Shown here piece by piece: positions 1 through 64,000 of a stretch of DNA of 64,000 nucleotides. The translations under genes were made by a program, and so were the position numbers. The stretch lies in contig NZ_CP086106.1 in assembly GCF_016765655.2 (NCBI RefSeq), positions 5,292,501 to 5,356,500 on the forward strand, written 5' to 3'. The notes under the pieces were generated by a model, which was not told the origin of the DNA, did no database searches, and was given only the letters and a program-made list of their open reading frames with translations. This DNA is from Skermanella mucosa (GTDB lineage Bacteria > Pseudomonadota > Alphaproteobacteria > Azospirillales > Azospirillaceae). The number at the start of each line of letters is the position of its first letter. The first letter of the stretch is position 1.

Positions 1-533
1 GTCGCGATCGCCGTGGTCGCCGCCAGGGTCGCCGTGGCGCCGTTGGCGGCGAAGGCGGTTACCTCGGTCTCGACGTCGGTGAAGAACTGGGCGGCATTGG
101 GGAACGGCGGATTGTCGATGTCGCTGCCGGCGAAGATGTAGCGCCCCTCCACCTGGGTGCCGAGAAGCTGCACGACCTCGTCGTAGCCGCGTCGGGCGAT
201 GTCCTGGACCACCGTCTGGTTGGGTGGCGGGTTGCCGGTCAGCTTGGTCAGCTGCTCGCGCACGTCGCGCGCCACGTTCTTGATGCGGTCCATGGTCTCG
301 ACCGCGCTGGAGACCCGCAGCTTCGCGGAGGCGATGTTCTTCTGGTAGGTGTCCAGCTCGGTCACCTGGCCGCGCAGGTCGATCGACTGGCGCGCGTCGG
401 CACCCAGCCCGCCGTAGACGGACGTCTTCTTGCCGCTCGACACCTGCGCGGAAGTCTCGGTCAGGCGCTGCTGGATGGCCAGGTTCTGGGTTTGCAGCCG
501 CAGGAACTGTCCGTTGGTCGAGATCGAGGTCAT
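1..533 (-). CDS. flgL: Flagellar hook-associated protein 3 (FlgL), C-terminus cut by window edge
   Basis: FlgL forms the second hook-filament junction ring, between FlgK and flagellin, outside the cell. Reading leftward from the ATG at 533, the N-terminus begins MTSISTNGQFLRLQTQNL and continues with a flagellin-like heptad pattern (QQRLTETSAQVSSGKK, then a stretch with DLRGQVTELDTYQKNI). The motif EGRYIFAGSDIDNPPF is characteristic of FlgL proteins. About 177 codons are visible and no stop is reached, so the gene continues off the left edge. It starts 20 bases after the flgK stop, so the two are surely one flgK-flgL transcription unit, as in most flagellar systems. The identification rests on the N-terminal flagellin domain, the FAGSD motif and the position after flgK. 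Confidence 0.9.
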   Translation of the reverse strand, partial: MTSISTNGQFLRLQTQNLAIQQRLTETSAQVSSGKKTSVYGGLGADARQSIDLRGQVTELDTYQKNIASAKLRVSSAVETMDRIKNVARDVREQLTKLTGNPPPNQTVVQDIARRGYDEVVQLLGTQVEGRYIFAGSDIDNPPFPNAAQFFTDVETEVTAFAANGATATLAATTAIA

Positions 534-553
534 GGCCGGACTCCCTGGTCGGA

Positions 554-2029
554 TCAGCGCAGGATCGAGATGAGGTCGTTGAACAGCTGCCGGTTGGTCG
601 AGACGACCTGGGCGGAGCTGGAATAGGAGCGCTGCAGCTGGATCAGGAGCGATACTTCCTGATCCAGGTTAACGCCGGATTGATCGGACAGCTTCGTCGC
701 CAGATGGTCGCGCAGCGTCGTGGCGGGTTCGAGCTGGGCGGTGGTGCTGGCGCGCAGGTTCGTCTGGTGGCTGACCAGTTCGGCGGCGAACGACGCCAGC
801 GTCGTGCTGCCTGGCAGCACGGTGCTCAGGTCGGCGTTGGGGCCGAGGCCGGTGGTATCGAAGGTCTGGTCGCCGCCCAGCACGCTGTCGACGATCGTGC
901 GCAGCAGGTTGCTGTTCGCCGGGGCGGTGCCCGGCACGACCGGCGATCCGTCGCGCAGCAGGCTGGGCGTGTCGACGACCGCCTGGGCCACCTGGATCTG
1001 GTTGGCGAAGCCGACCGACGAGGTGGGCGGGGATGCCAGTGGGTCGTCCACCGGGACCACGCCCGTGCTGTCGGTGAACAGGAGCAGCCCGGCGCCCTCG
1101 AACGCCTCGCCCATGGTCTGGGCCATCTCGTCGAGCTGGGCCTGGAACTGCGGCAAGGTCTGGTCGCGCAGCGTGAGCAGCCCGCCCAGGTTGCCGCCTT
1201 GCGCCAGCCTTGCGGTGACGTCGGTTCCGGTCGAGGGATCGCCCAGGCGGATCGGGCCGATGGCGCCGGGATACGCCGCCTGCGGGTTGATCGAGACCTG
1301 GGAGATGGACAGGGGCTGATAGCCGGCCTCCAGATAAGGCTGGCCGAACCGGTCGAGGATCGAGACCGTGCCATCGCCCCGGCGCATCACGTTGACCTCG
1401 ATCTGCTCGGAGATCTTCCGCAGCGCCTCGTCCCGCTGGTCCTCCAGGTCGGGCTGGGGCTGGCCGGTGGCGGTCAGCGAGCGGATCTGCCGGTTGAGGT
1501 CGTCGACCCGCTGGAACTGGTTGTTCAGGTCGGTCAGCGCATCCTCGATGTCGACCTGAACCTGGGTGCGGATGTCGTTGATGCCGTCGGCCACCCGGTT
1601 CAGCGTCCGGGCGACGGTGTCGGCCAGCGAGACCACCTCGTTCTGGAGCGGGACGGAGTTGGGCGTATCCATCAGCCGGGTGAAGCCGTCCTTCATCTGG
1701 TTGAGCACGTTGCCCAGGGAGCTTTCCGACTCGGGATCGCCATGCAGGGTCTCGACCTGGCCCAGGTACCGCTCCGTCACGCTCAGGTTGGCGACCCGGC
1801 TGCCCTGCTTGCGCACCTCGTTCTGAAGCGCCGTGTCGACCTCGCGCTCGACGTTGCCGGTCTGGACGCCGACGCTCTGGCCCTGGATGACCTGGGTATA
1901 CTGGGTCTGGATCTTGCGCGTATAGCCGGGAGTGTCGGCATTGGCGATGTTGCGCGAGACGACGTCCAACCCTTGCTGGACAGTCCGAAGTCCGCTCATC
2001 GCCGTGCGCAGGGAAACGTCGAGGCCCAT
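554..2029 (-). CDS. flgK: Flagellar hook-associated protein 1 (FlgK)
   Basis: FlgK is the first hook-filament junction protein, secreted through the flagellar export apparatus. With the ATG at 2029 the protein is 491 aa and starts MGLDVSLRTAMSGLRTVQQG. The rod/hook signature NIANADTPGYTRK follows, and the C-terminus ends with the conserved FlgK pattern SGVNLDQEVSLLIQLQRSYSSSAQVV. An in-frame ATG at 2041 (MVDQMGLD) is an equally possible start. Longer readings add an unconserved arginine-rich tail and were not used. The gene is downstream of a strong sigma-54 promoter-like sequence (2085-2100) and an FlbD-like palindrome (2187-2205), so it is probably a late, FlbD/RpoN-dependent gene. It is followed after 20 bases by flgL. 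Confidence 0.93.
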   Translation of the reverse strand: MGLDVSLRTAMSGLRTVQQGLDVVSRNIANADTPGYTRKIQTQYTQVIQGQSVGVQTGNVEREVDTALQNEVRKQGSRVANLSVTERYLGQVETLHGDPESESSLGNVLNQMKDGFTRLMDTPNSVPLQNEVVSLADTVARTLNRVADGINDIRTQVQVDIEDALTDLNNQFQRVDDLNRQIRSLTATGQPQPDLEDQRDEALRKISEQIEVNVMRRGDGTVSILDRFGQPYLEAGYQPLSISQVSINPQAAYPGAIGPIRLGDPSTGTDVTARLAQGGNLGGLLTLRDQTLPQFQAQLDEMAQTMGEAFEGAGLLLFTDSTGVVPVDDPLASPPTSSVGFANQIQVAQAVVDTPSLLRDGSPVVPGTAPANSNLLRTIVDSVLGGDQTFDTTGLGPNADLSTVLPGSTTLASFAAELVSHQTNLRASTTAQLEPATTLRDHLATKLSDQSGVNLDQEVSLLIQLQRSYSSSAQVVSTNRQLFNDLISILR

Positions 2030-2084
2030 CTGATCCACCATCACCCGCAGGCCCGCCGGATGCGGAACCTGTCGCCACCTTCCA

Positions 2085-2100
2085 AGCAAACTCCGGGCCA
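2085..2100 (-). promoter_or_regulatory. Sigma-54 (-24/-12) promoter for flgK-flgL
   Basis: Read on the minus strand this is TGGCCCGGAGTTTGCT. It has GG and GC exactly 10 bases apart and differs from the RpoN consensus TGGCAC-N5-TTGCW at only one position of the conserved core. A start near 2074 would leave a leader of about 45 bases before the flgK ATG at 2029. It lies about 90-105 bases downstream of the ftr-like palindrome, the distance expected for an FlbD-type enhancer. The call is from motif and position only. Confidence 0.75.
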
Positions 2101-2186
2101 GAAGTAGGATTCTTCGAGCGCAAAGGGCCTTCGCGGCGACGGCGACTGTCCGAGGGGTCGGCGCGGCGGCTGAGCCGGCGAGGAAT

Positions 2187-2205
2187 CCCGGCAAAATCTG
2201 CCGGG
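2187..2205. promoter_or_regulatory. FlbD-type (ftr-like) palindromic element, flgK/chemoreceptor intergenic region
   Basis: CCCGGCAAAATCTGCCGGG is a perfect 7-bp inverted repeat with a 5-base AT-rich centre. Read on the other strand it matches the element upstream of fliF (13536-13551) at 16 of 19 aligned positions. A half-site TGCCGGGG is repeated at 2199-2206 and 2219-2226, 20 bases apart (two helical turns). Caulobacter ftr elements bound by FlbD are GC-rich palindromes of this kind, and flbD is in this window. It lies in the 333-base gap 2030-2362 between divergent flgK and the chemoreceptor, which also contains GANTC sites at 2108-2112 and 2183-2187 and no further gene. Confidence 0.6.
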
Positions 2206-2362
2206 GGCATGCACGCTTTGCCGGGGTGCCGGAGCAGGACGGACGCTATAGGGCCTATGCCATTTATGCTAATTTTGTTCCATGCCGTGACATGAAACCT
2301 TCTGCATCAGACCCTTCCGTGCCTGCTCCAGCCCGTGCATCCCAGCCTAGGACCGCGCAGCC

Positions 2363-4054
2363 ATGCCACACCTGACGCTTCGCCAACGCCTGACCGGCCT
2401 TGCCGCCGGCCTGACAATCGCCGCCGGAGTCACGGGAAGCATCGGGGCCGCGGGTATCGTCGCGTCCAACCGGGCCGCCGACGACCTGACCGTCATGTCG
2501 GACGCCCTGGCCAGCCATCTGCTCGGCGACATGATGCACGACGCCCTGCGCGCCGACGTCCTGACCGCCCTGCTGTCCAGCGCCTACGGAACGCAGGAGA
2601 GCGACCATGACGCGACGCGGGAAGCACTCGACGAGCATGCCGGGACCTTCCGCGCGGCGCTCCGGGCCAATGCGGAGCGGGCCGGCCTCGACGGGGAGAT
2701 CAAGGCGGCCCTGGACGAGGTCGAGCCGGCGCTCAACCGGTACATCGCCGCGGCGGAGACGATCGTCGGCCTGACGCTGACCAGCCCGGTCGAGGCCCAG
2801 GTCCGCATGCCGGACTTCATCGAGGCGTTCGAGACCCTGGAGGAGCGCAATGGCGCCATTTCCGACCTGATCGGGCGCCGCAAGGCGGAACGTGCCCTGC
2901 ACAGCGCCACGACCGGCCGCTTCACGATCGCGCTGACCGCGGCGATCACGCTGCTGACCATCGCCGCGGCGCTGGTCCTGTCGGTGCTCAGCGTCAGATC
3001 GATCACCCGGCCCCTCGCGCAGGCGGCCGCCGCGATCCAGGCGATCGGCGCGGGGCGGCGCGACGTGGCGCTCGACGGAACCGGGCCCGACGACGAACTC
3101 GGGAAGGTCGCCAGGGCGATCCTGACCATGCAGACCCAGGCATCCGCGCTGGATGCGATGCGCGCGGCGGAGGACGCGCGGCGGGACGCGGCGTCGCGGG
3201 AAGCCCTGCGCATGGCCGAGGCCACCGGCCGTTTCAACGACGGAGTCGCCGGCGTCGTCGCCGCCCTCCTCGGGGCCGACCGGGACCTGCGCGTGGTCGC
3301 CGAAGGGATCTCGGCCCAGGCCGCCACGGCGAGCCGGCAGGCCCAGGCCGTCCAATCCGCCGCCGGAAGCACCGCATCGGCCGTCGAGAGCATCGCCTCC
3401 GCTTCGGAGGGTCTGGCGTCGTCGGTGAAGGAGGTCGGCGGCCGCACCGCCGAGGCGGCGGCCGTGACGCGCGAGGCGGTCGCGCATACCGGGCAGGCCG
3501 CCGCGCGCATCCAGGATCTGGAAGGCGCGGCGCAGCGGATCGGCGACGTCGTCCGCCTGATCAACGGCATCGCGGAGCAGACCAACCTGCTGGCGCTGAA
3601 CGCCACCATCGAGGCGGCAAGGGCCGGAGAGGCCGGCAAGGGCTTCGCCATCGTCGCCCAGGAAGTCAAGGTGCTGGCGAACCAGACCGCCTCGGCGACG
3701 GCCGAGATCTCGACCCAGATCGCCGGCATCCAAACGGAGACCGGCATGGCGGTGGAGGCGATGCGGGAGGTCGCGGCGACGGTCGAGCGGGTCAATGCGA
3801 TCGCGACCGCCATCGCCGGTTCGGTCGAGCAGCAGAGCGCCGCGACCGAACGGATCGCGTCGAGCATGGTCGACAGCGCCGGGGCGGCGCGGGAGATCAC
3901 CGGCAGTCTCGGCAGCGTGACCCGGGCGATCCGCGAAACCGACGAGGCGGTCGGGCGGATGACCGGCTCCGCCGTGCAGATCGCCCGGCAGATCGACACC
4001 CTGCGGGCGGAGGCCGCCCGGTTCACCGCCGAGCTTCAGTCGGGGAAAGCCTGA
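2363..4054 (+). CDS. Methyl-accepting chemotaxis protein (transmembrane chemoreceptor)
   Basis: A 563-aa chemoreceptor that would signal to CheA/CheW. There is an N-terminal membrane segment at about residues 12-32, then a helical periplasmic ligand domain of about 150 residues. The second membrane segment is at about 186-210 ([17 protein letters not shown]). A HAMP linker follows ([14 protein letters not shown]), then a long coiled coil. The highly conserved signalling tip contains [20 protein letters not shown] and [17 protein letters not shown]. It ends without a CheR-binding NWETF-type pentapeptide. It is transcribed divergently from flgK. Its ligand cannot be read from the sequence. The shortness of the periplasmic part suggests a four-helix-bundle sensor, which is an inference. 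Confidence 0.93.
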
Positions 4055-4162
4055 CCGGAGATCGGCGGTGAACCGGGCGGGACGGCGAAGGCCGGGATGT
4101 TCCCGGCGTCGCGCCGGTGTTACGGTGCGGCGGTCCAAGTCCCCACGGAACGATGCCTGCCG

Positions 4163-6727
4163 ATGCTCGCCGACCTTCTCAAGACCGCCCAGCACCATCA
4201 CGAAGCGGGACGCTTGGCCGAGGCGGCCCGGGCGTGTCGGCAGGCGCTGGACTTGGCGCCACCGGCCGGCACCCTGCTGGTGATCGGTCAGGTCGGCGCG
4301 CAGGCCGGCGACTGGGATCTGGCGGCCGACGCCTTCGGCGCCCTGCTGCTAGTGCGCCCCGACGATCCCGACATCCTGCTGGAATACGGGATAGCCCGGC
4401 GGCGCCAGGGACGCCCGGACGCCGCGGCCGAAGCCTACCGGCGGGCCATCGACCTCGAGCCCGGGATGGTCGAGGCCTGGCTCAACCTGGGCCACGCGCT
4501 TCTGGAGCAGGGGGATCCCGCGGAGGCCGCCGCCGCCTTCGGCACCGCCGCGGCGCTTGACCCAGGCAGGCCCTCGGCCCATGCCAATCTCGGCATGGCG
4601 CTGCTGGCCGCCGGCGATCCCGCCGGGGCGGAGGCCGCTTTCCGCGACTCCCTGGCGCGCGATCCGCTCGGCACGCCGGCGCTCGCCGGGCTGGGCAGCG
4701 CCCTGATCCGGCTGGGCCGCCTGTCGGACGCGACGGAGGTCCATCGCCATGCCGCGACCCTGGATCCCGCCCAGGCTTCCGCCTGGCACGACCTGGCCAT
4801 GACCCTGATCGCCCGGGAACTGCCGGAACAGGCGGCCTCGGCCGCCCGCCGCGCGACCCTGTGCGACCCGGCCGACCCGGCGGCCCCGCTGACGCTCGGC
4901 AACGTCCTGCTCGTCCTGGACCGGCTCGACGGGGCGGAGCAAGCCTACCGGCGCGCCGCGTCGCTGCGTCCCGACGAAAGCGACGCCTGGAACAACCTGG
5001 GCTTCTGCCTGAACCGCCTGGGCCGGCACGGCGACGCCCGCGACGCCCTGGCCCGGGCCGCCGCCCTGGATCCCTGCTTCGCGGCGGTCTGGTGCAACCT
5101 GGGGGCCGCACTCGCCGGCCTCGGCCGCCATGGGGACGCCGCCGCGATGTGGCGGCGCACCCTCAGGCTCCGGCCCGACCATCCGGAGGCGCTGATCAGC
5201 CTGGCCAACGCCTTCCTGCGCGAAAACCGGCTCGGCACCGCGGCCGCGACGCTGGCCCATGCCCTGGCCCTGACGCCGGATTTTCCGCGCGCCCAGACGA
5301 TGCTCGGTAACATGCTGCTGGACCAGGGCGACCTGGACCGCGCCCGGAAGGCCTTCCGCCAGGCCTATCGCCTGCGCGGCGACCCCGGGCTGGAGGTTAA
5401 GGAAGCGCTGGCTCTCCCGATCATCCCGGAGTCGGAGGCGCATATCCGCGAGGTCCGCGAGCGGCTGGCGGACGGCGTGGCGCGGCTGGCCGAACGCGGC
5501 ATCCGGCTGCACGACCCGCTCGCCCAGGTCGGCCAGACCTGCTTCTACCTGGCCTACCACGCCGCCGACGACCTGCCCCTCCAGCGGGCCGTCGCCAGCC
5601 TGTACGAGGCCGCCTGCCCCGACCTGCTCCAGGACCGCGCCGACCCGCCGCCCCGGCCCGACGGCCGCACCCATATCGGCTTCGTCTCCCAATACTGGCA
5701 CCAGCACACCATCGCCAAGCTCAACCTCGGCCTGATCCGGAACCTCGACCGCGAGCGCTTCCACGTCACCCTGTTCACCACCCCCCACGCCGGCGACGCC
5801 ATGCGCCACGCCCTGGTCCGCGCCGCCGACGCCACCGTCGAGCTGCCCCTCGACCTCAAGGCCGCCCGCGACGCCATCGCCGCCCGGCGACTCGACGTGC
5901 TGTACTACGCCGACATCGGCATGTCGGCCCTGACCTACTTCCTCGCCTTCGCCAGGCTCGCCCCGCTGCAGTGCCTGACCTGGGGCCACCCCGACACCAC
6001 CGGCATCCGCAACCTCGACCGCTTCCTGTCGTGCGGCGCCATGGAGCCGGACGGCGCCGAGCGCCACTACTCCGAGCGCCTGGTCCGCCTGCCCGGGACC
6101 ACCCTGCACTACGCAAGGCCCCGCCTGCCCGCCCGGCCCAAGCCGCGCTCGGCCTTCGGCCTGCCCGACGATGCCCGCCTCTATGTCTGCCCGCAGAGCC
6201 TGTTCAAGATCCATCCCGACTTCGACCGAGCCCTGGTCGACCTGCTGCGGCGCGACCCCCAGGGGCTGGTGGTCCTGCTCTCGGGGCGAGACCGCAACCT
6301 GGACGGCCTGCTGCGCCGCAGGCTCGCCGCCGCCGGAGCGGACGTCGCCGCGCGCTTCCGCTTCCTGCGCCAGATGCCGCTGCCCGACTTCCTCAGCCTG
6401 GTGGCGTGCAGCGACGTCATGCTCGACCCGCTGCACTACAGCGGCGGCAACACCAGCCTGGAGGCCTTCGCGCTGGGCACCCCGATCGTCACCTGGCCCG
6501 GCGCCTTCATGCGCGGTCGCCACACCTACGGCTTCTACCGCCTGATGGGACTGGACGACTGCGTCGCCCGGGACCACGGACACTATGTCGATCTAGCCCT
6601 CGCCCTCGCCCGCGAGCCCGACCGCAGGACGCACGTCATCCGAAGCGTCCTCGACCGCGTCCCCGTCCTGTTCGACGACACACATAGCGTCCGGGCCATC
6701 GAAAACGAAATCCTCCGGGCCCAATGA
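4163..6727 (+). CDS. TPR protein with GT41-like glycosyltransferase domain (candidate flagellin glycosyltransferase 1)
   Basis: A cytoplasmic 854-aa protein. Residues 1 to about 420 are tandem TPR units (repeats of the type EAWLNLGHALLEQGDPAEAA). From about residue 498 there is a GT-B glycosyltransferase domain of the O-GlcNAc transferase/HMW1C group, seen in THIGFVSQYWHQHTIAKLN, TWGHPDTTG, QSLFKIHPDFD and LDPLHYSGGNTSLEAFALG. The DLSGHT motif of canonical OGT is missing, and GHPDTTG recalls the GHPATTH motif of HMW1C-type N-glycosyltransferases. The start at 4163 (MLADLL) is chosen by homology. An ATG at 4097 with a better ribosome site is possible. Its neighbours (flbT, a second TPR glycosyltransferase, sugar genes) suggest flagellin modification, as Caulobacter FlmG does. 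The sugar donor is unknown. Confidence 0.85.
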   Translation: MLADLLKTAQHHHEAGRLAEAARACRQALDLAPPAGTLLVIGQVGAQAGDWDLAADAFGALLLVRPDDPDILLEYGIARRRQGRPDAAAEAYRRAIDLEPGMVEAWLNLGHALLEQGDPAEAAAAFGTAAALDPGRPSAHANLGMALLAAGDPAGAEAAFRDSLARDPLGTPALAGLGSALIRLGRLSDATEVHRHAATLDPAQASAWHDLAMTLIARELPEQAASAARRATLCDPADPAAPLTLGNVLLVLDRLDGAEQAYRRAASLRPDESDAWNNLGFCLNRLGRHGDARDALARAAALDPCFAAVWCNLGAALAGLGRHGDAAAMWRRTLRLRPDHPEALISLANAFLRENRLGTAAATLAHALALTPDFPRAQTMLGNMLLDQGDLDRARKAFRQAYRLRGDPGLEVKEALALPIIPESEAHIREVRERLADGVARLAERGIRLHDPLAQVGQTCFYLAYHAADDLPLQRAVASLYEAACPDLLQDRADPPPRPDGRTHIGFVSQYWHQHTIAKLNLGLIRNLDRERFHVTLFTTPHAGDAMRHALVRAADATVELPLDLKAARDAIAARRLDVLYYADIGMSALTYFLAFARLAPLQCLTWGHPDTTGIRNLDRFLSCGAMEPDGAERHYSERLVRLPGTTLHYARPRLPARPKPRSAFGLPDDARLYVCPQSLFKIHPDFDRALVDLLRRDPQGLVVLLSGRDRNLDGLLRRRLAAAGADVAARFRFLRQMPLPDFLSLVACSDVMLDPLHYSGGNTSLEAFALGTPIVTWPGAFMRGRHTYGFYRLMGLDDCVARDHGHYVDLALALAREPDRRTHVIRSVLDRVPVLFDDTHSVRAIENEILRAQ

Positions 6728-6830
6728 AATCGGGCGGAGCCTGAACGTCCGCGAAGCAAACATCTTCCGCTGCCCATGAGCGTTCGCGCGCCGCCTTGCG
6801 CCCGGTCCGTGCCGTCCCGGCGTTTTCTCA

Positions 6831-6860
6831 AAAGTGTTACATCTTGAAGTGTAACTCTTT
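6831..6860. promoter_or_regulatory. 30-bp dyad upstream of flbT
   Basis: AAAGTGTTACA and TGTAACTCTTT form an 11-bp inverted repeat with one mismatch and an 8-base spacer. It sits about 130 bases before the flbT start, in the 262-base gap 6728-6988. It could be an operator or a weak terminator for the upstream glycosyltransferase gene, since the arms start with an A run and end in a T run. No convincing sigma-54 or CtrA box was found in this gap. Confidence 0.4.
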
Positions 6861-6988
6861 CTTGCAAGCTACTTTGAAGACGGACATAATCCCGGCTATC
6901 AACACCGGGCGGGGCAAGCTCTGAAGGCCACCCGCGATGCCAAGCAACGACCGCAAGCCAGCAACGACTGCAAGAGGGTGGCACGACA

Positions 6989-7405
6989 ATGACCGAAACG
7001 ATCGAAATGATTGCTCTCCCGCTCGAGCCCGGCGGCACCGTCATCGTCAAGGGCGTTCCGATCCACATGCAGGACGACGGCACGGTCATGGTCCCCAAGG
7101 ACACCCCGACCCTGACCCGCGAACAGTTGATCCTGGACGAGAAGGATGCCGACACGGCGACCAAGCGCATCTATTACGCGCTTCAGCTGATGACGCTCGA
7201 CAGCGCTTCCGCCGGCATGTACCACGGCAAGCTGATTTCGCTGCTCGACGACCGGGCGGAAGCGACCGAACTCCAGCCGGTGCTGCGCAGCCTGGCGATC
7301 ATCTCGGAGCTGAGCCGTAAGGGCGAATACCTCGCCGCGCTGGAGGTTTGCCGCCACCTGATTCAGTTCGACGACGCGCTGGTCCGCGAGTTCCCGGCCG
7401 GCTGA
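6989..7405 (+). CDS. flbT: FlbT-like flagellin synthesis regulator
   Basis: A 138-aa protein matching the FlbT family in length and layout. The pattern resembles Caulobacter FlbT: an N-terminal LPLEPGGTVIVKGVPI, then LTREQLILDEKDADTATKRIYYALQLM, and a C-terminal helix EYLAALEVCRHLIQFDDAL. In Caulobacter, FlbT acts after transcription, binding the 5' region of flagellin mRNA and lowering its translation until the hook is complete. FlaF, its usual partner and neighbour, is not adjacent here. Instead flbT lies between two TPR glycosyltransferase genes, 42 bases before the second. The family assignment is from remembered sequence patterns and is good but not certain. Confidence 0.78.
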   Translation: MTETIEMIALPLEPGGTVIVKGVPIHMQDDGTVMVPKDTPTLTREQLILDEKDADTATKRIYYALQLMTLDSASAGMYHGKLISLLDDRAEATELQPVLRSLAIISELSRKGEYLAALEVCRHLIQFDDALVREFPAG

Positions 7406-7446
7406 TGTCCGGCGCCATGGTGAGTCCGGGTTTCACCGGTTAGAGC

Positions 7447-9723
7447 ATGTCCGATGAGCATTCGGCGGCCCGCGCTTCCAGGGCCGCCTCTTCCGCCGAC
7501 CCGGTCGCGGCCCAGCACCCTTCAACTCCTCCCCTTCCGGCCTCCGCCCTGAGCGTCAGGCTGCTTGCCGAAGCCGAACGGTCCCTTCTGGCCGGGAATC
7601 TCGTGATGGCGGGCTGGCTTTGCGAGGAGGTCCGGCAGGTCGCGCCGGACTCCCCGGGCGCTTTGCATATCCTCGGGCTGATCGCCGAGCAGGAAGGGCG
7701 TCTCTGCGACGCGTCCCGGCTCTTTCGCCAGGCGCTGGCATCCGATACCGGCTTCGGCGCCGCCTGGCTCAGCCTCGCCTCGCTGCACCGGTCGAGCGGC
7801 AATCGGGAAGCGGCGCTGCTATGCTGCCGCAGCGCGCTCCTGATCGACCCGGCAGACCGGGACGGCTGGTACAACCTGGGCAATGTGCTGTTCGACGACG
7901 GCTGCGCTTCTGCCGCCGCCGAAGCCTATGGCCGCGCCCTGCGGATCGACCGCCACCACGACTCCGCCTGGCACAACCTGGGCATCGCCCTTCACTTGGC
8001 CGGCCGTCCCGAGGCCGCCCTGGCGGCCTTGCGCAATGCCGCCGTCTACCGGCCGGACAATCCGTCGACCTTTCACCAGATCGGGGTGGTCCGGTTCCGC
8101 GCCGGCGACTTGGACGGCGCCCTCCGGGCGGTGGAGCGGCAGGCCCGGCTCGATCCGGCACACCTCGACGGCAGTCTGATCCGGCTCCTGGCGATCGCCT
8201 TGCGCGACGCCGGGCGCACGGGCGATGCGATCCCGATCACCGCGCTGGCCGTGGCGCACCAGCCGGAGGATGTCGACCTGAGGCACTGCCTCGGGATGCT
8301 CCACCTGGCCATCCGCGACCTGTCGGCGGCCGAGGCGGTCTTCCGGGCCACCCTGTGCCACGGCCCGGCCGACCCCTTCGCGCTGAATTCATACGGCGTG
8401 ATGCTGAACGGCATGGGCAGGTCGCGGGAGGGAGCGCGGCTGCTGCGGCGGTCCCTGCTGCTGCACCCCGGAAACGCCGAGATACACAGCAACCTGCTGC
8501 TGACCCTCCAGTATGACGGGTCGCTCGGCCCGGCCGACTTGAAACGTCTCCATGCGGAATGGTATCGGCGCCATGCGCCTCCCGAAACGCCTCCGACGCA
8601 TCCGGAAGCATCGGCCGATCCGGAGCGGCGGCTCCGCATCGGCTATGTCTCGGCCGATTTCGGCCAGCACCCGGTAGGCTTCTTCCTGAGCGGGGTGGTC
8701 CTTCACCACGACCGGGACTCCTTCGAAGTCCACTGCTATTCGGCGCGCCGGCGGAGCGACGCCCTGACGGACCGCTTCCGCCACATGGCGGACCATTGGC
8801 ACGAAATCGGCGACACCGACGGCGTGGAACTGGCCGACCGGATCCGCGGCGACGGCATCGACATCCTGGTGGACCTGTCGGGGCACACGGCGAACAACCG
8901 GCTGCGCGCCTTCGTCCATCGGCCGGCGCCGGTCCAGGCGACCTGGGCCGGTTATGTCGGAACCACCGGCATCCCGACGATCGACTACCTGATCTCCGAC
9001 CCGCGCCAGACGCCGGACGGAGTCGATCGCCACTACGCCGAAGGGATCATGCGGCTGCCCGACTGCTATGTCTGCTACGAGCCGCCGCCCTACGCGCCGC
9101 CGGTCGGTCCGCTGCCGGCCCTCGGATCCGGCACCGTCACCTTCGGCTGCTTCAACAATCTCGCCAAGCTGGACGAGGCCAGCATCGCCCTCTGGAGCAC
9201 CCTGCTGCGTGACCGACCCGACCGGCGGCTCATGCTCCAGACCTTCGCCCTCGACGTTGCGAGCGTGCGCGATGCCGTGACGGCGCGGTTCGCCGCCCAC
9301 GGCGTGGCACCCGGCCAGCTCGATCTGCGGCCGGCCGCCGGCCACGTCGGCCTGCTCCAGGCCTATAACTCGGTCGACATTGCCCTCGACCCCCTGGCCT
9401 ATTCGGGTGGACTGACCACGCTGGAAGCTCTGTGGATGGGCGTACCGGTGATCACGCTGCCCGGCGAGCGGTTCTGCACCCGCCACAGCCTGTCCCACCT
9501 GACCGCCGCGGGGCTCCCCGGCCTCGTGGCGGAGGACGCGCCGGGATATCTGGCGCGCGCGGAGGGGCTGGCCGCCGACCTTGGACGGCTGGCCGACCTG
9601 CGCGGCAGGCTGCGCGACCGGATGTCGGCCTCGCCGCTCTGCGACTCCGCCCATTTCACGCGGACGCTGGAAGCGGCGTTCAGGCGGATGTGGCGGGACC
9701 GTAGCCAGACTATGCCAAAATGA
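7447..9723 (+). CDS. TPR protein with O-GlcNAc-transferase-like (GT41) domain (candidate flagellin glycosyltransferase 2)
   Basis: A 758-aa cytoplasmic protein. An N-terminal low-complexity stretch (about 30 residues) is followed by TPR repeats to about residue 370 (DGWYNLGNVLFDDGCASAA, SAWHNLGIALHLAGRPEAA). A SPINDLY/OGT-type GT41 domain begins near residue 394. It keeps the canonical motifs RLRIGYVSADFGQHPVGFF, LVDLSGHTANNR, TWAGYVGTTG, FGCFNNLAKL and LDPLAYSGGLTTLEALWMGV, so unlike its upstream paralogue it looks catalytically standard. It is 42 bases downstream of flbT. Its last codons overlap a long hairpin (9704-9751). The probable role is protein O-glycosylation, with flagellin the best guess from context. 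Confidence 0.87.
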   Translation: MSDEHSAARASRAASSADPVAAQHPSTPPLPASALSVRLLAEAERSLLAGNLVMAGWLCEEVRQVAPDSPGALHILGLIAEQEGRLCDASRLFRQALASDTGFGAAWLSLASLHRSSGNREAALLCCRSALLIDPADRDGWYNLGNVLFDDGCASAAAEAYGRALRIDRHHDSAWHNLGIALHLAGRPEAALAALRNAAVYRPDNPSTFHQIGVVRFRAGDLDGALRAVERQARLDPAHLDGSLIRLLAIALRDAGRTGDAIPITALAVAHQPEDVDLRHCLGMLHLAIRDLSAAEAVFRATLCHGPADPFALNSYGVMLNGMGRSREGARLLRRSLLLHPGNAEIHSNLLLTLQYDGSLGPADLKRLHAEWYRRHAPPETPPTHPEASADPERRLRIGYVSADFGQHPVGFFLSGVVLHHDRDSFEVHCYSARRRSDALTDRFRHMADHWHEIGDTDGVELADRIRGDGIDILVDLSGHTANNRLRAFVHRPAPVQATWAGYVGTTGIPTIDYLISDPRQTPDGVDRHYAEGIMRLPDCYVCYEPPPYAPPVGPLPALGSGTVTFGCFNNLAKLDEASIALWSTLLRDRPDRRLMLQTFALDVASVRDAVTARFAAHGVAPGQLDLRPAAGHVGLLQAYNSVDIALDPLAYSGGLTTLEALWMGVPVITLPGERFCTRHSLSHLTAAGLPGLVAEDAPGYLARAEGLAADLGRLADLRGRLRDRMSASPLCDSAHFTRTLEAAFRRMWRDRSQTMPK

Positions 9724-9751
9724 TTAGTTAACCATTTCGGCATAGTCTGGC
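9704..9751. terminator. Long imperfect hairpin at the end of the second glycosyltransferase gene
   Basis: GCCAGACTATGCC (9704-9716) pairs perfectly with 9739-9751. After one mismatch, five further pairs (9718-9722 with 9733-9737) extend the stem to 19 bp around a 10-base loop. The left arm includes the last codons and the stop of the upstream gene. No clear T run follows, so it may be a non-canonical terminator, an mRNA-stabilising fold or a repetitive palindrome. Confidence 0.55.
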
Positions 9752-9793
9752 CACATCTTTCGGCGGCGTACCGCCGGTTTCGCCAGCGCGGAA

Positions 9794-10819
9794 ATGTTCA
9801 TGAAGATCCTGGTTACCGGAGCCGCCGGCTTCATCGCTGGCTATGTCGTGGCCGAACTGCTCAAGCACGGGCACCAGGTCGTCGGCATCGACAATTTCAG
9901 CAAGTACGGTCCCGTCGCCAAGGCCCACGACGGCCACCCCGACTACCGGTTCGTCTTCGGCGATTGCAAGGATGTCGGCCTGATGACGGAACTGGCCGCA
10001 GACTGCGACCGGATCATCGCCGGCGCCGCGATGATCGGCGGCATCTCCTATTTCCACCAGTATGCCTACGACCTGCTGGCGGAGAACGAGCGGATCACCG
10101 CGTCGACCTTCGACGCCGCCATCGCGGCGCACCGGGCGGGACGGCTCTCCAGGATCGTCGTGCTGAGCTCCAGCATGGTGTTCGAGAGCGCCTCCATCTT
10201 CCCGACGCCGGAGAGCGAGATCACCCGCGCCCCTCCCCCCGCCAGCAGCTACGGCTTCCAGAAGCTGGCCGTGGAATATTTCGCGCGGGCGGCCCACCAG
10301 CAATATGGGCTGCCCTTCACGATCGCGCGGCCCTTCAACTGCGTCGGCGTCGGCGAGGGCAAGGCGCTGGGAGATGCCGAGATCATGAGCGGCAACGTCA
10401 AACTCAGCATGTCCCACGTGCTTCCGGACTTGGCGCAGAAGGTGCTGAAGGGTCAGGATCCCCTGCATATCCTGGGGGACGGCGGCCAGGTGCGCTGCTA
10501 CACCCACGGCAGCGACCTCGCCCGCGGCATCCGCCTGTGCGTCGAACGGGACGAGGCGCTCAACGACGACTTCAACCTGTCCACCCCGGAGCCGACCACC
10601 GTGCTGGAACTGGCCGCCCTGGTCTGGCGCGAAGTCCACGGCGACCGGCCGTTCCGCCACGCCAGCGACGCCCCCTTCGAATACGACGTGCAGCGCCGCG
10701 TTCCCGACACGGCGAAGGCCGCGCGGGTGCTGGGCTTCGCGGCCACGGTGCCGGTCGCCGACAGCGTGCGCGAAGTGGTCGGGTGGGTGCGCGCGGAACT
10801 CGCCGCGGGCCGCCTGTGA
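9794..10819 (+). CDS. NAD-dependent nucleotide-sugar epimerase/dehydratase (extended SDR)
   Basis: A 341-aa extended short-chain dehydrogenase. The N-terminal NAD-binding motif is ILVTGAAGFIAGYVVAELL (GxxGxxG). There is an acidic adenosine-ribose contact in VVGIDNFSKYG, an SSS catalytic stretch (VVLSSSMVF) and the YxxxK pair in SYGFQKLAVEYFA. This fits enzymes that epimerise, dehydrate or decarboxylate UDP- or GDP-sugars. The exact substrate is not readable. An ATG at 9800 (MKILV) is an alternative start. The next gene, a nucleotide-sugar dehydrogenase, begins 32 bases after the stop, or at a GTG that overlaps it. The two probably make an activated sugar for the upstream glycosyltransferases or for a surface polysaccharide. 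Confidence 0.87.
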   Translation: MFMKILVTGAAGFIAGYVVAELLKHGHQVVGIDNFSKYGPVAKAHDGHPDYRFVFGDCKDVGLMTELAADCDRIIAGAAMIGGISYFHQYAYDLLAENERITASTFDAAIAAHRAGRLSRIVVLSSSMVFESASIFPTPESEITRAPPPASSYGFQKLAVEYFARAAHQQYGLPFTIARPFNCVGVGEGKALGDAEIMSGNVKLSMSHVLPDLAQKVLKGQDPLHILGDGGQVRCYTHGSDLARGIRLCVERDEALNDDFNLSTPEPTTVLELAALVWREVHGDRPFRHASDAPFEYDVQRRVPDTAKAARVLGFAATVPVADSVREVVGWVRAELAAGRL

Positions 10820-10851
10820 AGACCCAACCGGCGAGCGGGGGAGCCTCGGCG

Positions 10852-12210
10852 ATGGACTACCAGCATGACCGCACCGTCTGCATCATCGGCCTGGGTTATG
10901 TCGGGCTGACGCTCGCCATCATCATGGCGGAAGCCGGCTACACGGTGCGGGGCGTCGAACTGAACCGCGACTTCACCGACCGGATCGTCACGGGAAAGGC
11001 GCACTTCCACGAACCCGGCCTGGACGAGCGGCTCGGCTTCCAACTCGGTGCCGGGCGGTTCCATGTCAGCAACACGCTGCCCGACGATCCCGCCATCTCG
11101 CTCTACATCATCACGGTCGGGACGCCGCTGGGGCCGGACGGAAAGGTCCGGCTCGACATGGTCCGGCGGGTCACGCGGGAGATCGCGGCCCAACTCAAGG
11201 ACGGAGACGCCGTCGTGCTGCGCTCCACGGTCAAGATCGGCACCACCCGCGATATCGTCATCCCGATCCTGGCCGAAACAGGGCGGGACATAGACGTCGC
11301 GTTCTGTCCGGAACGGACCCTGGAAGGCCGCGCGCTCTATGAGCTGACCCATCTGCCCCAGATCATCGGCGCCACCTCGGAGCGCGGCTCGATCCGACTC
11401 GCCCAGGTCTTCAACGCCCTCACTCCGACGGTGATCCGGGTCCGCGACCCGGAAACCGCCGAGATGATCAAGCTGATCGACAACACCAGCCGGGACGTCG
11501 GCTTCGCCTTCGCCAACGAGGTGGCACGGCTGTGCGGCGCGATCGGCATCTCGGCCGCCGAGGTGATCACCTTCGGCAAGCTGGGCTATGCCCGGACCCA
11601 GCTGCCCATGCCCGGCCCGGTCGGCGGTCCCTGCCTGAGCAAGGACTCCCACATCCTGGTGGAGAGCATGACCGATCGCGGCGTCATGCCCGAGATCGCG
11701 GCGGCCGCACGCACGATCAACGAACGGTTGATGGTCGAGACCGCCCGGTACATGGCCGGCCAGGTGCTGCCGTGGCATCGGTCCGGTGACCTCAAAGTCA
11801 CCTTGATGGGCCTTGCCTTCAAAGGCCAGCCGGAGACCAACGACCTGCGCGGCAGCACGGCGATCCCCCTGCTCGCGGAACTTCGCCGGCTTATGCCGGA
11901 AGCGGTTTTCTGCGGTTATGATCCGATCGTTTCAGCCCAGGATCTGAGCGCGCTCGGGCTGACCCCCCTGGCGGACCTCGCGGAGGCGTTCGAACAGAGC
12001 CACCTCGTCGTCATCCACAACAACCATCCGGCGTTCCAGGCCATGCCACTGTCACAGCTCTCGCAGGGAATGGCCCGGCCCGGCATGGTTTACGATTTCT
12101 GGAACAACTTCCTGCCAAAGCGGCTGACCCTGGATGCCGGCATCCGCTACGTGACGCTGGGAACCCATTCCATGGATGCGGGTGATACTGCGCCCGCCGG
12201 CAGCTCCTGA
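10852..12210 (+). CDS. Nucleotide-sugar dehydrogenase (UDP-glucose/UDP-ManNAc dehydrogenase family)
   Basis: A 452-aa enzyme that would oxidise C6 of an NDP-hexose to a uronic acid with two NAD. The Rossmann motif is CIIGLGYVGLTLAIIMAEAG. Catalytic elements include the EMIKLIDNTSRDVGFAFANE helix and the active-site cysteine in GPVGGPCLSKDSHIL. The C-terminal domain has LMGLAFKGQPETNDLRGS. The overall pattern is nearer WecC/WbpA (UDP-N-acetylmannosamine dehydrogenases) than plain Ugd, but substrate assignment is not safe. The ATG at 10852 has a GGGGGAG ribosome site 8 bases upstream. A GTG at 10816 overlapping the previous stop is possible. It is followed by a palindromic terminator. Confidence 0.88.
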   Translation: MDYQHDRTVCIIGLGYVGLTLAIIMAEAGYTVRGVELNRDFTDRIVTGKAHFHEPGLDERLGFQLGAGRFHVSNTLPDDPAISLYIITVGTPLGPDGKVRLDMVRRVTREIAAQLKDGDAVVLRSTVKIGTTRDIVIPILAETGRDIDVAFCPERTLEGRALYELTHLPQIIGATSERGSIRLAQVFNALTPTVIRVRDPETAEMIKLIDNTSRDVGFAFANEVARLCGAIGISAAEVITFGKLGYARTQLPMPGPVGGPCLSKDSHILVESMTDRGVMPEIAAAARTINERLMVETARYMAGQVLPWHRSGDLKVTLMGLAFKGQPETNDLRGSTAIPLLAELRRLMPEAVFCGYDPIVSAQDLSALGLTPLADLAEAFEQSHLVVIHNNHPAFQAMPLSQLSQGMARPGMVYDFWNNFLPKRLTLDAGIRYVTLGTHSMDAGDTAPAGSS

Positions 12211-12213
12211 CAG

Positions 12214-12239
12214 CGATGCCCTCCCGCGGGAGGGCATCG
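12214..12239. terminator. Perfect 26-base palindrome between convergent genes
   Basis: CGATGCCCTCCCG is followed directly by its exact reverse complement. It lies 4 bases after the nucleotide-sugar dehydrogenase stop and 17 bases from the end of the convergent FlaG-like gene. It would fold as a very stable GC stem in either direction, suiting a bidirectional terminator, though there is no T tract. Confidence 0.65.
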
Positions 12240-12256
12240 GCGAGGCCTGGATGGAA

Positions 12257-12790
12257 TCAGGCCGAGATCGAGTTCAGCAGGGGTCGAGAAACGCCGAAAG
12301 CGGCTCCGCCACCCGAACCGGCCAACCGCGGCGAGGGCGTCGGCACGCCGATGGGAATGGCCTGGACAGCGGGACCGGACACCGGACTGGCGGAGGCGGC
12401 GATGCCGCCGGCCGGCTCGGCCTCCGATACTCCGGCCGAGGGCTGGCCGAAGGCGACCCGGATCGGTTCGCCCTGCCGCGCCGGCTTCGTCGCGTCGGCT
12501 TGCTCCTGCTCCTTCGACCGCTCGGCGATGGCCCGGTTCCGATAGGCTTCAAGCTGCTTTTCGGAGGGATACTGAACCAGCACCTTGCCGTCGGACCCGT
12601 CGCGATACTGGAGCACGGTACGCTGCGTCTCGCTGTCGAGACGGACGACCGGGCTGAAATACCGGGATGGTTCCGCCGCGGCACCGGCGGTCGGATCGGC
12701 TTCCTGCTGAGCCGTCCGCGGAACTGACTGCTGGGCGGGCGCGCGTACCGCGGCCGGTCCCTGCAGTGTATTTCCGATGGCGTCCATCAT
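12257..12790 (-). CDS. Small FlaG-like/hypothetical flagellar-locus protein
   Basis: A 177-aa protein rich in Ala, Pro and Gln with no signal peptide or membrane segment. The only structured-looking part is at residues 42-85 (PSRYFSPVVRLDSETQRTVL, then DGKVLVQYPSEKQLEAYRNR). This resembles the FlaG pattern of a beta-strand pair (D-x-E-T-x-x-x-V followed by V-x-Q-x-P-S-E). FlaG proteins affect filament length in other bacteria. The resemblance is short and the flanks are low complexity, so the function is only a guess from motif and place. It is divergent from the sciP-like gene and shares its 312-base upstream region. An ATG at 12787 is an alternative start. Confidence 0.6.
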   Translation of the reverse strand: MMDAIGNTLQGPAAVRAPAQQSVPRTAQQEADPTAGAAAEPSRYFSPVVRLDSETQRTVLQYRDGSDGKVLVQYPSEKQLEAYRNRAIAERSKEQEQADATKPARQGEPIRVAFGQPSAGVSEAEPAGGIAASASPVSGPAVQAIPIGVPTPSPRLAGSGGGAAFGVSRPLLNSISA

Positions 12791-12827
12791 AGCTGACCCA
12801 ATACTGGTGATCCATGTGCATGGTCCC

Positions 12828-12911
12828 GACTCTTGCGGGAGGAGTCAAGGGATTCTTAACTGCTGGCCGAAGAATCCCCCAGGCACTATACCGTTTGTTA
12901 ACATGTGACTC
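12828..12911. promoter_or_regulatory. Cluster of five GANTC (CcrM) sites upstream of the sciP-like gene
   Basis: GANTC occurs at 12828-12832, 12842-12846, 12851-12855, 12872-12876 and 12907-12911, with a sixth at 13081-13085. Random expectation for 84 bases is well below one. GANTC is the target of the cell-cycle methylase CcrM in alphaproteobacteria, and methylation state controls several CtrA-network promoters in Caulobacter. The gap 12791-13102 also has two TTAAC half-sites (12856-12860 and 12899-12903), a small hairpin CTCAC-GAA-GTGAG at 12909-12921, and no gene. Confidence 0.55.
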
Positions 12912-13102
12912 ACGAAGTGAGGGAAAGTTATTCAGCCCACGGACTTATGCACCATCGCACCGCCCGCGAACCCCGTCCGTCGGGTTACCCTACCCCTTTG
13001 GCGCGACAAGATTTCCGCGAGTTAGCAGTTTTTTAAATTGGCACTCGGATACTGACGCCCGCTGCCGACGGATGAGTAAGGATTCGCGAGGTAACCTGTC
13101 GC

Positions 13103-13405
13103 ATGACAGCTCATAAAGAAGACCCGATGATGGACAGTGTCGTTGACCTGGCCTCGCGGGTAATGACGGAGGCAGACCTTCCGCCACCCGATACCAAGCG
13201 CTGGGTCATGAGGCGCAAGGCGGAAGTAGTTGCCGGGGTACGTTGCGGGTTGATCAGCCTTGAGGAGGCCTGCCGTCGCTACACGCTGTCGGTCGAGGAA
13301 TTCCTCTCCTGGCAACGGCTGATCGACAGTCACGGGGTGCGCGGACTGCGGGCGACCCGCCTGCAGGATTATCGTCAGGGCGAGAAGGCGACCCTGGCCG
13401 AGTGA
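13103..13405 (+). CDS. sciP: SciP-like DUF1153 regulator (CtrA antagonist family)
   Basis: A 100-aa protein. Its core (about residues 25-90) contains LPPPDTKRWVMRRKAEVVAG, ISLEEACRRYTLSVEEFLSW and GLRATRLQDYR, the diagnostic pattern of DUF1153/SciP. Caulobacter SciP is a small helix-turn-helix protein that binds CtrA and DNA and blocks transcription of CtrA targets, including flagellar genes, in G1. The ATG at 13103 has a GAGGT 10 bases upstream. An ATG at 13127 would give a shorter N-terminus. It lies immediately upstream of the fliF operon and under a dense GANTC cluster, which fits a cell-cycle role. Function in this organism is inferred from the family. Confidence 0.85.
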   Translation: MTAHKEDPMMDSVVDLASRVMTEADLPPPDTKRWVMRRKAEVVAGVRCGLISLEEACRRYTLSVEEFLSWQRLIDSHGVRGLRATRLQDYRQGEKATLAE

Positions 13406-13447
13406 GGGGCTGCACGGGGCCATGTCCGGTCCCGGTCATTCCGCCGT

Positions 13448-13464
13448 TCGACCGTGACGGTCGA
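13448..13464. terminator. Small hairpin after sciP-like gene
   Basis: TCGACCG-TGA-CGGTCGA is a perfect 7-bp stem with a 3-base loop, about 43 bases after the sciP-like stop and before the fliF control region. No T run follows. It may help to separate sciP from fliF transcription. Confidence 0.35.
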
Positions 13465-13535
13465 TCCCAGACGGCGCCCCGCTTTCCACCGGCAATCCGG
13501 GGCCGGCCCCCTATCCCGGAAGCCCTCTCCAGCTA

Positions 13536-13551
13536 GGCAGAATTTGCCGGG
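13536..13551 (+). promoter_or_regulatory. FlbD-type (ftr-like) element upstream of fliF
   Basis: GGCAGAATTTGCCGGG is the same element as the minus-strand reading of 2187-2205 (16 of 19 positions when aligned with flanks). It lies 154 bases before the fliF start. In Caulobacter FlbD binds an ftr site at fliF and represses it while activating late sigma-54 promoters. The same pairing (fliF and flgK) is seen here. Confidence 0.55.
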
Positions 13552-13573
13552 CGAGCATCGAAAGAGGGCCATC

Positions 13574-13589
13574 TTAACCATCCATAAAC
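13574..13589 (+). promoter_or_regulatory. CtrA-like box and overlapping palindrome upstream of fliF
   Basis: TTAACCATCCATAAAC matches the Caulobacter CtrA consensus TTAA-N7-TTAAC with one mismatch (TAAAC for TTAAC). The identical half-sites TTAAC-N6-TAAAC occur upstream of ctrA (26951-26966). It overlaps a perfect 15-base palindrome AACGAAAATTTCGTT (13587-13601). It lies 116 bases before the fliF TTG start, so it could activate the flagellar basal-body operon in a cell-cycle-dependent way. Confidence 0.55.
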
Positions 13590-13704
13590 GAAAATTTCGT
13601 TACATTTCAGGCGAGTGACGGCCTGGGCCGGCGGCTGCGTCCGCAGCCCGCCGAAGCAACCGGTTTTGTAAGCCGCCATTCCCAAGCCGCCAAGGGCAGT
13701 CCGC

Positions 13705-15369
13705 TTGAACACGTTCCTCCAGACCCTGCGCAATCTCGGCCCGGTACGGCTGGCCGCCATGGGCGTGGTGGCGCTGGGCCTGATCGGCTTCTTCGTATAC
13801 CTGATGACCCGCCTGTCCACCCCGGACATGGCCCTGCTCTACAGCGACCTCGACCCCAAGGACGGGGGCGCCATCGTGCGCCAGCTGGAGGAGCAGAAGA
13901 TCCCCCACCAGGTCAACGCGGAAGGCACCCGGATCATGGTGCCGGCCGATCAGGTCGGACGTCTTCGGATGGTGATGGCCCAGGCCGGGCTCCCGTCGGG
14001 CGGCTCGATCGGCTACGAGATCTACGACAAGCCCGAAGGGTTCGGCACCACCAGCTTCGTCCAGGGGATCAATCACCTGCGCGCGACCGAGGGCGAACTG
14101 GCGCGCACCGTCGCGACGCTGGGGCCGATCCAGCAGGCGCGGGTCCATCTGGTGCTGCCCAAGCGCGAGATGTTCAGCCGCAGCCAGCAGGCCGCCACCG
14201 CCAGCGTGTTCCTCAAGCTGCGCCCCGGGCAGCAGCTCAAGCGCGAGCAGATCGTCGCGATCCAGCACCTGATCGCGGCCGCCGTGCCCCAGCTCGAACC
14301 GAACCAGATCTCGATCGTCGACGACCGCGGCAACCTGCTGGCCCGCGGCATGGGGGCCGGCAGCGAACAGCTCCTGCAGGCCAGCGCCGACGAGAAGAAG
14401 CTGGCCTACGAGCAGCGCACCACCCGGGTGATCGAGGACCTGCTGTCACGCTCCCTGGGCTTCGGCAAGGTCCGCGCCGAGGTGACCGCCGACCTGGATT
14501 TCGACCGCATCACCACCAGCTCGGAGATCTTCGATCCCGAGAGCCAGGTCATCCGGTCGACCCAGACGGTCGAGGACAACAATGAATCGACCGACCGCGA
14601 CGCGCTCGACCCCGTCACGGTCGCGAACAACCTGCCGACCGCCAATTCCAACTCCTCCGAATCCGCCGCGACCAGCCGCACCAAGGGCGCCCGGACCGAG
14701 GAGACGGTCAATTACGAGATCAGCAAGACGGTCAAGAGCCACGTCCGCGAGTCAGGCCAGGTCCGCCGCCTGTCGGTCGCCGTGCTGGTGGACGGCCTCT
14801 ACGCGCCGGGCGAGGACGGCACGCCGGTCTACAGCCCCCGCTCCCGGGAGGAAATGGCCCAGATCGAGACGCTGGTCCGCTCCGCCATCGGGTTCGACGC
14901 CGTCCGGGGCGACACGGTCGAAGTGATCAACATGCGCTTCGCCACGCCGGACGCGGAGTTCGCCGACGCCGGCGCCACCTTCCTCGGCATGGCGAAGGAG
15001 GACCTGTTCCGCATCGCCGAGATGATCGTGCTCGCGATCGTCGCGATCCTGGTGATCCTGCTGGTCATCCGCCCGCTGATGGCCAAGGCCTTCGAGCGCG
15101 GCGACGACAGCGCGGCGGAGGAGGAGGCGGAGCGCCTGCTGACCGACCAGACCGCCGGCCAGGCCCAGCTCATGGGGCCGGGGGCACTGGCCCAGGACCT
15201 GGCGCTGGAAGACGCCCAGGCCGGCGAGGAGCTGGAGCAGATGATCGACATCAACCGCGTCGAGGGGCGCGTGCGCGCCTCGTCGCTCCGCAAGGTCGGC
15301 GAGATCGTGGACAAGCATCCGGAAGAGGCCGTCTCGATCATCCGGAGCTGGCTGTACCAGGAAACCTGA
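13705..15369 (+). CDS. fliF: Flagellar MS-ring protein FliF
   Basis: FliF builds the inner-membrane MS ring on which the motor and export apparatus assemble. The protein is 554 aa with membrane segments at about residues 18-37 and 435-457 (IAEMIVLAIVAILVILLVI), bracketing a large periplasmic part. Conserved pieces include LYSDLDPKDGGAIVRQLEE, ARVHLVLPKREMFSR, ASVFLKLRPGQQL and TVNYEISKT. The cytoplasmic tail that binds FliG is present. The start is a TTG at 13705 with AAGGG 8 bases upstream. An in-frame stop at 13669-13671 excludes a longer reading, and the next ATG would remove the first membrane segment. It is the first gene of a nine-gene flagellar operon. Confidence 0.96.
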   Translation: MNTFLQTLRNLGPVRLAAMGVVALGLIGFFVYLMTRLSTPDMALLYSDLDPKDGGAIVRQLEEQKIPHQVNAEGTRIMVPADQVGRLRMVMAQAGLPSGGSIGYEIYDKPEGFGTTSFVQGINHLRATEGELARTVATLGPIQQARVHLVLPKREMFSRSQQAATASVFLKLRPGQQLKREQIVAIQHLIAAAVPQLEPNQISIVDDRGNLLARGMGAGSEQLLQASADEKKLAYEQRTTRVIEDLLSRSLGFGKVRAEVTADLDFDRITTSSEIFDPESQVIRSTQTVEDNNESTDRDALDPVTVANNLPTANSNSSESAATSRTKGARTEETVNYEISKTVKSHVRESGQVRRLSVAVLVDGLYAPGEDGTPVYSPRSREEMAQIETLVRSAIGFDAVRGDTVEVINMRFATPDAEFADAGATFLGMAKEDLFRIAEMIVLAIVAILVILLVIRPLMAKAFERGDDSAAEEEAERLLTDQTAGQAQLMGPGALAQDLALEDAQAGEELEQMIDINRVEGRVRASSLRKVGEIVDKHPEEAVSIIRSWLYQET

Positions 15370-15394
15370 TCCGGTGAACGGGGAGAATTGAGCC

Positions 15395-16420
15395 GTGGCA
15401 GCGCTGCGCATCCGTGAAGACTACCGCACCCTGACCGGGCCGGAGAAGGCCGCCATCATGATGCTGGCGCTGGGCGAGGAGCACGCGACCAAGCTGTTCA
15501 CCCACATGGACGACGAGGAGATCCGCGAGCTGTCGCAGACCATGGCCAACCTGGGCACGGTCAGCGCCAACATCATCGAGCGGCTGTTCGTCGAGTTCGC
15601 CGAGCAGATCTCCTCCACCGGGTCGCTGGTCGGCACCTACGAGAGCACCGAACGGCTGCTCATGAAGGTGCTGGACAGCGAGAAGGTCAACCAGATCATG
15701 GAGGATATCCGTGGTCCGGCCGGCCGCACCATGTGGGACAAGCTGGCGAACGTGAACGAGACTGTGCTCGCCAACTACCTGAAGAACGAGTACCCGCAAA
15801 CCGTCGCGGTGGTGCTGTCCAAGATCAAGGGCGAGCACGCGGCCCGCGTCCTGGCCCAGCTGCCGGAAAGCTTCGCCATGGAAGTGGTGATGCGCATGCT
15901 GCGCATGGAATCGGTCCAGAAGGAGGTGCTCGACGACGTCGAGCGCACGCTGCGCACCGAGTTCATGTCGAACCTGGCCCGCACCAGCCGGCGCGACGCC
16001 CACGAGATGATGGCCGAGATCTTCAACAACCTGGACCGCAACACCGAGAACCGCTTCCTGGCGGCCCTGGAGGAGCGCAACCGCGACAGCGCCGAGCGCA
16101 TCAAGGCGCTGATGTTCACCTTCGAGGACCTGTCGAAGCTCGACCCCTCGGGCGTCCAGACCCTGCTGCGCGTCGTCGACAAGCCCAAATTGGGCCTGGC
16201 GCTCAAGGGCTCGTCCGAGACGCTGCGCGACCTGTTCTTCACCAACATGTCGGAACGCGCCGCCAAGATCATGCGCGAGGACATGGCGGCCATGGGCCCG
16301 GTGCGCCTGCGCGACGTGGATGAAGCGCAGATGTACATGGTCCAGGTCGCCAAGGACCTGGCCGCGCGCGGCGAGATCGTCATGGCCGAGGGCAAGGGCG
16401 AAGACGAGCTGATCTACTAG
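15395..16420 (+). CDS. fliG: Flagellar motor switch protein FliG
   Basis: FliG couples the MS ring to the C ring and carries the charged helix that interacts with the stator. It is 341 aa, a usual length. It starts with GTG at 15395, 25 bases after fliF. Conserved elements are [19 protein letters not shown] at the N-terminus, the middle-domain pattern [20 protein letters not shown], and the C-terminal [20 protein letters not shown] with the torque-helix region following. No truncation is seen. It is co-transcribed with fliF and fliH. Confidence 0.96.
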
Positions 16421-16454
16421 GACCGGCCGGAACCACGGAGATCAGACCCCGACC

Positions 16455-17228
16455 ATGTCATCGACCCGCAAGTTCCTGTTCGACACCGAGTTCGACGTGG
16501 ACGTCGCGCGCCGCCGCGAGGAGCGCCTGGCCGCCGAGGCCGTGATGCCGAAGCCGCCCCCGCCGCCCGAACCGGAGGAACCGCCCCCGCCGCCCGAGCC
16601 GGTGTTCAAGTCGGCCGACCTGCTGCAGGCGCACGAGGACGGCTACGCCGACGGCTTCGCCAACGGCAAGGCGCAGGCCGAGGCGGCGATGGCCGCCCGG
16701 ATCGCCGCCACGCTCGACCGCCTGGCCGACCAGATCGAGTACATCGTGCAGAGCGCCGCCGAGAGCGCCGCGCGCCAGCGCGAGGGCGTGATCGAGATCG
16801 GCGCCGCGATCGCCCGCAAGCTGCTGCCCGAGTTCGCCCGGCGGCAGGGCACCTCCGAGGTCGAAGCCATGATCGCCGCCTGCGTCGGCGACCTGATCGA
16901 CGAGCCCCGGCTGGTGATCCGGCTGGCCGACGGCGACCTGGACGCGTTGTCCGAACGGATCGACGCGATCACCACCCGGCGCGGCTTCGCCGGCAAGGTC
17001 GTCCTGCTGGCCGAACCGACCGTCGCCCCCGGCGACTGCCGGATCGAGTGGGCCGACGGCGGGGCGGAGCGCGACAGCGCCCGCCTGTGGCACGACATCG
17101 ACAGGGCCGCGGCCCGCCTTCTCGACCCCGGCCTGCATCCGGCGGGCGCGAACCACGGCTCAGGCCATGCCCCGGGCCATGCCGCCCCCTTCCCGGCGGC
17201 AGCGCCGTCCACCGTAATCGACAGCTAG
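16455..17228 (+). CDS. fliH: Flagellar export ATPase regulator FliH
   Basis: FliH binds and restrains the export ATPase FliI and links it to the C ring. The 257-aa protein starts with a basic helix, then a proline/glutamate spacer at about residues 33-52 (PPPPPEPEEPPPPPEP). The FliH glycine-rich helix motif follows (DGYADGFANGKAQAEA), with a coiled coil to about residue 130. The C-terminal domain contains RLADGDLDALSERI and CRIEWADGGAERD, where the D-CRIEW pattern is typical of FliH. Its partner genes fliI and fliJ lie 9 kb downstream on the other strand. The assignment relies on pattern and context, since FliH diverges fast. Confidence 0.85.
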   Translation: MSSTRKFLFDTEFDVDVARRREERLAAEAVMPKPPPPPEPEEPPPPPEPVFKSADLLQAHEDGYADGFANGKAQAEAAMAARIAATLDRLADQIEYIVQSAAESAARQREGVIEIGAAIARKLLPEFARRQGTSEVEAMIAACVGDLIDEPRLVIRLADGDLDALSERIDAITTRRGFAGKVVLLAEPTVAPGDCRIEWADGGAERDSARLWHDIDRAAARLLDPGLHPAGANHGSGHAPGHAAPFPAAAPSTVIDS

Positions 17229-17238
17229 GAGAGGCCCG

Positions 17239-17562
17239 ATGGCCAGCAAGGACAGCTTTTCGCTCGACGAACTCGACGGCGGCTCCCGCGATGTCGCCGA
17301 ATTCGACAGCCATGCAGCCAAGGACCTGGAGGCGATCTACGACATTCCGGTCCAGATCTCCGCGGTGCTCGGCAAGGCGACCATGCAGGTCAGCCAGCTC
17401 CTCAAGCTCGGCCGCGGCGCCGTCGTGGAGTTGGACCGCAAGGTCGGCGAGGCGATCGACATCTATGTCAACAACCGTCTGGTGGCGCGCGGCGAGGTGG
17501 TGGTCGTGGAGGACAGACTAGGCGTGACCATGACCGAAATCATCAAGTCGGACCGGTCTTGA
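17239..17562 (+). CDS. fliN: Flagellar motor switch protein FliN
   Basis: FliN forms the lower part of the C ring, where CheY-P acts with FliM. The 107-aa protein is a short N-terminal tail plus one SpoA/FliN domain: YDIPVQISAVLGKATMQVSQ, then LKLGRGAVVELDRKVGEAID and IYVNNRLVARGEVVVVEDRL, which match the family throughout. It starts 10 bases after fliH with an AGGAGA ribosome site. fliM is not in the window. Confidence 0.95.
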   Translation: MASKDSFSLDELDGGSRDVAEFDSHAAKDLEAIYDIPVQISAVLGKATMQVSQLLKLGRGAVVELDRKVGEAIDIYVNNRLVARGEVVVVEDRLGVTMTEIIKSDRS

Positions 17563-17599
17563 GCGCTTCGGCAGGAACGGTTTCTGGGGGATACGGGTC

Positions 17600-19087
17600 A
17601 TGCGACTGCTGATCGTCGGCACGCTGGAAGGCTACATCACCGCGGCGGGCAGGATCGCCCACGAGCGGGGCGCCAAGGTCGCCTACACGGACGGCATCGA
17701 CAAGGCCATGAACGCGTTGCGTGGCGGCCAAGGCGCCGATCTGGTGATGATAGACGTCAAGTTCGACATAGCGCGCCTGATCGACGCGCTGAAGCTGGAG
17801 CGCATCACGGTTCCGGTCATCGCCTGCGGGATCGGCACCGACGCCCAGGCGGCGGTGCGGGCCATCCGGGCCGGCGCCCAGGAATACATCCCGCTGCCGC
17901 CCGACGCGGAGCTGATCGCCGCCGTGCTGGAGGCCGTGGTCCAGGAAAGCCACGCGATCGTCAGCCGCGACCCCGCCATGGGATCGGTGCTGCGCATGGC
18001 AGACCAGATCGCGCCGAGCGACGCCTCGGTCCTGATCACCGGCGAGAACGGCACCGGCAAGGAGCTGATGGCCCGCTACATCCACCGCAAGAGCCGGCGG
18101 TCGGACAAGGTCTTCGTCGCGGTCAACTGCGCGGCGATCCCCGAGAACCTGCTGGAAAGCGAGCTGTTCGGCCACGAGAAGGGCGCCTTCACCGGGGCGC
18201 TGGCGCGACGCGTCGGCAAGTTCGAGGAGGCCAACGGCGGCACCCTGCTGCTGGACGAGATCAGCGAGATGGACATCCGGCTCCAGGCCAAGCTGCTGCG
18301 CGCGATCCAGGAACGGGAGATCGACCGGGTCGGCGGCAGCCATCCCGTCAAGGTGGACATCCGGGTGTTGGCGACCTCCAACCGCCGCCTGGAGGAGGAG
18401 GCCCGCGCCGGCCGCTTCCGGGAGGACCTTTATTTCCGCCTGAACGTGGTCAACCTGCGCCTGCCGCCGCTGCGCGACCGTCCGGCGGACATCGTCGCCC
18501 TGGCGGCCCATTTCGCGAAGAAATACGCCGAGCAGAACGGCATGCCGGAGAAGCAGCCGACCCCCGCGGCGCTCGACATGCTGAAGACGCACCACTGGCG
18601 CGGCAATGTGCGCGAGCTGGAGAACACCATGCACCGGGCGGTGCTGCTCTCCCGCGGGAAGGACATCGATACCGACGCGATCCTGCTGACCGACCCCGCT
18701 CCCGCCCCGGCCGCAGCCCCGTCTCCCTCCTACGCCCCGGCGCCGTCCTACGCACCCGAGGCGCCGCCGGCCGCCCATGCCGCGGCCCGCGCGGCGGCCG
18801 GCTATGCCGCCTATGGCGGCGGCCGGATCATGGCGCCGCCGCCGGCCGGCCCGCCGCCGGCCGCGTCCACGCTCCCCGGCAGCCTGACCGGCCTGGTCGG
18901 CCGGACCGTCGCCGACGTCGAGCGCGACCTGATCATCGACACGCTGCACCACTGCCTGGGCAACCGCACCCATGCGGCGACGATCCTCGGCATCTCGATC
19001 CGCACGCTGCGCAACAAGCTGAAGCAGTACAGCGAGGAGGGCATCGCCGTCCCGCCCCCGGGCGAAATGGAGAGGGCGAGCCTGTGA
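17600..19087 (+). CDS. flbD: Sigma-54-dependent flagellar regulator FlbD
   Basis: A 495-aa NtrC-type activator. Residues 1-120 are a receiver-like domain with an Asp at 52 (LVMIDVKFD), but the acidic pair normally near residues 8-9 is absent (LIVGTLEGY). Caulobacter FlbD has the same degeneracy and responds to flagellar assembly through FliX rather than a classical kinase. The AAA+ domain has the Walker A GENGTGKE (about 147-154), the sigma-54 contact loop GAFTGA (about 195) and RGNVRELEN. A Pro/Ala-rich linker (about 370-430) precedes a Fis-type HTH (THAATILGISIRTLRNKL). It is expected to bind the ftr-like palindromes at 2187-2205 and 13536-13551. No fliX was seen in the window. Confidence 0.93.
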   Translation: MRLLIVGTLEGYITAAGRIAHERGAKVAYTDGIDKAMNALRGGQGADLVMIDVKFDIARLIDALKLERITVPVIACGIGTDAQAAVRAIRAGAQEYIPLPPDAELIAAVLEAVVQESHAIVSRDPAMGSVLRMADQIAPSDASVLITGENGTGKELMARYIHRKSRRSDKVFVAVNCAAIPENLLESELFGHEKGAFTGALARRVGKFEEANGGTLLLDEISEMDIRLQAKLLRAIQEREIDRVGGSHPVKVDIRVLATSNRRLEEEARAGRFREDLYFRLNVVNLRLPPLRDRPADIVALAAHFAKKYAEQNGMPEKQPTPAALDMLKTHHWRGNVRELENTMHRAVLLSRGKDIDTDAILLTDPAPAPAAAPSPSYAPAPSYAPEAPPAAHAAARAAAGYAAYGGGRIMAPPPAGPPPAASTLPGSLTGLVGRTVADVERDLIIDTLHHCLGNRTHAATILGISIRTLRNKLKQYSEEGIAVPPPGEMERASL

Positions 19088-19109
19088 GGCACCGGCATAG
19101 GGCGACGCC

Positions 19110-21221
19110 ATGACCGACCAGACCACCGGCGGCGGCTTCAACGCGGGGGACCTGTTCCAGACCGCCAAGTCCATGATCCTGCGCGGCGACATCGCGCTCG
19201 CGGTCGGCCTGGTCATGATCCTGGTGGTCATGATCCTGCCGATGCCGTCGTTCCTGCTCGACATGTTCCTGGCCCTGTCCATGACCATGTCGGTGCTGAT
19301 CCTGATGACCGTGCTGTTCATCCAGAAGCCGCTGGAGATCAGCTCCTTCCCGACCATCCTGCTGATCACGACCCTGCTGCGCCTGGCGCTGAACCTGGCC
19401 TCGACGCGCCTGATCCTGTCCCACGGCCACGAGGGGCCGGACGCCGCCGGCGCCGTGATCGAGGCTTTCGCCGGCTTCGTCATGGGCGGCAACTTCGTGA
19501 TCGGCGTGATCGTCTTCGCGATCCTGACGATCGTCAACTTCGTCGTCATCACCAAGGGTTCGGGCCGCATCGCCGAAGTGGCGGCCCGCTTCACCCTGGA
19601 CGCGATGCCGGGCAAGCAGATGGCGATCGACGCCGACCTGTCCGCCGGCATGATCGACGAGCCGGAAGCCCGCAAGCGCCGCAAGGAGCTGGAGGACGAG
19701 AGCGCGTTCTTCGGCTCGATGGACGGCGCGTCCAAGTTCGTGCGCGGCGACGCCACCGCCGGCCTGATGATCACCTTCATCAACGTCATCGCCGGCATGA
19801 TCATCGGCATCGCGCAGAACGACATGCCGTTCATGGACGCGGCCGACACCTATACCCGGCTGACCATCGGCGACGGCCTGGTATCGCAGATCCCGGCGCT
19901 GATCATCTCGGTCGCGGCCGGCCTGCTGGTCTCCAAGGCGGGCGTCTCGGGATCGGCCGACAAGGCGCTGTTCGGCCAGCTCAGCAACTACCCAACGGCG
20001 CTCGGGCTGTCGTCCGCCATGCTGTTCATGCTCGGCATGCTGCCCGGCATGCCCTTCGTCCCCTTCATGGCGCTGGCCGGCGCCACCGGCGCCGCGGCCT
20101 GGTACCTGCCGAGGATGCGGGAGAAGAAGTCCAAGGAACTGGCCGAGGAGGCCATGGAGCAGGTGGCCCCGGCCCCGATCGCCGACGAGCCGATCTCGAC
20201 CGCCCTGTCCATCGACTCGGTCCGGCTGGAACTGGGCTACGCCCTGCTGACGCTGATCAACACGGCGAACGAAGGCTTCCGCCTGACCGACCAGATCAAG
20301 GGCCTGCGCCGCCAGCTGGCGGCGGAGGTCGGATTCGTGCTGCCGTCCGTCCGGATCCAGGACAATCTGCAATTGCCGCCCAACACCTACGTGGTGCGGA
20401 TCAAGGAGATAGAGTCGGGTCGCGGCGACATCCGCCCGAACATGCTGCTGGTGATGGACCCGCGCGGCGAGGCGATCTCGCTGCCCGGAGAGGCGACGGT
20501 CGAGCCGACCTTCGGCCTGCCCGCCATGTGGATCGAGCAGAGCTACCGCGAGGAGGCGCTGTTCAAGGGCCTGACCGTGGTCGACGCCTGCACGGTCATC
20601 ACCACGCACCTGACCGAGGTGATCAAGGACAACATGCCCGACCTGCTGTCCTATGCCGAGACCCAGAAGCTGCTGGACGAGATCGGGCGCGAGAGCCAGA
20701 AGCTGGTGGCCGACGTCATCCCGGCCCAGATCACCATGGGCGGGCTTCAGCGCGTCCTCCAGAACCTGCTGGGCGAGCGGGTATCGATCCGCGACCTCGC
20801 CACCATCCTGGAAGGCGTCTCGGAGGCGTGCGGCTTCACCCGCAACATCACCGCCATCACAGAGCATGTCCGGACCCGGCTGGCCCGCCAGATCTCGGAG
20901 TCGAACAGCAACGAGGCCGGCTTCATCCCGCTGATCACCCTGTCCCCGGAATGGGAGCAGGCCTTCGCCGAATCGATCGTCGGCGACGGCGACGACCGGC
21001 AACTTTCCATGGCACCGTCGCGCCTTCAGCAATTCATCACCAATGTGCGTCAGACTTTCGAACGTCACGCCATGATGGGCGAGACCCCGGTGCTGCTCAC
21101 CAGTCCCGGCGTCCGGCCCTATGTGCGGTCGATCATCGAGCGGTTCCGGCCGGCGACGACGGTCATGTCGCAAAACGAGATACACCCCAAGGCCAAGATC
21201 CGGACCCTTGGGCAGATCTGA
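19110..21221 (+). CDS. flhA: Flagellar export gate protein FlhA
   Basis: FlhA is the inner-membrane export gate, with a cytoplasmic ring that docks substrates and chaperones. The 703-aa protein has about eight N-terminal membrane segments. The FHIPEP-family signature region is present (PTILLITTLLRLALNLASTR), followed by FVVITKGSGRIAEVAARFTL and the conserved loop DAMPGKQMAIDADLSAG. The C-terminal half (about residue 340 on) is the soluble docking domain (NMPDLLSYAETQKLLDEI). Length and layout are normal. It starts 22 bases after flbD. Confidence 0.97.
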   Translation: MTDQTTGGGFNAGDLFQTAKSMILRGDIALAVGLVMILVVMILPMPSFLLDMFLALSMTMSVLILMTVLFIQKPLEISSFPTILLITTLLRLALNLASTRLILSHGHEGPDAAGAVIEAFAGFVMGGNFVIGVIVFAILTIVNFVVITKGSGRIAEVAARFTLDAMPGKQMAIDADLSAGMIDEPEARKRRKELEDESAFFGSMDGASKFVRGDATAGLMITFINVIAGMIIGIAQNDMPFMDAADTYTRLTIGDGLVSQIPALIISVAAGLLVSKAGVSGSADKALFGQLSNYPTALGLSSAMLFMLGMLPGMPFVPFMALAGATGAAAWYLPRMREKKSKELAEEAMEQVAPAPIADEPISTALSIDSVRLELGYALLTLINTANEGFRLTDQIKGLRRQLAAEVGFVLPSVRIQDNLQLPPNTYVVRIKEIESGRGDIRPNMLLVMDPRGEAISLPGEATVEPTFGLPAMWIEQSYREEALFKGLTVVDACTVITTHLTEVIKDNMPDLLSYAETQKLLDEIGRESQKLVADVIPAQITMGGLQRVLQNLLGERVSIRDLATILEGVSEACGFTRNITAITEHVRTRLARQISESNSNEAGFIPLITLSPEWEQAFAESIVGDGDDRQLSMAPSRLQQFITNVRQTFERHAMMGETPVLLTSPGVRPYVRSIIERFRPATTVMSQNEIHPKAKIRTLGQI

Positions 21222-21296
21222 TGGGGCGGGTGTGATGGCCTGGACGAAGGAAAGGCAAGGCCGGCGCGAACCAGCCGGCATTGAAAGGTGATTTAG

Positions 21297-22331
21297 GTGC
21301 GGCTGAAGAGCTTTCATGCTCCGACCATGGTTGAGGCGATGCGGCTCGTCCGCGACGCGTTGGGCGACGATGCCATCATCGTCGCGACGCGCGAGGAGGA
21401 GGGCGGCGTCCGCCTGACCGCCGCGATCGACGATGTGGAACAGCCGCTGCCGCCGCCGCCTTCCAGCCACGAGCCGGAACAGGAGCCCCCGGCCTATGGC
21501 CACGGCGGCCGCTCCTGGCGGCGCGAGCCGGAAATCGACATCGTCGACCTGATCTCCGATACGCTGACCCGCCACGGAACCCCCGCCGGCATCTGCGACC
21601 GCCTGCTCAACACCATCGCGACCTACGACACCGGCGATCCGGTGGAAGCGCTGAGCGGCGCCCTGGACAGCATCTTCACCTTCAAGCCGCTGCCCCACGG
21701 CCGCGCCCCCCGTCCCTTCATGCTGATCGGGCCGCCGGGAGCCGGCAAGACGCTGACCGTCGCCAAGCTTGCCGCCCGCGCGACCCTGGGCGGCCGCAAG
21801 GTCGGCGTCATCACCACCGACACGGTGCGGGCCGGCGGCGTCGACCAGCTCGCCGCCTTCACCAAGCTGCTGAAGCTGAAGCTGCTGGCGGTCGAGGACA
21901 CCGACGCCCTGGCCGACGCGCTGGGCGTCCAGCGCGGGGTCGAGCAGGTACTGATCGACAGCGCGGGCCGCAATCCGTTCGACCCCGACGACATGAACGA
22001 CCTGGGCGACCTGCTGAACGCCGCCGACCTGGAGCCGGTGCTGGTGCTGCCGGCCGGGTGCGACGCGGCAGAAGCTGCCGAGGTAGGATCTGCCTTCCGC
22101 GAGCTGGGAGCGCGCCGCCTGCTGCTGACCCGACTCGACATGACCCGGCGGCTGGGCAGCCTGCTCGCCATAGCCTACGAGGCGCGGCTAAGCTTTTCCG
22201 ACATCAGCGCCACCCCGCAGGTCGCCGAGGGGCTGAGCGCGCTCGATCCCGAATCCCTGGCACGCCTCTTGCTTCCTTCCAGCGTGCAGCACGCGACACG
22301 ATCCGCCAAGCAAACGGGAACTTTCTCATGA
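21297..22331 (+). CDS. flhF: Flagellar SRP-like GTPase FlhF
   Basis: FlhF is an SRP-family GTPase that sets where, and often how many, flagella are built. It is 344 aa and starts with GTG at 21297. The N-terminal segment MRLKSFHAPTMVEAMRLVRD is the family's B-domain signature. The GTPase domain has the P-loop LIGPPGAGKTLTVAKLAARA (from about residue 142), TTDTVRAGGVDQLAAF, DSAGRNPFD and TRLD in place of the usual TKLD. The stop overlaps the start of the following flhG-like gene (ATGA), so the two are translationally coupled, as FlhF and FlhG are in polar flagellates. Confidence 0.94.
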   Translation: MRLKSFHAPTMVEAMRLVRDALGDDAIIVATREEEGGVRLTAAIDDVEQPLPPPPSSHEPEQEPPAYGHGGRSWRREPEIDIVDLISDTLTRHGTPAGICDRLLNTIATYDTGDPVEALSGALDSIFTFKPLPHGRAPRPFMLIGPPGAGKTLTVAKLAARATLGGRKVGVITTDTVRAGGVDQLAAFTKLLKLKLLAVEDTDALADALGVQRGVEQVLIDSAGRNPFDPDDMNDLGDLLNAADLEPVLVLPAGCDAAEAAEVGSAFRELGARRLLLTRLDMTRRLGSLLAIAYEARLSFSDISATPQVAEGLSALDPESLARLLLPSSVQHATRSAKQTGTFS

Positions 22332-23119
22332 CCGAAGCATCCTCGGTTTTCCCCGCCAACATCACCCCGCTGCGTGGCCACAACGTCGTCGCCGTGGCGA
22401 GCGGAAAGGGCGGCGTCGGCAAGACCTGGTTCTCCATCACCCTGACCCACGCGCTGACCAAGCTGGGCCGGCGCGCGCTGCTGTTCGACGGCGACCTGGG
22501 GCTGGCCAACGTGGACATCCAGCTCGGGCTGATGCCCAAGCGCGACCTGGGATCGGTGGTCGAGCGCCGCATGTCGCTCCAGACAGCCGCCGAACGGTTC
22601 GAGGACGGCGGTTTCGACATCATCGCGGGGCGGTCCGGCTCCGGCAACCTGGCCAACCTGACGGTACAGCGGCTTAACGAGCTGCGCGCCGACCTGCTGG
22701 AGGTGGCGCGGAACTATGACGCGGTCGTGATCGACCTGGGCGCCGGCGTGGACCGCACCGTACGCCAGCTTTCCGGCCCCGCCGGTATCACGCTGGTGGT
22801 GACGACGGACGAGCCGACCTCGCTGACCGACGCCTACGCCTTCATCAAGGTCACCCATGCCGCAAACCCGAACGCCGACCTGCGCGTGGTGGTGAACATG
22901 GCGAGCAGCGTGCGCGAGGGCGAGCGGACCTATGCCACGATCCTGAAGGCCTGCCAGAACTTCCTGAAGTTCTCGCCGCCGATGGCCGGCATCATCCGCC
23001 GCGATCAGAAGGTCCGGGACGCGATCCGCAACCAGGTGCCGCTGCTGATGCGCTCGCCCAGTTCCGACGCGGCCTCCGACGTGCGCAACTTGGCGGCGAA
23101 GCTGTTCACCGGGCCATGA
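22328..23119 (+). CDS. flhG: MinD/ParA-like ATPase FlhG (FleN), flagellar number control
   Basis: A 263-aa MinD-type ATPase that counters FlhF and limits flagellar number. The deviant Walker A is VVAVASGKGGVGKTWFS at about residues 17-33. The DGDLGLANVDIQLGL switch and the family's conserved block DFDIIAGRSG-like (FDIIAGRSGSGNLANL) follow. It lacks an obvious FlhG DQAxxLR N-terminal motif, as is common in alphaproteobacteria. It shares an ATGA overlap with flhF upstream and with the FliK-like gene downstream, so the three genes are tightly coupled. An upstream in-frame reading inside flhF was not used. Confidence 0.9.
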   Translation: MTEASSVFPANITPLRGHNVVAVASGKGGVGKTWFSITLTHALTKLGRRALLFDGDLGLANVDIQLGLMPKRDLGSVVERRMSLQTAAERFEDGGFDIIAGRSGSGNLANLTVQRLNELRADLLEVARNYDAVVIDLGAGVDRTVRQLSGPAGITLVVTTDEPTSLTDAYAFIKVTHAANPNADLRVVVNMASSVREGERTYATILKACQNFLKFSPPMAGIIRRDQKVRDAIRNQVPLLMRSPSSDAASDVRNLAAKLFTGP

Positions 23120-25110
23120 CCGGAACGGTGCCGCCCGCGGTCGCCGCGGCCCCTCCCGGTGCCGCCGGCACCGGAGCCGGAACGGCGGCGTCCGTGACGT
23201 CCCCGCCGCCCCAGCCGGCCGGCGAGGCGACGCTGGAGAAGCTTCCGGAAAAACTGAAGAACCTGATACGGACCATCGTGCTGTCCGGGACGGTGGTCGA
23301 GCAGGCGACCGACGGCAGCGTCAAGGTGCGTACCCAGGCGGGCGACGTAAGCCTGAAGACGCCCTCTCCGCTGCCGCCGGACCGCCCGGTGTCGCTCCAG
23401 ATCCCGCCCGGCAACCCGCCCATGAAGGCCCTGGTCTTCATGCTCGGCCCGCCGGGTCCCCAGGCGCCCCAGCCGCAGGCCCAGCTCCCGCCGCAGGCCG
23501 CGCCCGCACCCGCCGCCGCGCCACCCCCGGCGCCGAAGACGTCCCCACCCCCCGCCGCGGCAATGCTCAACCATCCCCCCGTGGCGAATGCCGCCGCCGC
23601 GGCCCCAACGCCCGCGCCGCAGGTGGCGGTGGGGACGGTGATTCCGGCGACGGTCGTCTCCTCCAGCCCGCCCCCTCCCGTACCGCCGGCGCCAACGGCG
23701 GCACCCCCCGCCTCCGTCCCGGCGCCGTCGCAGCCACAGCAGCAACCGCAGGCCCGGACGCCGGCACGACCGGGTCAGGCACAGTCCCAGCCGGCGCAAT
23801 CCGCCCCGCCGCCTCCCGCAGCCGCACCCGCCACAACGACCGCGGCTCCTTCGACCGCGGCCGCGCCGCCCCAGGCTGCGCCCGCGCCCCCGAATCCGCC
23901 GCAGGCACCCGCCGCGTCAGCGCCGCCGACACCACTCCGGCAGGCGCCGCAGCCGGCGCCGCTGTCCGGTACGCCGCCCGACCCTGCCCCGCAATCGTCC
24001 GCCTCGGGAAGGCCCGCCCAACAGGGTCCGGCTCAGCAACCCACCCCTCCATCTGCCACGACCTTGCCTCTTACGGCTCCGCCGCCGACGGCTTCGGCGC
24101 AGCCGCTCCCGATGCCGCTCCTGAAAGCGGGCACGCCGGTGGAGATCCGGGTGGTCGCGCTGCCGCCCCAGCCCCCAACGGCCCAGCCCCCAACGGCCCA
24201 GCCGGTCTCCACGCCGGCTCCTCCGCAGTCTCCTCCAGCGGGAGGCGCCGCGACGCTGCCGGCGACCGTGGCGGGCACGACCAACACCGGGCAGCCGATC
24301 CTGACCACGGACAACGGCGTCCTGGTCCTGAACACGCGCGCGCCGATGCCGCCGGGATCGCTGCCGCCGGGGACCCGGGTCGCCGTCAGCCTGCCCGCCC
24401 CTCCACCCGCCGCCGACCAGCCGTTCGACGCCTTGCGGGGGCGGGACTGGCCCGCGCTCCAGGACGCGCTCGACGTCCTCGCCAGGACCGATCCCGCCGG
24501 TGCCCGAACCCTTGCCAACGCGATCCTGCCCCAGGTCAACCCGCGCCTCGCCGCGACCCTGCTGGCCTTCGCGGGCCATGTGAAGAAGGGCGACGCCCGG
24601 AGCTGGCTGGGCGAGCCGGCCGCCCAGGCCCTGGAGTCGCTCGGCCGCCGCGACCTGGTCGAAAAGCTGGGTGAAGACTTCAAGCAACTCGCGCAGCAGG
24701 CGTCGGAGACCCTGCCCGGCGACTGGCGTTCCTATTCGATTCCATTTTCCGACGGCACGGAACTGGGCCGCATCAACCTGTATGTCAGGCACCCGGACGC
24801 CGACGAGGTGGACGAGGACGGCGAGAACGCGGCCGGAGGCTCGGCCCGGGCCAACCGGTTCCTGATCGACCTGACGCTCAGCCGGCTGGGCGAGCTGCAG
24901 CTGGACGGGCTGGTGCGCCCCCGGCGCTTCGACCTGATCCTCCGCACCCACCTGCCCCTGCCGCCGGAGATGCGCCGGGAGATCGGCCTGATTTTCCACG
25001 ACTCCGTCGAGTCGCTCGGCATGACCGGGGTCGTGTCGTTCCAGGCGGGCAGCCATGGATGGGTCGCGGTCCAGCCTGGCTCCGGCGGAAGCGTCGGCTT
25101 CAGCGCCTAG
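23116..25110 (+). CDS. Proline/alanine-rich protein with FliK-like C-terminal domain
   Basis: A 664-aa protein. About residues 75-430 are extremely rich in Pro, Ala, Gln and Thr and look disordered. The C-terminal part (from about residue 440) is folded: LQDALDVLARTDPAGARTL, then GDWRSYSIPFSDGTELGRIN, LSRLGELQLDGLVRPRRFDL and a final beta-rich segment. This layout (disordered ruler plus compact C-terminal domain with an LG-E-Q-L strand) is that of hook-length control protein FliK, and the gene is coupled by ATGA to flhG. The homology to FliK is weak by eye, so it could be another flagellar-locus protein. A 15-bp unit is tandemly duplicated at 24169-24198. Confidence 0.65.
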   Translation: MTGTVPPAVAAAPPGAAGTGAGTAASVTSPPPQPAGEATLEKLPEKLKNLIRTIVLSGTVVEQATDGSVKVRTQAGDVSLKTPSPLPPDRPVSLQIPPGNPPMKALVFMLGPPGPQAPQPQAQLPPQAAPAPAAAPPPAPKTSPPPAAAMLNHPPVANAAAAAPTPAPQVAVGTVIPATVVSSSPPPPVPPAPTAAPPASVPAPSQPQQQPQARTPARPGQAQSQPAQSAPPPPAAAPATTTAAPSTAAAPPQAAPAPPNPPQAPAASAPPTPLRQAPQPAPLSGTPPDPAPQSSASGRPAQQGPAQQPTPPSATTLPLTAPPPTASAQPLPMPLLKAGTPVEIRVVALPPQPPTAQPPTAQPVSTPAPPQSPPAGGAATLPATVAGTTNTGQPILTTDNGVLVLNTRAPMPPGSLPPGTRVAVSLPAPPPAADQPFDALRGRDWPALQDALDVLARTDPAGARTLANAILPQVNPRLAATLLAFAGHVKKGDARSWLGEPAAQALESLGRRDLVEKLGEDFKQLAQQASETLPGDWRSYSIPFSDGTELGRINLYVRHPDADEVDEDGENAAGGSARANRFLIDLTLSRLGELQLDGLVRPRRFDLILRTHLPLPPEMRREIGLIFHDSVESLGMTGVVSFQAGSHGWVAVQPGSGGSVGFSA

Positions 25111-25120
25111 GGAAAGAGCC

Positions 25121-25537
25121 TCAGCGCCGCCGCATGAAGCCGCTGAGCGCGGCCTCGTCGAAGGCGGCGTTCTCGCGCTGCTTGCGCTTGGCCTCGTCGC
25201 GCTTGTCGCGGCCTTCCTGGGCCAGCTCGTAGCGCTTCAGCTCCTGGAAGGCTTCCGCCATCTCCCCGGTCGCTTCGGCGATCTGCGATTCGACCTGGGC
25301 GATGGATTGCGCCAGACGCTTGCGCCGCTCGATCGACAGCTTGGCGAAGTTGCCGTAGCCGAACCCGGCCTCCGGCGAGCTGCGGGCGATCTCCTGCTCC
25401 GCCGCGATCTCCGCTTCCAGCCGTCCGGCATCGTCGGCCAGCTTGTCGGCCAGGGCCTGGAGTTCCGCCAGGGCCCGGCGCTTCTCGTCGAGGCGCCATT
25501 TGTGGAGACGGATCAATGTATGCAGGCCGCTGCTCAT
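25121..25537 (-). CDS. fliJ: Flagellar export chaperone FliJ
   Basis: FliJ is a coiled-coil stalk that inserts into the FliI hexamer and escorts chaperones. The 138-aa protein is almost entirely helical with heptads and many charged residues: [20 protein letters not shown] at the start and [20 protein letters not shown] near the end. The length is normal. Its start codon overlaps the fliI stop by 4 bases (ATGA), so it is coupled to fliI. It converges on the FliK-like gene with a 10-base gap and no terminator. Confidence 0.9.
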
Positions 25538-26865
25538 GGCCAGGGTTCACCCAGGATCTCGGCAAGCTGCGCATACCCCGTCGCCATGTCGGTGCGCTCG
25601 CGCTTGCCCTGTTTCAGGAAGGCCTCGATGGCCGGATTGTACTCGATCGCCTCGTCCACCAGCGGATCGCTGCCCCGGCGGTAGGCGCCGAGCCGGATCA
25701 TCTCCGCCATGTCGTTGTAGGCCGACAGCAGCCGCCTGGCCCGGCCGACCAGCGCGTTCTCGCGGTCGGTGTTGCAGCCGGGCATGGTGCGCGAGACGCT
25801 GCGCAGGATGTTGATGGCGGGATAGCGGCCGCGCTCGCCGATCGCCCGCTCCATCACGATATGGCCGTCCAGGATGCCGCGCACGGCGTCGGCGATCGGC
25901 TCGTTATGGTCGTCGCCGTCCACCAGCACGGTGAACAGGCCGGTGATGTTGCCCTCTCCCACGCCGGGGCCGGCCCGCTCCAGCAGGCGCGGCAGCTCGG
26001 CGAAGGTGGTCGGCGGATAGCCCTTGGTGGTCGGCGGCTCGCCGGCGGACAGGCCGATCTCGCGCTGGGCCATGGCGAAGCGGGTGACGCTGTCCATCAT
26101 GCACATCACGTTCTTGCCCCGGTCGCGGAAATACTCCGCGATCGACATGGTCATGTAGGCCGACTGCCGCCGCATCAGCGGCGCCTCGTCCGAGGTCGCG
26201 ACGACCACGACGCTGCGCGCCATGCCGTCCTCGCCGAGGTCCTCGGTGATGAATTCCTGCACCTCGCGGCCGCGCTCGCCGATCAGGCCGATCACGTTGA
26301 CGTCGACCGACATGTAGCGCGCCAGCATGGACATCAGCACCGACTTGCCGACGCCGGAGCCGGCGAAGATGCCCATGCGCTGGCCGCGGCAGCAGGACAG
26401 GAAGGTGTTCATGGCGCGGACGCCGAGGTCGATCTTCTCGCCGACGCGGCGGCGGGAATGGGCGGGGGGCGGGTTGTTGCGGATCGGGATACCGATCTTG
26501 CCGTTGAGCAGGGGGCCCTTGCCGTCGATGGGCTCGCCCAGCGCGTTGACCACGCGGCCGAGCCAGCTCTCGTCGGGAAACACTTCCGGCCCGCCTTCGG
26601 TGACTTCCGCCTTGCAGCCGAGCCCGACCCCGTCCAGACCGCCCAGGGGCATCAGGAGAGCGCGCCCCTGCCGGAACCCGACCACCTCGCAGGGAACCCG
26701 GCGCCCGGCCCGCGCCACGATCGTGCAGCGTCCGCCGATCGACAAAAGCCGCTCCACGCCGCCCACTTCCACAAGTAAGCCCAGCACGGCCGTTACGCGC
26801 CCAAAGTAGCGATACTCTGGTATGCGTTCAATTTCGTTAATAAAGTGGCTTTGCTGGAGGCGCAC
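25534..26865 (-). CDS. fliI: Flagellum-specific ATPase FliI
   Basis: FliI is the type III export ATPase of the flagellum. The 443-aa protein has a beta-barrel N-domain ([17 protein letters not shown]), the P-loop [20 protein letters not shown] at about residues 168-187, the [10 protein letters not shown] loop, and the FliI/F1 signature [19 protein letters not shown]. The start is GTG at 26865 with little ribosome-site character. No nearer start keeps the N-domain. It is transcribed divergently from ctrA across a 198-base region with CtrA- and CcrM-type sites. fliJ follows with an ATGA overlap. Confidence 0.96.
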
Positions 26866-26906
26866 GATGTGAGATATCTATACGTGTATTAACCGTGTTG
26901 GCGGAT

Positions 26907-27003
26907 GATTCGTCGGCAAATGCAGCGAAAACGAAGATATGCAGGAATGATTAACTTTCTGTAAACTTTGCTAACGGTAGCATTAAGCTGAATCGTCTGT
27001 TAA
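26907..27003. promoter_or_regulatory. fliI/ctrA divergent control region with CtrA-like box and two GANTC sites
   Basis: TTAACTTTCTGTAAAC at 26951-26966 matches TTAA-N7-TTAAC with one mismatch and has the same half-sites as the fliF box. GANTC sites are at 26907-26911 (GATTC) and 26990-26994 (GAATC). Further TTAA tetramers occur at 26983-26986 and 27000-27003. In Caulobacter, ctrA is autoregulated through CtrA boxes and its P1 promoter is silenced by GANTC methylation. The same elements are visible here, about 100 bases before the ctrA ATG. Confidence 0.6.
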
Positions 27004-27063
27004 TATGTGTATCATCTGGTTCGGCAGGGTTGTGTTCCTGCCCATCAACGTCGGGATGTCGCC

Positions 27064-27777
27064 ATGAGGGTTCTGCTGGTCGAAGACGACTCCTCGGTCG
27101 CAAAGAGTATTGAATTGATGCTGCATTCCGAGGGCTTCATCGTCGATTCCACCGATCTCGGTGAGGATGGGCTGGAGATCGGAAAGCTGTATGACTACGA
27201 TATCATCATCCTGGACCTGATGCTGCCGGACATCGACGGCTATGAGGTCCTGCGCCGGCTGCGGTCCGCCCGGGTCACCACGCCGATCCTGATCCTGTCC
27301 GGCCTGTCGGAGCTGGACCACAAGATCAAGGGGCTGGGGGTCGGCGCCGACGACTACCTGACCAAGCCCTTCGACAAGCGCGAACTGATCGCCCGCATCC
27401 AGGCCATCGTCCGCCGCAGCAAGGGCCATTCGGACAGCGTGATCCGGACCGGCCGACTGACGGTCAACCTGGACACCCGCACCGTCGAGGTGGACGGCCA
27501 GCCGCTTCACCTGACCGGCAAGGAATACGGCATCCTGGAACTGCTGAGCCTGCGCAAGGGCACCACGCTGACCAAGGAGATGTTCCTGAACCATCTCTAC
27601 GGCGGCATGGACGAGCCGGAGCTGAAGATCATCGACGTCTTCGTCTGCAAGTTGCGCAAGAAGCTCGCCCAGTCGACCAGCGGCGACAACTATATCGAGA
27701 CGGTCTGGGGCCGCGGCTACGTGCTGCGCGATCCGCAGGAAGAAGCGGTCCCTCAGAAGGCTCAGGCGGCGGGGTGA
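27064..27777 (+). CDS. ctrA: Cell-cycle/motility response regulator CtrA
   Basis: A 237-aa OmpR-type DNA-binding response regulator. The receiver has DD at 8-9, the phospho-acceptor D51 ([20 protein letters not shown]) and K near 104 ([10 protein letters not shown]). The winged-helix output domain contains [20 protein letters not shown] and [20 protein letters not shown], close to invariant in CtrA proteins and allowing a confident name. The ATG at 27064 gives [10 protein letters not shown] as in Caulobacter. An upstream in-frame ATG at 27007 was rejected. In Rhodospirillales CtrA mainly controls motility and chemotaxis and is not essential, which is known for the group. Phosphate is expected from ChpT (33907-34533). 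Confidence 0.96.
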
Positions 27778-27792
27778 CGAACCCCGCCGCCT
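27764..27792. terminator. GC hairpin spanning the ctrA stop codon
   Basis: AGGCGGCGGGG (27764-27774) pairs perfectly with CCCCGCCGCCT (27782-27792). The 7-base loop contains the ctrA TGA (27775-27777). A short T-containing tail follows. Because the stem covers the last sense codons, it could affect termination, mRNA decay or release at the stop codon. Confidence 0.5.
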
Positions 27793-27827
27793 CGGCGTTT
27801 CCAAATGCACTGATCCGGCCGCAAATG

Positions 27828-27876
27828 AACGGCGACGGGGGCAGCTACCACCCGGGTAGCTGCCCCCGTCGCCGTT
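27828..27876. terminator. Perfect 22-bp stem-loop between convergent ctrA and cheR
   Basis: The left arm 27828-27849 and right arm 27855-27876 are exact reverse complements around the loop ACCCG. The stem is GC rich and ends in AA/TT on the outside, so it gives the same structure in both directions. It lies 51 bases after ctrA and 21 bases from the cheR end, and is probably a bidirectional terminator. The length and perfection of the stem are unusual. Confidence 0.7.
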
Positions 27877-27896
27877 GATCCGTGGTCGAGGGCGCT

Positions 27897-28745
27897 TCAG
27901 CCGGCCACGGCCCTTGCGGTCTGCGCGCCGGCGGGCTGGCTCATCACGTAGAGGCCGCGCTGGTTATCCATCGGCTTGAACCGCTCGGTGATGCCCAGGA
28001 CCGTCTCGGCGCCGCCCAGATAGAGCACGCCGTCGGCAGGCATCAGCTTGGCGATGCTTTCCAGCACCTTGCCCTTGGTCGGCTGGTCGAAATAGATCAG
28101 AACGTTGCGGCAGAACACGACGTCGAACTGGCCGAGCGGGGTCAGATCGGTCAGCAGGTTGTACTCCCGGAAGGAGACCATCTGCCGGATCTTGTCGTTG
28201 AGCTGCCACTTGTCGCCGATCTGCTTGAAGTACTTGACCAGATGGGTGATGGGCAGGCCGCGCTGGACCTCGAACTGGGTGTAGATGCCGGCCTTGGCCT
28301 TCTCGACCATCTCCGACGACAGGTCGGTGCCGACGATCTCGAACCGCCACCCGTCCAGCTTGGCGCCCTCGTCCAGCAGCAGCATCGCCAGGGAATAGGC
28401 CTCCTGCCCGCTGGAGCACGCGGCCGACCAGATCCGGACCGAGCGGCGTCCGCCGCGGTTGGCCAGCATCATCGGCAGGACCACGTTGCGGAACTGATCG
28501 AACGGCTTCTGGTCGCGGTAGAAGGACGATTCGTTGGTCGTCATCGCTTCCGTGATGTCACGCAGCAGGGCTTCCTCGCGCCGGGTGCGGATGGCTACGG
28601 CGAGCTCGTCCAGGCCCTTCATGTTCCACTTGCGCGCGACCGGCATAAGCCGCGACTCGAGCAGGTAGGCCTTGTCGCGGGACAGGACGAGGCCCGAGCG
28701 CTGCTTCAGCAGGGTGCTGAACATGTCGAAGTCTTCGACCTTCAT
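27897..28745 (-). CDS. cheR: Chemotaxis protein methyltransferase CheR
   Basis: CheR methylates chemoreceptor glutamates using S-adenosylmethionine. The 282-aa protein has the N-terminal helical domain (FSTLLKQRSGLVLSRDKAYL) with TTNESSFYRD, then the SAM-binding domain: IWSAACSSGQEAYSLAMLLL, FEIVGTDLSSEMVEKAKAGI and FDVVFCRNVLIYFD, all CheR hallmarks. It is the last gene of the leftward che operon. Its start overlaps the cheB stop by 4 bases (28742-28745). It converges on ctrA. Confidence 0.96.
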   Translation of the reverse strand: MKVEDFDMFSTLLKQRSGLVLSRDKAYLLESRLMPVARKWNMKGLDELAVAIRTRREEALLRDITEAMTTNESSFYRDQKPFDQFRNVVLPMMLANRGGRRSVRIWSAACSSGQEAYSLAMLLLDEGAKLDGWRFEIVGTDLSSEMVEKAKAGIYTQFEVQRGLPITHLVKYFKQIGDKWQLNDKIRQMVSFREYNLLTDLTPLGQFDVVFCRNVLIYFDQPTKGKVLESIAKLMPADGVLYLGGAETVLGITERFKPMDNQRGLYVMSQPAGAQTARAVAG

Positions 28746-29908
28746 GCTGCGGTCCTCAAAGCAATCTTGCGGATAAAGGGTCCGATTTCACGCAACGGCA
28801 GGACGGCGCTGCACAGGCCCGCCGTGGATACCGCGCCGGGCATGCCCCAGACCACGCTGGACGGCTCGTCCTGGGCGATCACCATGCCTCCCGCCGCCAC
28901 CAGCTCGGTGCAGCCGCGCATGCCGTCCTGGCCCATTCCGGTCAGGATGATGGCGAAGGCGCGGCGCCCGTAGATCTTGGCGATGGTGCGCATCATCGGG
29001 TCGACCGCCGGCCGGCAGAAATTCTCCGGCGGGTCCTTGTTGACCGACAGCACCGTCCCGGTTCCCCGGGTGGCCAGGGTCATGTGGAAGTCACCCGGGG
29101 CCAGATAGATGCGGCCGCCGACCAGCGGCTCGCCGTCCTTGGCCTCGGCGCAGGCGATGCCGCACTGGCGGGTGATGTGCTCGGCCAGGATCGTGGTGAA
29201 GGTGGCCGGCATGTGCTGGGTGATCAGGATCGGCTGGCGGATGCCGCCCTTCAGGTGGGACAGGACCTCGAACAGGGCCTGCGGTCCGCCGGTCGAGCTG
29301 CCGATAGCGATGATGTCCGGCGGCGGGACGATCGTCGGCATCGGCCGGAGCACCACGGCGGCCGGGTCCATCGACCGGGGTCGCGGCAGCGGGGCCAGGG
29401 GAGCCGCCACCCGCTCGTTGCGCAGGCTCGGCCGGTTGCGCGACCCGGCGCGCCGGGCCGAGGCGGCCAGCGCCTTGACCTTGCTGACCAGCTCCCGCTT
29501 GAAGGTATCCGCCGCCCCCAGCTCGCGGGTCGAGGACGGCTTGGTGACGTAGTCGGCCGCCCCGGACTGGAGCGCCTTCATGCTGACCTCGGCCCCCCGC
29601 AGCGTCAGCGTGGAAGCCATGATGATCTTCACCGCCGGATCGATCGCGACCAGCTTGGGGATCGCGGTCAGCCCGTCCATCACCGGCATCTCGATGTCGA
29701 GGACGATCACGTCGATGCTCTGGCGGGTCAGGGCGTTGATCGCCATCTGCCCGTCGCCGACCGAGGCGACGACCCGCAGCTCGGGGTCGCCCTCCAAAGC
29801 GCGGGACAGCAGGCCGCGGATCACGGCGCTGTCGTCGACCACCATCACCCGATGGGGGTCGTCCGCGACCGCTGCGGCACCAGCGGGTTTGCCCGGAATA
29901 TCGCTCAT
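28742..29908 (-). CDS. cheB: Chemotaxis protein-glutamate methylesterase CheB
   Basis: CheB removes receptor methyl groups (and deamidates) when phosphorylated by CheA. The 388-aa protein has a receiver (VMVDDSAVIRGLLSRAL, phospho-Asp in VIVLDIEMPVMDGL, TKPSS), a basic linker of about 60 residues, and a methylesterase domain. The catalytic triad is visible: Ser in IGSSTGGPQALFEVL, His in LITQHMPATF and Asp in LTGMGQDGMRG. It overlaps cheR (ATGA) and starts 13 bases after cheY. Confidence 0.96.
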   Translation of the reverse strand: MSDIPGKPAGAAAVADDPHRVMVVDDSAVIRGLLSRALEGDPELRVVASVGDGQMAINALTRQSIDVIVLDIEMPVMDGLTAIPKLVAIDPAVKIIMASTLTLRGAEVSMKALQSGAADYVTKPSSTRELGAADTFKRELVSKVKALAASARRAGSRNRPSLRNERVAAPLAPLPRPRSMDPAAVVLRPMPTIVPPPDIIAIGSSTGGPQALFEVLSHLKGGIRQPILITQHMPATFTTILAEHITRQCGIACAEAKDGEPLVGGRIYLAPGDFHMTLATRGTGTVLSVNKDPPENFCRPAVDPMMRTIAKIYGRRAFAIILTGMGQDGMRGCTELVAAGGMVIAQDEPSSVVWGMPGAVSTAGLCSAVLPLREIGPFIRKIALRTAA

Positions 29909-29921
29909 GCTCCTCCGGGCC

Positions 29922-30287
29922 TCAGATCAGGCCGACCTGGGCGAACTTGGTCTGGATGATGTCGCTGTCGAAAGGCTTCATGATGTATTCGTTGGCCCCG
30001 GCGCTCAGCGCCTCCTGGATATGGGCCAGGTCGTTCTCGGTGGTGCAGAACACCACCTTCGGGGCGTCGCCGCCCGACATCTTGCGCAGCCGCCGCAGGA
30101 ACTCGATGCCGGTCATGACCGGCATGTTCCAGTCCAGCAGGATCGCGTTCGGCATCTCCCTGGCGCAGGCTTCCATCGCCTGGCGCCCGTCCTCGGCCTC
30201 CGAGCAGGTGAAATGCAGTTCCTCAAGGATCTTCCGGGCCACCTTGCGGACAACGCGGCTGTCATCGACGACAAGACAGGATTTCAT
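29922..30287 (-). CDS. cheY: Single-domain chemotaxis response regulator CheY
   Basis: A 121-aa stand-alone receiver. It has DD at 8-9 (LVVDDSRVVRKVARKIL), phospho-Asp D52 (AILLDWNMPVMTGIEFL), a Thr switch in VVFCTTEND and Lys in YIMKPFD. It is probably the che-operon CheY that binds FliM/FliN, or a phosphate sink. Alphaproteobacteria often have several CheY proteins. It lies between cheW and cheB in the operon. Confidence 0.95.
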   Translation of the reverse strand: MKSCLVVDDSRVVRKVARKILEELHFTCSEAEDGRQAMEACAREMPNAILLDWNMPVMTGIEFLRRLRKMSGGDAPKVVFCTTENDLAHIQEALSAGANEYIMKPFDSDIIQTKFAQVGLI

Positions 30288-30381
30288 TAGGGAGACCTCG
30301 GCTATGGCGCTTGTTTCCGGGGCGTGGGGACGGGACCGGACGGGCGGATCGGCGAACCGTCCGCCGCCCGGTCCGGGCCGC

Positions 30382-30873
30382 CTACACCGCCTCCAGATTG
30401 GCGAAGTTCAGCAGCCGGGACACGTCCAGTACCACCAGCAGCGTCCCGTTCAGGCGATAGATGCCGGTGGACAGTTCACGCCAGCGGACATCGAGCGTCG
30501 ACGGGTTGCGTTCGAAATCGTCGGACGACAGGCTCAGCACCTCGCCGACGCCGTCCACCATCAGGCTGTACAGCTCGCCGCGCAGGTCGACGACGATGCT
30601 CATGCCCGGCTTTTCCTTGGGCCGGGCCGGCAGGCCGAGGCGCAGCCGGACGTCGATCGCCGTGACGATCCGTCCGCGCAGGTTCAGGGAACCCGCGACT
30701 TCGGGCGGAGCCAGCGGGATGCGGGTGATGCGCTGGTGTCCGAGAACGTCCTGGACCTGGAGCACGGGGATCCCGAACAGCTGGTCCGCGATCATCATGG
30801 TCACGAAGTCTTCGTTCGCATTGACCGAGAAGTCGTCGTACTTGGTCTTCTTGGCCGGCAGGTTGGCACTCAT
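30382..30873 (-). CDS. cheW: Chemotaxis adaptor CheW
   Basis: CheW bridges chemoreceptors and CheA in the polar array. The 163-aa single CheW domain has DFVTMMIADQLFGIPVLQVQ, the receptor-binding strand GSLNLRGRIVTAIDVRLRLG and a C-terminal LVVLDVSRLL. About 15 extra N-terminal residues precede the domain. Its start overlaps the cheA stop by 4 bases (30870-30873). Confidence 0.95.
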   Translation of the reverse strand: MSANLPAKKTKYDDFSVNANEDFVTMMIADQLFGIPVLQVQDVLGHQRITRIPLAPPEVAGSLNLRGRIVTAIDVRLRLGLPARPKEKPGMSIVVDLRGELYSLMVDGVGEVLSLSSDDFERNPSTLDVRWRELSTGIYRLNGTLLVVLDVSRLLNFANLEAV

Positions 30874-33620
30874 GCGGCACCTTTGGTCTCGGAAAGGGTC
30901 TGCGACAGGGTGAACAGCAGGGCGTCACGGTCGAACTTCGCCACATAGTCGGTGAAGCCGGCCTGACGGCCGCGGTCCAGGTCGCGCGGCGACGCGTGGC
31001 TGCTGAGCGCCACCAGAGGGGTCGTGTTCCAGCGGGTATCCCTGCGGATCGCCTGGGCGAACTCGAACCCGCTCATGCCGGGCATCTCGATGTCGCTGAC
31101 GATCACGTCGAAGTTCTCGCCCGCCTCGCACAGGTTCAGGGCCTCGTCGGCGCTCTCCACCGTGGTCACCTGATATCCCGCCACCGTCAGCAGCGGGGTC
31201 AGCAGGTTGCGGAAGAACGGGCTGTCGTCGACCAGAAGCACCTTGTGGGCCTTCTCCTCCTCGTAGGCGTCCCGGGCCGAGGAGCCGAACCAGTCCTTGT
31301 AGGCCTGGGTCAGGAAGAAGCCGGCGTCGATCAGGTCGGTCGCCTTTCCCGCGATGATCGCGCTGCCCATCATGCCCGGCCGGTCGGCGGCCAGCTCGAC
31401 CTGCAGGCGGTCCTCGACGATGTCGACGATCTCGTCCACGATCAAGCCCATGGAGCGGTCGCCGTCGGCGAACACCAGGACCGGCTGGCGGCCTTCGCGC
31501 TTCATCTCCCAGCCGCTGTCGATCGGCACCAGCGGCATCAGCTTGCCGCGGTACTGGACCACCGGCATGCCGTTGCTGAGCTCCACGGCGCTGAGGTCGA
31601 CGTCTTCCAGTCGGGCGACCAGCGAGAGCGGAACCGCCTTGGGGCTGACGCCGCCGGCGCGGAACAGCAGCAGGGCGATCTTGTCGTCCTGGCGGGTGGC
31701 GTGGGCCACCGCGGTGTCGGTCGCGGCGGCGTCGCCCACCGCCATCTCGCCGGACGAGGCGGCGGCGATGCCGTTGGGGTCCAGGATCATGATCACGCTG
31801 CCGTCGCCCAGGATCGTGTTGCCCGAGAACATCTCGATGTGGCGCAGGATCGGGGCGACCGGCTTGACGACGATTTCCTCGGTGTCGAACACCCGGTCGA
31901 CGATGATGCCGAAGGTGTAGGTGCCGACCTGCGTCACGACGATGAAGGTCTCGGTGTCGTCGTGGGCCGGGCCGTCCAGCCGCAGCAGGCGCTGCAGCGA
32001 GACCAGCGGCAGCAGGCGGTTGCGCAGGCGCAGGACCGGCGTGCCGTTGATCCGCTCGATCGTGTGCTCGCTGTCGGCGGCGGCGCGGACCAACTCGACC
32101 ACGCTGATCTGCGGGATCGCGAAGCGCTCGGTCGCGCACTCGACGATCAGGGCCGAGACGATCGCCAGGGTCAGCGGGATCTTGATGATGAAGGAGGACC
32201 CGCGGCCGTAGGTCGACTTCATCTCGATCGTGCCGCCGATCTTCTCGATGTTGGTCTTGACCACGTCCATGCCGACGCCGCGGCCGGAGACGCTGGTGAC
32301 CTTCTGGGCGGTCGAGAAGCCCGGCTTCATGATGAAGGCCTGGATCTGGCTGTCCGACATGGCGGCCAGCTCGGCCTCGGTCGCCAGCCCGTTCTGGATG
32401 GCCTTCTGCTTGATCCGGTCGATGTTGAGGCCGCGGCCGTCGTCCGTGATCTCGATGATGATGTGGCCGCCCTCATGGTAGGCGTTCAGCGTGACGCGGC
32501 CGGTCTCGCTCTTGCCGGCGCGCAGCCGCTCGACCGGCGTCTCCAGCCCGTGGTCGGCGGAGTTGCGCACCATGTGGGTCAGCGGGTCCTTGATCAGCTC
32601 CAGCACCTGGCGGTCCAGCTCGGTGTCGGCGCCCAGCATCTGCAGGTCGATCTTCTTGCCCAGTTCATGGGCCAGGTCGCGCACCAGGCGGGGCAGCTTG
32701 GCCCAGGCGTTGCCGATCGGCTGCATGCGCGTCTTCATGACGCCTTCCTGCAGCTCGGACGTCACGTGGTTGAGCCGCTGGAGCGGGGCGGCGAACTCGC
32801 TGTCCTTCTGGCTGCGCAGGATCTGGAGGAGCTGGTTGCGGGTCAGCACCAGTTCCGAGACCATGGTCATCAGGTTTTCCAGCAGGTCCACGTTGACCCG
32901 GATGGTCTGGGCCGCGACCGCGGATTCCTTGTTGCCGGCGTCGCGCGTCTCGTCGGCGGTGAAGCCGGCGCCGGTCGGCGCGTGGGCGGCGGGGGCCGGG
33001 GCGGCCACCGGGGCGGACTCGTGGACGACCAGCTCCTTCGCGGCGGCGGCCGGGACTTCCGGCTCCGGCGCGCGGGCCGGGGCGACGGGGACCTGGGGAG
33101 TCGGCGCAGCGGGCGCGGGCGCCGCGACTGCCGCGGGAACGGCCGGCGGCGGCGGGGGTTCGGGGGCCGCGGGAGCAGCGGCGACGGGCTCCGGGACGGG
33201 CGGCGGCGGCGCGGCGGGTGCCGCGGCGGCTGCGGGGACGTCGCGGCCTTCGGCGATCGCGTTGAGGCGCGCGATCAGGTCGCTGTCGTCACCCGGCGGC
33301 TCGGCCTCGGTCGCTTCCAGGACCGACAGGATGAGCTTGATGGTGTCGAGCGATTCGAGGATCGCGGAGACCGCCTGGGGCGATACCGACAGCTCGCCGT
33401 CGCGGAACTTGCCGAGAACGTTTTCCGAAGCGTGGGCGACGTGCTCCAGGCGGGGAAGGCCGAGGAAGCCGCAGGTCCCCTTGATCGTATGGACCAGCCG
33501 GAAAATGTTGCTGAGCAGTTCGGGGTTGTTCGGGTTTTGCTCGAGCCGGACCAGCTCGACGTCGAGAACCGAGAGGTTCTCGGACGTCTCGGTCAGAAAT
33601 TCGCTGAGCAGATCATCCAT
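30870..33620 (-). CDS. cheA: Chemotaxis histidine kinase CheA with two CheW-like domains and a C-terminal receiver
   Basis: A 916-aa hybrid CheA. Order: HPt domain with phospho-His H44 (RLVHTIKGTCGFLG); a Pro/Ala/Val-rich linker at about 130-220; a dimerisation domain (IRVNVDLLENLMTMVSELVL); an HATPase domain with the N box HMVRNSADHGLE and the G box GRGVGMDVV; a first CheW-like domain at about 480-620; a second at about 640-780; and a receiver from about 790 (VLLVDDSPFFRNLLTPLL, Asp in VIVSDIEMPGMSGFEF). The P2 CheY-binding domain seems replaced by the low-complexity linker. The ATG at 33620 (MDDLLSEFL) is chosen over an upstream ATG. It is the first gene of cheA-cheW-cheY-cheB-cheR, with a CtrA-like box upstream. 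Confidence 0.95.
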   Translation of the reverse strand: MDDLLSEFLTETSENLSVLDVELVRLEQNPNNPELLSNIFRLVHTIKGTCGFLGLPRLEHVAHASENVLGKFRDGELSVSPQAVSAILESLDTIKLILSVLEATEAEPPGDDSDLIARLNAIAEGRDVPAAAAAPAAPPPPVPEPVAAAPAAPEPPPPPAVPAAVAAPAPAAPTPQVPVAPARAPEPEVPAAAAKELVVHESAPVAAPAPAAHAPTGAGFTADETRDAGNKESAVAAQTIRVNVDLLENLMTMVSELVLTRNQLLQILRSQKDSEFAAPLQRLNHVTSELQEGVMKTRMQPIGNAWAKLPRLVRDLAHELGKKIDLQMLGADTELDRQVLELIKDPLTHMVRNSADHGLETPVERLRAGKSETGRVTLNAYHEGGHIIIEITDDGRGLNIDRIKQKAIQNGLATEAELAAMSDSQIQAFIMKPGFSTAQKVTSVSGRGVGMDVVKTNIEKIGGTIEMKSTYGRGSSFIIKIPLTLAIVSALIVECATERFAIPQISVVELVRAAADSEHTIERINGTPVLRLRNRLLPLVSLQRLLRLDGPAHDDTETFIVVTQVGTYTFGIIVDRVFDTEEIVVKPVAPILRHIEMFSGNTILGDGSVIMILDPNGIAAASSGEMAVGDAAATDTAVAHATRQDDKIALLLFRAGGVSPKAVPLSLVARLEDVDLSAVELSNGMPVVQYRGKLMPLVPIDSGWEMKREGRQPVLVFADGDRSMGLIVDEIVDIVEDRLQVELAADRPGMMGSAIIAGKATDLIDAGFFLTQAYKDWFGSSARDAYEEEKAHKVLLVDDSPFFRNLLTPLLTVAGYQVTTVESADEALNLCEAGENFDVIVSDIEMPGMSGFEFAQAIRRDTRWNTTPLVALSSHASPRDLDRGRQAGFTDYVAKFDRDALLFTLSQTLSETKGAA

Positions 33621-33736
33621 GACGATATTTCCCACGCCGTTTTTGGGCTTGCCGCTTTGCCATTCGGGCCCAAGAATGCACGACGCCACGCCGGCAGGCG
33701 TTCACTCCGGGACCTGTCAAGCCTGCCAAACACTGA

Positions 33737-33751
33737 TTAAGAGTACCTTAC
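33737..33751 (-). promoter_or_regulatory. Possible CtrA-like box upstream of cheA
   Basis: Read on the plus strand this is TTAAGAGTACCTTAC, i.e. TTAA-N7-TTAA with one mismatch. It is 117-131 bases before the cheA start, within the AT-rich gap 33621-33906 between chpT and cheA. The gap holds no gene. The site is supported only by motif and position, and CtrA boxes are short enough to occur by chance in AT-rich DNA. Confidence 0.35.
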
Positions 33752-33906
33752 TTTCGAGTTTACGAAAAAGTTCTAATTCAAGAGATATAGACAAAGCAAG
33801 CCATCGCTACCACTTATGGCGCGTAGCAATAGACACCTATTCTAGAAACAAGGGAAACCCGCCGGGGAACCCCGCGAAGCGGAGTGGTTTTATCCGACTT
33901 TTCTCG

Positions 33907-34533
33907 TCAGATATTCAACCTCAGGATGAATCGATCGGGTCCTTCCAGCTCACCGGAGACGCGCATGCCGTAATGTTCGGCGAAGCGTCCGGTGGCGTAT
34001 GCATGGACCGTACGCGGGGTCAGGGACTCGATGTCGGCATGCCCCGACAGCGCCTGCAGGGTCTCCGCCCGCAGCCCGGCGGCGCGGCCGGCGGCGATCA
34101 CGACAGGCTCGCCGCCGGGACCGGGCTCCACGCCGATCCGGCCGCCATGGGCCAGCGCCTCCTCACCCAGGATGACGAGGTTGAGAAGCACCTTGCCGGT
34201 TCCCAGCGGCAGCGGCGCCCCCTGCCCCAGGCGTCCCGGCTGCCACTCCAGCTTGTACTTGGTTCCGGCGAAATAGCCCTCGGCCGCCTGGACGACATCG
34301 GCCATTCCGGAGGTCTCGCCCGCGGCGCCATAGGCGAGACGCAGAAGCCGGAGCCGGCGGGATGCCTGGTCGGCGCTGTGCGCGATCAGGCCGATGGCCT
34401 CGTCGGCCATGTCGGCCCCCATCTCCTCGATCAGCTCGACGCCGTTGTTGATGGCGCCGACGGGGCTCACCAGTTCATGGCACAGGCGGGAGCACAGCAG
34501 CTCGACCACGCGGATATCCAGGTTGGTCTTCAT
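33907..34533 (-). CDS. chpT: Histidine phosphotransferase ChpT
   Basis: ChpT relays phosphate from the hybrid kinase CckA to CtrA and CpdR. With the ATG at 34533 (MKTNLDIRVVELLCSRLCHE) the protein is 208 aa. The phospho-acceptor histidine lies in CSRLCHELVSPVGAINNGVE, the family's invariant block. The second half is a degenerate HATPase-like fold (GTGKVLLNLVILGEEALAHG) without ATP motifs, as known for ChpT. A longer reading from 34587 was rejected. It is upstream of cheA on the same strand and divergent from a DUF3553 gene, with one GANTC site (34557-34561) between. cckA itself is not in the window. Confidence 0.92.
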   Translation of the reverse strand: MKTNLDIRVVELLCSRLCHELVSPVGAINNGVELIEEMGADMADEAIGLIAHSADQASRRLRLLRLAYGAAGETSGMADVVQAAEGYFAGTKYKLEWQPGRLGQGAPLPLGTGKVLLNLVILGEEALAHGGRIGVEPGPGGEPVVIAAGRAAGLRAETLQALSGHADIESLTPRTVHAYATGRFAEHYGMRVSGELEGPDRFILRLNI

Positions 34534-34650
34534 CTCATCCCATCGAAGGCTGGAGCGATTCCTGACGTCGCCCGTTGAGTATATCATGGTACGAAATGGT
34601 TACGGCTGGAAGAGATCCTTTTCGACACCCGATACGGCACAGGACCGGAC

Positions 34651-34839
34651 ATGAGCGATCCGACCATGGTTCCCGGCGCCCTGGTGCGCCACCCCGCCCA
34701 GCCCGACTGGGGCCTGGGCCAGATTCAGTCCTCCATCGGCAACCGGGTCACGGTAAATTTCGAGCATGCCGGCAAGGTGCTGATCAATGCCGCCGTCGTC
34801 TCGCTCGAAGTGGTGGATCCCGACGACGACCTGCATTGA
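34651..34839 (+). CDS. DUF3553 small protein
   Basis: A 62-aa protein with the DUF3553 pattern: PGALVRHPAQPDWGLGQIQS, then RVTVNFEHAGKVLIN. This is a small SH3-like beta fold related to segments found in UvrD/CarD-type proteins. No enzymatic motif is present. It is divergent from chpT with 117 bases between. The function is unknown. Related small proteins occur widely in alphaproteobacteria. Confidence 0.8.
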   Translation: MSDPTMVPGALVRHPAQPDWGLGQIQSSIGNRVTVNFEHAGKVLINAAVVSLEVVDPDDDLH

Positions 34840-34878
34840 CCCGACATCCCGGCTCACCAGGATCATCGTGCGGGAAGG

Positions 34879-35265
34879 CTACCCCCCGATCAGACTGACA
34901 TGGGCGGCGACCACCCGCCAGCCCCCGGGCGTGCGCATCCAGGTCTGGCTCTGGCGCCCGGTGCGCGGGTTGCCCTCGCGGCGGAACTCGGTGTTTGCCG
35001 TCGCGAAATCGCGCCCGTAGGTCGTGATCACCGTGTTGAACAGCTCGCGCGCCAACCCGGCCGACGGGCGGGCGGCGCGGAACGCCGCTATGGCGTCGTA
35101 GCCGTACAGGTTCTCCCCGACGCCGTAGCGCAGGGTGCGGGGGCTGTCCCAGAACAGCTCGTCCAGCACGGCGACGTCGTTGGTCACCAGCGCGGTCTCG
35201 TACCGCTCGAACGCGGCGGTGACCTCCGCCAGGGTCCCGGGGTCGTTGATGTCCATGGCCTTCAT
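34879..35265 (-). CDS. hpxZ: AtzH/HpxZ-like SnoaL-fold protein (DUF3225)
   Basis: A 128-aa protein of the AtzH/HpxZ family, an NTF2-like fold: [66 protein letters not shown] and [20 protein letters not shown]. The start at 35265 overlaps the stop of the AtzE-like amidase (ATGA). In Pseudomonas sp. ADP the homologue AtzH belongs to the cyanuric acid operon. In Klebsiella HpxZ belongs to an oxalurate cluster. With AtzE, AtzG and AtzF homologues all present here, a role in carboxybiuret or dicarboxyurea turnover is the most economical reading. Confidence 0.87.
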
Positions 35266-36644
35266 CTCTCCCAGCTCGTCTCGCCGCGCGCCACCGGCGC
35301 CTTGCAAATACCCCTGGCTTCCAGCTCGGCCGCGACCCGGAAAGCCAGATCCTCCCGTCCCGGCGCGGCCACCACCTGGACCCCGATCGGCAGGCCGCCG
35401 GGCCGCGGCACCGGAACCGCCACGACCGGCAGGCCGATCAGCGACAGCGGCTGCGTGAAGATGCCGATGTTCGGCCGGACCAGCATCTCCACCCCGTCCA
35501 GAACCATGGTCTGCTGGCCGATCGGCGGGGCCGTGCAGGGGGTGGCGGGGGCCAGGATCACGTCGACGCGGGAGAACAACTCCATCACGCGGTCATGATA
35601 CCAGCGGCGGAAGCGCTGCGCCTGGAGGTACCACGACGCCGGCACCATGGCGCCGGCCAGCAGCCGGTCGCGGGTCGCCGGATCGAAGTCCGCCGCCCGG
35701 TTCCGGAGCCGCTCCAGGTGCAGGTTGCCGCCCTCGGCGGTGGTGATGACATAGGCCGCCGCCCGCGCCCGCGCCGCCTCGGGCACCACGACCCTTTCCC
35801 CGGCGCCCAGGGCCTCCGCGACCGTCGCCACCGCCTCGAACGCCGCCGGATCGGCGCCTCGGGCGAAGTAGTCGCCGGCGACCGCGATCCGGAGCCCGTC
35901 CGCCCCCTGTCCCAGCACCGGCGACACCGGCGTGGCGGTTTGCGGTTCCTGCATCGCGTCGTAGGCCGCCGCGAGGTCGGCTGCGGAGCGTCCCAGCGGC
36001 CCCAGATGGTCGAGGCTGGAGCAGAACGGGAAGGTCCCCTCGCGGCTCAGCCGGCCGAAGGTCGGCTTAAGCCCGAACAGCCCGCAGAACGAGGACGGCA
36101 CCCGGATCGACCCGTTGGTGTCGGACCCCAGCGCCAGCGGCACGAACCCGGCCGCGACCGCCGTTCCCGACCCGCCCGACGAGCCGCCGGACATGCGCGC
36201 CGGGTCGTGCGGATTGCGCGACGGGCCGTAATGGCTGTTCTCCCCCGTGAAGTCGTAGGCGTACTCGCCCATGTTGAGGGCGCCGACCAGCACGGCCCCG
36301 GCGTCGTTCAGGCGCCGGATCAGTTCGGCGTCCGCCCCGGCCGGCGGATGGCCGGCATTGATCTTCGAGCCCGCCAGGGTCGGCAGCCCCTTGATGTCGA
36401 ACAGGTTCTTGACCGCGAACGGGACCCCGGCGAGCGGGCCCGGATCGCCTCCCGCCCGGACTCGCGCATCGACGGAGGCGGCCTCGTCGAGGGCGCGTTC
36501 CGCGGTGACCGCGGTGAAGGCGCCGAGATGGGCGTCCAGCGCCTCGATCCGGAACAGGGCGGCGCGCGCGACCTCGACCGCGCTGACCGTTCCGCCCTTC
36601 ACCGCGGAGGCGATCTCCAGCGCGCCGCTGGCATGGTCGATCAT
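35262..36644 (-). CDS. atzE: AtzE-family amidase (1-carboxybiuret hydrolase-like)
   Basis: A 460-aa amidase-signature enzyme. The Ser-cisSer-Lys triad is visible: Lys in [14 protein letters not shown], then [20 protein letters not shown] and [20 protein letters not shown]. AtzE hydrolyses 1-carboxybiuret in the cyanuric acid pathway and needs the small subunit AtzG. Here an AtzG/DUF4089 gene overlaps its start (36641-36644) and an AtzH/HpxZ gene overlaps its stop, the same trio as atzG-atzE-atzH or hpxX-Y-Z. Oxalurate amidase is the main alternative. The allophanate hydrolase and biuret hydrolase nearby favour the biuret branch. Confidence 0.87.
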
Positions 36645-36844
36645 CGGGACTCCTCCCCAGGCCGGAAGGCGGGCGCTGGCTCGACCGCGTCGGGCAGCGG
36701 GAACTCCGTGACCAGCCGGGCTATCTCGGCGGTGCGGGCCATGTTCGCGACGACGCCGGGCCGGTGATCCGGGTCGATCGCCAATCCCAGCGCCGCGGCC
36801 ATATGATCCACATGGCTCCCGGCATCGAAAGTATTATCGGGCAT
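36641..36844 (-). CDS. atzG: AtzG-like small subunit (DUF4089)
   Basis: A 67-aa helical protein (FDAGSHVDHMAAALGLAIDP, then GVVANMARTAEIARLVTEFP) that fits DUF4089/AtzG, the GatC-like subunit that stabilises AtzE. Length and helix spacing match the family. The start is ATG at 36844, and the last bases overlap the amidase start (ATGA). It is the first gene of the leftward trio and diverges from the GntR regulator. Confidence 0.85.
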   Translation of the reverse strand: MPDNTFDAGSHVDHMAAALGLAIDPDHRPGVVANMARTAEIARLVTEFPLPDAVEPAPAFRPGEESR

Positions 36845-36951
36845 GGTCCTCCCCTTTTGCTAAGGTCGTGGCCGTTCCCGACGCAACCGGCATGCCAATG
36901 GCAAAGGGTCCGGAATCGTTGGTCGAAGCGGAGGGTTCTGCATAAATGTTG

Positions 36952-36978
36952 TGCTGGCCGAAGGCGATGCTGGCCGAA
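36952..36978. promoter_or_regulatory. Direct-repeat candidate operator before the GntR gene
   Basis: TGCTGGCCGAA occurs at 36952-36962 and 36968-36978, a spacing of 16 bases, ending 21 bases before the GntR GTG start. It lies in the divergent region between atzG and the regulator gene. A small palindrome TGCCA-A-TGGCA is at 36893-36903. Either could be the GntR binding site. Confidence 0.35.
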
Positions 36979-36999
36979 CAGGGGATCGGGTGACCGGGC

Positions 37000-37707
37000 G
37001 TGAGTGACCAGAGAATGGAGCTGAGGCGGACGCGGGCGGACGAGATCCGCGAGGCGGTCGCCGACGACATCATGTCCGGGCGGATTTTCCCCGGCGTCCG
37101 CCTGGACGAGCAGGAGCTGGCCGACCGCTTCGGCGTGTCCCGCACGCCGGTCCGCGAGGCGCTGAAGCAGCTGTCCGCCACCGGCCTGATCGTCCTGCGC
37201 GCCCACAAGGGCGCCGTCGTCACGCCGATGACCGACGGCGGCCTGTCGGAACTGTTCGAGGGGCTGGCGGAGCTGGAGGCCGCGTGCAGCAGGCTGGCGG
37301 CGGAGAAGATGAGCGGCGCCGAGCGGCGCGCGCTCGAGTCGGTCCACCGGGAGGTCGGCGACCTGGTCCGGCGCGGCGATCCGGACGAGTATCACCTCGC
37401 CAACATCCGCTTCCACGACATGATCTACCAGGGCAGCCACAACGGATTCCTGGCCGAAACCACCGTCGCGCTGCGCCGGCGGCTGTCGCCGTTCTCGCGC
37501 GCCCAGTTCCGTAACCTGGGCCGGATGGCCCGCTCCTTCGCCGAGCACGACCAGATCGTCACGGCGATCGTGCGCGGCGACGGGGACGCGGCCTTCCGGG
37601 CGATGCGCGCCCATCTGGCGACGGTCGAGCACGCGTTCGAGGATTATCTCGCGGAGGAAGGCCGGGCGGCCAGGGCGGTGGCGGCCACCCGGCGCCAGGC
37701 GCCCTAA
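37000..37707 (+). CDS. GntR-family (FCD domain) transcriptional regulator
   Basis: A 235-aa regulator. The N-terminal winged helix contains LDEQELADRFGVSRTPVREA, ALKQLSATGLIVLRAHKGAV (the R-T-P-V-R-E-A-L signature). The all-helical FCD ligand domain follows, with metal-site histidines in ANIRFHDMIYQGSHN and FAEHDQIVTAIVRGD. It starts with GTG at 37000 and diverges from atzG. It probably represses the amidase and/or transport genes until an inducer such as a ureide or carboxylate binds. FCD proteins usually bind small acids with a metal. Its end overlaps the convergent DUF3126 gene by 4 bases. Confidence 0.9.
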   Translation: MSDQRMELRRTRADEIREAVADDIMSGRIFPGVRLDEQELADRFGVSRTPVREALKQLSATGLIVLRAHKGAVVTPMTDGGLSELFEGLAELEAACSRLAAEKMSGAERRALESVHREVGDLVRRGDPDEYHLANIRFHDMIYQGSHNGFLAETTVALRRRLSPFSRAQFRNLGRMARSFAEHDQIVTAIVRGDGDAAFRAMRAHLATVEHAFEDYLAEEGRAARAVAATRRQAP

Positions 37708-37958
37708 CGGGTCGGCTTGCCCTTGCCGCCGGCGGGGACGGCGCTGGCCGGGGGCAGGTCCTCGGACAGGATGGTGATGTGCAGGTCGTAGGACACCTCG
37801 CCCTCGTCCTCGTCCCTGTGGACCACACCGATGAACTCGTCGCCGATCAGCATTTCGATCGGCGCGCCGCGCTTGGGCGGAGGGACGATGGTGATCCGGT
37901 CGTTCCCGAAAGTCCGGCGGAGATAATCCTGGACCCTGGCGATTTCGTTGGGCGTCAT
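37704..37958 (-). CDS. DUF3126 small protein
   Basis: An 84-aa protein: MTPNEIARVQDYLRRTFGND, then ITIVPPPKRGAPIEMLIGDE, FIGVVHRDEDEGEVSYDLHI and TILSEDL. This matches DUF3126, a small alpha/beta protein nearly restricted to alphaproteobacteria, of unknown function. The ATG at 37958 is preferred to an upstream ATG at 38024. A few extra C-terminal residues overlap the gntR stop from the opposite strand. Confidence 0.85.
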   Translation of the reverse strand: MTPNEIARVQDYLRRTFGNDRITIVPPPKRGAPIEMLIGDEFIGVVHRDEDEGEVSYDLHITILSEDLPPASAVPAGGKGKPTR

Positions 37959-38102
37959 CACACTCTCGACAGGCTGTTGCGGCGTCAATCCCCGATCCTG
38001 GTGCCGCAGGTCAATTGGCAACATCGGGCGGAGGCTCCGTGTTGCGGCACCGGACGCCGTTGCGCAAGTCCGGAATGTTGCGCGGCACGGATTTAGCGTC
38101 GC

Positions 38103-39911
38103 TCAAGCCCGTCCGGCGACATAGGCCCGCCAGCCGCCAAGATGCGAGATATCCTCCGCCCCGCGGGTGGCGAATGCTTCGCACAGGAAGCCCTTGACTG
38201 GCCCGATGCCGTCCACCAGCACCGTGCCGATGCCGAGCGGCGCCCCGATCCCGGCCATGAAGCGGGCTAGACCGGCATCCGGCACCGCCCACAGTTCGGC
38301 CTCGATCGCATGCCCGTCCTCCGGCCCGACACGCAGCAGGCCGGGCCGCGCCGGGGCCATCCCGGACAGGGCGAACAGGCGATAGAGGGGCTCGGTCCTG
38401 ACCGCCGCGACCTTGCGGGCGCCCAGCGCCACCAGCTCGCCGTTCAGCGGCATGCCTTCCATATGCCCGCCGACCACCGCCACCAGCGTTCCGTCCCGCG
38501 CGGGAGCCTCGGCCGGCCGGTCCGGCAGGGCGGTGCCGGTGGCGCCCAGGGTCAGCCCGGTGGCGCGCTGCCAGCGGCTGCCCAGCGCCGCCAACGCCCG
38601 GTCGCGTCCGGCGGGCGCGATCAGCGTGACGCCGAGCGGCAGGCCGAGCGGGCCGAAGCCGTTCGGCACCGCGACGGCGGAGAGGTCCAGCAGGTTGGTG
38701 AAGTTGGTGTAGGCGCCCAGGTTGGTGTTGAGCGCCACCGGGTCGGCCTCCAGCTGGTCCACGGTGTAGATGGTTCCCGCCGTCGGCACCAGCAGCACGT
38801 CGATCTCCCGCCACGCATGGTCCGCCGTCCTGCGCAGTTCCTCCAACCGGTACATCGCCCGGAAGGCATCGACCGCGCTGTACCCATCCGCGGACTGGAT
38901 GATGCGCCGGGTGACGGGATGCACGCTCTCCGGCCGGTCGCGCAGGAACGTTTCGATCGCGGCCATCCGCTCGGCGACCCAGGGACCGCTGTAGAGCAGC
39001 TCGGCGGTCTCCCGGAACGGGGTGAAGTCGATCGTGACCGCCTGCCCGCCCAGGCCCGACAGGCGCTCGACGGCGTCGGCGAAGAGCTGCGCCGCCGCTT
39101 CGTCGCCGAAGAAATGCAGGTCCTCGGCGCGCGGCACCCCGAAGCGGAAGCGCTCGGGCAGCGCCGCGTCCTGCACGGTGCGCGAATAGGGATCGCCGGC
39201 ATCGAACCCGCGGGCGACGTCGAACACGGCCGCCGCGTCGGCCGATGTCAGGGCGAAGATGGACACGCAGTCGAGCGAGCGGCAGGCCGGCACGACGCCC
39301 GACGTGCTGAGGGCGCCGCGCGTCGGCTTCAATCCCACGATGTTGTTGAAGGCCGCCGGCACCCTGCCCGACCCCGCCGTGTCGGTTCCCAGCGCGAAGC
39401 CGACCAGCCCGGACGAGACCGCCACCGCCGAGCCGGAACTGGACCCGCCCGGGATATAGCGGGGATCGAACGGGTTGCGCGGGACGCCGTAGGGCGAGCG
39501 GACGCCGACCAGGCCGGTCGCGAACTGGTCCAGGTTGGTCTTGCCGACCAGCACGGCCCCCGCCTCCAGCAGCCGGCTCACCACGGGCGCCGTCGCCTTC
39601 GGCCGGTAGGCGAAATCGGGGCAGGCCGCCGTGGTCGGCATCCCCGCCACGTCGATATTGTCCTTGACCGCGAAGGGAATGCCGAAGAGCGGCAGCGCGG
39701 CGGCCTCGTCGCGGCCCAAGCCGTCCAGCTCCCGGGCGCGCCGCCGCAGGTCGGCCGGGTCGCAGCGGGAAATCCACACATGATCGTCGCCCGCCGCCTC
39801 GATCCGCCCCAGGACGCCCTCCACGACGGTTGCGACCGACAGGGTGCCGTCGGCGTACCGGTCGCCGAGAGTTGCCAGATCCAAGCTTCCGATCACGTCT
39901 TCCCCGCTCAT
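38103..39911 (-). CDS. atzF: Allophanate hydrolase (AtzF/DUR2-type)
   Basis: This enzyme hydrolyses allophanate to ammonia and CO2, the last step of biuret, cyanuric acid or urea-amidolyase pathways. The 602-aa protein has an amidase-signature domain with Lys in GIPFAVKDNIDVAGMPTT, the PGGSSSGSAVAVSSG loop and GTDTAGSGRVPAAFNNIVGL. A separate C-terminal domain of about 150 residues follows (GHMEGMPLNGELVALGARKV, PLYRLFALSG, GIGTVLVDGIGPVKGFLCEA). This two-domain length is specific to allophanate hydrolase. The ATG at 39911 (MSGEDVIG) is chosen over 39950. No biotin-dependent urea carboxylase is adjacent. It is divergent from the ABC operon. Confidence 0.93.
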   Translation of the reverse strand: MSGEDVIGSLDLATLGDRYADGTLSVATVVEGVLGRIEAAGDDHVWISRCDPADLRRRARELDGLGRDEAAALPLFGIPFAVKDNIDVAGMPTTAACPDFAYRPKATAPVVSRLLEAGAVLVGKTNLDQFATGLVGVRSPYGVPRNPFDPRYIPGGSSSGSAVAVSSGLVGFALGTDTAGSGRVPAAFNNIVGLKPTRGALSTSGVVPACRSLDCVSIFALTSADAAAVFDVARGFDAGDPYSRTVQDAALPERFRFGVPRAEDLHFFGDEAAAQLFADAVERLSGLGGQAVTIDFTPFRETAELLYSGPWVAERMAAIETFLRDRPESVHPVTRRIIQSADGYSAVDAFRAMYRLEELRRTADHAWREIDVLLVPTAGTIYTVDQLEADPVALNTNLGAYTNFTNLLDLSAVAVPNGFGPLGLPLGVTLIAPAGRDRALAALGSRWQRATGLTLGATGTALPDRPAEAPARDGTLVAVVGGHMEGMPLNGELVALGARKVAAVRTEPLYRLFALSGMAPARPGLLRVGPEDGHAIEAELWAVPDAGLARFMAGIGAPLGIGTVLVDGIGPVKGFLCEAFATRGAEDISHLGGWRAYVAGRA

Positions 39912-39934
39912 CTCAATTCCCTTCCTTGCATTGC

Positions 39935-39952
39935 GTATGCGATCATGCATAC
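39935..39952. promoter_or_regulatory. Palindromic operator candidate between atzF and the ABC operon
   Basis: GTATGC-GATCAT-GCATAC is a perfect 6-bp inverted repeat with a 6-base spacer, 24 bases upstream of the atzF ATG. It is in the 274-base divergent gap 39912-40185, which is AT rich and must hold both promoters. Size and symmetry suit a dimeric GntR/FCD regulator such as the one at 37000-37707. The link is inference. Confidence 0.4.
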
Positions 39953-40185
39953 AGCACGCCAGAAACTTTCCTCAGCAAAATCAATATATTACCTCACCTA
40001 GAAATCAAACATCCGAAAACGTGCTTAAATTTTGCGCTGCAAAGGCCTCGTCCGCCCAACGCTTATGCAGCCCTTGACTGACGCTTCCGCCGGAATCCCG
40101 CCGCCAAGCGGCTTATGACCCTTGGTATAAAGCTTGCACGATACCGGCCATCAAACGAATGAAAATTCCTGGATGGAGGGTTCTG

Positions 40186-41316
40186 ATGACGGTGAATCAG
40201 GGCATTTCACGTCGCACGGCTCTGGGCGCCCTCGCGGGCGCCGCTGCGGGAACCGCGCTCTCGGGCTTCTCGCCGCTCTCACGGGCCCTCGCCGCCAAGA
40301 AGCTGATGGTCGGCTTCATCTATGTCGGCCCGCGCGACGACTTCGGCTATAACCAGGCCCATGCCGAAGCCGCCGCGGCGCTCCGCTCCCTGAGCGGCAT
40401 CAAGGTCGTGGAGGAGGAGAAGGTCGCCGAGACCCTCGACGTCCAGAAGACCATGGAAAGCATGATCAACCTGGACGGCGCCGAACTGGTCTTCCCGACC
40501 TCGTTCGGCTATTTCGACCCGCACATGCTGAAGGTGGCGCAGAAATATCCCGAGGTGGAGTTCCGCCACTGCGGCGGCATGTTCAAGGCCGGCACCCACC
40601 CTGCCAACACCGGCAGCTATTTCGGCTATATCGACGAGGGCCAGTACCTCAACGGCGTCGCCGCCGGCCATGCGACCAAGTCCAAGAAGCTGGGCTTCGT
40701 CGCGGCCAAGCCGATCCCGCAGGTCCTGCGCAACATCAACGCCTTCACCCTCGGCGCCCGCTCGGTCGACCCGGCCATCACCACCCAGGTGATCTTCACC
40801 GGCGACTGGTCGATGCCGGTCAAGGAGGCGGAGGCGACCAACGGGCTGGTGAACGCCGGCGTCGATGTCGTCACCTGCCACGTGGACAGCCCCAAGGTCG
40901 TGGTCGAGACCGCCGAGCGGCGCGGCGCCTATACCTGCGGCTACCATGCCAACCAGGCGCCGCTGGCCCCCAAGGGCTATCTGACCGGGGCGGAGTGGAA
41001 CTGGATCACCGTCTACAAGGACTTCGTGACCAAGGCCCAGGCGGGCGAGAAGCCGGGGCAGTTCGTCCGCGGCGGCCTGAAGGAGGGCTTCATCAAGACC
41101 TCCGCCTACGGACCGGCGGTCAGCCCCGAGTCCAGGGCCGCCGGCGAGGTGATCAAGGCGAAGATGATGGCCGGCGACTTCCCGATCTTCGCCGGCCCGA
41201 TCCGCAGCAACACCGGGGCGGAGGTCATCCCCGCCGGCAAGACCTACGGCCAGACCGACCTTTGGCTCGAAGGGATGGACTGGCTGGCCGAGGGCGTCGT
41301 CGGCTCGACCTCCTGA
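40186..41316 (+). CDS. BMP-family ABC transporter substrate-binding protein
   Basis: A 376-aa periplasmic binding protein of the basic membrane protein (BMP/PnrA) family. The signal has a twin-arginine-like motif (GISRRTALGALAGAAAGTAL). The mature part has KLMVGFIYVGPRDDFGYNQA, then INLDGAELVFPTSFGYFDPH and an ADIG-like domain seen as YTCGYHANQAPLAPKGYLTG. BMP proteins typically bind nucleosides, purines or related ureide-like molecules. The ATG at 40186 has GGAGGG 5 bases upstream and is preferred to 40159. It is the first gene of an operon with two permeases, an ATPase and two hydrolases, so the cargo is probably a urea-derived amide such as biuret. Confidence 0.9.
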   Translation: MTVNQGISRRTALGALAGAAAGTALSGFSPLSRALAAKKLMVGFIYVGPRDDFGYNQAHAEAAAALRSLSGIKVVEEEKVAETLDVQKTMESMINLDGAELVFPTSFGYFDPHMLKVAQKYPEVEFRHCGGMFKAGTHPANTGSYFGYIDEGQYLNGVAAGHATKSKKLGFVAAKPIPQVLRNINAFTLGARSVDPAITTQVIFTGDWSMPVKEAEATNGLVNAGVDVVTCHVDSPKVVVETAERRGAYTCGYHANQAPLAPKGYLTGAEWNWITVYKDFVTKAQAGEKPGQFVRGGLKEGFIKTSAYGPAVSPESRAAGEVIKAKMMAGDFPIFAGPIRSNTGAEVIPAGKTYGQTDLWLEGMDWLAEGVVGSTS

Positions 41317-41330
41317 GGAGGGCCGGGACG

Positions 41331-42434
41331 ATGGTCAACCAGACCGCCCGGCTGCCGGGCGCCGCCGCGCCGCCCTTCGGCAACCTCCCCCTGGATGCGA
41401 TCCGCAGCGCCGCCGAAGCGGTCCTGATCCCGGTCGGGGCCCTGCTCGCCACGGCGGTCGTCTTCGGGATCTTCGTGGCGCTGGCCGGGGCCGATCCGTT
41501 CGAGACCTTCGAGCTGATGTACCGGGGCGCCTTCGGCACCTGGTTCTCCTGGCAGAACACGCTCCAGCGGACGGCGCCGCTGCTTCTGACCGCCCTGTGC
41601 GTGGCCCTGCCGGCGCGGCTCGGCCTCGTCATCATCGGCGGCGAGGGGGCGCTGGTGATCGGCGGGCTGTGCTCGGCCGCCGCCGGGATGGCGATGGCGG
41701 GAGCGCCGCCGTGGCTGCTGCTGGGCGTCATGGCGCTGGCCGGCATGGCGGCGGGCGGCGCCTGGATCGCGCTGGCCGGCGCGCTCCGCCAGTTCCGCGG
41801 CGTCAACGAGACGATTTCCAGCCTGCTGCTGGCCTATATCGCGATCGCCCTGATGAACCACATGGTCGAAGGACCCTTGCGCGATCCGGCCAGCCTCAAC
41901 AAGCCGTCCACGCCGCCGCTGGGGGAATCCTTCATGATCGGGTCGATGCCCGGCCTGGACGTCCACTGGGGGCTGGCGTTCGGCCTGATCGCCTGCGTCG
42001 CGGCCTATGTGCTGATGCAGCGGACCACCTTCGGCTTCGGCGCGCGGATGGTCGGCGGCAATGTCCGGGCCGCCCGCATGGCCGGGCTGTCGGTAGCGAA
42101 GCTGACCCTGGTCACCTGCTTCCTGGCCGGGGCCGCCGCCGGGCTGGCCGGCATGGTCGAGGTGGCGGCGGTCCATGGCAGCGCCAACGCCTCGCTGGTC
42201 GCGGGCTACGGCTATACCGGCATCCTGATCGCCTTCATCGCCCGGCAGAACCCGCTGGCGGTGATCCCGGTGGCCCTGATGTTCGGCGGCATCGCCGCCA
42301 GCGGCGGGCTGCTCCAGCGCCGGCTGGACCTGCCCGACGCCACCATCCTGGTGCTCCAGGGCATCGCCTTCGTCATGATCCTGGCCAGCGACACGCTCTA
42401 CGGCCGGTTCCGCATCTTCCAGCCGAGGGGGTGA
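41331..42434 (+). CDS. ABC transporter permease 1 (BPD_transp_2 family)
   Basis: A 367-aa inner-membrane permease with about ten hydrophobic segments. Family features are PARLGLVIIGGEGALVIGGL, the cytoplasmic coupling region FRGVNETISSLLLAYIAIAL and TFGFGARMVGGNVRAARMAG. It resembles YufP-type nucleoside permeases that partner BMP binding proteins. The ATG at 41331 lies 14 bases after the binding-protein stop. Upstream in-frame readings were rejected as shadows of that gene. It ends 4 bases before the second permease. Confidence 0.9.
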   Translation: MVNQTARLPGAAAPPFGNLPLDAIRSAAEAVLIPVGALLATAVVFGIFVALAGADPFETFELMYRGAFGTWFSWQNTLQRTAPLLLTALCVALPARLGLVIIGGEGALVIGGLCSAAAGMAMAGAPPWLLLGVMALAGMAAGGAWIALAGALRQFRGVNETISSLLLAYIAIALMNHMVEGPLRDPASLNKPSTPPLGESFMIGSMPGLDVHWGLAFGLIACVAAYVLMQRTTFGFGARMVGGNVRAARMAGLSVAKLTLVTCFLAGAAAGLAGMVEVAAVHGSANASLVAGYGYTGILIAFIARQNPLAVIPVALMFGGIAASGGLLQRRLDLPDATILVLQGIAFVMILASDTLYGRFRIFQPRG

Positions 42435-42438
42435 CGCC

Positions 42439-43359
42439 ATGGAAGATCTCGGCTGGTGGGGCGTGGCCCTGGCGGTGTTGGCGGGCGCCATCCGGGTCAG
42501 CACCCCTTTCCTGTTCGTAAGCCTGGGCGAGTTGCTGACGGAGAAGAGCGGGCGCATCAACCTGGGGCTGGAGGGCACGCTGGTGATGGGCGCCATGAGC
42601 GCCTACGCCGTCTCGTACATGACCGGCTCGCCCTGGGCGGGCGTGCTGGTGGCGGGTCTGGCCGGCGCCCTGTTCGGCCTGCTCCACGCCGCCATATGCA
42701 GCCTGCCGCGGGTCAACGACATCGCGGTCGGCATCGCCCTGATGCTGCTGGGCACGGGGCTGGCCTTCTTCCTGGGCAAGCCCTTCATCCAGCCGCAGGC
42801 GCCGATCCTGCCGGCGATCGACCTGGGCTGGTGGAGCGACCTGCCGCAGGTCCGCTCGGCCCTCCAGATCAACGTGCTGTTCATACTGGGGCTGGTGCTG
42901 GCGCCCTTCCTGCTGTGGGTGCTGACCAACACCCGCTGGGGACTGATCGTCAGGACGGTCGGCGACAGCGCCGACGCCGCGCGGGCCATGGGCTACCCGG
43001 TCGATCTGGTCCGGGCGGCGGCGACCATGGCCGGCGGCTTCCTCGCCGGGATCGGCGGGTCGTTCCTGTCGCTCTACTATCCCGGAAGCTGGAACGAGGG
43101 CCTGTCCAGCGGCCAGGGGCTGATGGCCGTGGCGCTGGTCATCTTCGCCCGCTGGCACCCGATCCGCTGCCTGGGCGCTGCCCTGCTGTTCGGCGGCGCC
43201 GGCGCGCTCGGCCCCGCCCTCCAGTCGGTCGGGGTGACGCAGGGATACTACCTGTTCAACGCGGCCCCCTACCTGCTGACCCTGGTCATCATGATCGCGA
43301 CCTGCTCGCCGACCCGCACCCTGGCCGGCGCCCCGGGCGAACTGAGTATCACCAAATGA
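42439..43359 (+). CDS. ABC transporter permease 2 (BPD_transp_2 family)
   Basis: A 306-aa membrane protein with about eight to nine hydrophobic segments. Family features are [40 protein letters not shown] and [20 protein letters not shown]. It is the YufQ-type partner of the previous permease. Its stop overlaps the start of the biuret hydrolase-like gene (ATGA, 43356-43359), so transport and hydrolysis are translationally coupled. Confidence 0.9.
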
Positions 43360-44033
43360 CGCACATCGACTCCGATCCCTATCCCTGGCCCTACGACGGC
43401 GACCTGCGGCCGGCCAACACGGCGCTGATCGTGATCGACATGCAGACCGATTTCTGCGGCAAGGGCGGCTATGTGGATGCCATGGGCTACGACCTGTCGC
43501 TGACCCGCGCCCCGATCGGGCCGATCGGCCGGGTGCTGGCGGCGATGCGCCGGGGCGGCTTCACGGTCTTCCATACCCGCGAGGGGCACCGGCCCGACCT
43601 CGCCGACCTGCCGGAGAACAAGCGCTGGCGCTCCCGGCGGATCGGCGCCGGGATCGGCGATCCGGGACCGTGCGGGCGCATCCTGGTGCGCGGCGAGCCG
43701 GGCTGGGAGATCATCCCGGAGCTTGCCCCCGAACCCGGCGAGCCGGTCATCGACAAGCCGGGCAAGGGCAGCTTCTGCGCCACCGACCTGGACCTGATGC
43801 TGCGCCAGCGCGGCATCCGCAACATCGTGCTGACCGGAATCACGACCGACGTCTGCGTCCACACCACGATGCGCGAGGCCAACGACCGCGGCTACGAATG
43901 CCTGCTGCTGGAGGACTGCTGCGGCGCCACCGACCGGGGCAACCACGAGGCGGCGATCCGCATGGTCAAGATGCAGGGCGGCGTGTTCGGCGCCGTCGCC
44001 CGCTCCGACCATCTGCTGGGGGTCTTATCATGA
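43356..44033 (+). CDS. biuH: Cysteine hydrolase, probable biuret amidohydrolase (BiuH-like)
   Basis: A 225-aa isochorismatase-fold cysteine hydrolase. The catalytic triad is visible: Asp in [20 protein letters not shown], Lys in [18 protein letters not shown] and Cys in [20 protein letters not shown]. The start ([20 protein letters not shown]) and [20 protein letters not shown] closely match, from memory, Rhizobium leguminosarum BiuH, which converts biuret to allophanate and ammonia. Allophanate would go to the AtzF homologue 4 kb away. It is placed between the permease and ATPase genes of an ABC operon. RutB-type ureidoacrylate hydrolase is the main alternative but lacks this N-terminus. Confidence 0.85.
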
Positions 44034-44043
44034 GGTATGGGCC

Positions 44044-45576
<1,533 letters not shown>

Positions 45577-45578
45577 CC

Positions 45579-46256
45579 ATGACCGATATTCTTAACATAC
45601 CGACCGCCAAGCCCTACCCCTTCGCCTTTCCGCCCGGCCGAACCGCGCTTGTCATCATCGACATGCAGCGCGACTTCATCGAGCCCGGCGGTTTCGGCGA
45701 GGCCCTGGGCAACGACGTGGCGCCGCTGGCGGCCCTGGTGCCCCATGTCCGCCGCCTGCTCGACGGCTGCCGGGCGGCCGGCCTGACCATCATCCACACC
45801 CGCGAGGCGCACGAGCCGGACCTGTCCGACTGCCCGCCGGCGAAGCGCCTGCGCGGTTCCTCCGACCTGCGGATCGGCGATTTCGGCCCGATGGGCCGCA
45901 TCCTGGTCAAGGGGGAACCCGGCAACGCCATCGTGGACGACCTCGCCCCGCTGGCGGACGAGATCGTGATCGACAAGCCCGGCAAGGGCGCCTTCTACGC
46001 CACGCATCTCGGCGACATCCTGGCCGAGCGCGGCATCACCCATCTGCTGTTCGCCGGAGTCACCACTGAAGTCTGCGTCCAGACCACCATGCGCGAGGCC
46101 AACGACCGCGGCTTCGAATGCCTGCTGGTCGAGGACGCGACGGAAAGCTACTTCCCCGCCTTCAAGCAGGCGACGCTGGAGATGATCCGCGCGCAGGGCG
46201 CCATCGTGGGGTGGACCGCCGAAGTGGACGAAGTTGTGGGGGCGTTGGCGCGATGA
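45579..46256 (+). CDS. Second isochorismatase-fold cysteine hydrolase
   Basis: A 225-aa hydrolase paralogous to the BiuH-like protein. The triad is intact: Asp in [20 protein letters not shown], Lys in [18 protein letters not shown] and Cys in [20 protein letters not shown]. It lacks the DPYPWPY N-terminus of BiuH-type enzymes and resembles the broad ureidoacrylate/nicotinamidase-like group, so its substrate is probably another carbamoyl or amide compound. The ATG at 45579 (with GCGGGG upstream) is chosen. A TTG at 45573 overlapping the ATPase stop is possible. It is the last gene of the operon. A T8 run follows within 15 bases of the stop but no clear stem. Confidence 0.88.
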
Positions 46257-46531
46257 GAGTTTTTTTTAGGTGTTCGGCCACAGAAGAACACAAGTAAACT
46301 CAGATATATTATTTGATTCGAAGTACACCGGCCGAAACCCGCAACATCGATCAATTGCTCATCTGAGTTGAATCGCGGTAGGGACGCCCGTTACCGGGCG
46401 CGCGTCCGCAGCGCCTTCATCCATAGGACAACGGCGTGGTAGCGCAGGTTCGAAAGGACCTTGTGTCTTGTCGGGACGGCGAAGCACTGAAAATATAAAG
46501 GCTTTGGCCGGCCTGCGTTTCCGTCGAAATC
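46257..46531. other. Intergenic region without a recognised gene
   Basis: These 275 bases are more AT rich than the neighbours in the first half. They contain T8 at 46260-46267 and an inverted repeat AACTCAGAT (46297-46305) / ATCTGAGTT (46361-46369) separated by 55 bases. No convincing coding region, tRNA or promoter pair was found. It may be a scar of a lost element. Confidence 0.4.
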
Positions 46532-47107
46532 TCAGGCGTGGCCGGCTTCGCCCGACAGCATGGACAGGCTGACGCCCAGCTTGGCGATGGCGCGCTCCCA
46601 CTTGGTATCCAGGTCGCGGTCGTACAGCAGGCTGTCGTCGGCCGGCGCGTTAAGCCAGCCGTTGGCCTGCATCTCGGCGTCGAGCTGGCCGGGTCCCCAG
46701 CCGGCATAGCCCAGCGCCAGCATCGCGTTCTTCGGCCCGCGCCCGTCAGCGATCGCGCGCAGGATGTCCACCGTGGCGGTCAGCGCGACGTCGTCGTCCA
46801 CCGTCATGGTGCCTTCGCGGACGAAATCGGTCGAATGCAGCACGAAGCCGCGGCCCGACTCGACGGGTCCCCCGAAATGCACCCGCATGTTGGCCGCGTG
46901 GCCCGGCGTATCTATGCCGAGTTGCTCCAGCAGGTCCGGGAAGGTGATCGAGCCGAACAGCTTGTTTATCACCAGACCCATGGCGCCGTCCGGGTTATGG
47001 GCACAGATATAGATCACCGACCGCTGGAACCGCTGGTCCGGCATGGCCGGCATGGCGATCAGCAATTGGCCGGTCAGATATTGGGGCTTCCGCGTTGCAT
47101 CAGTCAT
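46532..47107 (-). CDS. yqgE: YqgE/AlgH family protein
   Basis: A 191-aa protein of the UPF0301 family, often annotated as AlgH, a putative transcriptional regulator of unproven mechanism. The fold signature is visible: [57 protein letters not shown] and [20 protein letters not shown]. Length and motifs are normal. It is divergent from the DsbD-like gene with 139 bases between. The function is not predictable from the sequence. Confidence 0.93.
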
Positions 47108-47246
47108 TCGTGCCGTTCCGTCTGCCTCAAGCTCCGAATGTGGTGGCTGATCTCACCGGATCAACGGGGCCTCATGAAAGTGTGACAGCACCTGCGACCG
47201 CTTGCCACCTATAATGCCGAACCATGAGACACAAAATCCAAGCCCC

Positions 47247-49334
47247 ATGATCAGCAAAAGCACCCTGTCCAGCGTCGCCACCGGACTGCTCGTCCTGCTC
47301 GCGGCCCTGCTCGCCTCGATCCCGCCGGTCCATGGCGCCTCCGGTCCCTGGCAGGCGACCGAAACCGTCGAGGGAAGGCTGGTCGCCGCCGTGGACGGCA
47401 CCGGCGCGCTCGACAGCGTTCCGCTCGGGCTGCACCTGAAGATGAAGCCGGGCTGGAAGACCTACTGGCGCTCACCCGGCGACGCGGGATTGCCGCCGCA
47501 ACTCGCCTGGGACGGCAGCGCCAACCTGTCCGGAGCGGAGATGCGCTGGCCGGCGCCGCACCGCTTCACCCTGTTCGGGATCGAGACCTTCGGCTACGAC
47601 GGCGAGGTGGTGTTCCCCATCGCCGCCCGCCCCGCGGAGCCCGGCCGGCCGCTCGACCTCCGCGCGTCGGTCGACCTGCTGGTGTGCAGCGACATCTGCG
47701 TGCCCCAGCGCCTGGACCTGATGCTGGCGATCCCGGAGGGGCCGGCAAGCTCGGCGGGCGCCGACGCCAACCTGATCGCCCGCTTCGCCTCCCGGGTGCC
47801 CGGCGACGGCGCCGCCTCCGGCCTGTCGATCGAGAGCGTGCGGACGGCGGACAAGTCGCTGCGGGTGGAAGCGAGCGCGCGGGAGCCCTTCGTCGATCCG
47901 GACCTGTTCGTGGAGGCCGGGCCGGCCGCCGCGTTCGGCGCCCCGAAGATCGAGTTTGCCGACGGCGACCGGCGAATCACCGTCACCCTGCCGGTCACCG
48001 GCGAGCCGGTGGCCATGGAAGGGATACCGGTGACCCTGACCCTGGTGGACGGGCTGCGCGCGATGGAGCGGGCGGCGACGGTCGGGGCGCCCGGCGCCGG
48101 GCCGGCCGGCAGCGCCGCCGGCCTAGCCGCCATGCTGGGCTTCGCGCTGGTCGGCGGGCTGCTGCTGAACCTGATGCCCTGCGTGCTGCCGGTCCTGTCG
48201 CTGAAGCTGCTGTCGGTGGTCAGCCACGGCGGAAGCGCGCCGCGCGAGATCCGCGCCGGCTTCCTGGCGTCGGCCGCCGGCACCCTGTTCTCCTTCCTGG
48301 TGCTGGCCGGCGCCGCGGTGACACTGAAGCTGACCGGGTCGGCGGTCGGCTGGGGCATCCAGTTCCAGCAGCCGCTGTTCCTGGTCTTCATGGTGGTGCT
48401 GGTCACGGTGTTCGCGGCCAACCTGTGGGGCCTGTTCGAGATCCCGCTGCCGCGCGCCATCGCCGACGCGGCGGTGGGCGGGCATGGCGGGCACGCCCCG
48501 ACCCTGCGCGGCCATTTCGCGACCGGCGCGCTCGCCACCCTGCTGGCGACCCCCTGCTCGGCCCCGTTCCTCGGCACCGCGGTGGGATTCGCCCTGGCCC
48601 GCGGGCCGCTGGAGATCTTCGCCGTCTTCCTGGCGCTGGGTCTCGGCCTGGCCCTGCCCTTCCTGGCGGTGGCGGCGTTCCCCCGGCTCGCCGCCCGCCT
48701 GCCCCGGCCCGGCCGCTGGATGGTCGCGCTGCGCCGGGTGCTGGGCGGGGCGCTGGCCCTGACCGGCGTCTGGCTGCTGTCGGTCCTGGCGGCCCAGGTC
48801 GATCCGGCGGCGGCGCTGGCGGTCGGCGCTCTGATGGTCGCCGTCGTCCTGGCCCTGGCGGTCCGCCGCCGGCTGCCGGGCCGCATCCGGTTCGCCGGCG
48901 GCGTGGCCGCGGCCCTGCTGGCGGCCGCCGCCTTCGGAATGCCGCTGGCGCTGGACCGCCCGGCCTCGCAGGCGGCCGCCGCGACCGACGCCAAGTGGGT
49001 GCCGTTCGACCGGGCCGCCATCTCGGAGCAGGTGGCCGCCGGGCGCACCGTGTTCGTGGACGTCACGGCCAGCTGGTGCATCACCTGCCAGGCCAACAAG
49101 CGGCTGGTGCTGTCGCGGGATCCCGTCGCCGGAAGGCTGTTCGGCGGTGCCGTGGTGCCGATGCAGGCGGACTGGACCCGGCCGGACGACCGGATCGCGG
49201 CCTATCTGGCCGAGCACGGCCGCTACGGCATCCCGTTCAACATGGTCTACGGCCCCGGCGCTCCCGAGGGCATCCCGCTGCCGGAACTGCTGACCGAGGG
49301 AGCGGTGCTCGCGGCGCTGGACCGGGCGGGCTGA
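47247..49334 (+). CDS. DsbD/ScsB-type thiol:disulfide interchange protein
   Basis: A 695-aa inner-membrane electron-transfer protein that would pass electrons from cytoplasmic thioredoxin to the periplasm. A signal peptide (residues 1-30) is followed by an N-terminal domain with Cys-x3-Cys in LLVCSDICVPQRLD. The central transmembrane domain has the key cysteines in LLLNLMPCVLPVLSLKLLS and LLATPCSAPFLGTAVGFA. The C-terminal thioredoxin-like domain has SWCITCQANKRLVLS. The large N-domain (WKTYWRSPGDAGLPPQLAWD) is ScsB-like rather than classical DsbD. The ATG at 47247 gives the signal peptide directly. The peroxiredoxin gene follows after 90 bases, a sensible redox pairing. Confidence 0.9.
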   Translation: MISKSTLSSVATGLLVLLAALLASIPPVHGASGPWQATETVEGRLVAAVDGTGALDSVPLGLHLKMKPGWKTYWRSPGDAGLPPQLAWDGSANLSGAEMRWPAPHRFTLFGIETFGYDGEVVFPIAARPAEPGRPLDLRASVDLLVCSDICVPQRLDLMLAIPEGPASSAGADANLIARFASRVPGDGAASGLSIESVRTADKSLRVEASAREPFVDPDLFVEAGPAAAFGAPKIEFADGDRRITVTLPVTGEPVAMEGIPVTLTLVDGLRAMERAATVGAPGAGPAGSAAGLAAMLGFALVGGLLLNLMPCVLPVLSLKLLSVVSHGGSAPREIRAGFLASAAGTLFSFLVLAGAAVTLKLTGSAVGWGIQFQQPLFLVFMVVLVTVFAANLWGLFEIPLPRAIADAAVGGHGGHAPTLRGHFATGALATLLATPCSAPFLGTAVGFALARGPLEIFAVFLALGLGLALPFLAVAAFPRLAARLPRPGRWMVALRRVLGGALALTGVWLLSVLAAQVDPAAALAVGALMVAVVLALAVRRRLPGRIRFAGGVAAALLAAAAFGMPLALDRPASQAAAATDAKWVPFDRAAISEQVAAGRTVFVDVTASWCITCQANKRLVLSRDPVAGRLFGGAVVPMQADWTRPDDRIAAYLAEHGRYGIPFNMVYGPGAPEGIPLPELLTEGAVLAALDRAG

Positions 49335-49424
49335 TCGGGAACGCCGGACAGGAATGCTCCTTGCGACGCAACGCCGCACCGGTCTACACCTGTGCCCACG
49401 ATTCACGCTCGGAGGGCCATCAGA

Positions 49425-49904
49425 ATGACGATCAAGGTCGGCGACAAGTTTCCGTCCGTCACTCTCAAGCACCTGACATCCAACGGGATGCAGGAAATCA
49501 GCACCGAGGACCTGTTCAAGGGCAAGAAGGCCGTGCTGTTCGCGGTCCCGGGCGCCTTCACCCCGACCTGCTCGGCCAAGCACCTGCCGGGCTTCGTCAA
49601 CCGCGCGGACGAGTTCAAGGCCAAGGGCTACGAGATCGTCTGCATGGCGGTGAACGATCCCTTCGTAATGGACGCCTGGGCCAAGTCGTCCGACGTCGGC
49701 GACAAGATCACCATGCTGCCCGACGGCAACGGCACCCTGACCAAGGCGCTTGGCCTGGAGATGGACGGCACCGGCTACAGCCTGGGCCACCGCAGCAAGC
49801 GCTTCGCCATGGTGATCGAGGACGGCACGGTGAAATCGGTGAGCGTCGAGGAGCCCGGCGCCTTCGAGGTCTCCAGCGCCGACGCCGTGCTCAACACGAT
49901 CTGA
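49425..49904 (+). CDS. Peroxiredoxin (Prx5/AhpC-TSA family)
   Basis: A 159-aa thiol peroxidase. The peroxidatic cysteine is in AVPGAFTPTCSAKHLPGF with the T-x-x-C motif. MAVNDPFVMDAWAKSSDVGD and SKRFAMVIEDGTVKSVSVEE are typical of the glutathione/glutaredoxin-dependent Prx5 group. No clear resolving cysteine is present, consistent with a 1-Cys or mixed mechanism. The ATG at 49425 has GGAGGG upstream. A palindromic terminator follows. Confidence 0.95.
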   Translation: MTIKVGDKFPSVTLKHLTSNGMQEISTEDLFKGKKAVLFAVPGAFTPTCSAKHLPGFVNRADEFKAKGYEIVCMAVNDPFVMDAWAKSSDVGDKITMLPDGNGTLTKALGLEMDGTGYSLGHRSKRFAMVIEDGTVKSVSVEEPGAFEVSSADAVLNTI

Positions 49905-49915
49905 CGGCCGCCTCC

Positions 49916-49945
49916 GCCGGGCCGGGCGCCAGCGCCCGGCCCGGC
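49916..49945. terminator. GC-rich palindromic terminator between convergent genes
   Basis: The 14-base arms 49916-49929 (GCCGGGCCGGGCGC) and 49932-49945 are exact reverse complements around CA. It lies 12 bases after the peroxiredoxin stop and 7 bases from the end of the convergent acyl-CoA synthetase, so it can end both transcripts. Confidence 0.7.
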
Positions 49946-49952
49946 AACGGGA

Positions 49953-51473
49953 TCAGGCGAACAGGCCCTTGTGCTCGTCGCGCAGCAGGTTCTTCTGGAC
50001 CTTGCCCATGGCGTTCCGCGGCAGTTCGTCGATGAAGAAGATCCGCTTGGGAACCTTGTAGTTCGCCAGCTCCTCCTTGCAGACCGCCGCCACGCTGTCC
50101 GCCGTCACGTCGCCGCGGCCCGGCCGGCGCATCGCCACGGCGACCACCGCCTCCCCGAAGTCCGGATGGGGCACGCCGACGACGGCGGACTCGACGATGC
50201 CGTCGATCGCGTCGATCACGCTCTCGACCTCCTTCGGGTAGACGTTGAACCCGCCGGAGATGATCAGGTCCTTGGCCCGGCCGACGATATGGACATAGCC
50301 CCTGCCGTCGATCTTGCCGACGTCGCCGGTGATGAAGAAGCCGTCCGGGCGGAACTCGGATTTCGTCTTCTCCGGCATCCGCCAGTAGCCGCCGAACACG
50401 TTCGGCCCCTTCACCTCGATGATGCCGACCTCCTCGGTGCCGACCGGCTCGCCGGTCTTCTCGTCCACCACGCGCAGCTCGACGTCGGGCAGCGGGAAGC
50501 CGACGGTGCCGGGCACCCGGTCGCCGTCCAGCGGGTTGGAGGTCAGCATGCCGGTCTCGGTCATGCCGTAGCGCTCCAGGATGGGGTGCCCGGTGCGCTC
50601 CTGGAACTCCCGGTGCGTGTCGGCCAGCAGGGGCGCCGAGCCGGAGATGAACAGCCGCATGGTCCGGCACAGGTCGGGCGTCACCCGCGGGTCCGACAGC
50701 AGCCGGGTGTAGAAGGTCGGCACGCCCATGAACACCGTCGCGCGGGGCAGCAGCCCGACCACCCGGTCCAGGTCGAACTTCGGCAGGAACAGCATGCCCG
50801 AGCCGTTCAGCAGGACGCAATTGGTCGCTACGAACAGCCCGTGGGTATGGAAGATGGGCAGGGCGTGGAGCAGCACGTCGCCGGGCTTCCAGCCCCAGAT
50901 GCGGTGAAGCGCCTGGGCGTTCGAGGCCAGGTTCCGGTGGCTCATCATGGCGCCCTTCGACCGCCCGGTGGTGCCGGAGGTGTAGAGGATCGCCGCCAGA
51001 TCGCCGGAGTCCGCCGGGACCGTGGCATGGTCGGGATCGAGGCCGCGCGCCCGCTCCGGCAGGGAGCCGTCGTCTTCCTGCCCCAGGGTGAGGACGTGGC
51101 CGACGCCGGCCTTGGCCGCCACCTCGGCGATTACCTGCTCGCTCTCCGGCCGGCAGACCACGACGGCGGGCTCGGCGTCCCCGACGAAATAGGCCACCTC
51201 CGCCCTGGTGTAGGCGGTGTTCAGCGGCAGGTAGGCGGCACCGGCCCGGAGGCAGGCGAGATAGAGGAAGATCGCCTCGGGCGACTTCTCGACCTGGACC
51301 GCGACCCGGTCCCCTTTGCGCACCCCCAGGTCGGTCAGCAGGCGGGCATAGCGGCCGGAGGTCTCGTGCAGGTCGGCATAGCTGTAGACCTGCCCGAGGT
51401 CGGTCTCGATGAAGGGGCTTGAGAGATCGGCAGGAAAACGGGACTGGAACAGGTCGTACAGGTTGTCGCTCAT
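49953..51473 (-). CDS. matB: Malonyl-CoA synthetase (MatB-like acyl-CoA ligase)
   Basis: A 506-aa ANL-superfamily ligase forming an acyl-AMP and then acyl-CoA. The AMP-binding motif is AAILYTSGTTGRSKGAMMSH, with ERYGMTETGMLTSNPLDGDR, DGFFITGDVGKIDGRGYVHI and the catalytic Lys region NAMGKVQKNLLR near the C-terminus. The NLYDLFQSRFPADLSSPFIE start and GRAKDLIISGGFNVYPKEVE block fit MatB. Malonate is thus the likely acid, but methylmalonate or related diacids are possible. The ATG at 51473 is used, since longer readings overlap the divergent cyclase gene. No malonate transporter or decarboxylase is adjacent. Confidence 0.87.
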   Translation of the reverse strand: MSDNLYDLFQSRFPADLSSPFIETDLGQVYSYADLHETSGRYARLLTDLGVRKGDRVAVQVEKSPEAIFLYLACLRAGAAYLPLNTAYTRAEVAYFVGDAEPAVVVCRPESEQVIAEVAAKAGVGHVLTLGQEDDGSLPERARGLDPDHATVPADSGDLAAILYTSGTTGRSKGAMMSHRNLASNAQALHRIWGWKPGDVLLHALPIFHTHGLFVATNCVLLNGSGMLFLPKFDLDRVVGLLPRATVFMGVPTFYTRLLSDPRVTPDLCRTMRLFISGSAPLLADTHREFQERTGHPILERYGMTETGMLTSNPLDGDRVPGTVGFPLPDVELRVVDEKTGEPVGTEEVGIIEVKGPNVFGGYWRMPEKTKSEFRPDGFFITGDVGKIDGRGYVHIVGRAKDLIISGGFNVYPKEVESVIDAIDGIVESAVVGVPHPDFGEAVVAVAMRRPGRGDVTADSVAAVCKEELANYKVPKRIFFIDELPRNAMGKVQKNLLRDEHKGLFA

Positions 51474-51605
51474 TTTTTCTTGGCTCCGGGGCTGCTTGGT
51501 CGATCCTCCACGCCCCGGGACCATAGCCGCCATGACTTGGGAATTGAAGCTCCCGAGCATAAGTTTGTGGCAGGCGAAGGGTCGGGGGACGGCCAAGGGG
51601 GACTG

Positions 51606-53414
51606 ATGGCGGAGATCGCGCGGCGCACCTGGACATGGTGGTTCGACCAGCCGCCCGAGCGGCTCTGGCCGCTGCTGGCCGACACGCCCCGCTTCAACGA
51701 GGCGATGGGCCTGCCGCGCTACGAGGTGGAGGAGATCCCCCGGGACGACGGCACCCTGCTGCGCCTCGCCCGCGGCAGGATCGGCCGCTACGCCCTGGAG
51801 TGGGAGGAGCAGCCGTTCCAATGGGTGGCACCCCACGGCTTCACCCAGGTCCGGCGATTCCGCGCCGGCCCCTTCGCAAGTGTCGGGCCGACCCTGGAGC
51901 TGACGCCCGAGCGCGGCGGCTCGCGCGTATCCTACACGCTGGAGATAAGTCCGGCGAACTGGCTGGGCCGGCTGCTGCTCCGCCTGGGCTTCCTGGAGCG
52001 GTCGGGCCGGAAGTTCGAGGCGCTGATCCGCACCGCCGCCGGCCATGCCGCGGGAACCCGCCCGCAGCCCTTCGACTATGTGCCGCCCGTTCCGGACGCC
52101 GCCGTCGCGGAACGGGTCGCCGGAATGGTCCGGGCGCTGGAGGAGAGCGGCAACGGCCATGGCCTGTCGCGCCGACTGGCCGACCATCTGCTGGCCGCGC
52201 AGGAGGTGGACCTGACCCGCATCCGGCCCCTGGCCCTGGCGCGAAGCTGGGGCGAGCAGCCCCGGACCATGGTCGAGCTGTGCCTGGGAGCCGTCAAGGC
52301 CGGCCTGCTGACGCTGCGCTGGGACCTGTTGTGCCCGCGCTGCCGGGGCGCCAAGGCGGTGGCATCGACCCTGGATCGGCTGCCCAGCGGCGCCCACTGC
52401 CCGTCCTGCAACATCGACTACGGCAGGGACTTCGCGCGCAACGTGGAGCTGACCTTCCAGCCGTCGCCGGGGGTCCGGCATCTCACCGAGGGCGAATACT
52501 GCCTGGCCGGCCCCATGACCACGCCGCACGTCCATGTCCAGCAGACGCTCCGCCCCGGGGAGGCGAGGACGCTGGAAACAGTGCTTCCCGCCGGGCCGCT
52601 GCGCCTGCGCACTCTGGAGCCGGGCGGCAGCGCCGACCTGGACTGGCTGCCCGCCCCGGGCCAGGGCTTCCCCATGGTGACCGCGGAGGATGACGCGGTC
52701 AGATCAGGCCCTCCCGCCGCCCCCGGCCTGCTTTGCCTGGAGAACAGGACCGGCCGCCCCCTGACGCTGGTGGTGGAGGACCGCGACTGGATCGCGGACG
52801 CCCTGACCGCCCACCAGGTGACGACCCTGCAGGCGTTCCGCGACATGTTCTCGGACGAGGTCCTGCGTCCCGGCGACGAGGTCGCGATCGGCACCGTCAC
52901 CCTGATGTTCACCGACCTCAAGGGCTCCACCGCGCTCTACGACCGCATCGGCGACGCCAGCGCCTACCACAGGGTCCGGGAGCATTTCGCGGATCTGGCG
53001 AAGGCGGTGCGCGACCATGACGGCGCCGTGGTCAAGACCATCGGCGACGCCGTCATGGCCGCCTTCGCCGACCCGGCCCAGGCGGTCCGCGCGGCGCTGG
53101 CGATCCAGTCGGCGCCCCGCGACGGGCTGGTGATCAAGATGGGCCTTCACGCCGGCGCCTGCGTCGCGGTGACCCTGAACGGCCGCCTGGATTACTTCGG
53201 CTCCACCGTCAATCTGGCGGCGCGCCTGGAAGGGCGGAGCCGGGGCGGCGATATCATCCTGTCCGAGAGCCTGGCCGCCGATCCGGCCGTTTCGGCTGTG
53301 ATAACATCGTTGCATTCCGAGGTGGAATCGGCCGAGCTGAAGGGAATCGCGGCCCCTGTCACCTTCCGCCGTCTTGTTCCGGCGACCGTTAGTTCCTATA
53401 CCGCCCTGTCTTGA
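51606..53414 (+). CDS. SRPBCC - zinc-ribbon - class III adenylate/guanylate cyclase fusion
   Basis: A 602-aa soluble protein with a composite layout. Residues 1 to about 160 look like an SRPBCC/START-type hydrophobic-ligand domain (RTWTWWFDQPPERLWPLLAD). A helical stretch precedes a four-Cys zinc ribbon at about 242-275 (LCPRCRGAKAV and HCPSCNIDYG). A beta-rich region follows. A class III nucleotide cyclase domain runs from about 428 (VTLMFTDLKGSTALYDRIGD), with the two metal Asp residues in FTDLKGS and TIGDAVMAAF and FGSTVNLAARLEGRSRGGDI. It probably makes cAMP in response to a ligand or a redox/metal state. The N-terminal part resembles DUF5939-type cyclases. The ATG at 51606 is used. Confidence 0.87.
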   Translation: MAEIARRTWTWWFDQPPERLWPLLADTPRFNEAMGLPRYEVEEIPRDDGTLLRLARGRIGRYALEWEEQPFQWVAPHGFTQVRRFRAGPFASVGPTLELTPERGGSRVSYTLEISPANWLGRLLLRLGFLERSGRKFEALIRTAAGHAAGTRPQPFDYVPPVPDAAVAERVAGMVRALEESGNGHGLSRRLADHLLAAQEVDLTRIRPLALARSWGEQPRTMVELCLGAVKAGLLTLRWDLLCPRCRGAKAVASTLDRLPSGAHCPSCNIDYGRDFARNVELTFQPSPGVRHLTEGEYCLAGPMTTPHVHVQQTLRPGEARTLETVLPAGPLRLRTLEPGGSADLDWLPAPGQGFPMVTAEDDAVRSGPPAAPGLLCLENRTGRPLTLVVEDRDWIADALTAHQVTTLQAFRDMFSDEVLRPGDEVAIGTVTLMFTDLKGSTALYDRIGDASAYHRVREHFADLAKAVRDHDGAVVKTIGDAVMAAFADPAQAVRAALAIQSAPRDGLVIKMGLHAGACVAVTLNGRLDYFGSTVNLAARLEGRSRGGDIILSESLAADPAVSAVITSLHSEVESAELKGIAAPVTFRRLVPATVSSYTALS

Positions 53415-53471
53415 AGAGGAGCCTTAGGGGGAAGCCGGGCGAGCCGGCCGCAACCCTGTCAGGAGGAGTGG

Positions 53472-54785
53472 ATGTCGGATCTGCGGCAGGTGTTCGCCGC
53501 CATTCTACCGTTGCTGGTCAGTCTCGGTATCCTGGTCCTGGGCAACGGCCTGTTCTCCACGCTGCTCGCGGTGCGCATGGGGGCGGAGAGCTTCCCGGTC
53601 GACCGTATCGGCATCATCATGGCGGCATACTCGGTCGGTTTCGTTCTCGGAACATTGCGCTGCCCAAGGGTCGTCGAGCGGGTCGGCCATATCCGCGCCT
53701 TCGCGGCCTTCGCGGCGCTGGCCGCCGTCTCGGCACTGGTCCACGCGATCGTGGTGGACCAGATCGTCTGGCTGCTGCTGCGCGTCGTGGCGGGCTTCTG
53801 CCTGGCCGGGCTGTTCACCATCACCGAGAGCTGGATCAACGCCTCCTCCTCCAACACGGTGCGGGGCCGGGTGCTGTCGGTCTACATGACCGTCAACTAT
53901 CTCTCCCTGGGCGCGTCGCAGTCGCTGATCACCGTGATGGATCCCAACGGGTTCCAGATCTTCAGCCTGGTCGCGATCCTGGTGGCGCTGTCGCTGGTTC
54001 CGCTGGCGCTGAGCCGGGTCCAGAGCCCGAGCACCGTCGGCACCAACCGGCTCCGCGTGATCGAGATCGTCCGGATCTCCCCGCTGGGCGTCGCCGGATG
54101 CATCGGGGCGGGGCTGATCAACGGCGCCTTCGGCAGCATGGGGCCGGTCTATGTCCAGGCGCGCGGCGGCACGGTGGAGGATGTCGGACTGTTCATGATG
54201 GTCGCGATCCTCAGCGGCTTTCTGATGCAGTTCCCGATGGGCCGCCTGTCGGACAGGTTCGACCGCCGGACCGTCTTCCTGGCGGCGATCGCCGGCGTTT
54301 CCGTCGCGGCCGTGGCCCTGGCCTTCGCCGACGGCGTTCCCAACCTGGTCTTCGCGGCGATGCTGGGCCTCTACGGCGGCCTCGCCTACTCGATCTACCC
54401 GATCGCCCTGGCCCATGCGAACGACTTCATGAGTTCGGACGAGGTCGTGCCGGCCAGCGCCGGGCTGCTGCTGATGTTCGGCGCGGGTTCCGTCGTGGGA
54501 CCGGTGCTGGCATCCCAGGTCATGGGCGTGCTCGGGTTCAACGGGCTGTTCTTCTATATCGGGTCGATCGCCGCCGTCCTGATGCTGTTCACGCTCTACC
54601 GCATGACGGCCCGCCAGGCGAAGCCGCTGGAGGAACAGGGCGCCTTCGTGCCGATGCCCCAGACGGCGACCACGCCGATCGCGCTGGAAATGAACCCGCG
54701 CGCGGAGGCCGGCCCACAGGAACCGGACCAGCTCGCCTTCGACTTCGACCCGCCGGACCGGATGCAGGCCCAGGCGGCGGAGTGA
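53472..54785 (+). CDS. MFS transporter (12 transmembrane segments)
   Basis: A 437-aa major facilitator. About twelve hydrophobic segments are visible, beginning FAAILPLLVSLGILVLGNGL. The A-motif-like loops are GFVLGTLRCPRVVERVGHIR after TM2 and FPMGRLSDRFDRRTVFLAAI in the second half. A hydrophilic C-terminal tail of about 60 residues follows. It resembles the YcaD/YfkF-type group of uncertain substrate. The ATG at 53472 has AGGAGGAG 6 bases upstream. Just at the end of the gene a 14-base unit containing GGAGTGAGGGC is duplicated (54779-54789 and 54793-54803). Confidence 0.9.
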   Translation: MSDLRQVFAAILPLLVSLGILVLGNGLFSTLLAVRMGAESFPVDRIGIIMAAYSVGFVLGTLRCPRVVERVGHIRAFAAFAALAAVSALVHAIVVDQIVWLLLRVVAGFCLAGLFTITESWINASSSNTVRGRVLSVYMTVNYLSLGASQSLITVMDPNGFQIFSLVAILVALSLVPLALSRVQSPSTVGTNRLRVIEIVRISPLGVAGCIGAGLINGAFGSMGPVYVQARGGTVEDVGLFMMVAILSGFLMQFPMGRLSDRFDRRTVFLAAIAGVSVAAVALAFADGVPNLVFAAMLGLYGGLAYSIYPIALAHANDFMSSDEVVPASAGLLLMFGAGSVVGPVLASQVMGVLGFNGLFFYIGSIAAVLMLFTLYRMTARQAKPLEEQGAFVPMPQTATTPIALEMNPRAEAGPQEPDQLAFDFDPPDRMQAQAAE

Positions 54786-54980
54786 GGGCGGTGGAGTGAG
54801 GGCAGCGGCCTTAGCCCGATCGGGCCGGAAATAAACCGGTCATGGCGGCGTTATTAAACGCGTAATGCCTTTACGCCATATTGAGGCCATCTCTTTCGTC
54901 TCAATTTGGTAAAGCGTCATTGCGCGGAACCGGCCCGTTCCGCTTCCGGATGCCCTACCCTCACTGGAAGGCCGTCTGCC

Positions 54981-56162
54981 GTGTTTCCCGTCCTGTCCGC
55001 CGCCCGGCGCCGCTGCTCACCGATCGCTGCGCGAACGGTCATCGGCATCCTGATGGCAGCCCTGATCGCCACGGCCATGACCGCGGTGCTGCTGGTCCCT
55101 GCACCGGGCGGACCGCGCGCGGACGACATCCGTTTCTTCCGGATCGGCACCGGCACCACCGGCGGCACCTATTTCCCGGTCGGCGGCATGCTGGCCAACG
55201 TGATCAGCAACCCGCCCGGCTCCCGCCCCTGCGACCGCGGCGGAAGCTGCGGCGTGCCCGGCGTGATCGCGGTGGCCCAGGCGACGCAGGGCTCAGTGGA
55301 GAACCTGAAGGAGATGCGGACCGGGACGCTGGAATCTGCGCTGTCCCAGGCGGACATCGCCTTCTGGGCCCGCGAGGGGACCGGCCCCTACAAGGGCCAG
55401 CAGCCGTTCGATCAGCTCACCGCCATCGCCAACCTCTATGTCGAGACGGTCCATCTCGTGGTCCGCGCGGAAAGCGACATCCGCAACGTCGCCGACCTGA
55501 AGGGGAAGCGGGTGTCGATCGGCGAGGAAGGGTCCGGCACGCTGGTCGAGGCGCGGGTGATCCTGGAGGCGTACGGGATCGCCGAAACGGAGATCGACGC
55601 CCGGTACCTGAAACCGGGCCCGGCCGGCGACCGGCTGGTCGAGGGCGGGATCGACGCCTTCTTCATCGTCGGCGGGCATCCAATCGCCGCCGTTGCCGAG
55701 GCAGCGGCCCGCACGCCGATCCGGCTGCTGTCCTTCGACGACGAGCAGGGCCACGGCCTGAAGGAACGGCTGCCCTTCTTCACCGAGTCGGTGATCGGCG
55801 AGGGCGTCTACGAGGGCGTCTCCGAAACGCTGACCCTGGGCGTCGGCGCCCAGTGGCTGGTCCGCGGCGACGTGCCGGAGGAACTGGTCTACGGCATCAC
55901 CCGAGCGCTGTGGCATCCGAACACGAGGCGCCTGCTGGACAACGGCCATCCCAAGGGACCGTCGATCCAGCTCGCGACCGCGACGAAGGGCCTGGCCGCC
56001 CCCCTCCATCCCGGCGCCGCCCGCTATTATCGGGAAGCCGGCGTGCTGGAGGACGGCGGCGCCGAGCCGAAGGTCGAGCCGCGCCGTGAGCCGGAGCGCA
56101 CCGAGGACGACCCCATGCCGGCCCTCCCGGTTCCCGTCCCCCCCGCTCCCCCGGCCCGGTAG
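54981..56162 (+). CDS. TAXI-family TRAP transporter solute-binding protein
   Basis: A 393-aa periplasmic binding protein. An N-terminal hydrophobic segment (GILMAALIATAMTAVLL) serves as signal or anchor. The TAXI signature FFRIGTGTTGGTYFPVGGML follows, then CDRGGSCGVPGVIAVAQATQ, QADIAFWAREGTGPYKGQQP and GKRVSIGEEGSGTLVEARVI. The C-terminus is Pro/Glu rich. The GTG at 54981 with GGAAGG upstream places the signal at the N-terminus. A longer ATG reading from 54906 is less likely. No TRAP membrane subunits (DctQ/DctM) are nearby, so it is an orphan here. Related proteins bind glutamate or other acids. Confidence 0.87.
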   Translation: MFPVLSAARRRCSPIAARTVIGILMAALIATAMTAVLLVPAPGGPRADDIRFFRIGTGTTGGTYFPVGGMLANVISNPPGSRPCDRGGSCGVPGVIAVAQATQGSVENLKEMRTGTLESALSQADIAFWAREGTGPYKGQQPFDQLTAIANLYVETVHLVVRAESDIRNVADLKGKRVSIGEEGSGTLVEARVILEAYGIAETEIDARYLKPGPAGDRLVEGGIDAFFIVGGHPIAAVAEAAARTPIRLLSFDDEQGHGLKERLPFFTESVIGEGVYEGVSETLTLGVGAQWLVRGDVPEELVYGITRALWHPNTRRLLDNGHPKGPSIQLATATKGLAAPLHPGAARYYREAGVLEDGGAEPKVEPRREPERTEDDPMPALPVPVPPAPPAR

Positions 56163-56169
56163 GGGTTCC

Positions 56170-56814
56170 TCAGAGCAGCGCCCCCCAGGGTTCGGCGGAG
56201 CCGGCGGCGTACCATTCGCGCATGGCGGGAAGGCCCAGGATCGTGGCGACATAAGCCTGGGCGACCTCGTCCAGTTCCACCCCGTACGTGTCGAAACGCG
56301 TGCAGACCGGCGCGTACATGGCGTCGGCGGCCGTGAAGCGGCCGAACAGGAAGGGGCCGTCCGCGCCGAAACGCGCCCTGGCGTCCCGCCAGATCTGGGT
56401 GATCCGGGCGATGTCGGCCAGCACCTCCGGATTGCGCCCCGCCCCCGGATGCCTGTCGGTCACGTCCATCGGCATGTTCCGGCGCAGGTCGGCGAAACCG
56501 GAATGCATTTCCGCCGAGATGGAGCGCGCCACGGCGCGGGCGCCGCGGTCGTCCGGCCACAGGCCGGCATCCGGATGGCTCTCCGCGAGATATTCCAGGA
56601 TCGCCAGCGAATCATGGACGGTCAGGTCACCGTCGCGCAGCACCGGCACCTTTCCGGCGGGGGAATGGCGCAAGATTTCCGCCTTCGTTTCCGGCTGCCG
56701 CAGCGGGACCGTGACTTCGTGGAACGGGATGCCGATCTGCTTCAGGGCCAGCCAGGGACGCAACGACCAAGATGACGAGGCCTTGTTGCCGATGACGAGA
56801 GTGAGGTCGCTCAT
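56170..56814 (-). CDS. Glutathione S-transferase family protein
   Basis: A 214-aa cytosolic GST. The thioredoxin-like N-domain has LVIGNKASSSWSLRPWLALK (catalytic Ser region) and GKVPVLRDGDLTVHDSLAIL with the cis-Pro and the glutathione-binding DS pair. The all-helical C-domain has GPFLFGRFTAADAMYAPVCT. The ATG at 56814 (MSDLTL) is used. It converges on the TAXI gene with an 8-base gap. The substrate is unknown. Confidence 0.93.
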   Translation of the reverse strand: MSDLTLVIGNKASSSWSLRPWLALKQIGIPFHEVTVPLRQPETKAEILRHSPAGKVPVLRDGDLTVHDSLAILEYLAESHPDAGLWPDDRGARAVARSISAEMHSGFADLRRNMPMDVTDRHPGAGRNPEVLADIARITQIWRDARARFGADGPFLFGRFTAADAMYAPVCTRFDTYGVELDEVAQAYVATILGLPAMREWYAAGSAEPWGALL

Positions 56815-56990
56815 GAAGAACCGCCCGATCTGCTGGGGATGAAGGTCGGGCGGGAGACTAGTTGCTGGCGCGCGGTTTCGAAAGCGTGGCGATGGGAAAC
56901 GGCGCGAAGAACAGTTCCGTCTTTTCAGCGGCGCCCCGGTGATCCATGTTCTGGGCACGCCAACCGTAATCGCGACGAAGGAACAGCCAC

Positions 56991-58379
56991 TTGCTGACCC
57001 ATATGCGCCCGAAGGCCGGGACGGATTCGATCCCGCTCACCCCCGTGACGAAGGATGGCCTGGAAGGCTGGCTCGCCGATCAGCCGGCCGCCGTGCGCGC
57101 CTGGGTCGCCGGCATCGGCTTCAAGGCCGAATCCGGCAAGACGGCGCTTCTGCCGGGCGACGGCGGAAACCTCGCCCGGGTGCTGGTCGGCGTGGATGCC
57201 GACGCCGACCTCTGGGCCTATGCCGCCCTTCCCGCGTCCCTGCCGGCCGGCGCCTACCGGATCGACGCCGGCCTGGACGCCGGCACCGCGACCAAGGCGG
57301 CGCTGGGCTGGGCGCTCGGATGCTACGCCTTCACCCGCTACAAAGCCAAGAACGACAGGAGCTTCGCGACGCTGGTCTGGCCGGAAGGGGCCGACCGGGA
57401 CGCGGTCGAGCGCACCGCGACCGCCACGTATCTCGTGCGCGACCTGATCAACACGCCCGCCTCCGACATGGGTCCCGCAGAACTGGCCGCCGCGGCCGAG
57501 GCGCTGGGCGCCGAGTTCAAGGCCAAGGTCAAGGTGACCGTCGGGGAAGACCTGCTGAAGAAGAACTATCCCGCCGTCCACGCCGTCGGCCGGGCCAGCA
57601 CCCGGGAGCCCCGCCTGATCGACCTGACCTGGGGCGACAAGGGCGCCCCCCGGGTGACCCTGGTCGGCAAGGGCGTCTGCTTCGACACCGGCGGCCTGGA
57701 CCTGAAGCCGTCCAGCGGCATGCTCCTGATGAAGAAGGACATGGGCGGCGCCGCGCACGTTCTGGGCGTCGCCCGCATGATCATGATGGCCGGGCTGCCG
57801 GTCCGCCTGCGCGTGCTGATCCCAGCCGTGGAGAACTCCGTCTCCGGCGACGCGTTCCGGCCGCTCGACGTCCTGGCGACCCGCAAGGGCCTGAGCGTCG
57901 AGGTCGGCAACACCGACGCCGAGGGACGGCTGATCCTGTGCGACGCGCTGGCGGAAGCTGTAACCGACAAGCCCGACGTGATCATCGACTTCGCCACCCT
58001 GACGGGCGCCGCCCGAGTCGCGCTGGGCACCGAGCTTCCGGCGCTGTTCTGCAACGACGAGGCGCTGGCCGGCGGGCTGCTGGCATCGGCCGAGACCCAG
58101 GGCGACCCGATGTGGCGGCTGCCGCTGCACCAGCCCTATGCCAAGATGCTGGAAAGCAAGGTCGCCGACCTGAACAATGTCGGAAGCGGACCGTTCGCGG
58201 GCGCCATCCTGGCGGCCCTGTTCCTGGAGCGGTTCGTCGACAAGTCGATCCCGTGGGCGCACCTGGACGTGATGGCCTGGAACCCGTCGTCGAAGCCCGG
58301 CCGGCCGGAGGGCGGCGAGGCCCTGGGCATGCGCGCGGTCTTCGCCTACCTGGAGGGCCGTTATGCCAATAAGAGTTAA
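56991..58379 (+). CDS. pepA: Leucyl aminopeptidase (peptidase M17)
   Basis: A 462-aa di-zinc aminopeptidase. The M17 signature NTDAEGRLIL is present, with the metal and active-site block GKGVCFDTGGLDLKPSSGML, LMKKDMGGAAHVLG and the bicarbonate-site Arg region. LRVLIPAVENSVSGDAFRPL is also conserved. The N-domain is shorter than in E. coli PepA (503 aa), as is common in alphaproteobacterial homologues. The TTG at 56991 has GAAGGA 8 bases upstream. An ATG at 57003 is the alternative. It is cytoplasmic and involved in peptide turnover. Confidence 0.94.
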   Translation: MLTHMRPKAGTDSIPLTPVTKDGLEGWLADQPAAVRAWVAGIGFKAESGKTALLPGDGGNLARVLVGVDADADLWAYAALPASLPAGAYRIDAGLDAGTATKAALGWALGCYAFTRYKAKNDRSFATLVWPEGADRDAVERTATATYLVRDLINTPASDMGPAELAAAAEALGAEFKAKVKVTVGEDLLKKNYPAVHAVGRASTREPRLIDLTWGDKGAPRVTLVGKGVCFDTGGLDLKPSSGMLLMKKDMGGAAHVLGVARMIMMAGLPVRLRVLIPAVENSVSGDAFRPLDVLATRKGLSVEVGNTDAEGRLILCDALAEAVTDKPDVIIDFATLTGAARVALGTELPALFCNDEALAGGLLASAETQGDPMWRLPLHQPYAKMLESKVADLNNVGSGPFAGAILAALFLERFVDKSIPWAHLDVMAWNPSSKPGRPEGGEALGMRAVFAYLEGRYANKS

Positions 58380-58459
58380 ATACTTGCCGATTTCAACTCG
58401 TTTCGGCACTCTCTCGGTCGAGACCCGATACGCGCGGGTTCGGTATCGGGAGTCAGCGC

Positions 58460-58903
58460 ATGCCGCAGAAGCTTCAAGCCCTCGATCTCTGGCGCCACGT
58501 TCTCGTAACGAATGTGCGGCAGGCGGGGCCGGACCTGTCTTCCCGGCAACTGGCGCTGCTGCTGACCGTCTACCTGACGCCGCCGCCCCACACGGTTCGC
58601 GGCCTCGCCGCCACCCTGAACATCTCGAAGCCCGCGATCAGCCGCGCGCTCGACCGGCTCGGTCGGCTAGGCTTCATACGGCGCAAGCGCGACGAGGCCG
58701 ACCGGCGCAACGTCCTGGTCCAGCGCACGGTCAAGGGATCGGTCTTCCTGACCGAGTTCGCGCATCTGGTGCTGGAGTCGCGGCATCTGACCCTGGGCGA
58801 CGGATCGCCGGCCGACGGGCATGGCGCGTCCCCGCCGGACCTGGCGCCGGAACCCGCGACGGAGGCCGTCCATGACCGCGTCCTTGCCGGATCCTCGGAC
58901 TAA
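58460..58903 (+). CDS. MarR-family transcriptional regulator
   Basis: A 147-aa winged-helix protein. The HTH is seen in VRGLAATLNISKPAISRALD, followed by RLGRLGFIRRKRDEADRRNV and a wing (VLVQRTVKGSVFLTEF). The C-terminal third is poorly conserved and Pro rich. It overlaps the next gene by 32 bases, so the two are co-transcribed. This regulator plus NlpC/P60 pair follows leucyl aminopeptidase. The inducer and targets are unknown. Confidence 0.87.
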   Translation: MPQKLQALDLWRHVLVTNVRQAGPDLSSRQLALLLTVYLTPPPHTVRGLAATLNISKPAISRALDRLGRLGFIRRKRDEADRRNVLVQRTVKGSVFLTEFAHLVLESRHLTLGDGSPADGHGASPPDLAPEPATEAVHDRVLAGSSD

Positions 58904-59705
58904 CCCCTACCGCCCGGATCTCGCGGCGGCGCATCTGCAAGGCATCGTCCAGGCCGACCGATTCATTGAGGGGGTCCCCTGCCAGGTCAGGGCCGGCTTC
59001 GCGACGGTCAAGGGATCACCCGACTTCGAGGCCCGCCAGACTACCCAGGCCCTGTTCGGCGAGACGGTCACCGTCTACGAGGAGCATGACGGCTGGGTCT
59101 GGGGCCAGCTTTCCGGCGACGGCTATGTGGGGTACCTGCGGCTCGACACGCTGTGGGAGGAAACCCCGGAGCCGACCCACCAGGTCACGGCGCTGCGCAG
59201 CTTCCTGTTTCCGGAGCCCGACCTGAAGACCCCGCCGCTCGACGTGCTGAGCCTGACCACCCGGGTGGCGATCGCCGGGGAGCGAAACGGCTTCGTGGAG
59301 CTGGCACAGGGCGGCTGGGTCTTCGCCGGGCACCTGGACGACCTCGCCGCTTACCGGCCGGACTATGTCGCCACCTCACGCCGCCTGCCCGGCGTTCCCT
59401 ACCTGTGGGGCGGCAAAACCAGCCTGGGGCTGGACTGTTCCGGCCTCGTACAGATCGCCCTGGCGGCGGCCGGCATCGCGGCCCCGCGCGACAGCGACCA
59501 GCAGGGCGGCACGCTGGGACAGCCGGTGCCGGAGGGAGAGACGCTTCGGAGCGGCGACCTCATATTCTTCCCCGGCCATGTCGGCATCATGACGGGACCG
59601 GAACAACTGATCCACGCCAACGCCTTCCACATGATGGTGACCGAGGAGCCACTTTCCGACGTGGTCGCCCGCGGCGCCCGGATCACCGGAATGCGCCGGC
59701 TCTAG
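58872..59705 (+). CDS. NlpC/P60 cell-wall peptidase with N-terminal SH3 domains
   Basis: A 277-aa protein. Residues about 30-170 are two bacterial SH3-like modules (VRAGFATVKGSPDFEARQTT, TVYEEHDGWVWGQLSGDGYV). The NlpC/P60 domain follows, with the catalytic Cys in GLDCSGLVQIALAAAGI, His in FPGHVGIMTGPEQLIHANAF and the preceding GVPYLWGGKTSLG. No signal peptide is seen, as in the YkfC-like enzymes that recycle cell-wall peptides in the cytoplasm. That would fit with the nearby leucyl aminopeptidase and GhrA, which is an inference. The ATG is at 58872. Confidence 0.92.
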   Translation: MTASLPDPRTNPYRPDLAAAHLQGIVQADRFIEGVPCQVRAGFATVKGSPDFEARQTTQALFGETVTVYEEHDGWVWGQLSGDGYVGYLRLDTLWEETPEPTHQVTALRSFLFPEPDLKTPPLDVLSLTTRVAIAGERNGFVELAQGGWVFAGHLDDLAAYRPDYVATSRRLPGVPYLWGGKTSLGLDCSGLVQIALAAAGIAAPRDSDQQGGTLGQPVPEGETLRSGDLIFFPGHVGIMTGPEQLIHANAFHMMVTEEPLSDVVARGARITGMRRL

Positions 59706-59711
59706 GCCCGG

Positions 59712-60638
59712 TCAGTAGCCGCGCGCGCGGTCGATCACGTTCTCGAGCGGCAATCCCGCCTCGAACCTTCTGATCTGCTCGGCGATGTGGCCGGCCGCCG
59801 TGCGGGCATGGGTCACGGCGGCCACGTGGGGCGTCACGATCACCCGCGGGTGGCTCCAGAACGGGTGGTCCGGCGCCAGCGGCTCCTCGGCGAAGACGTC
59901 GAGGCTGGCCCCGGCGATATGGCCGCTGTCCAGTTCGGCCAGCAGGTCCGATTCGTCCACATGCCCGCCCCGGGCGACATTGATGATGCAGGCCCCCCGC
60001 GGCAGTGCCGCCAGCGTTTCCCAGTTCAGGATGCCGGCGGTCTCGGGCGTGAGCGGCAGCAGGCAGACCAGGATCTCGGTCCGCGCCAGGAACTCCGGCA
60101 AGCCGGCGGCGCCGTGGAAGCAGGTGACGCCGGGAAGATCCTTGGGCGAACGGCTCCAGCCCGCGACGTCGAAACGCAGTTCCTTCAGGACCCGCGCGGC
60201 GTCGGCTCCCAGGACCCCGAGCCCGAGCACCCCGACGCGGCGCTCGCGGGCCAGCTTCTGGCCGAGCTGTCGCCACTCCCGCCGCTCCTGCTGCGCCCGG
60301 TAGGCCTCCGTCTGGCGGTGCCAATGGAGCACCTGGAGGACGACATACTCGGTCATGCCCTCGGTCAGGCCGGGTTCGACCATGCGGACCAACGGCTTGT
60401 CCGGCAGTTCGGGATCGCTGAGCACCCCGTCCACCCCGGCCCCGAGCGAGAAGATCACTTTCAGGTTCGGCAGCCGGCCGAGCACCCCGGCCGGCGGGCG
60501 CCACGCCAGGGCATAGTCGATCTCCGACAGGTCGCCGGCGTCCGGCCAGACCCTGATCTCCCGCCCCGTAATCCGGTTGTTCAGTTCTGGCAACCATTCG
60601 GCCGGATCGTCGGACGGGGACAGGAACAGGATAGCCAT
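59712..60638 (-). CDS. ghrA: Glyoxylate/hydroxypyruvate reductase A (D-2-hydroxyacid dehydrogenase)
   Basis: A 308-aa NAD(P)H-dependent reductase of glyoxylate or hydroxypyruvate. The Rossmann motif is RVGVLGLGVLGADAARVLKE, and the GWSRSPKDLPGV segment (Arg after beta-2) points to NADPH use. The catalytic Arg is in IINVARGGHVDESDLLAELD and the catalytic His in HPRVIVTPHVAAVTHARTAA. These are features of the GhrA subgroup. The start at 60638 (MAILFLSPSDDPAEWLPELN) matches the family's short N-terminus. It converges on the NlpC gene with a 6-base gap. Confidence 0.93.
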   Translation of the reverse strand: MAILFLSPSDDPAEWLPELNNRITGREIRVWPDAGDLSEIDYALAWRPPAGVLGRLPNLKVIFSLGAGVDGVLSDPELPDKPLVRMVEPGLTEGMTEYVVLQVLHWHRQTEAYRAQQERREWRQLGQKLARERRVGVLGLGVLGADAARVLKELRFDVAGWSRSPKDLPGVTCFHGAAGLPEFLARTEILVCLLPLTPETAGILNWETLAALPRGACIINVARGGHVDESDLLAELDSGHIAGASLDVFAEEPLAPDHPFWSHPRVIVTPHVAAVTHARTAAGHIAEQIRRFEAGLPLENVIDRARGY

Positions 60639-60847
60639 CGGCCGAAATCCTTCGAATATGATGGATTGCTGAGGCCGCCAGTCCTGGCACAGCTTTCCCC
60701 GTCCGGCAAGCCCGGGCGTGGGCCGGCGCGCTCCGCCGGCGGCAGACCGTTATGACGCAGCCGGCCCGCCCCGTTTCGCATCGTCATTCCCCGGCGTTCA
60801 TGCGACTACTCACGCATGAAATTCCTATGACCGGCTGCCGTGATGCG

Positions 60848-61861
60848 ATGCAAACCCGCCTGATTCATCGCCATGATCATTTCTTCAAGCATCTGCTCGA
60901 CCAACCCGGAACAGCGGGCGCACTGATCCGCGAACGCCTGCCGGCTGCCGTCGCGGAGCTGATCTCGCAGGATGACCCCGTGCTTATGCCCGGGTCGTTC
61001 GTGGACAAGGAACTGCGGGAGTATCGGACCGACCGTCTCTACGGCGTCGGCATCCGGACCGGCGGCGCCGCGTTCATCTATGTGCTCATGGAGCACAAGT
61101 CCTCTCCGGACCCTCGGATCGACCTTCAGTTGCTGGGCTACGAGACGCGGATCTGGCAGGACTGGGACAAGCGCGAAGGGCGGGACGCCGAAGGCAGGAT
61201 CAGGAAGCTGCCGCCGATCTTCCCGCTGGTGGTGTATCACGGCGAGGCGGAGTGGCGGATTCCGCTGAGCTTCGCCGACGGCCTGGATCTCGGGGACGAA
61301 GCCCTGCGCCCCCATGTCCTGGATTTCCGCTACTCCCTGGCGGATCTGGGGCGCATCGATGACGACCGCCTGTCGCGGGAGGAGAGGCTCCGTGTCGGGC
61401 TGCTCATCCTGAAACACGGCACCCGCGACGGCGACCTTCACCGCACCCTCGTCAAGCTCGGCCGAGCCGCATTCGCCCTCGGCCCTGATGACCTGATAGC
61501 CCTGGTGCGCTACATTCTTTCCGAGCCGAATTCAGTCGAAACGGCGATACTTCGCGATGCGCTGAAGGAAATCGTTCCAGGTGAGGAGACGAGGGTCATG
61601 TCGATCGCTGCGGAGGAATGGAAGGCCGAGGGTATCCTGATCGGCGAAGCCAGGGGTGCGGCCAGAGGCAAGGCCGAGGGAAAGGCAGAGGGCAAGGCCG
61701 ACATCCTTCTGCGCCTGCTTCGGCGTCGTTTCGGCACCGTACCGGAAGCTGCGATCGCGACGATCCATAATGCTTCCGACGATCAGTTGAACGCCTGGGC
61801 CGAGAACATCCTCGACGCGGCAACCCTCGACGCCGTTTTCACCGGCCACAGGTCCAACTGA
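60848..61861 (+). CDS. Rpn-family (PD-(D/E)XK) recombination-promoting nuclease / transposase-like protein
   Basis: A 337-aa protein of the YhgA-like/Rpn family. The N-terminal nuclease domain has HDHFFKHLLDQPGTAGALIR, a PGSFVDKELREYRTDRLY block with the active-site Asp, and VLMEHKSSPDPRIDLQLLGY, in which E-x-K (EHK) is the PD-(D/E)XK core. A helical middle follows, then a Gly/Ala/Lys/Glu repeat (RGKAEGKAEGKAD) before a short C-terminal domain. E. coli RpnA proteins nick DNA and promote recA-independent recombination. No terminal inverted repeats or target duplication were seen, so it is not shown to be mobile. The start is uncertain (ATG 60848 or 60827). Confidence 0.87.
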   Translation: MQTRLIHRHDHFFKHLLDQPGTAGALIRERLPAAVAELISQDDPVLMPGSFVDKELREYRTDRLYGVGIRTGGAAFIYVLMEHKSSPDPRIDLQLLGYETRIWQDWDKREGRDAEGRIRKLPPIFPLVVYHGEAEWRIPLSFADGLDLGDEALRPHVLDFRYSLADLGRIDDDRLSREERLRVGLLILKHGTRDGDLHRTLVKLGRAAFALGPDDLIALVRYILSEPNSVETAILRDALKEIVPGEETRVMSIAAEEWKAEGILIGEARGAARGKAEGKAEGKADILLRLLRRRFGTVPEAAIATIHNASDDQLNAWAENILDAATLDAVFTGHRSN

Positions 61862-61885
61862 TGCCGCCGCGAAACCGGCTTCCCC

Positions 61886-63085
61886 TCACCCCCGGGTCGT
61901 CGGCAGCTTGGCCCCGCTGGTGTCGCTGCCCTTCATCAGCGCCATGTTGACCCGGGCCCCAGTCAGGTCGGCATGGCGGAGAATCACGCCGGCGGCGGCG
62001 CGGCAGCGCAGGTCGCAGTCGTTCAGCCTGGCATATTGAAGGTTGGTCGGCCAAGGCCGTTCCAGGTCGCCGACCGGAACGCTGAGCAGGATGCTGTCCC
62101 GCAGGGACCCGCCGGTCAGGTTGACCCGGCGCATGCCGCACCCGGACAGGTTGGCGCCGCTCAGGTCCGCACCGCTCAGGTTGCTGTAGCTGAGGTCGGC
62201 CATCATCAGGTTGGAGCCGGCCAGGTTGGCATTGCGCAGGTTGCAGCGCTGGATCTTGGCGGCGGACAGGTCGACCTCGCCCAGGGGCGCGTCGCTGAGG
62301 TCGGCCAAGTCCAGTTCCAGCCGCTGCCCGGCCCGGCCTTCGCTGTCCAGCCACTCCTGGTGATGGGCCAGCAGTTCGAACAGCCGCTCGCCCAGCGACT
62401 CAAGGTTGCCGTCGGGGTTGATGCCGACCTGGGCCATGCGGGCGACGGCATCGGCATCCAGCACGGCGCCCGACAGGACGGCACCGGTCAGCGTCGTGTT
62501 CCTCAGGGTGGCGCCGGACAGGTCGGTGGAAACCAGGATCGCGCCGGTCAGATCGGCCCCGGACAGGTCGGCATCGACCAGCTCCGCCCCGGTGAGGTCG
62601 CAGTTCCCCAGGTTGGAGCCGACCAGGATCGCCCGGTTCAGGTTGGCGTCCATCAGCTCGGTGCGCCGGTTGACCGTGGTTCCGGCGTTGGCCCGCTGCT
62701 TGGTGCTGACCGCGCCGAGCGACCCGGTGCGCAGGTCGGCCCCGGCGAGGTTCGCCTCCGCCAGGTTGGCCCCGTTGAAGCAGGCGCCGCGCAGATCAGC
62801 GCCGAGCAGGTCGGCCTGGCTGAGATCCGCCCCCTCCAGTTCCGCCATCATCAGCACGGCGGCCTTGAGGTCGGCCCGGGACAGGTTGCTGCGGGCGAAC
62901 GAGGTGCCGACCAGCTTGGCATTGCGCAGCACGACGCCGCCCAGCGGCAATTGCGACATGTCGTAGAAGCTGAGGTCGGCCTGCATGCCGCCGCGCGTGC
63001 CGACCACCCACTTTCGGTGGGAGTTCAGCCGCTTCTTCAGCTCGGCGATGTAGGCGGCGCTGTGGCCGGTAGCCGGAGGGGACAT
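61886..63085 (-). CDS. Pentapeptide-repeat protein with internal duplication
   Basis: A 399-aa protein made of A(D/N)LXX pentapeptide repeats (SRADLKAAVLMMAELEGADL, ANLAEANLAGADLRTG), expected to form a right-handed quadrilateral beta-helix. There are two repeat blocks, at about residues 35-220 and 265-390. Each is preceded by a helical cap with H-x3-W (NSHRKWVVGTRGGMQADLSF and LAHHQEWLDSEGRAGQRLEL), showing duplication of a cap-plus-helix unit. No signal peptide is present. Some family members mimic DNA and protect gyrase, others are scaffolds. The function here is unknown. Confidence 0.9.
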   Translation of the reverse strand: MSPPATGHSAAYIAELKKRLNSHRKWVVGTRGGMQADLSFYDMSQLPLGGVVLRNAKLVGTSFARSNLSRADLKAAVLMMAELEGADLSQADLLGADLRGACFNGANLAEANLAGADLRTGSLGAVSTKQRANAGTTVNRRTELMDANLNRAILVGSNLGNCDLTGAELVDADLSGADLTGAILVSTDLSGATLRNTTLTGAVLSGAVLDADAVARMAQVGINPDGNLESLGERLFELLAHHQEWLDSEGRAGQRLELDLADLSDAPLGEVDLSAAKIQRCNLRNANLAGSNLMMADLSYSNLSGADLSGANLSGCGMRRVNLTGGSLRDSILLSVPVGDLERPWPTNLQYARLNDCDLRCRAAAGVILRHADLTGARVNMALMKGSDTSGAKLPTTRG

Positions 63086-63161
63086 CGGGAGCTGCTGGCA
63101 CTCAGCCTGGGGCGGAAGGATGCGGACGACTATCCGCCAAGAATCTTAAGTAGATAATAAT

Positions 63162-63596
63162 TCAGGCCGGCGCGTCGTAGACGACGCGGGTCGAGCAGAC
63201 CAGGTCATGAAGCGCCGTCTTGTCCCTGGTCCAGCCCGCCATCAGGTAGCCCAGGCCGAAGGTTATCGCCGACAGGATCAGCGCGAAGTACCGCCCGAGC
63301 GCCCGCGCCGGGGTCAGCCTGCCGCCGTCGCGGGTCATGACATGGATCCCGAGCACCCGCTTGCCCGGCGTAGCCCGGCGTTCGGACGAATGGAAACCGG
63401 TATAGTAGGCGATCGCCACGACCGTGCTCAGCACCTGCCCGACACCCTGGGCCGTCCCCTCCCCGATGCCGATCCACAGCATCGCGGAGACGACGACGAT
63501 GCCGATGAAGGCCGATACCAGCCCCAGGACGAAGCCGTCGACCAGGGCCGCCGCGGCCCGGATCCAGAAGCCGGCGAACCGGACCCCGCCCGTCAC
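63162..63596 (-). CDS. RDD-family membrane protein
   Basis: A 144-aa inner-membrane protein. The RDD motif region is at the start ([20 protein letters not shown]), where the family's R and D residues appear. There are three hydrophobic segments, and the conserved [20 protein letters not shown] and [20 protein letters not shown]. The function of the family is unclear. Some members act in Na+/H+ exchange or stress. It overlaps the upstream ABC ATPase gene by 4 bases, so it is in the same transcript. Confidence 0.9.
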
Positions 63597-64000
63597 ATCC
63601 GCACGTCGGAGGTCTTGACCGCGACCAGGTTCAGCGCCGCGGCGATGAGGGCGCGGGTATAGTCCTGCCGGGGCGCCTCGAAGATCTGCCGCGTCGGACC
63701 CGATTCGACCACCTTGCCGTCCTTCATCACGATCACCTCGTTGGAGAGGGCCCTTACCACTTTCAGGTCATGGCTGATGAAGAGATAGGCCAGGTTGTGC
63801 TTCACCTGCAAGTCCCGCAGCAGGTCGACGATCTGCGCCTGGACGGACATGTCCAGGGCCGAGGTCGGCTCGTCCAGGACGACGAATCGCGGCTTCAGCA
63901 CCATGGCGCGGGCGATCGCGATCCGCTGGCGCTGGCCGCCGGAGAACTCGTGCGGATAGCGGTTGCGGCTGGCCGGGTCCAGCCCGACCTCCTCCAGCGA
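63593..64000 (-). CDS. Oligopeptide ABC transporter ATP-binding protein, N-terminus cut by window edge
   Basis: The last 135 or so codons of an ABC ATPase. Visible are the signature [20 protein letters not shown], Walker [21 protein letters not shown], the H loop [20 protein letters not shown] and the peptide-transporter tail [20 protein letters not shown]. The tail ALIAAALNL is like YejF/DppF proteins, which often carry two ATPase domains. Only the C-terminal one can be seen. Its stop overlaps the RDD gene start. The substrate (oligopeptide, or microcin C-like) is inferred from the subfamily. Confidence 0.9.

Follow-up and report, generated by a model that had tools for sequence, protein, structure and literature searches.

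A cluster of GANTC sites between sciP and a divergent gene in Skermanella

In Caulobacter crescentus, a GANTC site placed between the -10 and -35 elements marks one class of timed promoters, and more than half of the GANTC-bearing timed promoters also have sites for other master regulators (PMC4287350). The promoters ctrA P1, podJ P2, mipZ and tipF carry GANTC at or near the -35 or -10 element, often together with CtrA sites (PMC4287350, PMC3667746), and the binding of GcrA is enhanced by GANTC methylation (PMC3667746). The closest described system is the sciP promoter of Brevundimonas subvibrioides, which combines TTAG and TAAA CtrA half-sites with two GANTC sites (-71 and +144) and a GcrA peak; sciP is no longer expressed once the CtrA site is mutated, and GcrA is insufficient by itself to drive the gene (PMC7987155).

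The locus described here lies in Skermanella mucosa, within a chromosomal stretch of 64 kb (64,000 nucleotides, G000:C1:5292501-5356500) termed hereafter the window. Like the Brevundimonas promoter it has a CtrA site with a TTAG half and GANTC sites near sciP; unlike that promoter, with its two GANTC sites and CtrA as the proven driver, it presents a five-site cluster that appears to sit on a divergent promoter. A preliminary description held that such a cluster at sciP had not been emphasised before; the idea is not entirely new, since GANTC sites and bound GcrA had already been studied at the sciP promoter of B. subvibrioides (PMC7987155). The cluster belongs to the known kind of promoter listed above for Caulobacter, with the difference that one or two sites are found there and five in 84 bp here.

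All three regulators are encoded in the 7.84-Mb genome, ccrM and gcrA elsewhere on the same chromosome and ctrA in the same window as sciP. CcrM exceeds the PF01555 cut-off and matches NF050803 at full length (E 4e-184, 611 bits, under the model cut-off of 830); its gene follows rnhB (RNase HII), and CcrM was found in every member of the Azospirillaceae searched. The gcrA product matches PF07750 over the cut-off. A search of the literature on methylation in Skermanella returned nothing relevant.

Density and rarity of the GANTC cluster

As first noticed, five GANTC sites representing all four central bases span 12828-12911 in one intergenic stretch (Table 1, sites A to E). A sixth, site F, was absent from the preliminary description and shares with them the 312-bp intergenic region 12791-13102.

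Table 1. Features around the GANTC cluster, in window coordinates; fractions are counts among five Skermanella genomes
Feature	Position	Strand	Remarks
Divergent gene (177 aa), core with weak likeness to FlaG	12257..12790	-	in all Skermanella; core only in Arenibaculum
Possible -10, GACCAT	12820..12825	-	17 bp from TTGACT; weak, 3/6 to consensus; invariant 5/5
Site A, GACTC	12828..12832		spacer of predicted minus-strand promoter; kept in 4/5
Site B, GAGTC	12842..12846		overlaps predicted -35 (TTGACTC on minus strand); 5/5
CtrA-type box TTAA-N7-TTGA, plus strand TCAAGGGATTCTTAA	12845..12859	-	half-sites invariant in 5/5, N7 varies
Site C, GATTC	12851..12855		within N7 of CtrA-type box; 4/5; missing in G004, half-sites kept
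Site D, GAATC	12872..12876		3/5; pairs with site C as inverted repeat
Site E, GACTC	12907..12911		2/5
CtrA-type box of sciP, TTAG-N7-TTAA, TTAGCAGTTTTTTAA	13022..13036	+	5/5; most Rhodospirillales relatives at ~-65 to -140
Site F, GATTC	13081..13085		sciP leader, 22 bp before ATG; 5/5
sciP (CtrA inhibitor), 100 aa	13103..13405	+	PF06627 and NF051866 over cut-off
ctrA	27064..27777	+	NF045991, 425 bits, cut-off 350

The window holds 98 GANTC sites against 289 in dinucleotide shuffles, and GANTC is therefore generally avoided in this DNA, as published for Alphaproteobacteria, in which overall avoidance goes together with intergenic enrichment as a rule (PMC3973325). In a stratified 1.264-Mb sample of the same chromosome, which deliberately included the stretch with ccrM, the density was 1.52/kb, with 1.35/kb in coding and 2.44/kb in intergenic DNA as delimited by a crude gene caller, a 1.8-fold difference. 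The expectation for 84 bp is thus 0.12 (genome rate) to 0.20 (intergenic rate), in agreement with the initial estimate of less than one, and the pointwise Poisson probability of at least five sites is 2e-7 to 2e-6. This value needs tempering because of multiple testing: some 0.02 such clusters are expected over the 557 intergenic regions sampled and, by extrapolation from these, about 0.1 genome-wide. No other sampled intergenic region (n = 557) had more than three GANTC in 84 bp. Across the whole genome, about 52 loci hold GANTC triplets with gaps of at most 30 bp, and only two of these reach five sites in 84 bp, namely the sciP-side cluster and the region upstream of ccrM, in a listing blind to a fourth or fifth site more than 30 bp away from a triplet.

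Alignment of the intergenic regions from five Skermanella genomes (67-94% identity to the window) gave GANTC counts of 6, 6, 7, 4 and 3, against 0.76 expected. The individual sites are not conserved beyond random positions of the same shape (P 0.17-0.20, five genomes); sites B and F fall in blocks that are conserved anyway, and sites D and E are common to the closer relatives only. The cluster is real, rare and genus-limited, and it probably has a regulatory role.

The opposite case is that the sites have no role as a cluster, and that general intergenic enrichment, overlapping elements and chance sites in a young genus account for them, one or two being forced by TTGACTC and the CtrA-type box. 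The 1.8-fold intergenic excess, the rule in Alphaproteobacteria (PMC3973325), agrees with this, as do the restriction of D and E to closer relatives, the background level of site retention and the 0.1 clusters expected genome-wide. Against it stand the finding that ccrM has the only equally dense cluster and the fact that all five Skermanella stay GANTC-rich even where the flanks have diverged to 67% identity. We regard this absence of a role as somewhat unlikely.

The divergent gene and a predicted leftward promoter

Only sciP had previously been named as the gene downstream of the cluster. A divergent minus-strand gene was found in 5/5 Skermanella genomes. In Arenibaculum, too, its core (YFSPVVRLDSETQRTVLQYRD...) stands divergent near sciP. 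Its likeness to FlaG is weak: the gene reaches 14.9 bits with the FlaG model NF006465 (cut-off 154), Pfam FlaG matched just the Arenibaculum core (12.5 against a cut-off of 23.8), and no Pfam family fits the gene itself. The predicted promoter beneath the cluster likely belongs to this gene.

We assign the cluster to this predicted leftward promoter because it lies 38-121 bp from the start of the divergent gene and 192-275 bp from that of sciP, and because of the sequence elements found beneath it. On the minus strand the CtrA-type box reads TTAAGAATCCCTTGACT and runs into a -35-like TTGACT (12843-12848), which is spaced 17 bp from GACCAT, and sites A and B overlap the predicted -35/-10 region. 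The alignment places these elements in invariant blocks, one at the start of the minus-strand gene with GACCAT and one at 12842-12859 (GAGTCAAG..ATTCTTAA) that includes TCAA-N7-TTAA; in G004 the GATTC inside the box is lost with both half-sites intact. A third block, the sciP leader from about 13010, contains TTAG-N7-TTAA. The case for two promoters draws on the two CtrA-type boxes (at most one mismatch) in the 312-bp intergenic region, compared with 8 in the whole 64 kb.

The reading that we favour, with a probability of about 0.5, is that the promoter of the neighbouring gene, responsive to CtrA and possibly to methylation, carries the cluster, and that sciP is separately driven by CtrA. The intergenic region would then consist of two back-to-back cell-cycle promoters. 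Rightward, sciP would have a promoter to itself at about 13022-13065, with CtrA activating through TTAG-N7-TTAA. Leftward, the promoter under the cluster would drive the FlaG-like gene, its CtrA-type box overlapping TTGACT and its GANTC sites distributed over the -35, the spacer, the interior of the box and the stretch immediately upstream. The two promoters would share CtrA as their main regulator, and methylation might modulate the leftward one, where CcrM methylation of the GANTC adenines would most likely tune the promoter directly or through GcrA; any effect on sciP would be at most secondary.

The GANTC richness of this region in all five genomes argues for a regulatory action on the leftward promoter, for which the timed Caulobacter promoters with GANTC in the -35/-10 interval (PMC4287350) and the stimulation of GcrA binding by methylation (PMC3667746) serve as precedents. 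The promoter itself is weakened as a candidate by its poor -10 and by a sigma-70 scan without a minus-strand hit at the cluster, and the role of methylation by the background level of GANTC retention and by the extended GcrA motif YGAKTCK, which fits 0/6 sites; Brevundimonas shows no YGAKTCK preference, so that the motif is not a universal requirement. If the cluster works as proposed, CtrA control and methylation would be joined on one divergent promoter beside sciP, and the way in which clustered methylation sites influence a promoter could be studied outside the Caulobacter lineage.

Sites C and D form a perfect 9-bp inverted repeat, GGGATTCTT-N12-AAGAATCCC, and the cluster may instead be the operator of a different protein, such as a MucR-like shield, or a repressor acting on this repeat, that keeps the local GANTCs unmethylated. 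MucR does shield certain GANTCs in both Caulobacter and Sinorhizobium (PMC5172544), yet two of the five species have lost the repeat, and we consider an operator very improbable.

sciP and its own CtrA-type box

The gene called SciP-like at first is a true sciP, its product matching NCBIfam NF051866 at full length (129.3 bits, cut-off 100) as well as PF06627, with 98% identity to that of Skermanella stibiiresistens and 95% to that of S. aerolata. It is followed by fliF and fliG, with an FlbD-type sigma-54 activator further downstream. Another CtrA-type box, TTAACCATCCATAAA, was seen at window 13574-13588, about 130 bp upstream of fliF. A candidate sigma-54 site at 13038-13055 (TTGGCAC...), inspected by eye in the alignment, was rejected, its GC element being missing and its GG lost in G004.

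We ascribe sciP transcription to its own box because the upstream regions of 64 sciP genes, taken from relatives ranging between Azospirillum and Parvibaculum, contain 69 CtrA-type boxes (at most one mismatch), against 3.3 expected; TTAG-N7-TTAA is present in most of the 64. Nearly all boxes share a single form, TTAGnnnTTTnTTAA, and the majority stand 65-140 nt ahead of the estimated start. This form is strikingly constant across Rhodospirillales and Parvibaculales, and tighter than TTAA-N7-TTAA. The same upstream regions hold 68 GANTC sites against 47 expected, which is no more than the ordinary intergenic excess; none of the 64 has the cluster outside Skermanella, and many sciP genes of Azospirillum lack any GANTC within 350 bp but retain the CtrA box. 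Read from these boxes, the comparison shows the predicted CtrA control of sciP as an ancient, order-wide feature, and GANTC enrichment as a genus-level addition.

According to the preliminary description, replication-dependent methylation of the cluster would set the timing of sciP expression. This proposal gains something from the common intergenic region, from the GANTC at 13081 conserved in the sciP leader of 5/5 genomes, and from the GANTC sites and bound GcrA at Brevundimonas sciP. Other points speak against it. The cluster is farther from sciP than from the divergent gene and, seen from sciP, stands beyond a separate CtrA box that is conserved across the order; it is confined to Skermanella, where its sites are retained at background level; and in Brevundimonas mutation of the CtrA site by itself abolishes sciP transcription, GcrA alone being insufficient (PMC7987155). 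Timing of sciP by the cluster is accordingly improbable, and the back-to-back promoters remain our preferred reading.

The ccrM array and other GANTC-dense loci

The promoter and leader of ccrM carry seven GANTC in about 146 bp (G000:C1:1911615-1911760), and most Azospirillaceae genomes examined have 4-7 upstream of the gene. Their positions align around TTGACGnCGACTC-N6-GACTCATTGTC, with an upstream GACTC-N4/5-GACTC pair. This array resembles the sciP-side cluster in its dense GANTC around a TTGAC-type -35; it differs in being family-wide with aligned positions and in lacking a CtrA-type box (none with up to one mismatch across the 260 bp analysed upstream of ccrM in Azospirillaceae genomes), whereas the sciP-side cluster occurs in Skermanella only and includes such a box. 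Caulobacter ccrM is activated by CtrA and has two GANTC sites in its leader. The array suggests methylation feedback on ccrM and, judged by its conservation, is better supported than the sciP-side cluster, which makes it the better subject for studying such feedback.

Four GANTC in 83 bp lie with DnaA-like sequences in the intergenic region from hemE to a PPDK-regulator (RP001-like) gene (G000:C1:6208312-6208394). The Caulobacter origin occupies this place, and the present locus, at a distance of about 0.9 Mb from sciP, is a putative chromosome origin. Another four sites fall within 98 bp immediately before a flagellin gene, some 2 kb to the left of the window start. As a speculation that we think rather unlikely to hold in full, the densest CcrM-site clusters of Skermanella might mark a few cell-cycle loci (ccrM, sciP with the divergent gene, the hemE-side putative origin and the flagellin promoter), and the ccrM gene of Azospirillaceae might respond to its own methylation state by way of a conserved array of several sites, in place of a CtrA site. 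Upstream of ctrA (window 26900-27064), GANTC sites at 26907 and 26990 accompany CtrA-type boxes at 26951 and 26989, a layout like that of an autoregulated, methylation-sensitive ctrA promoter.
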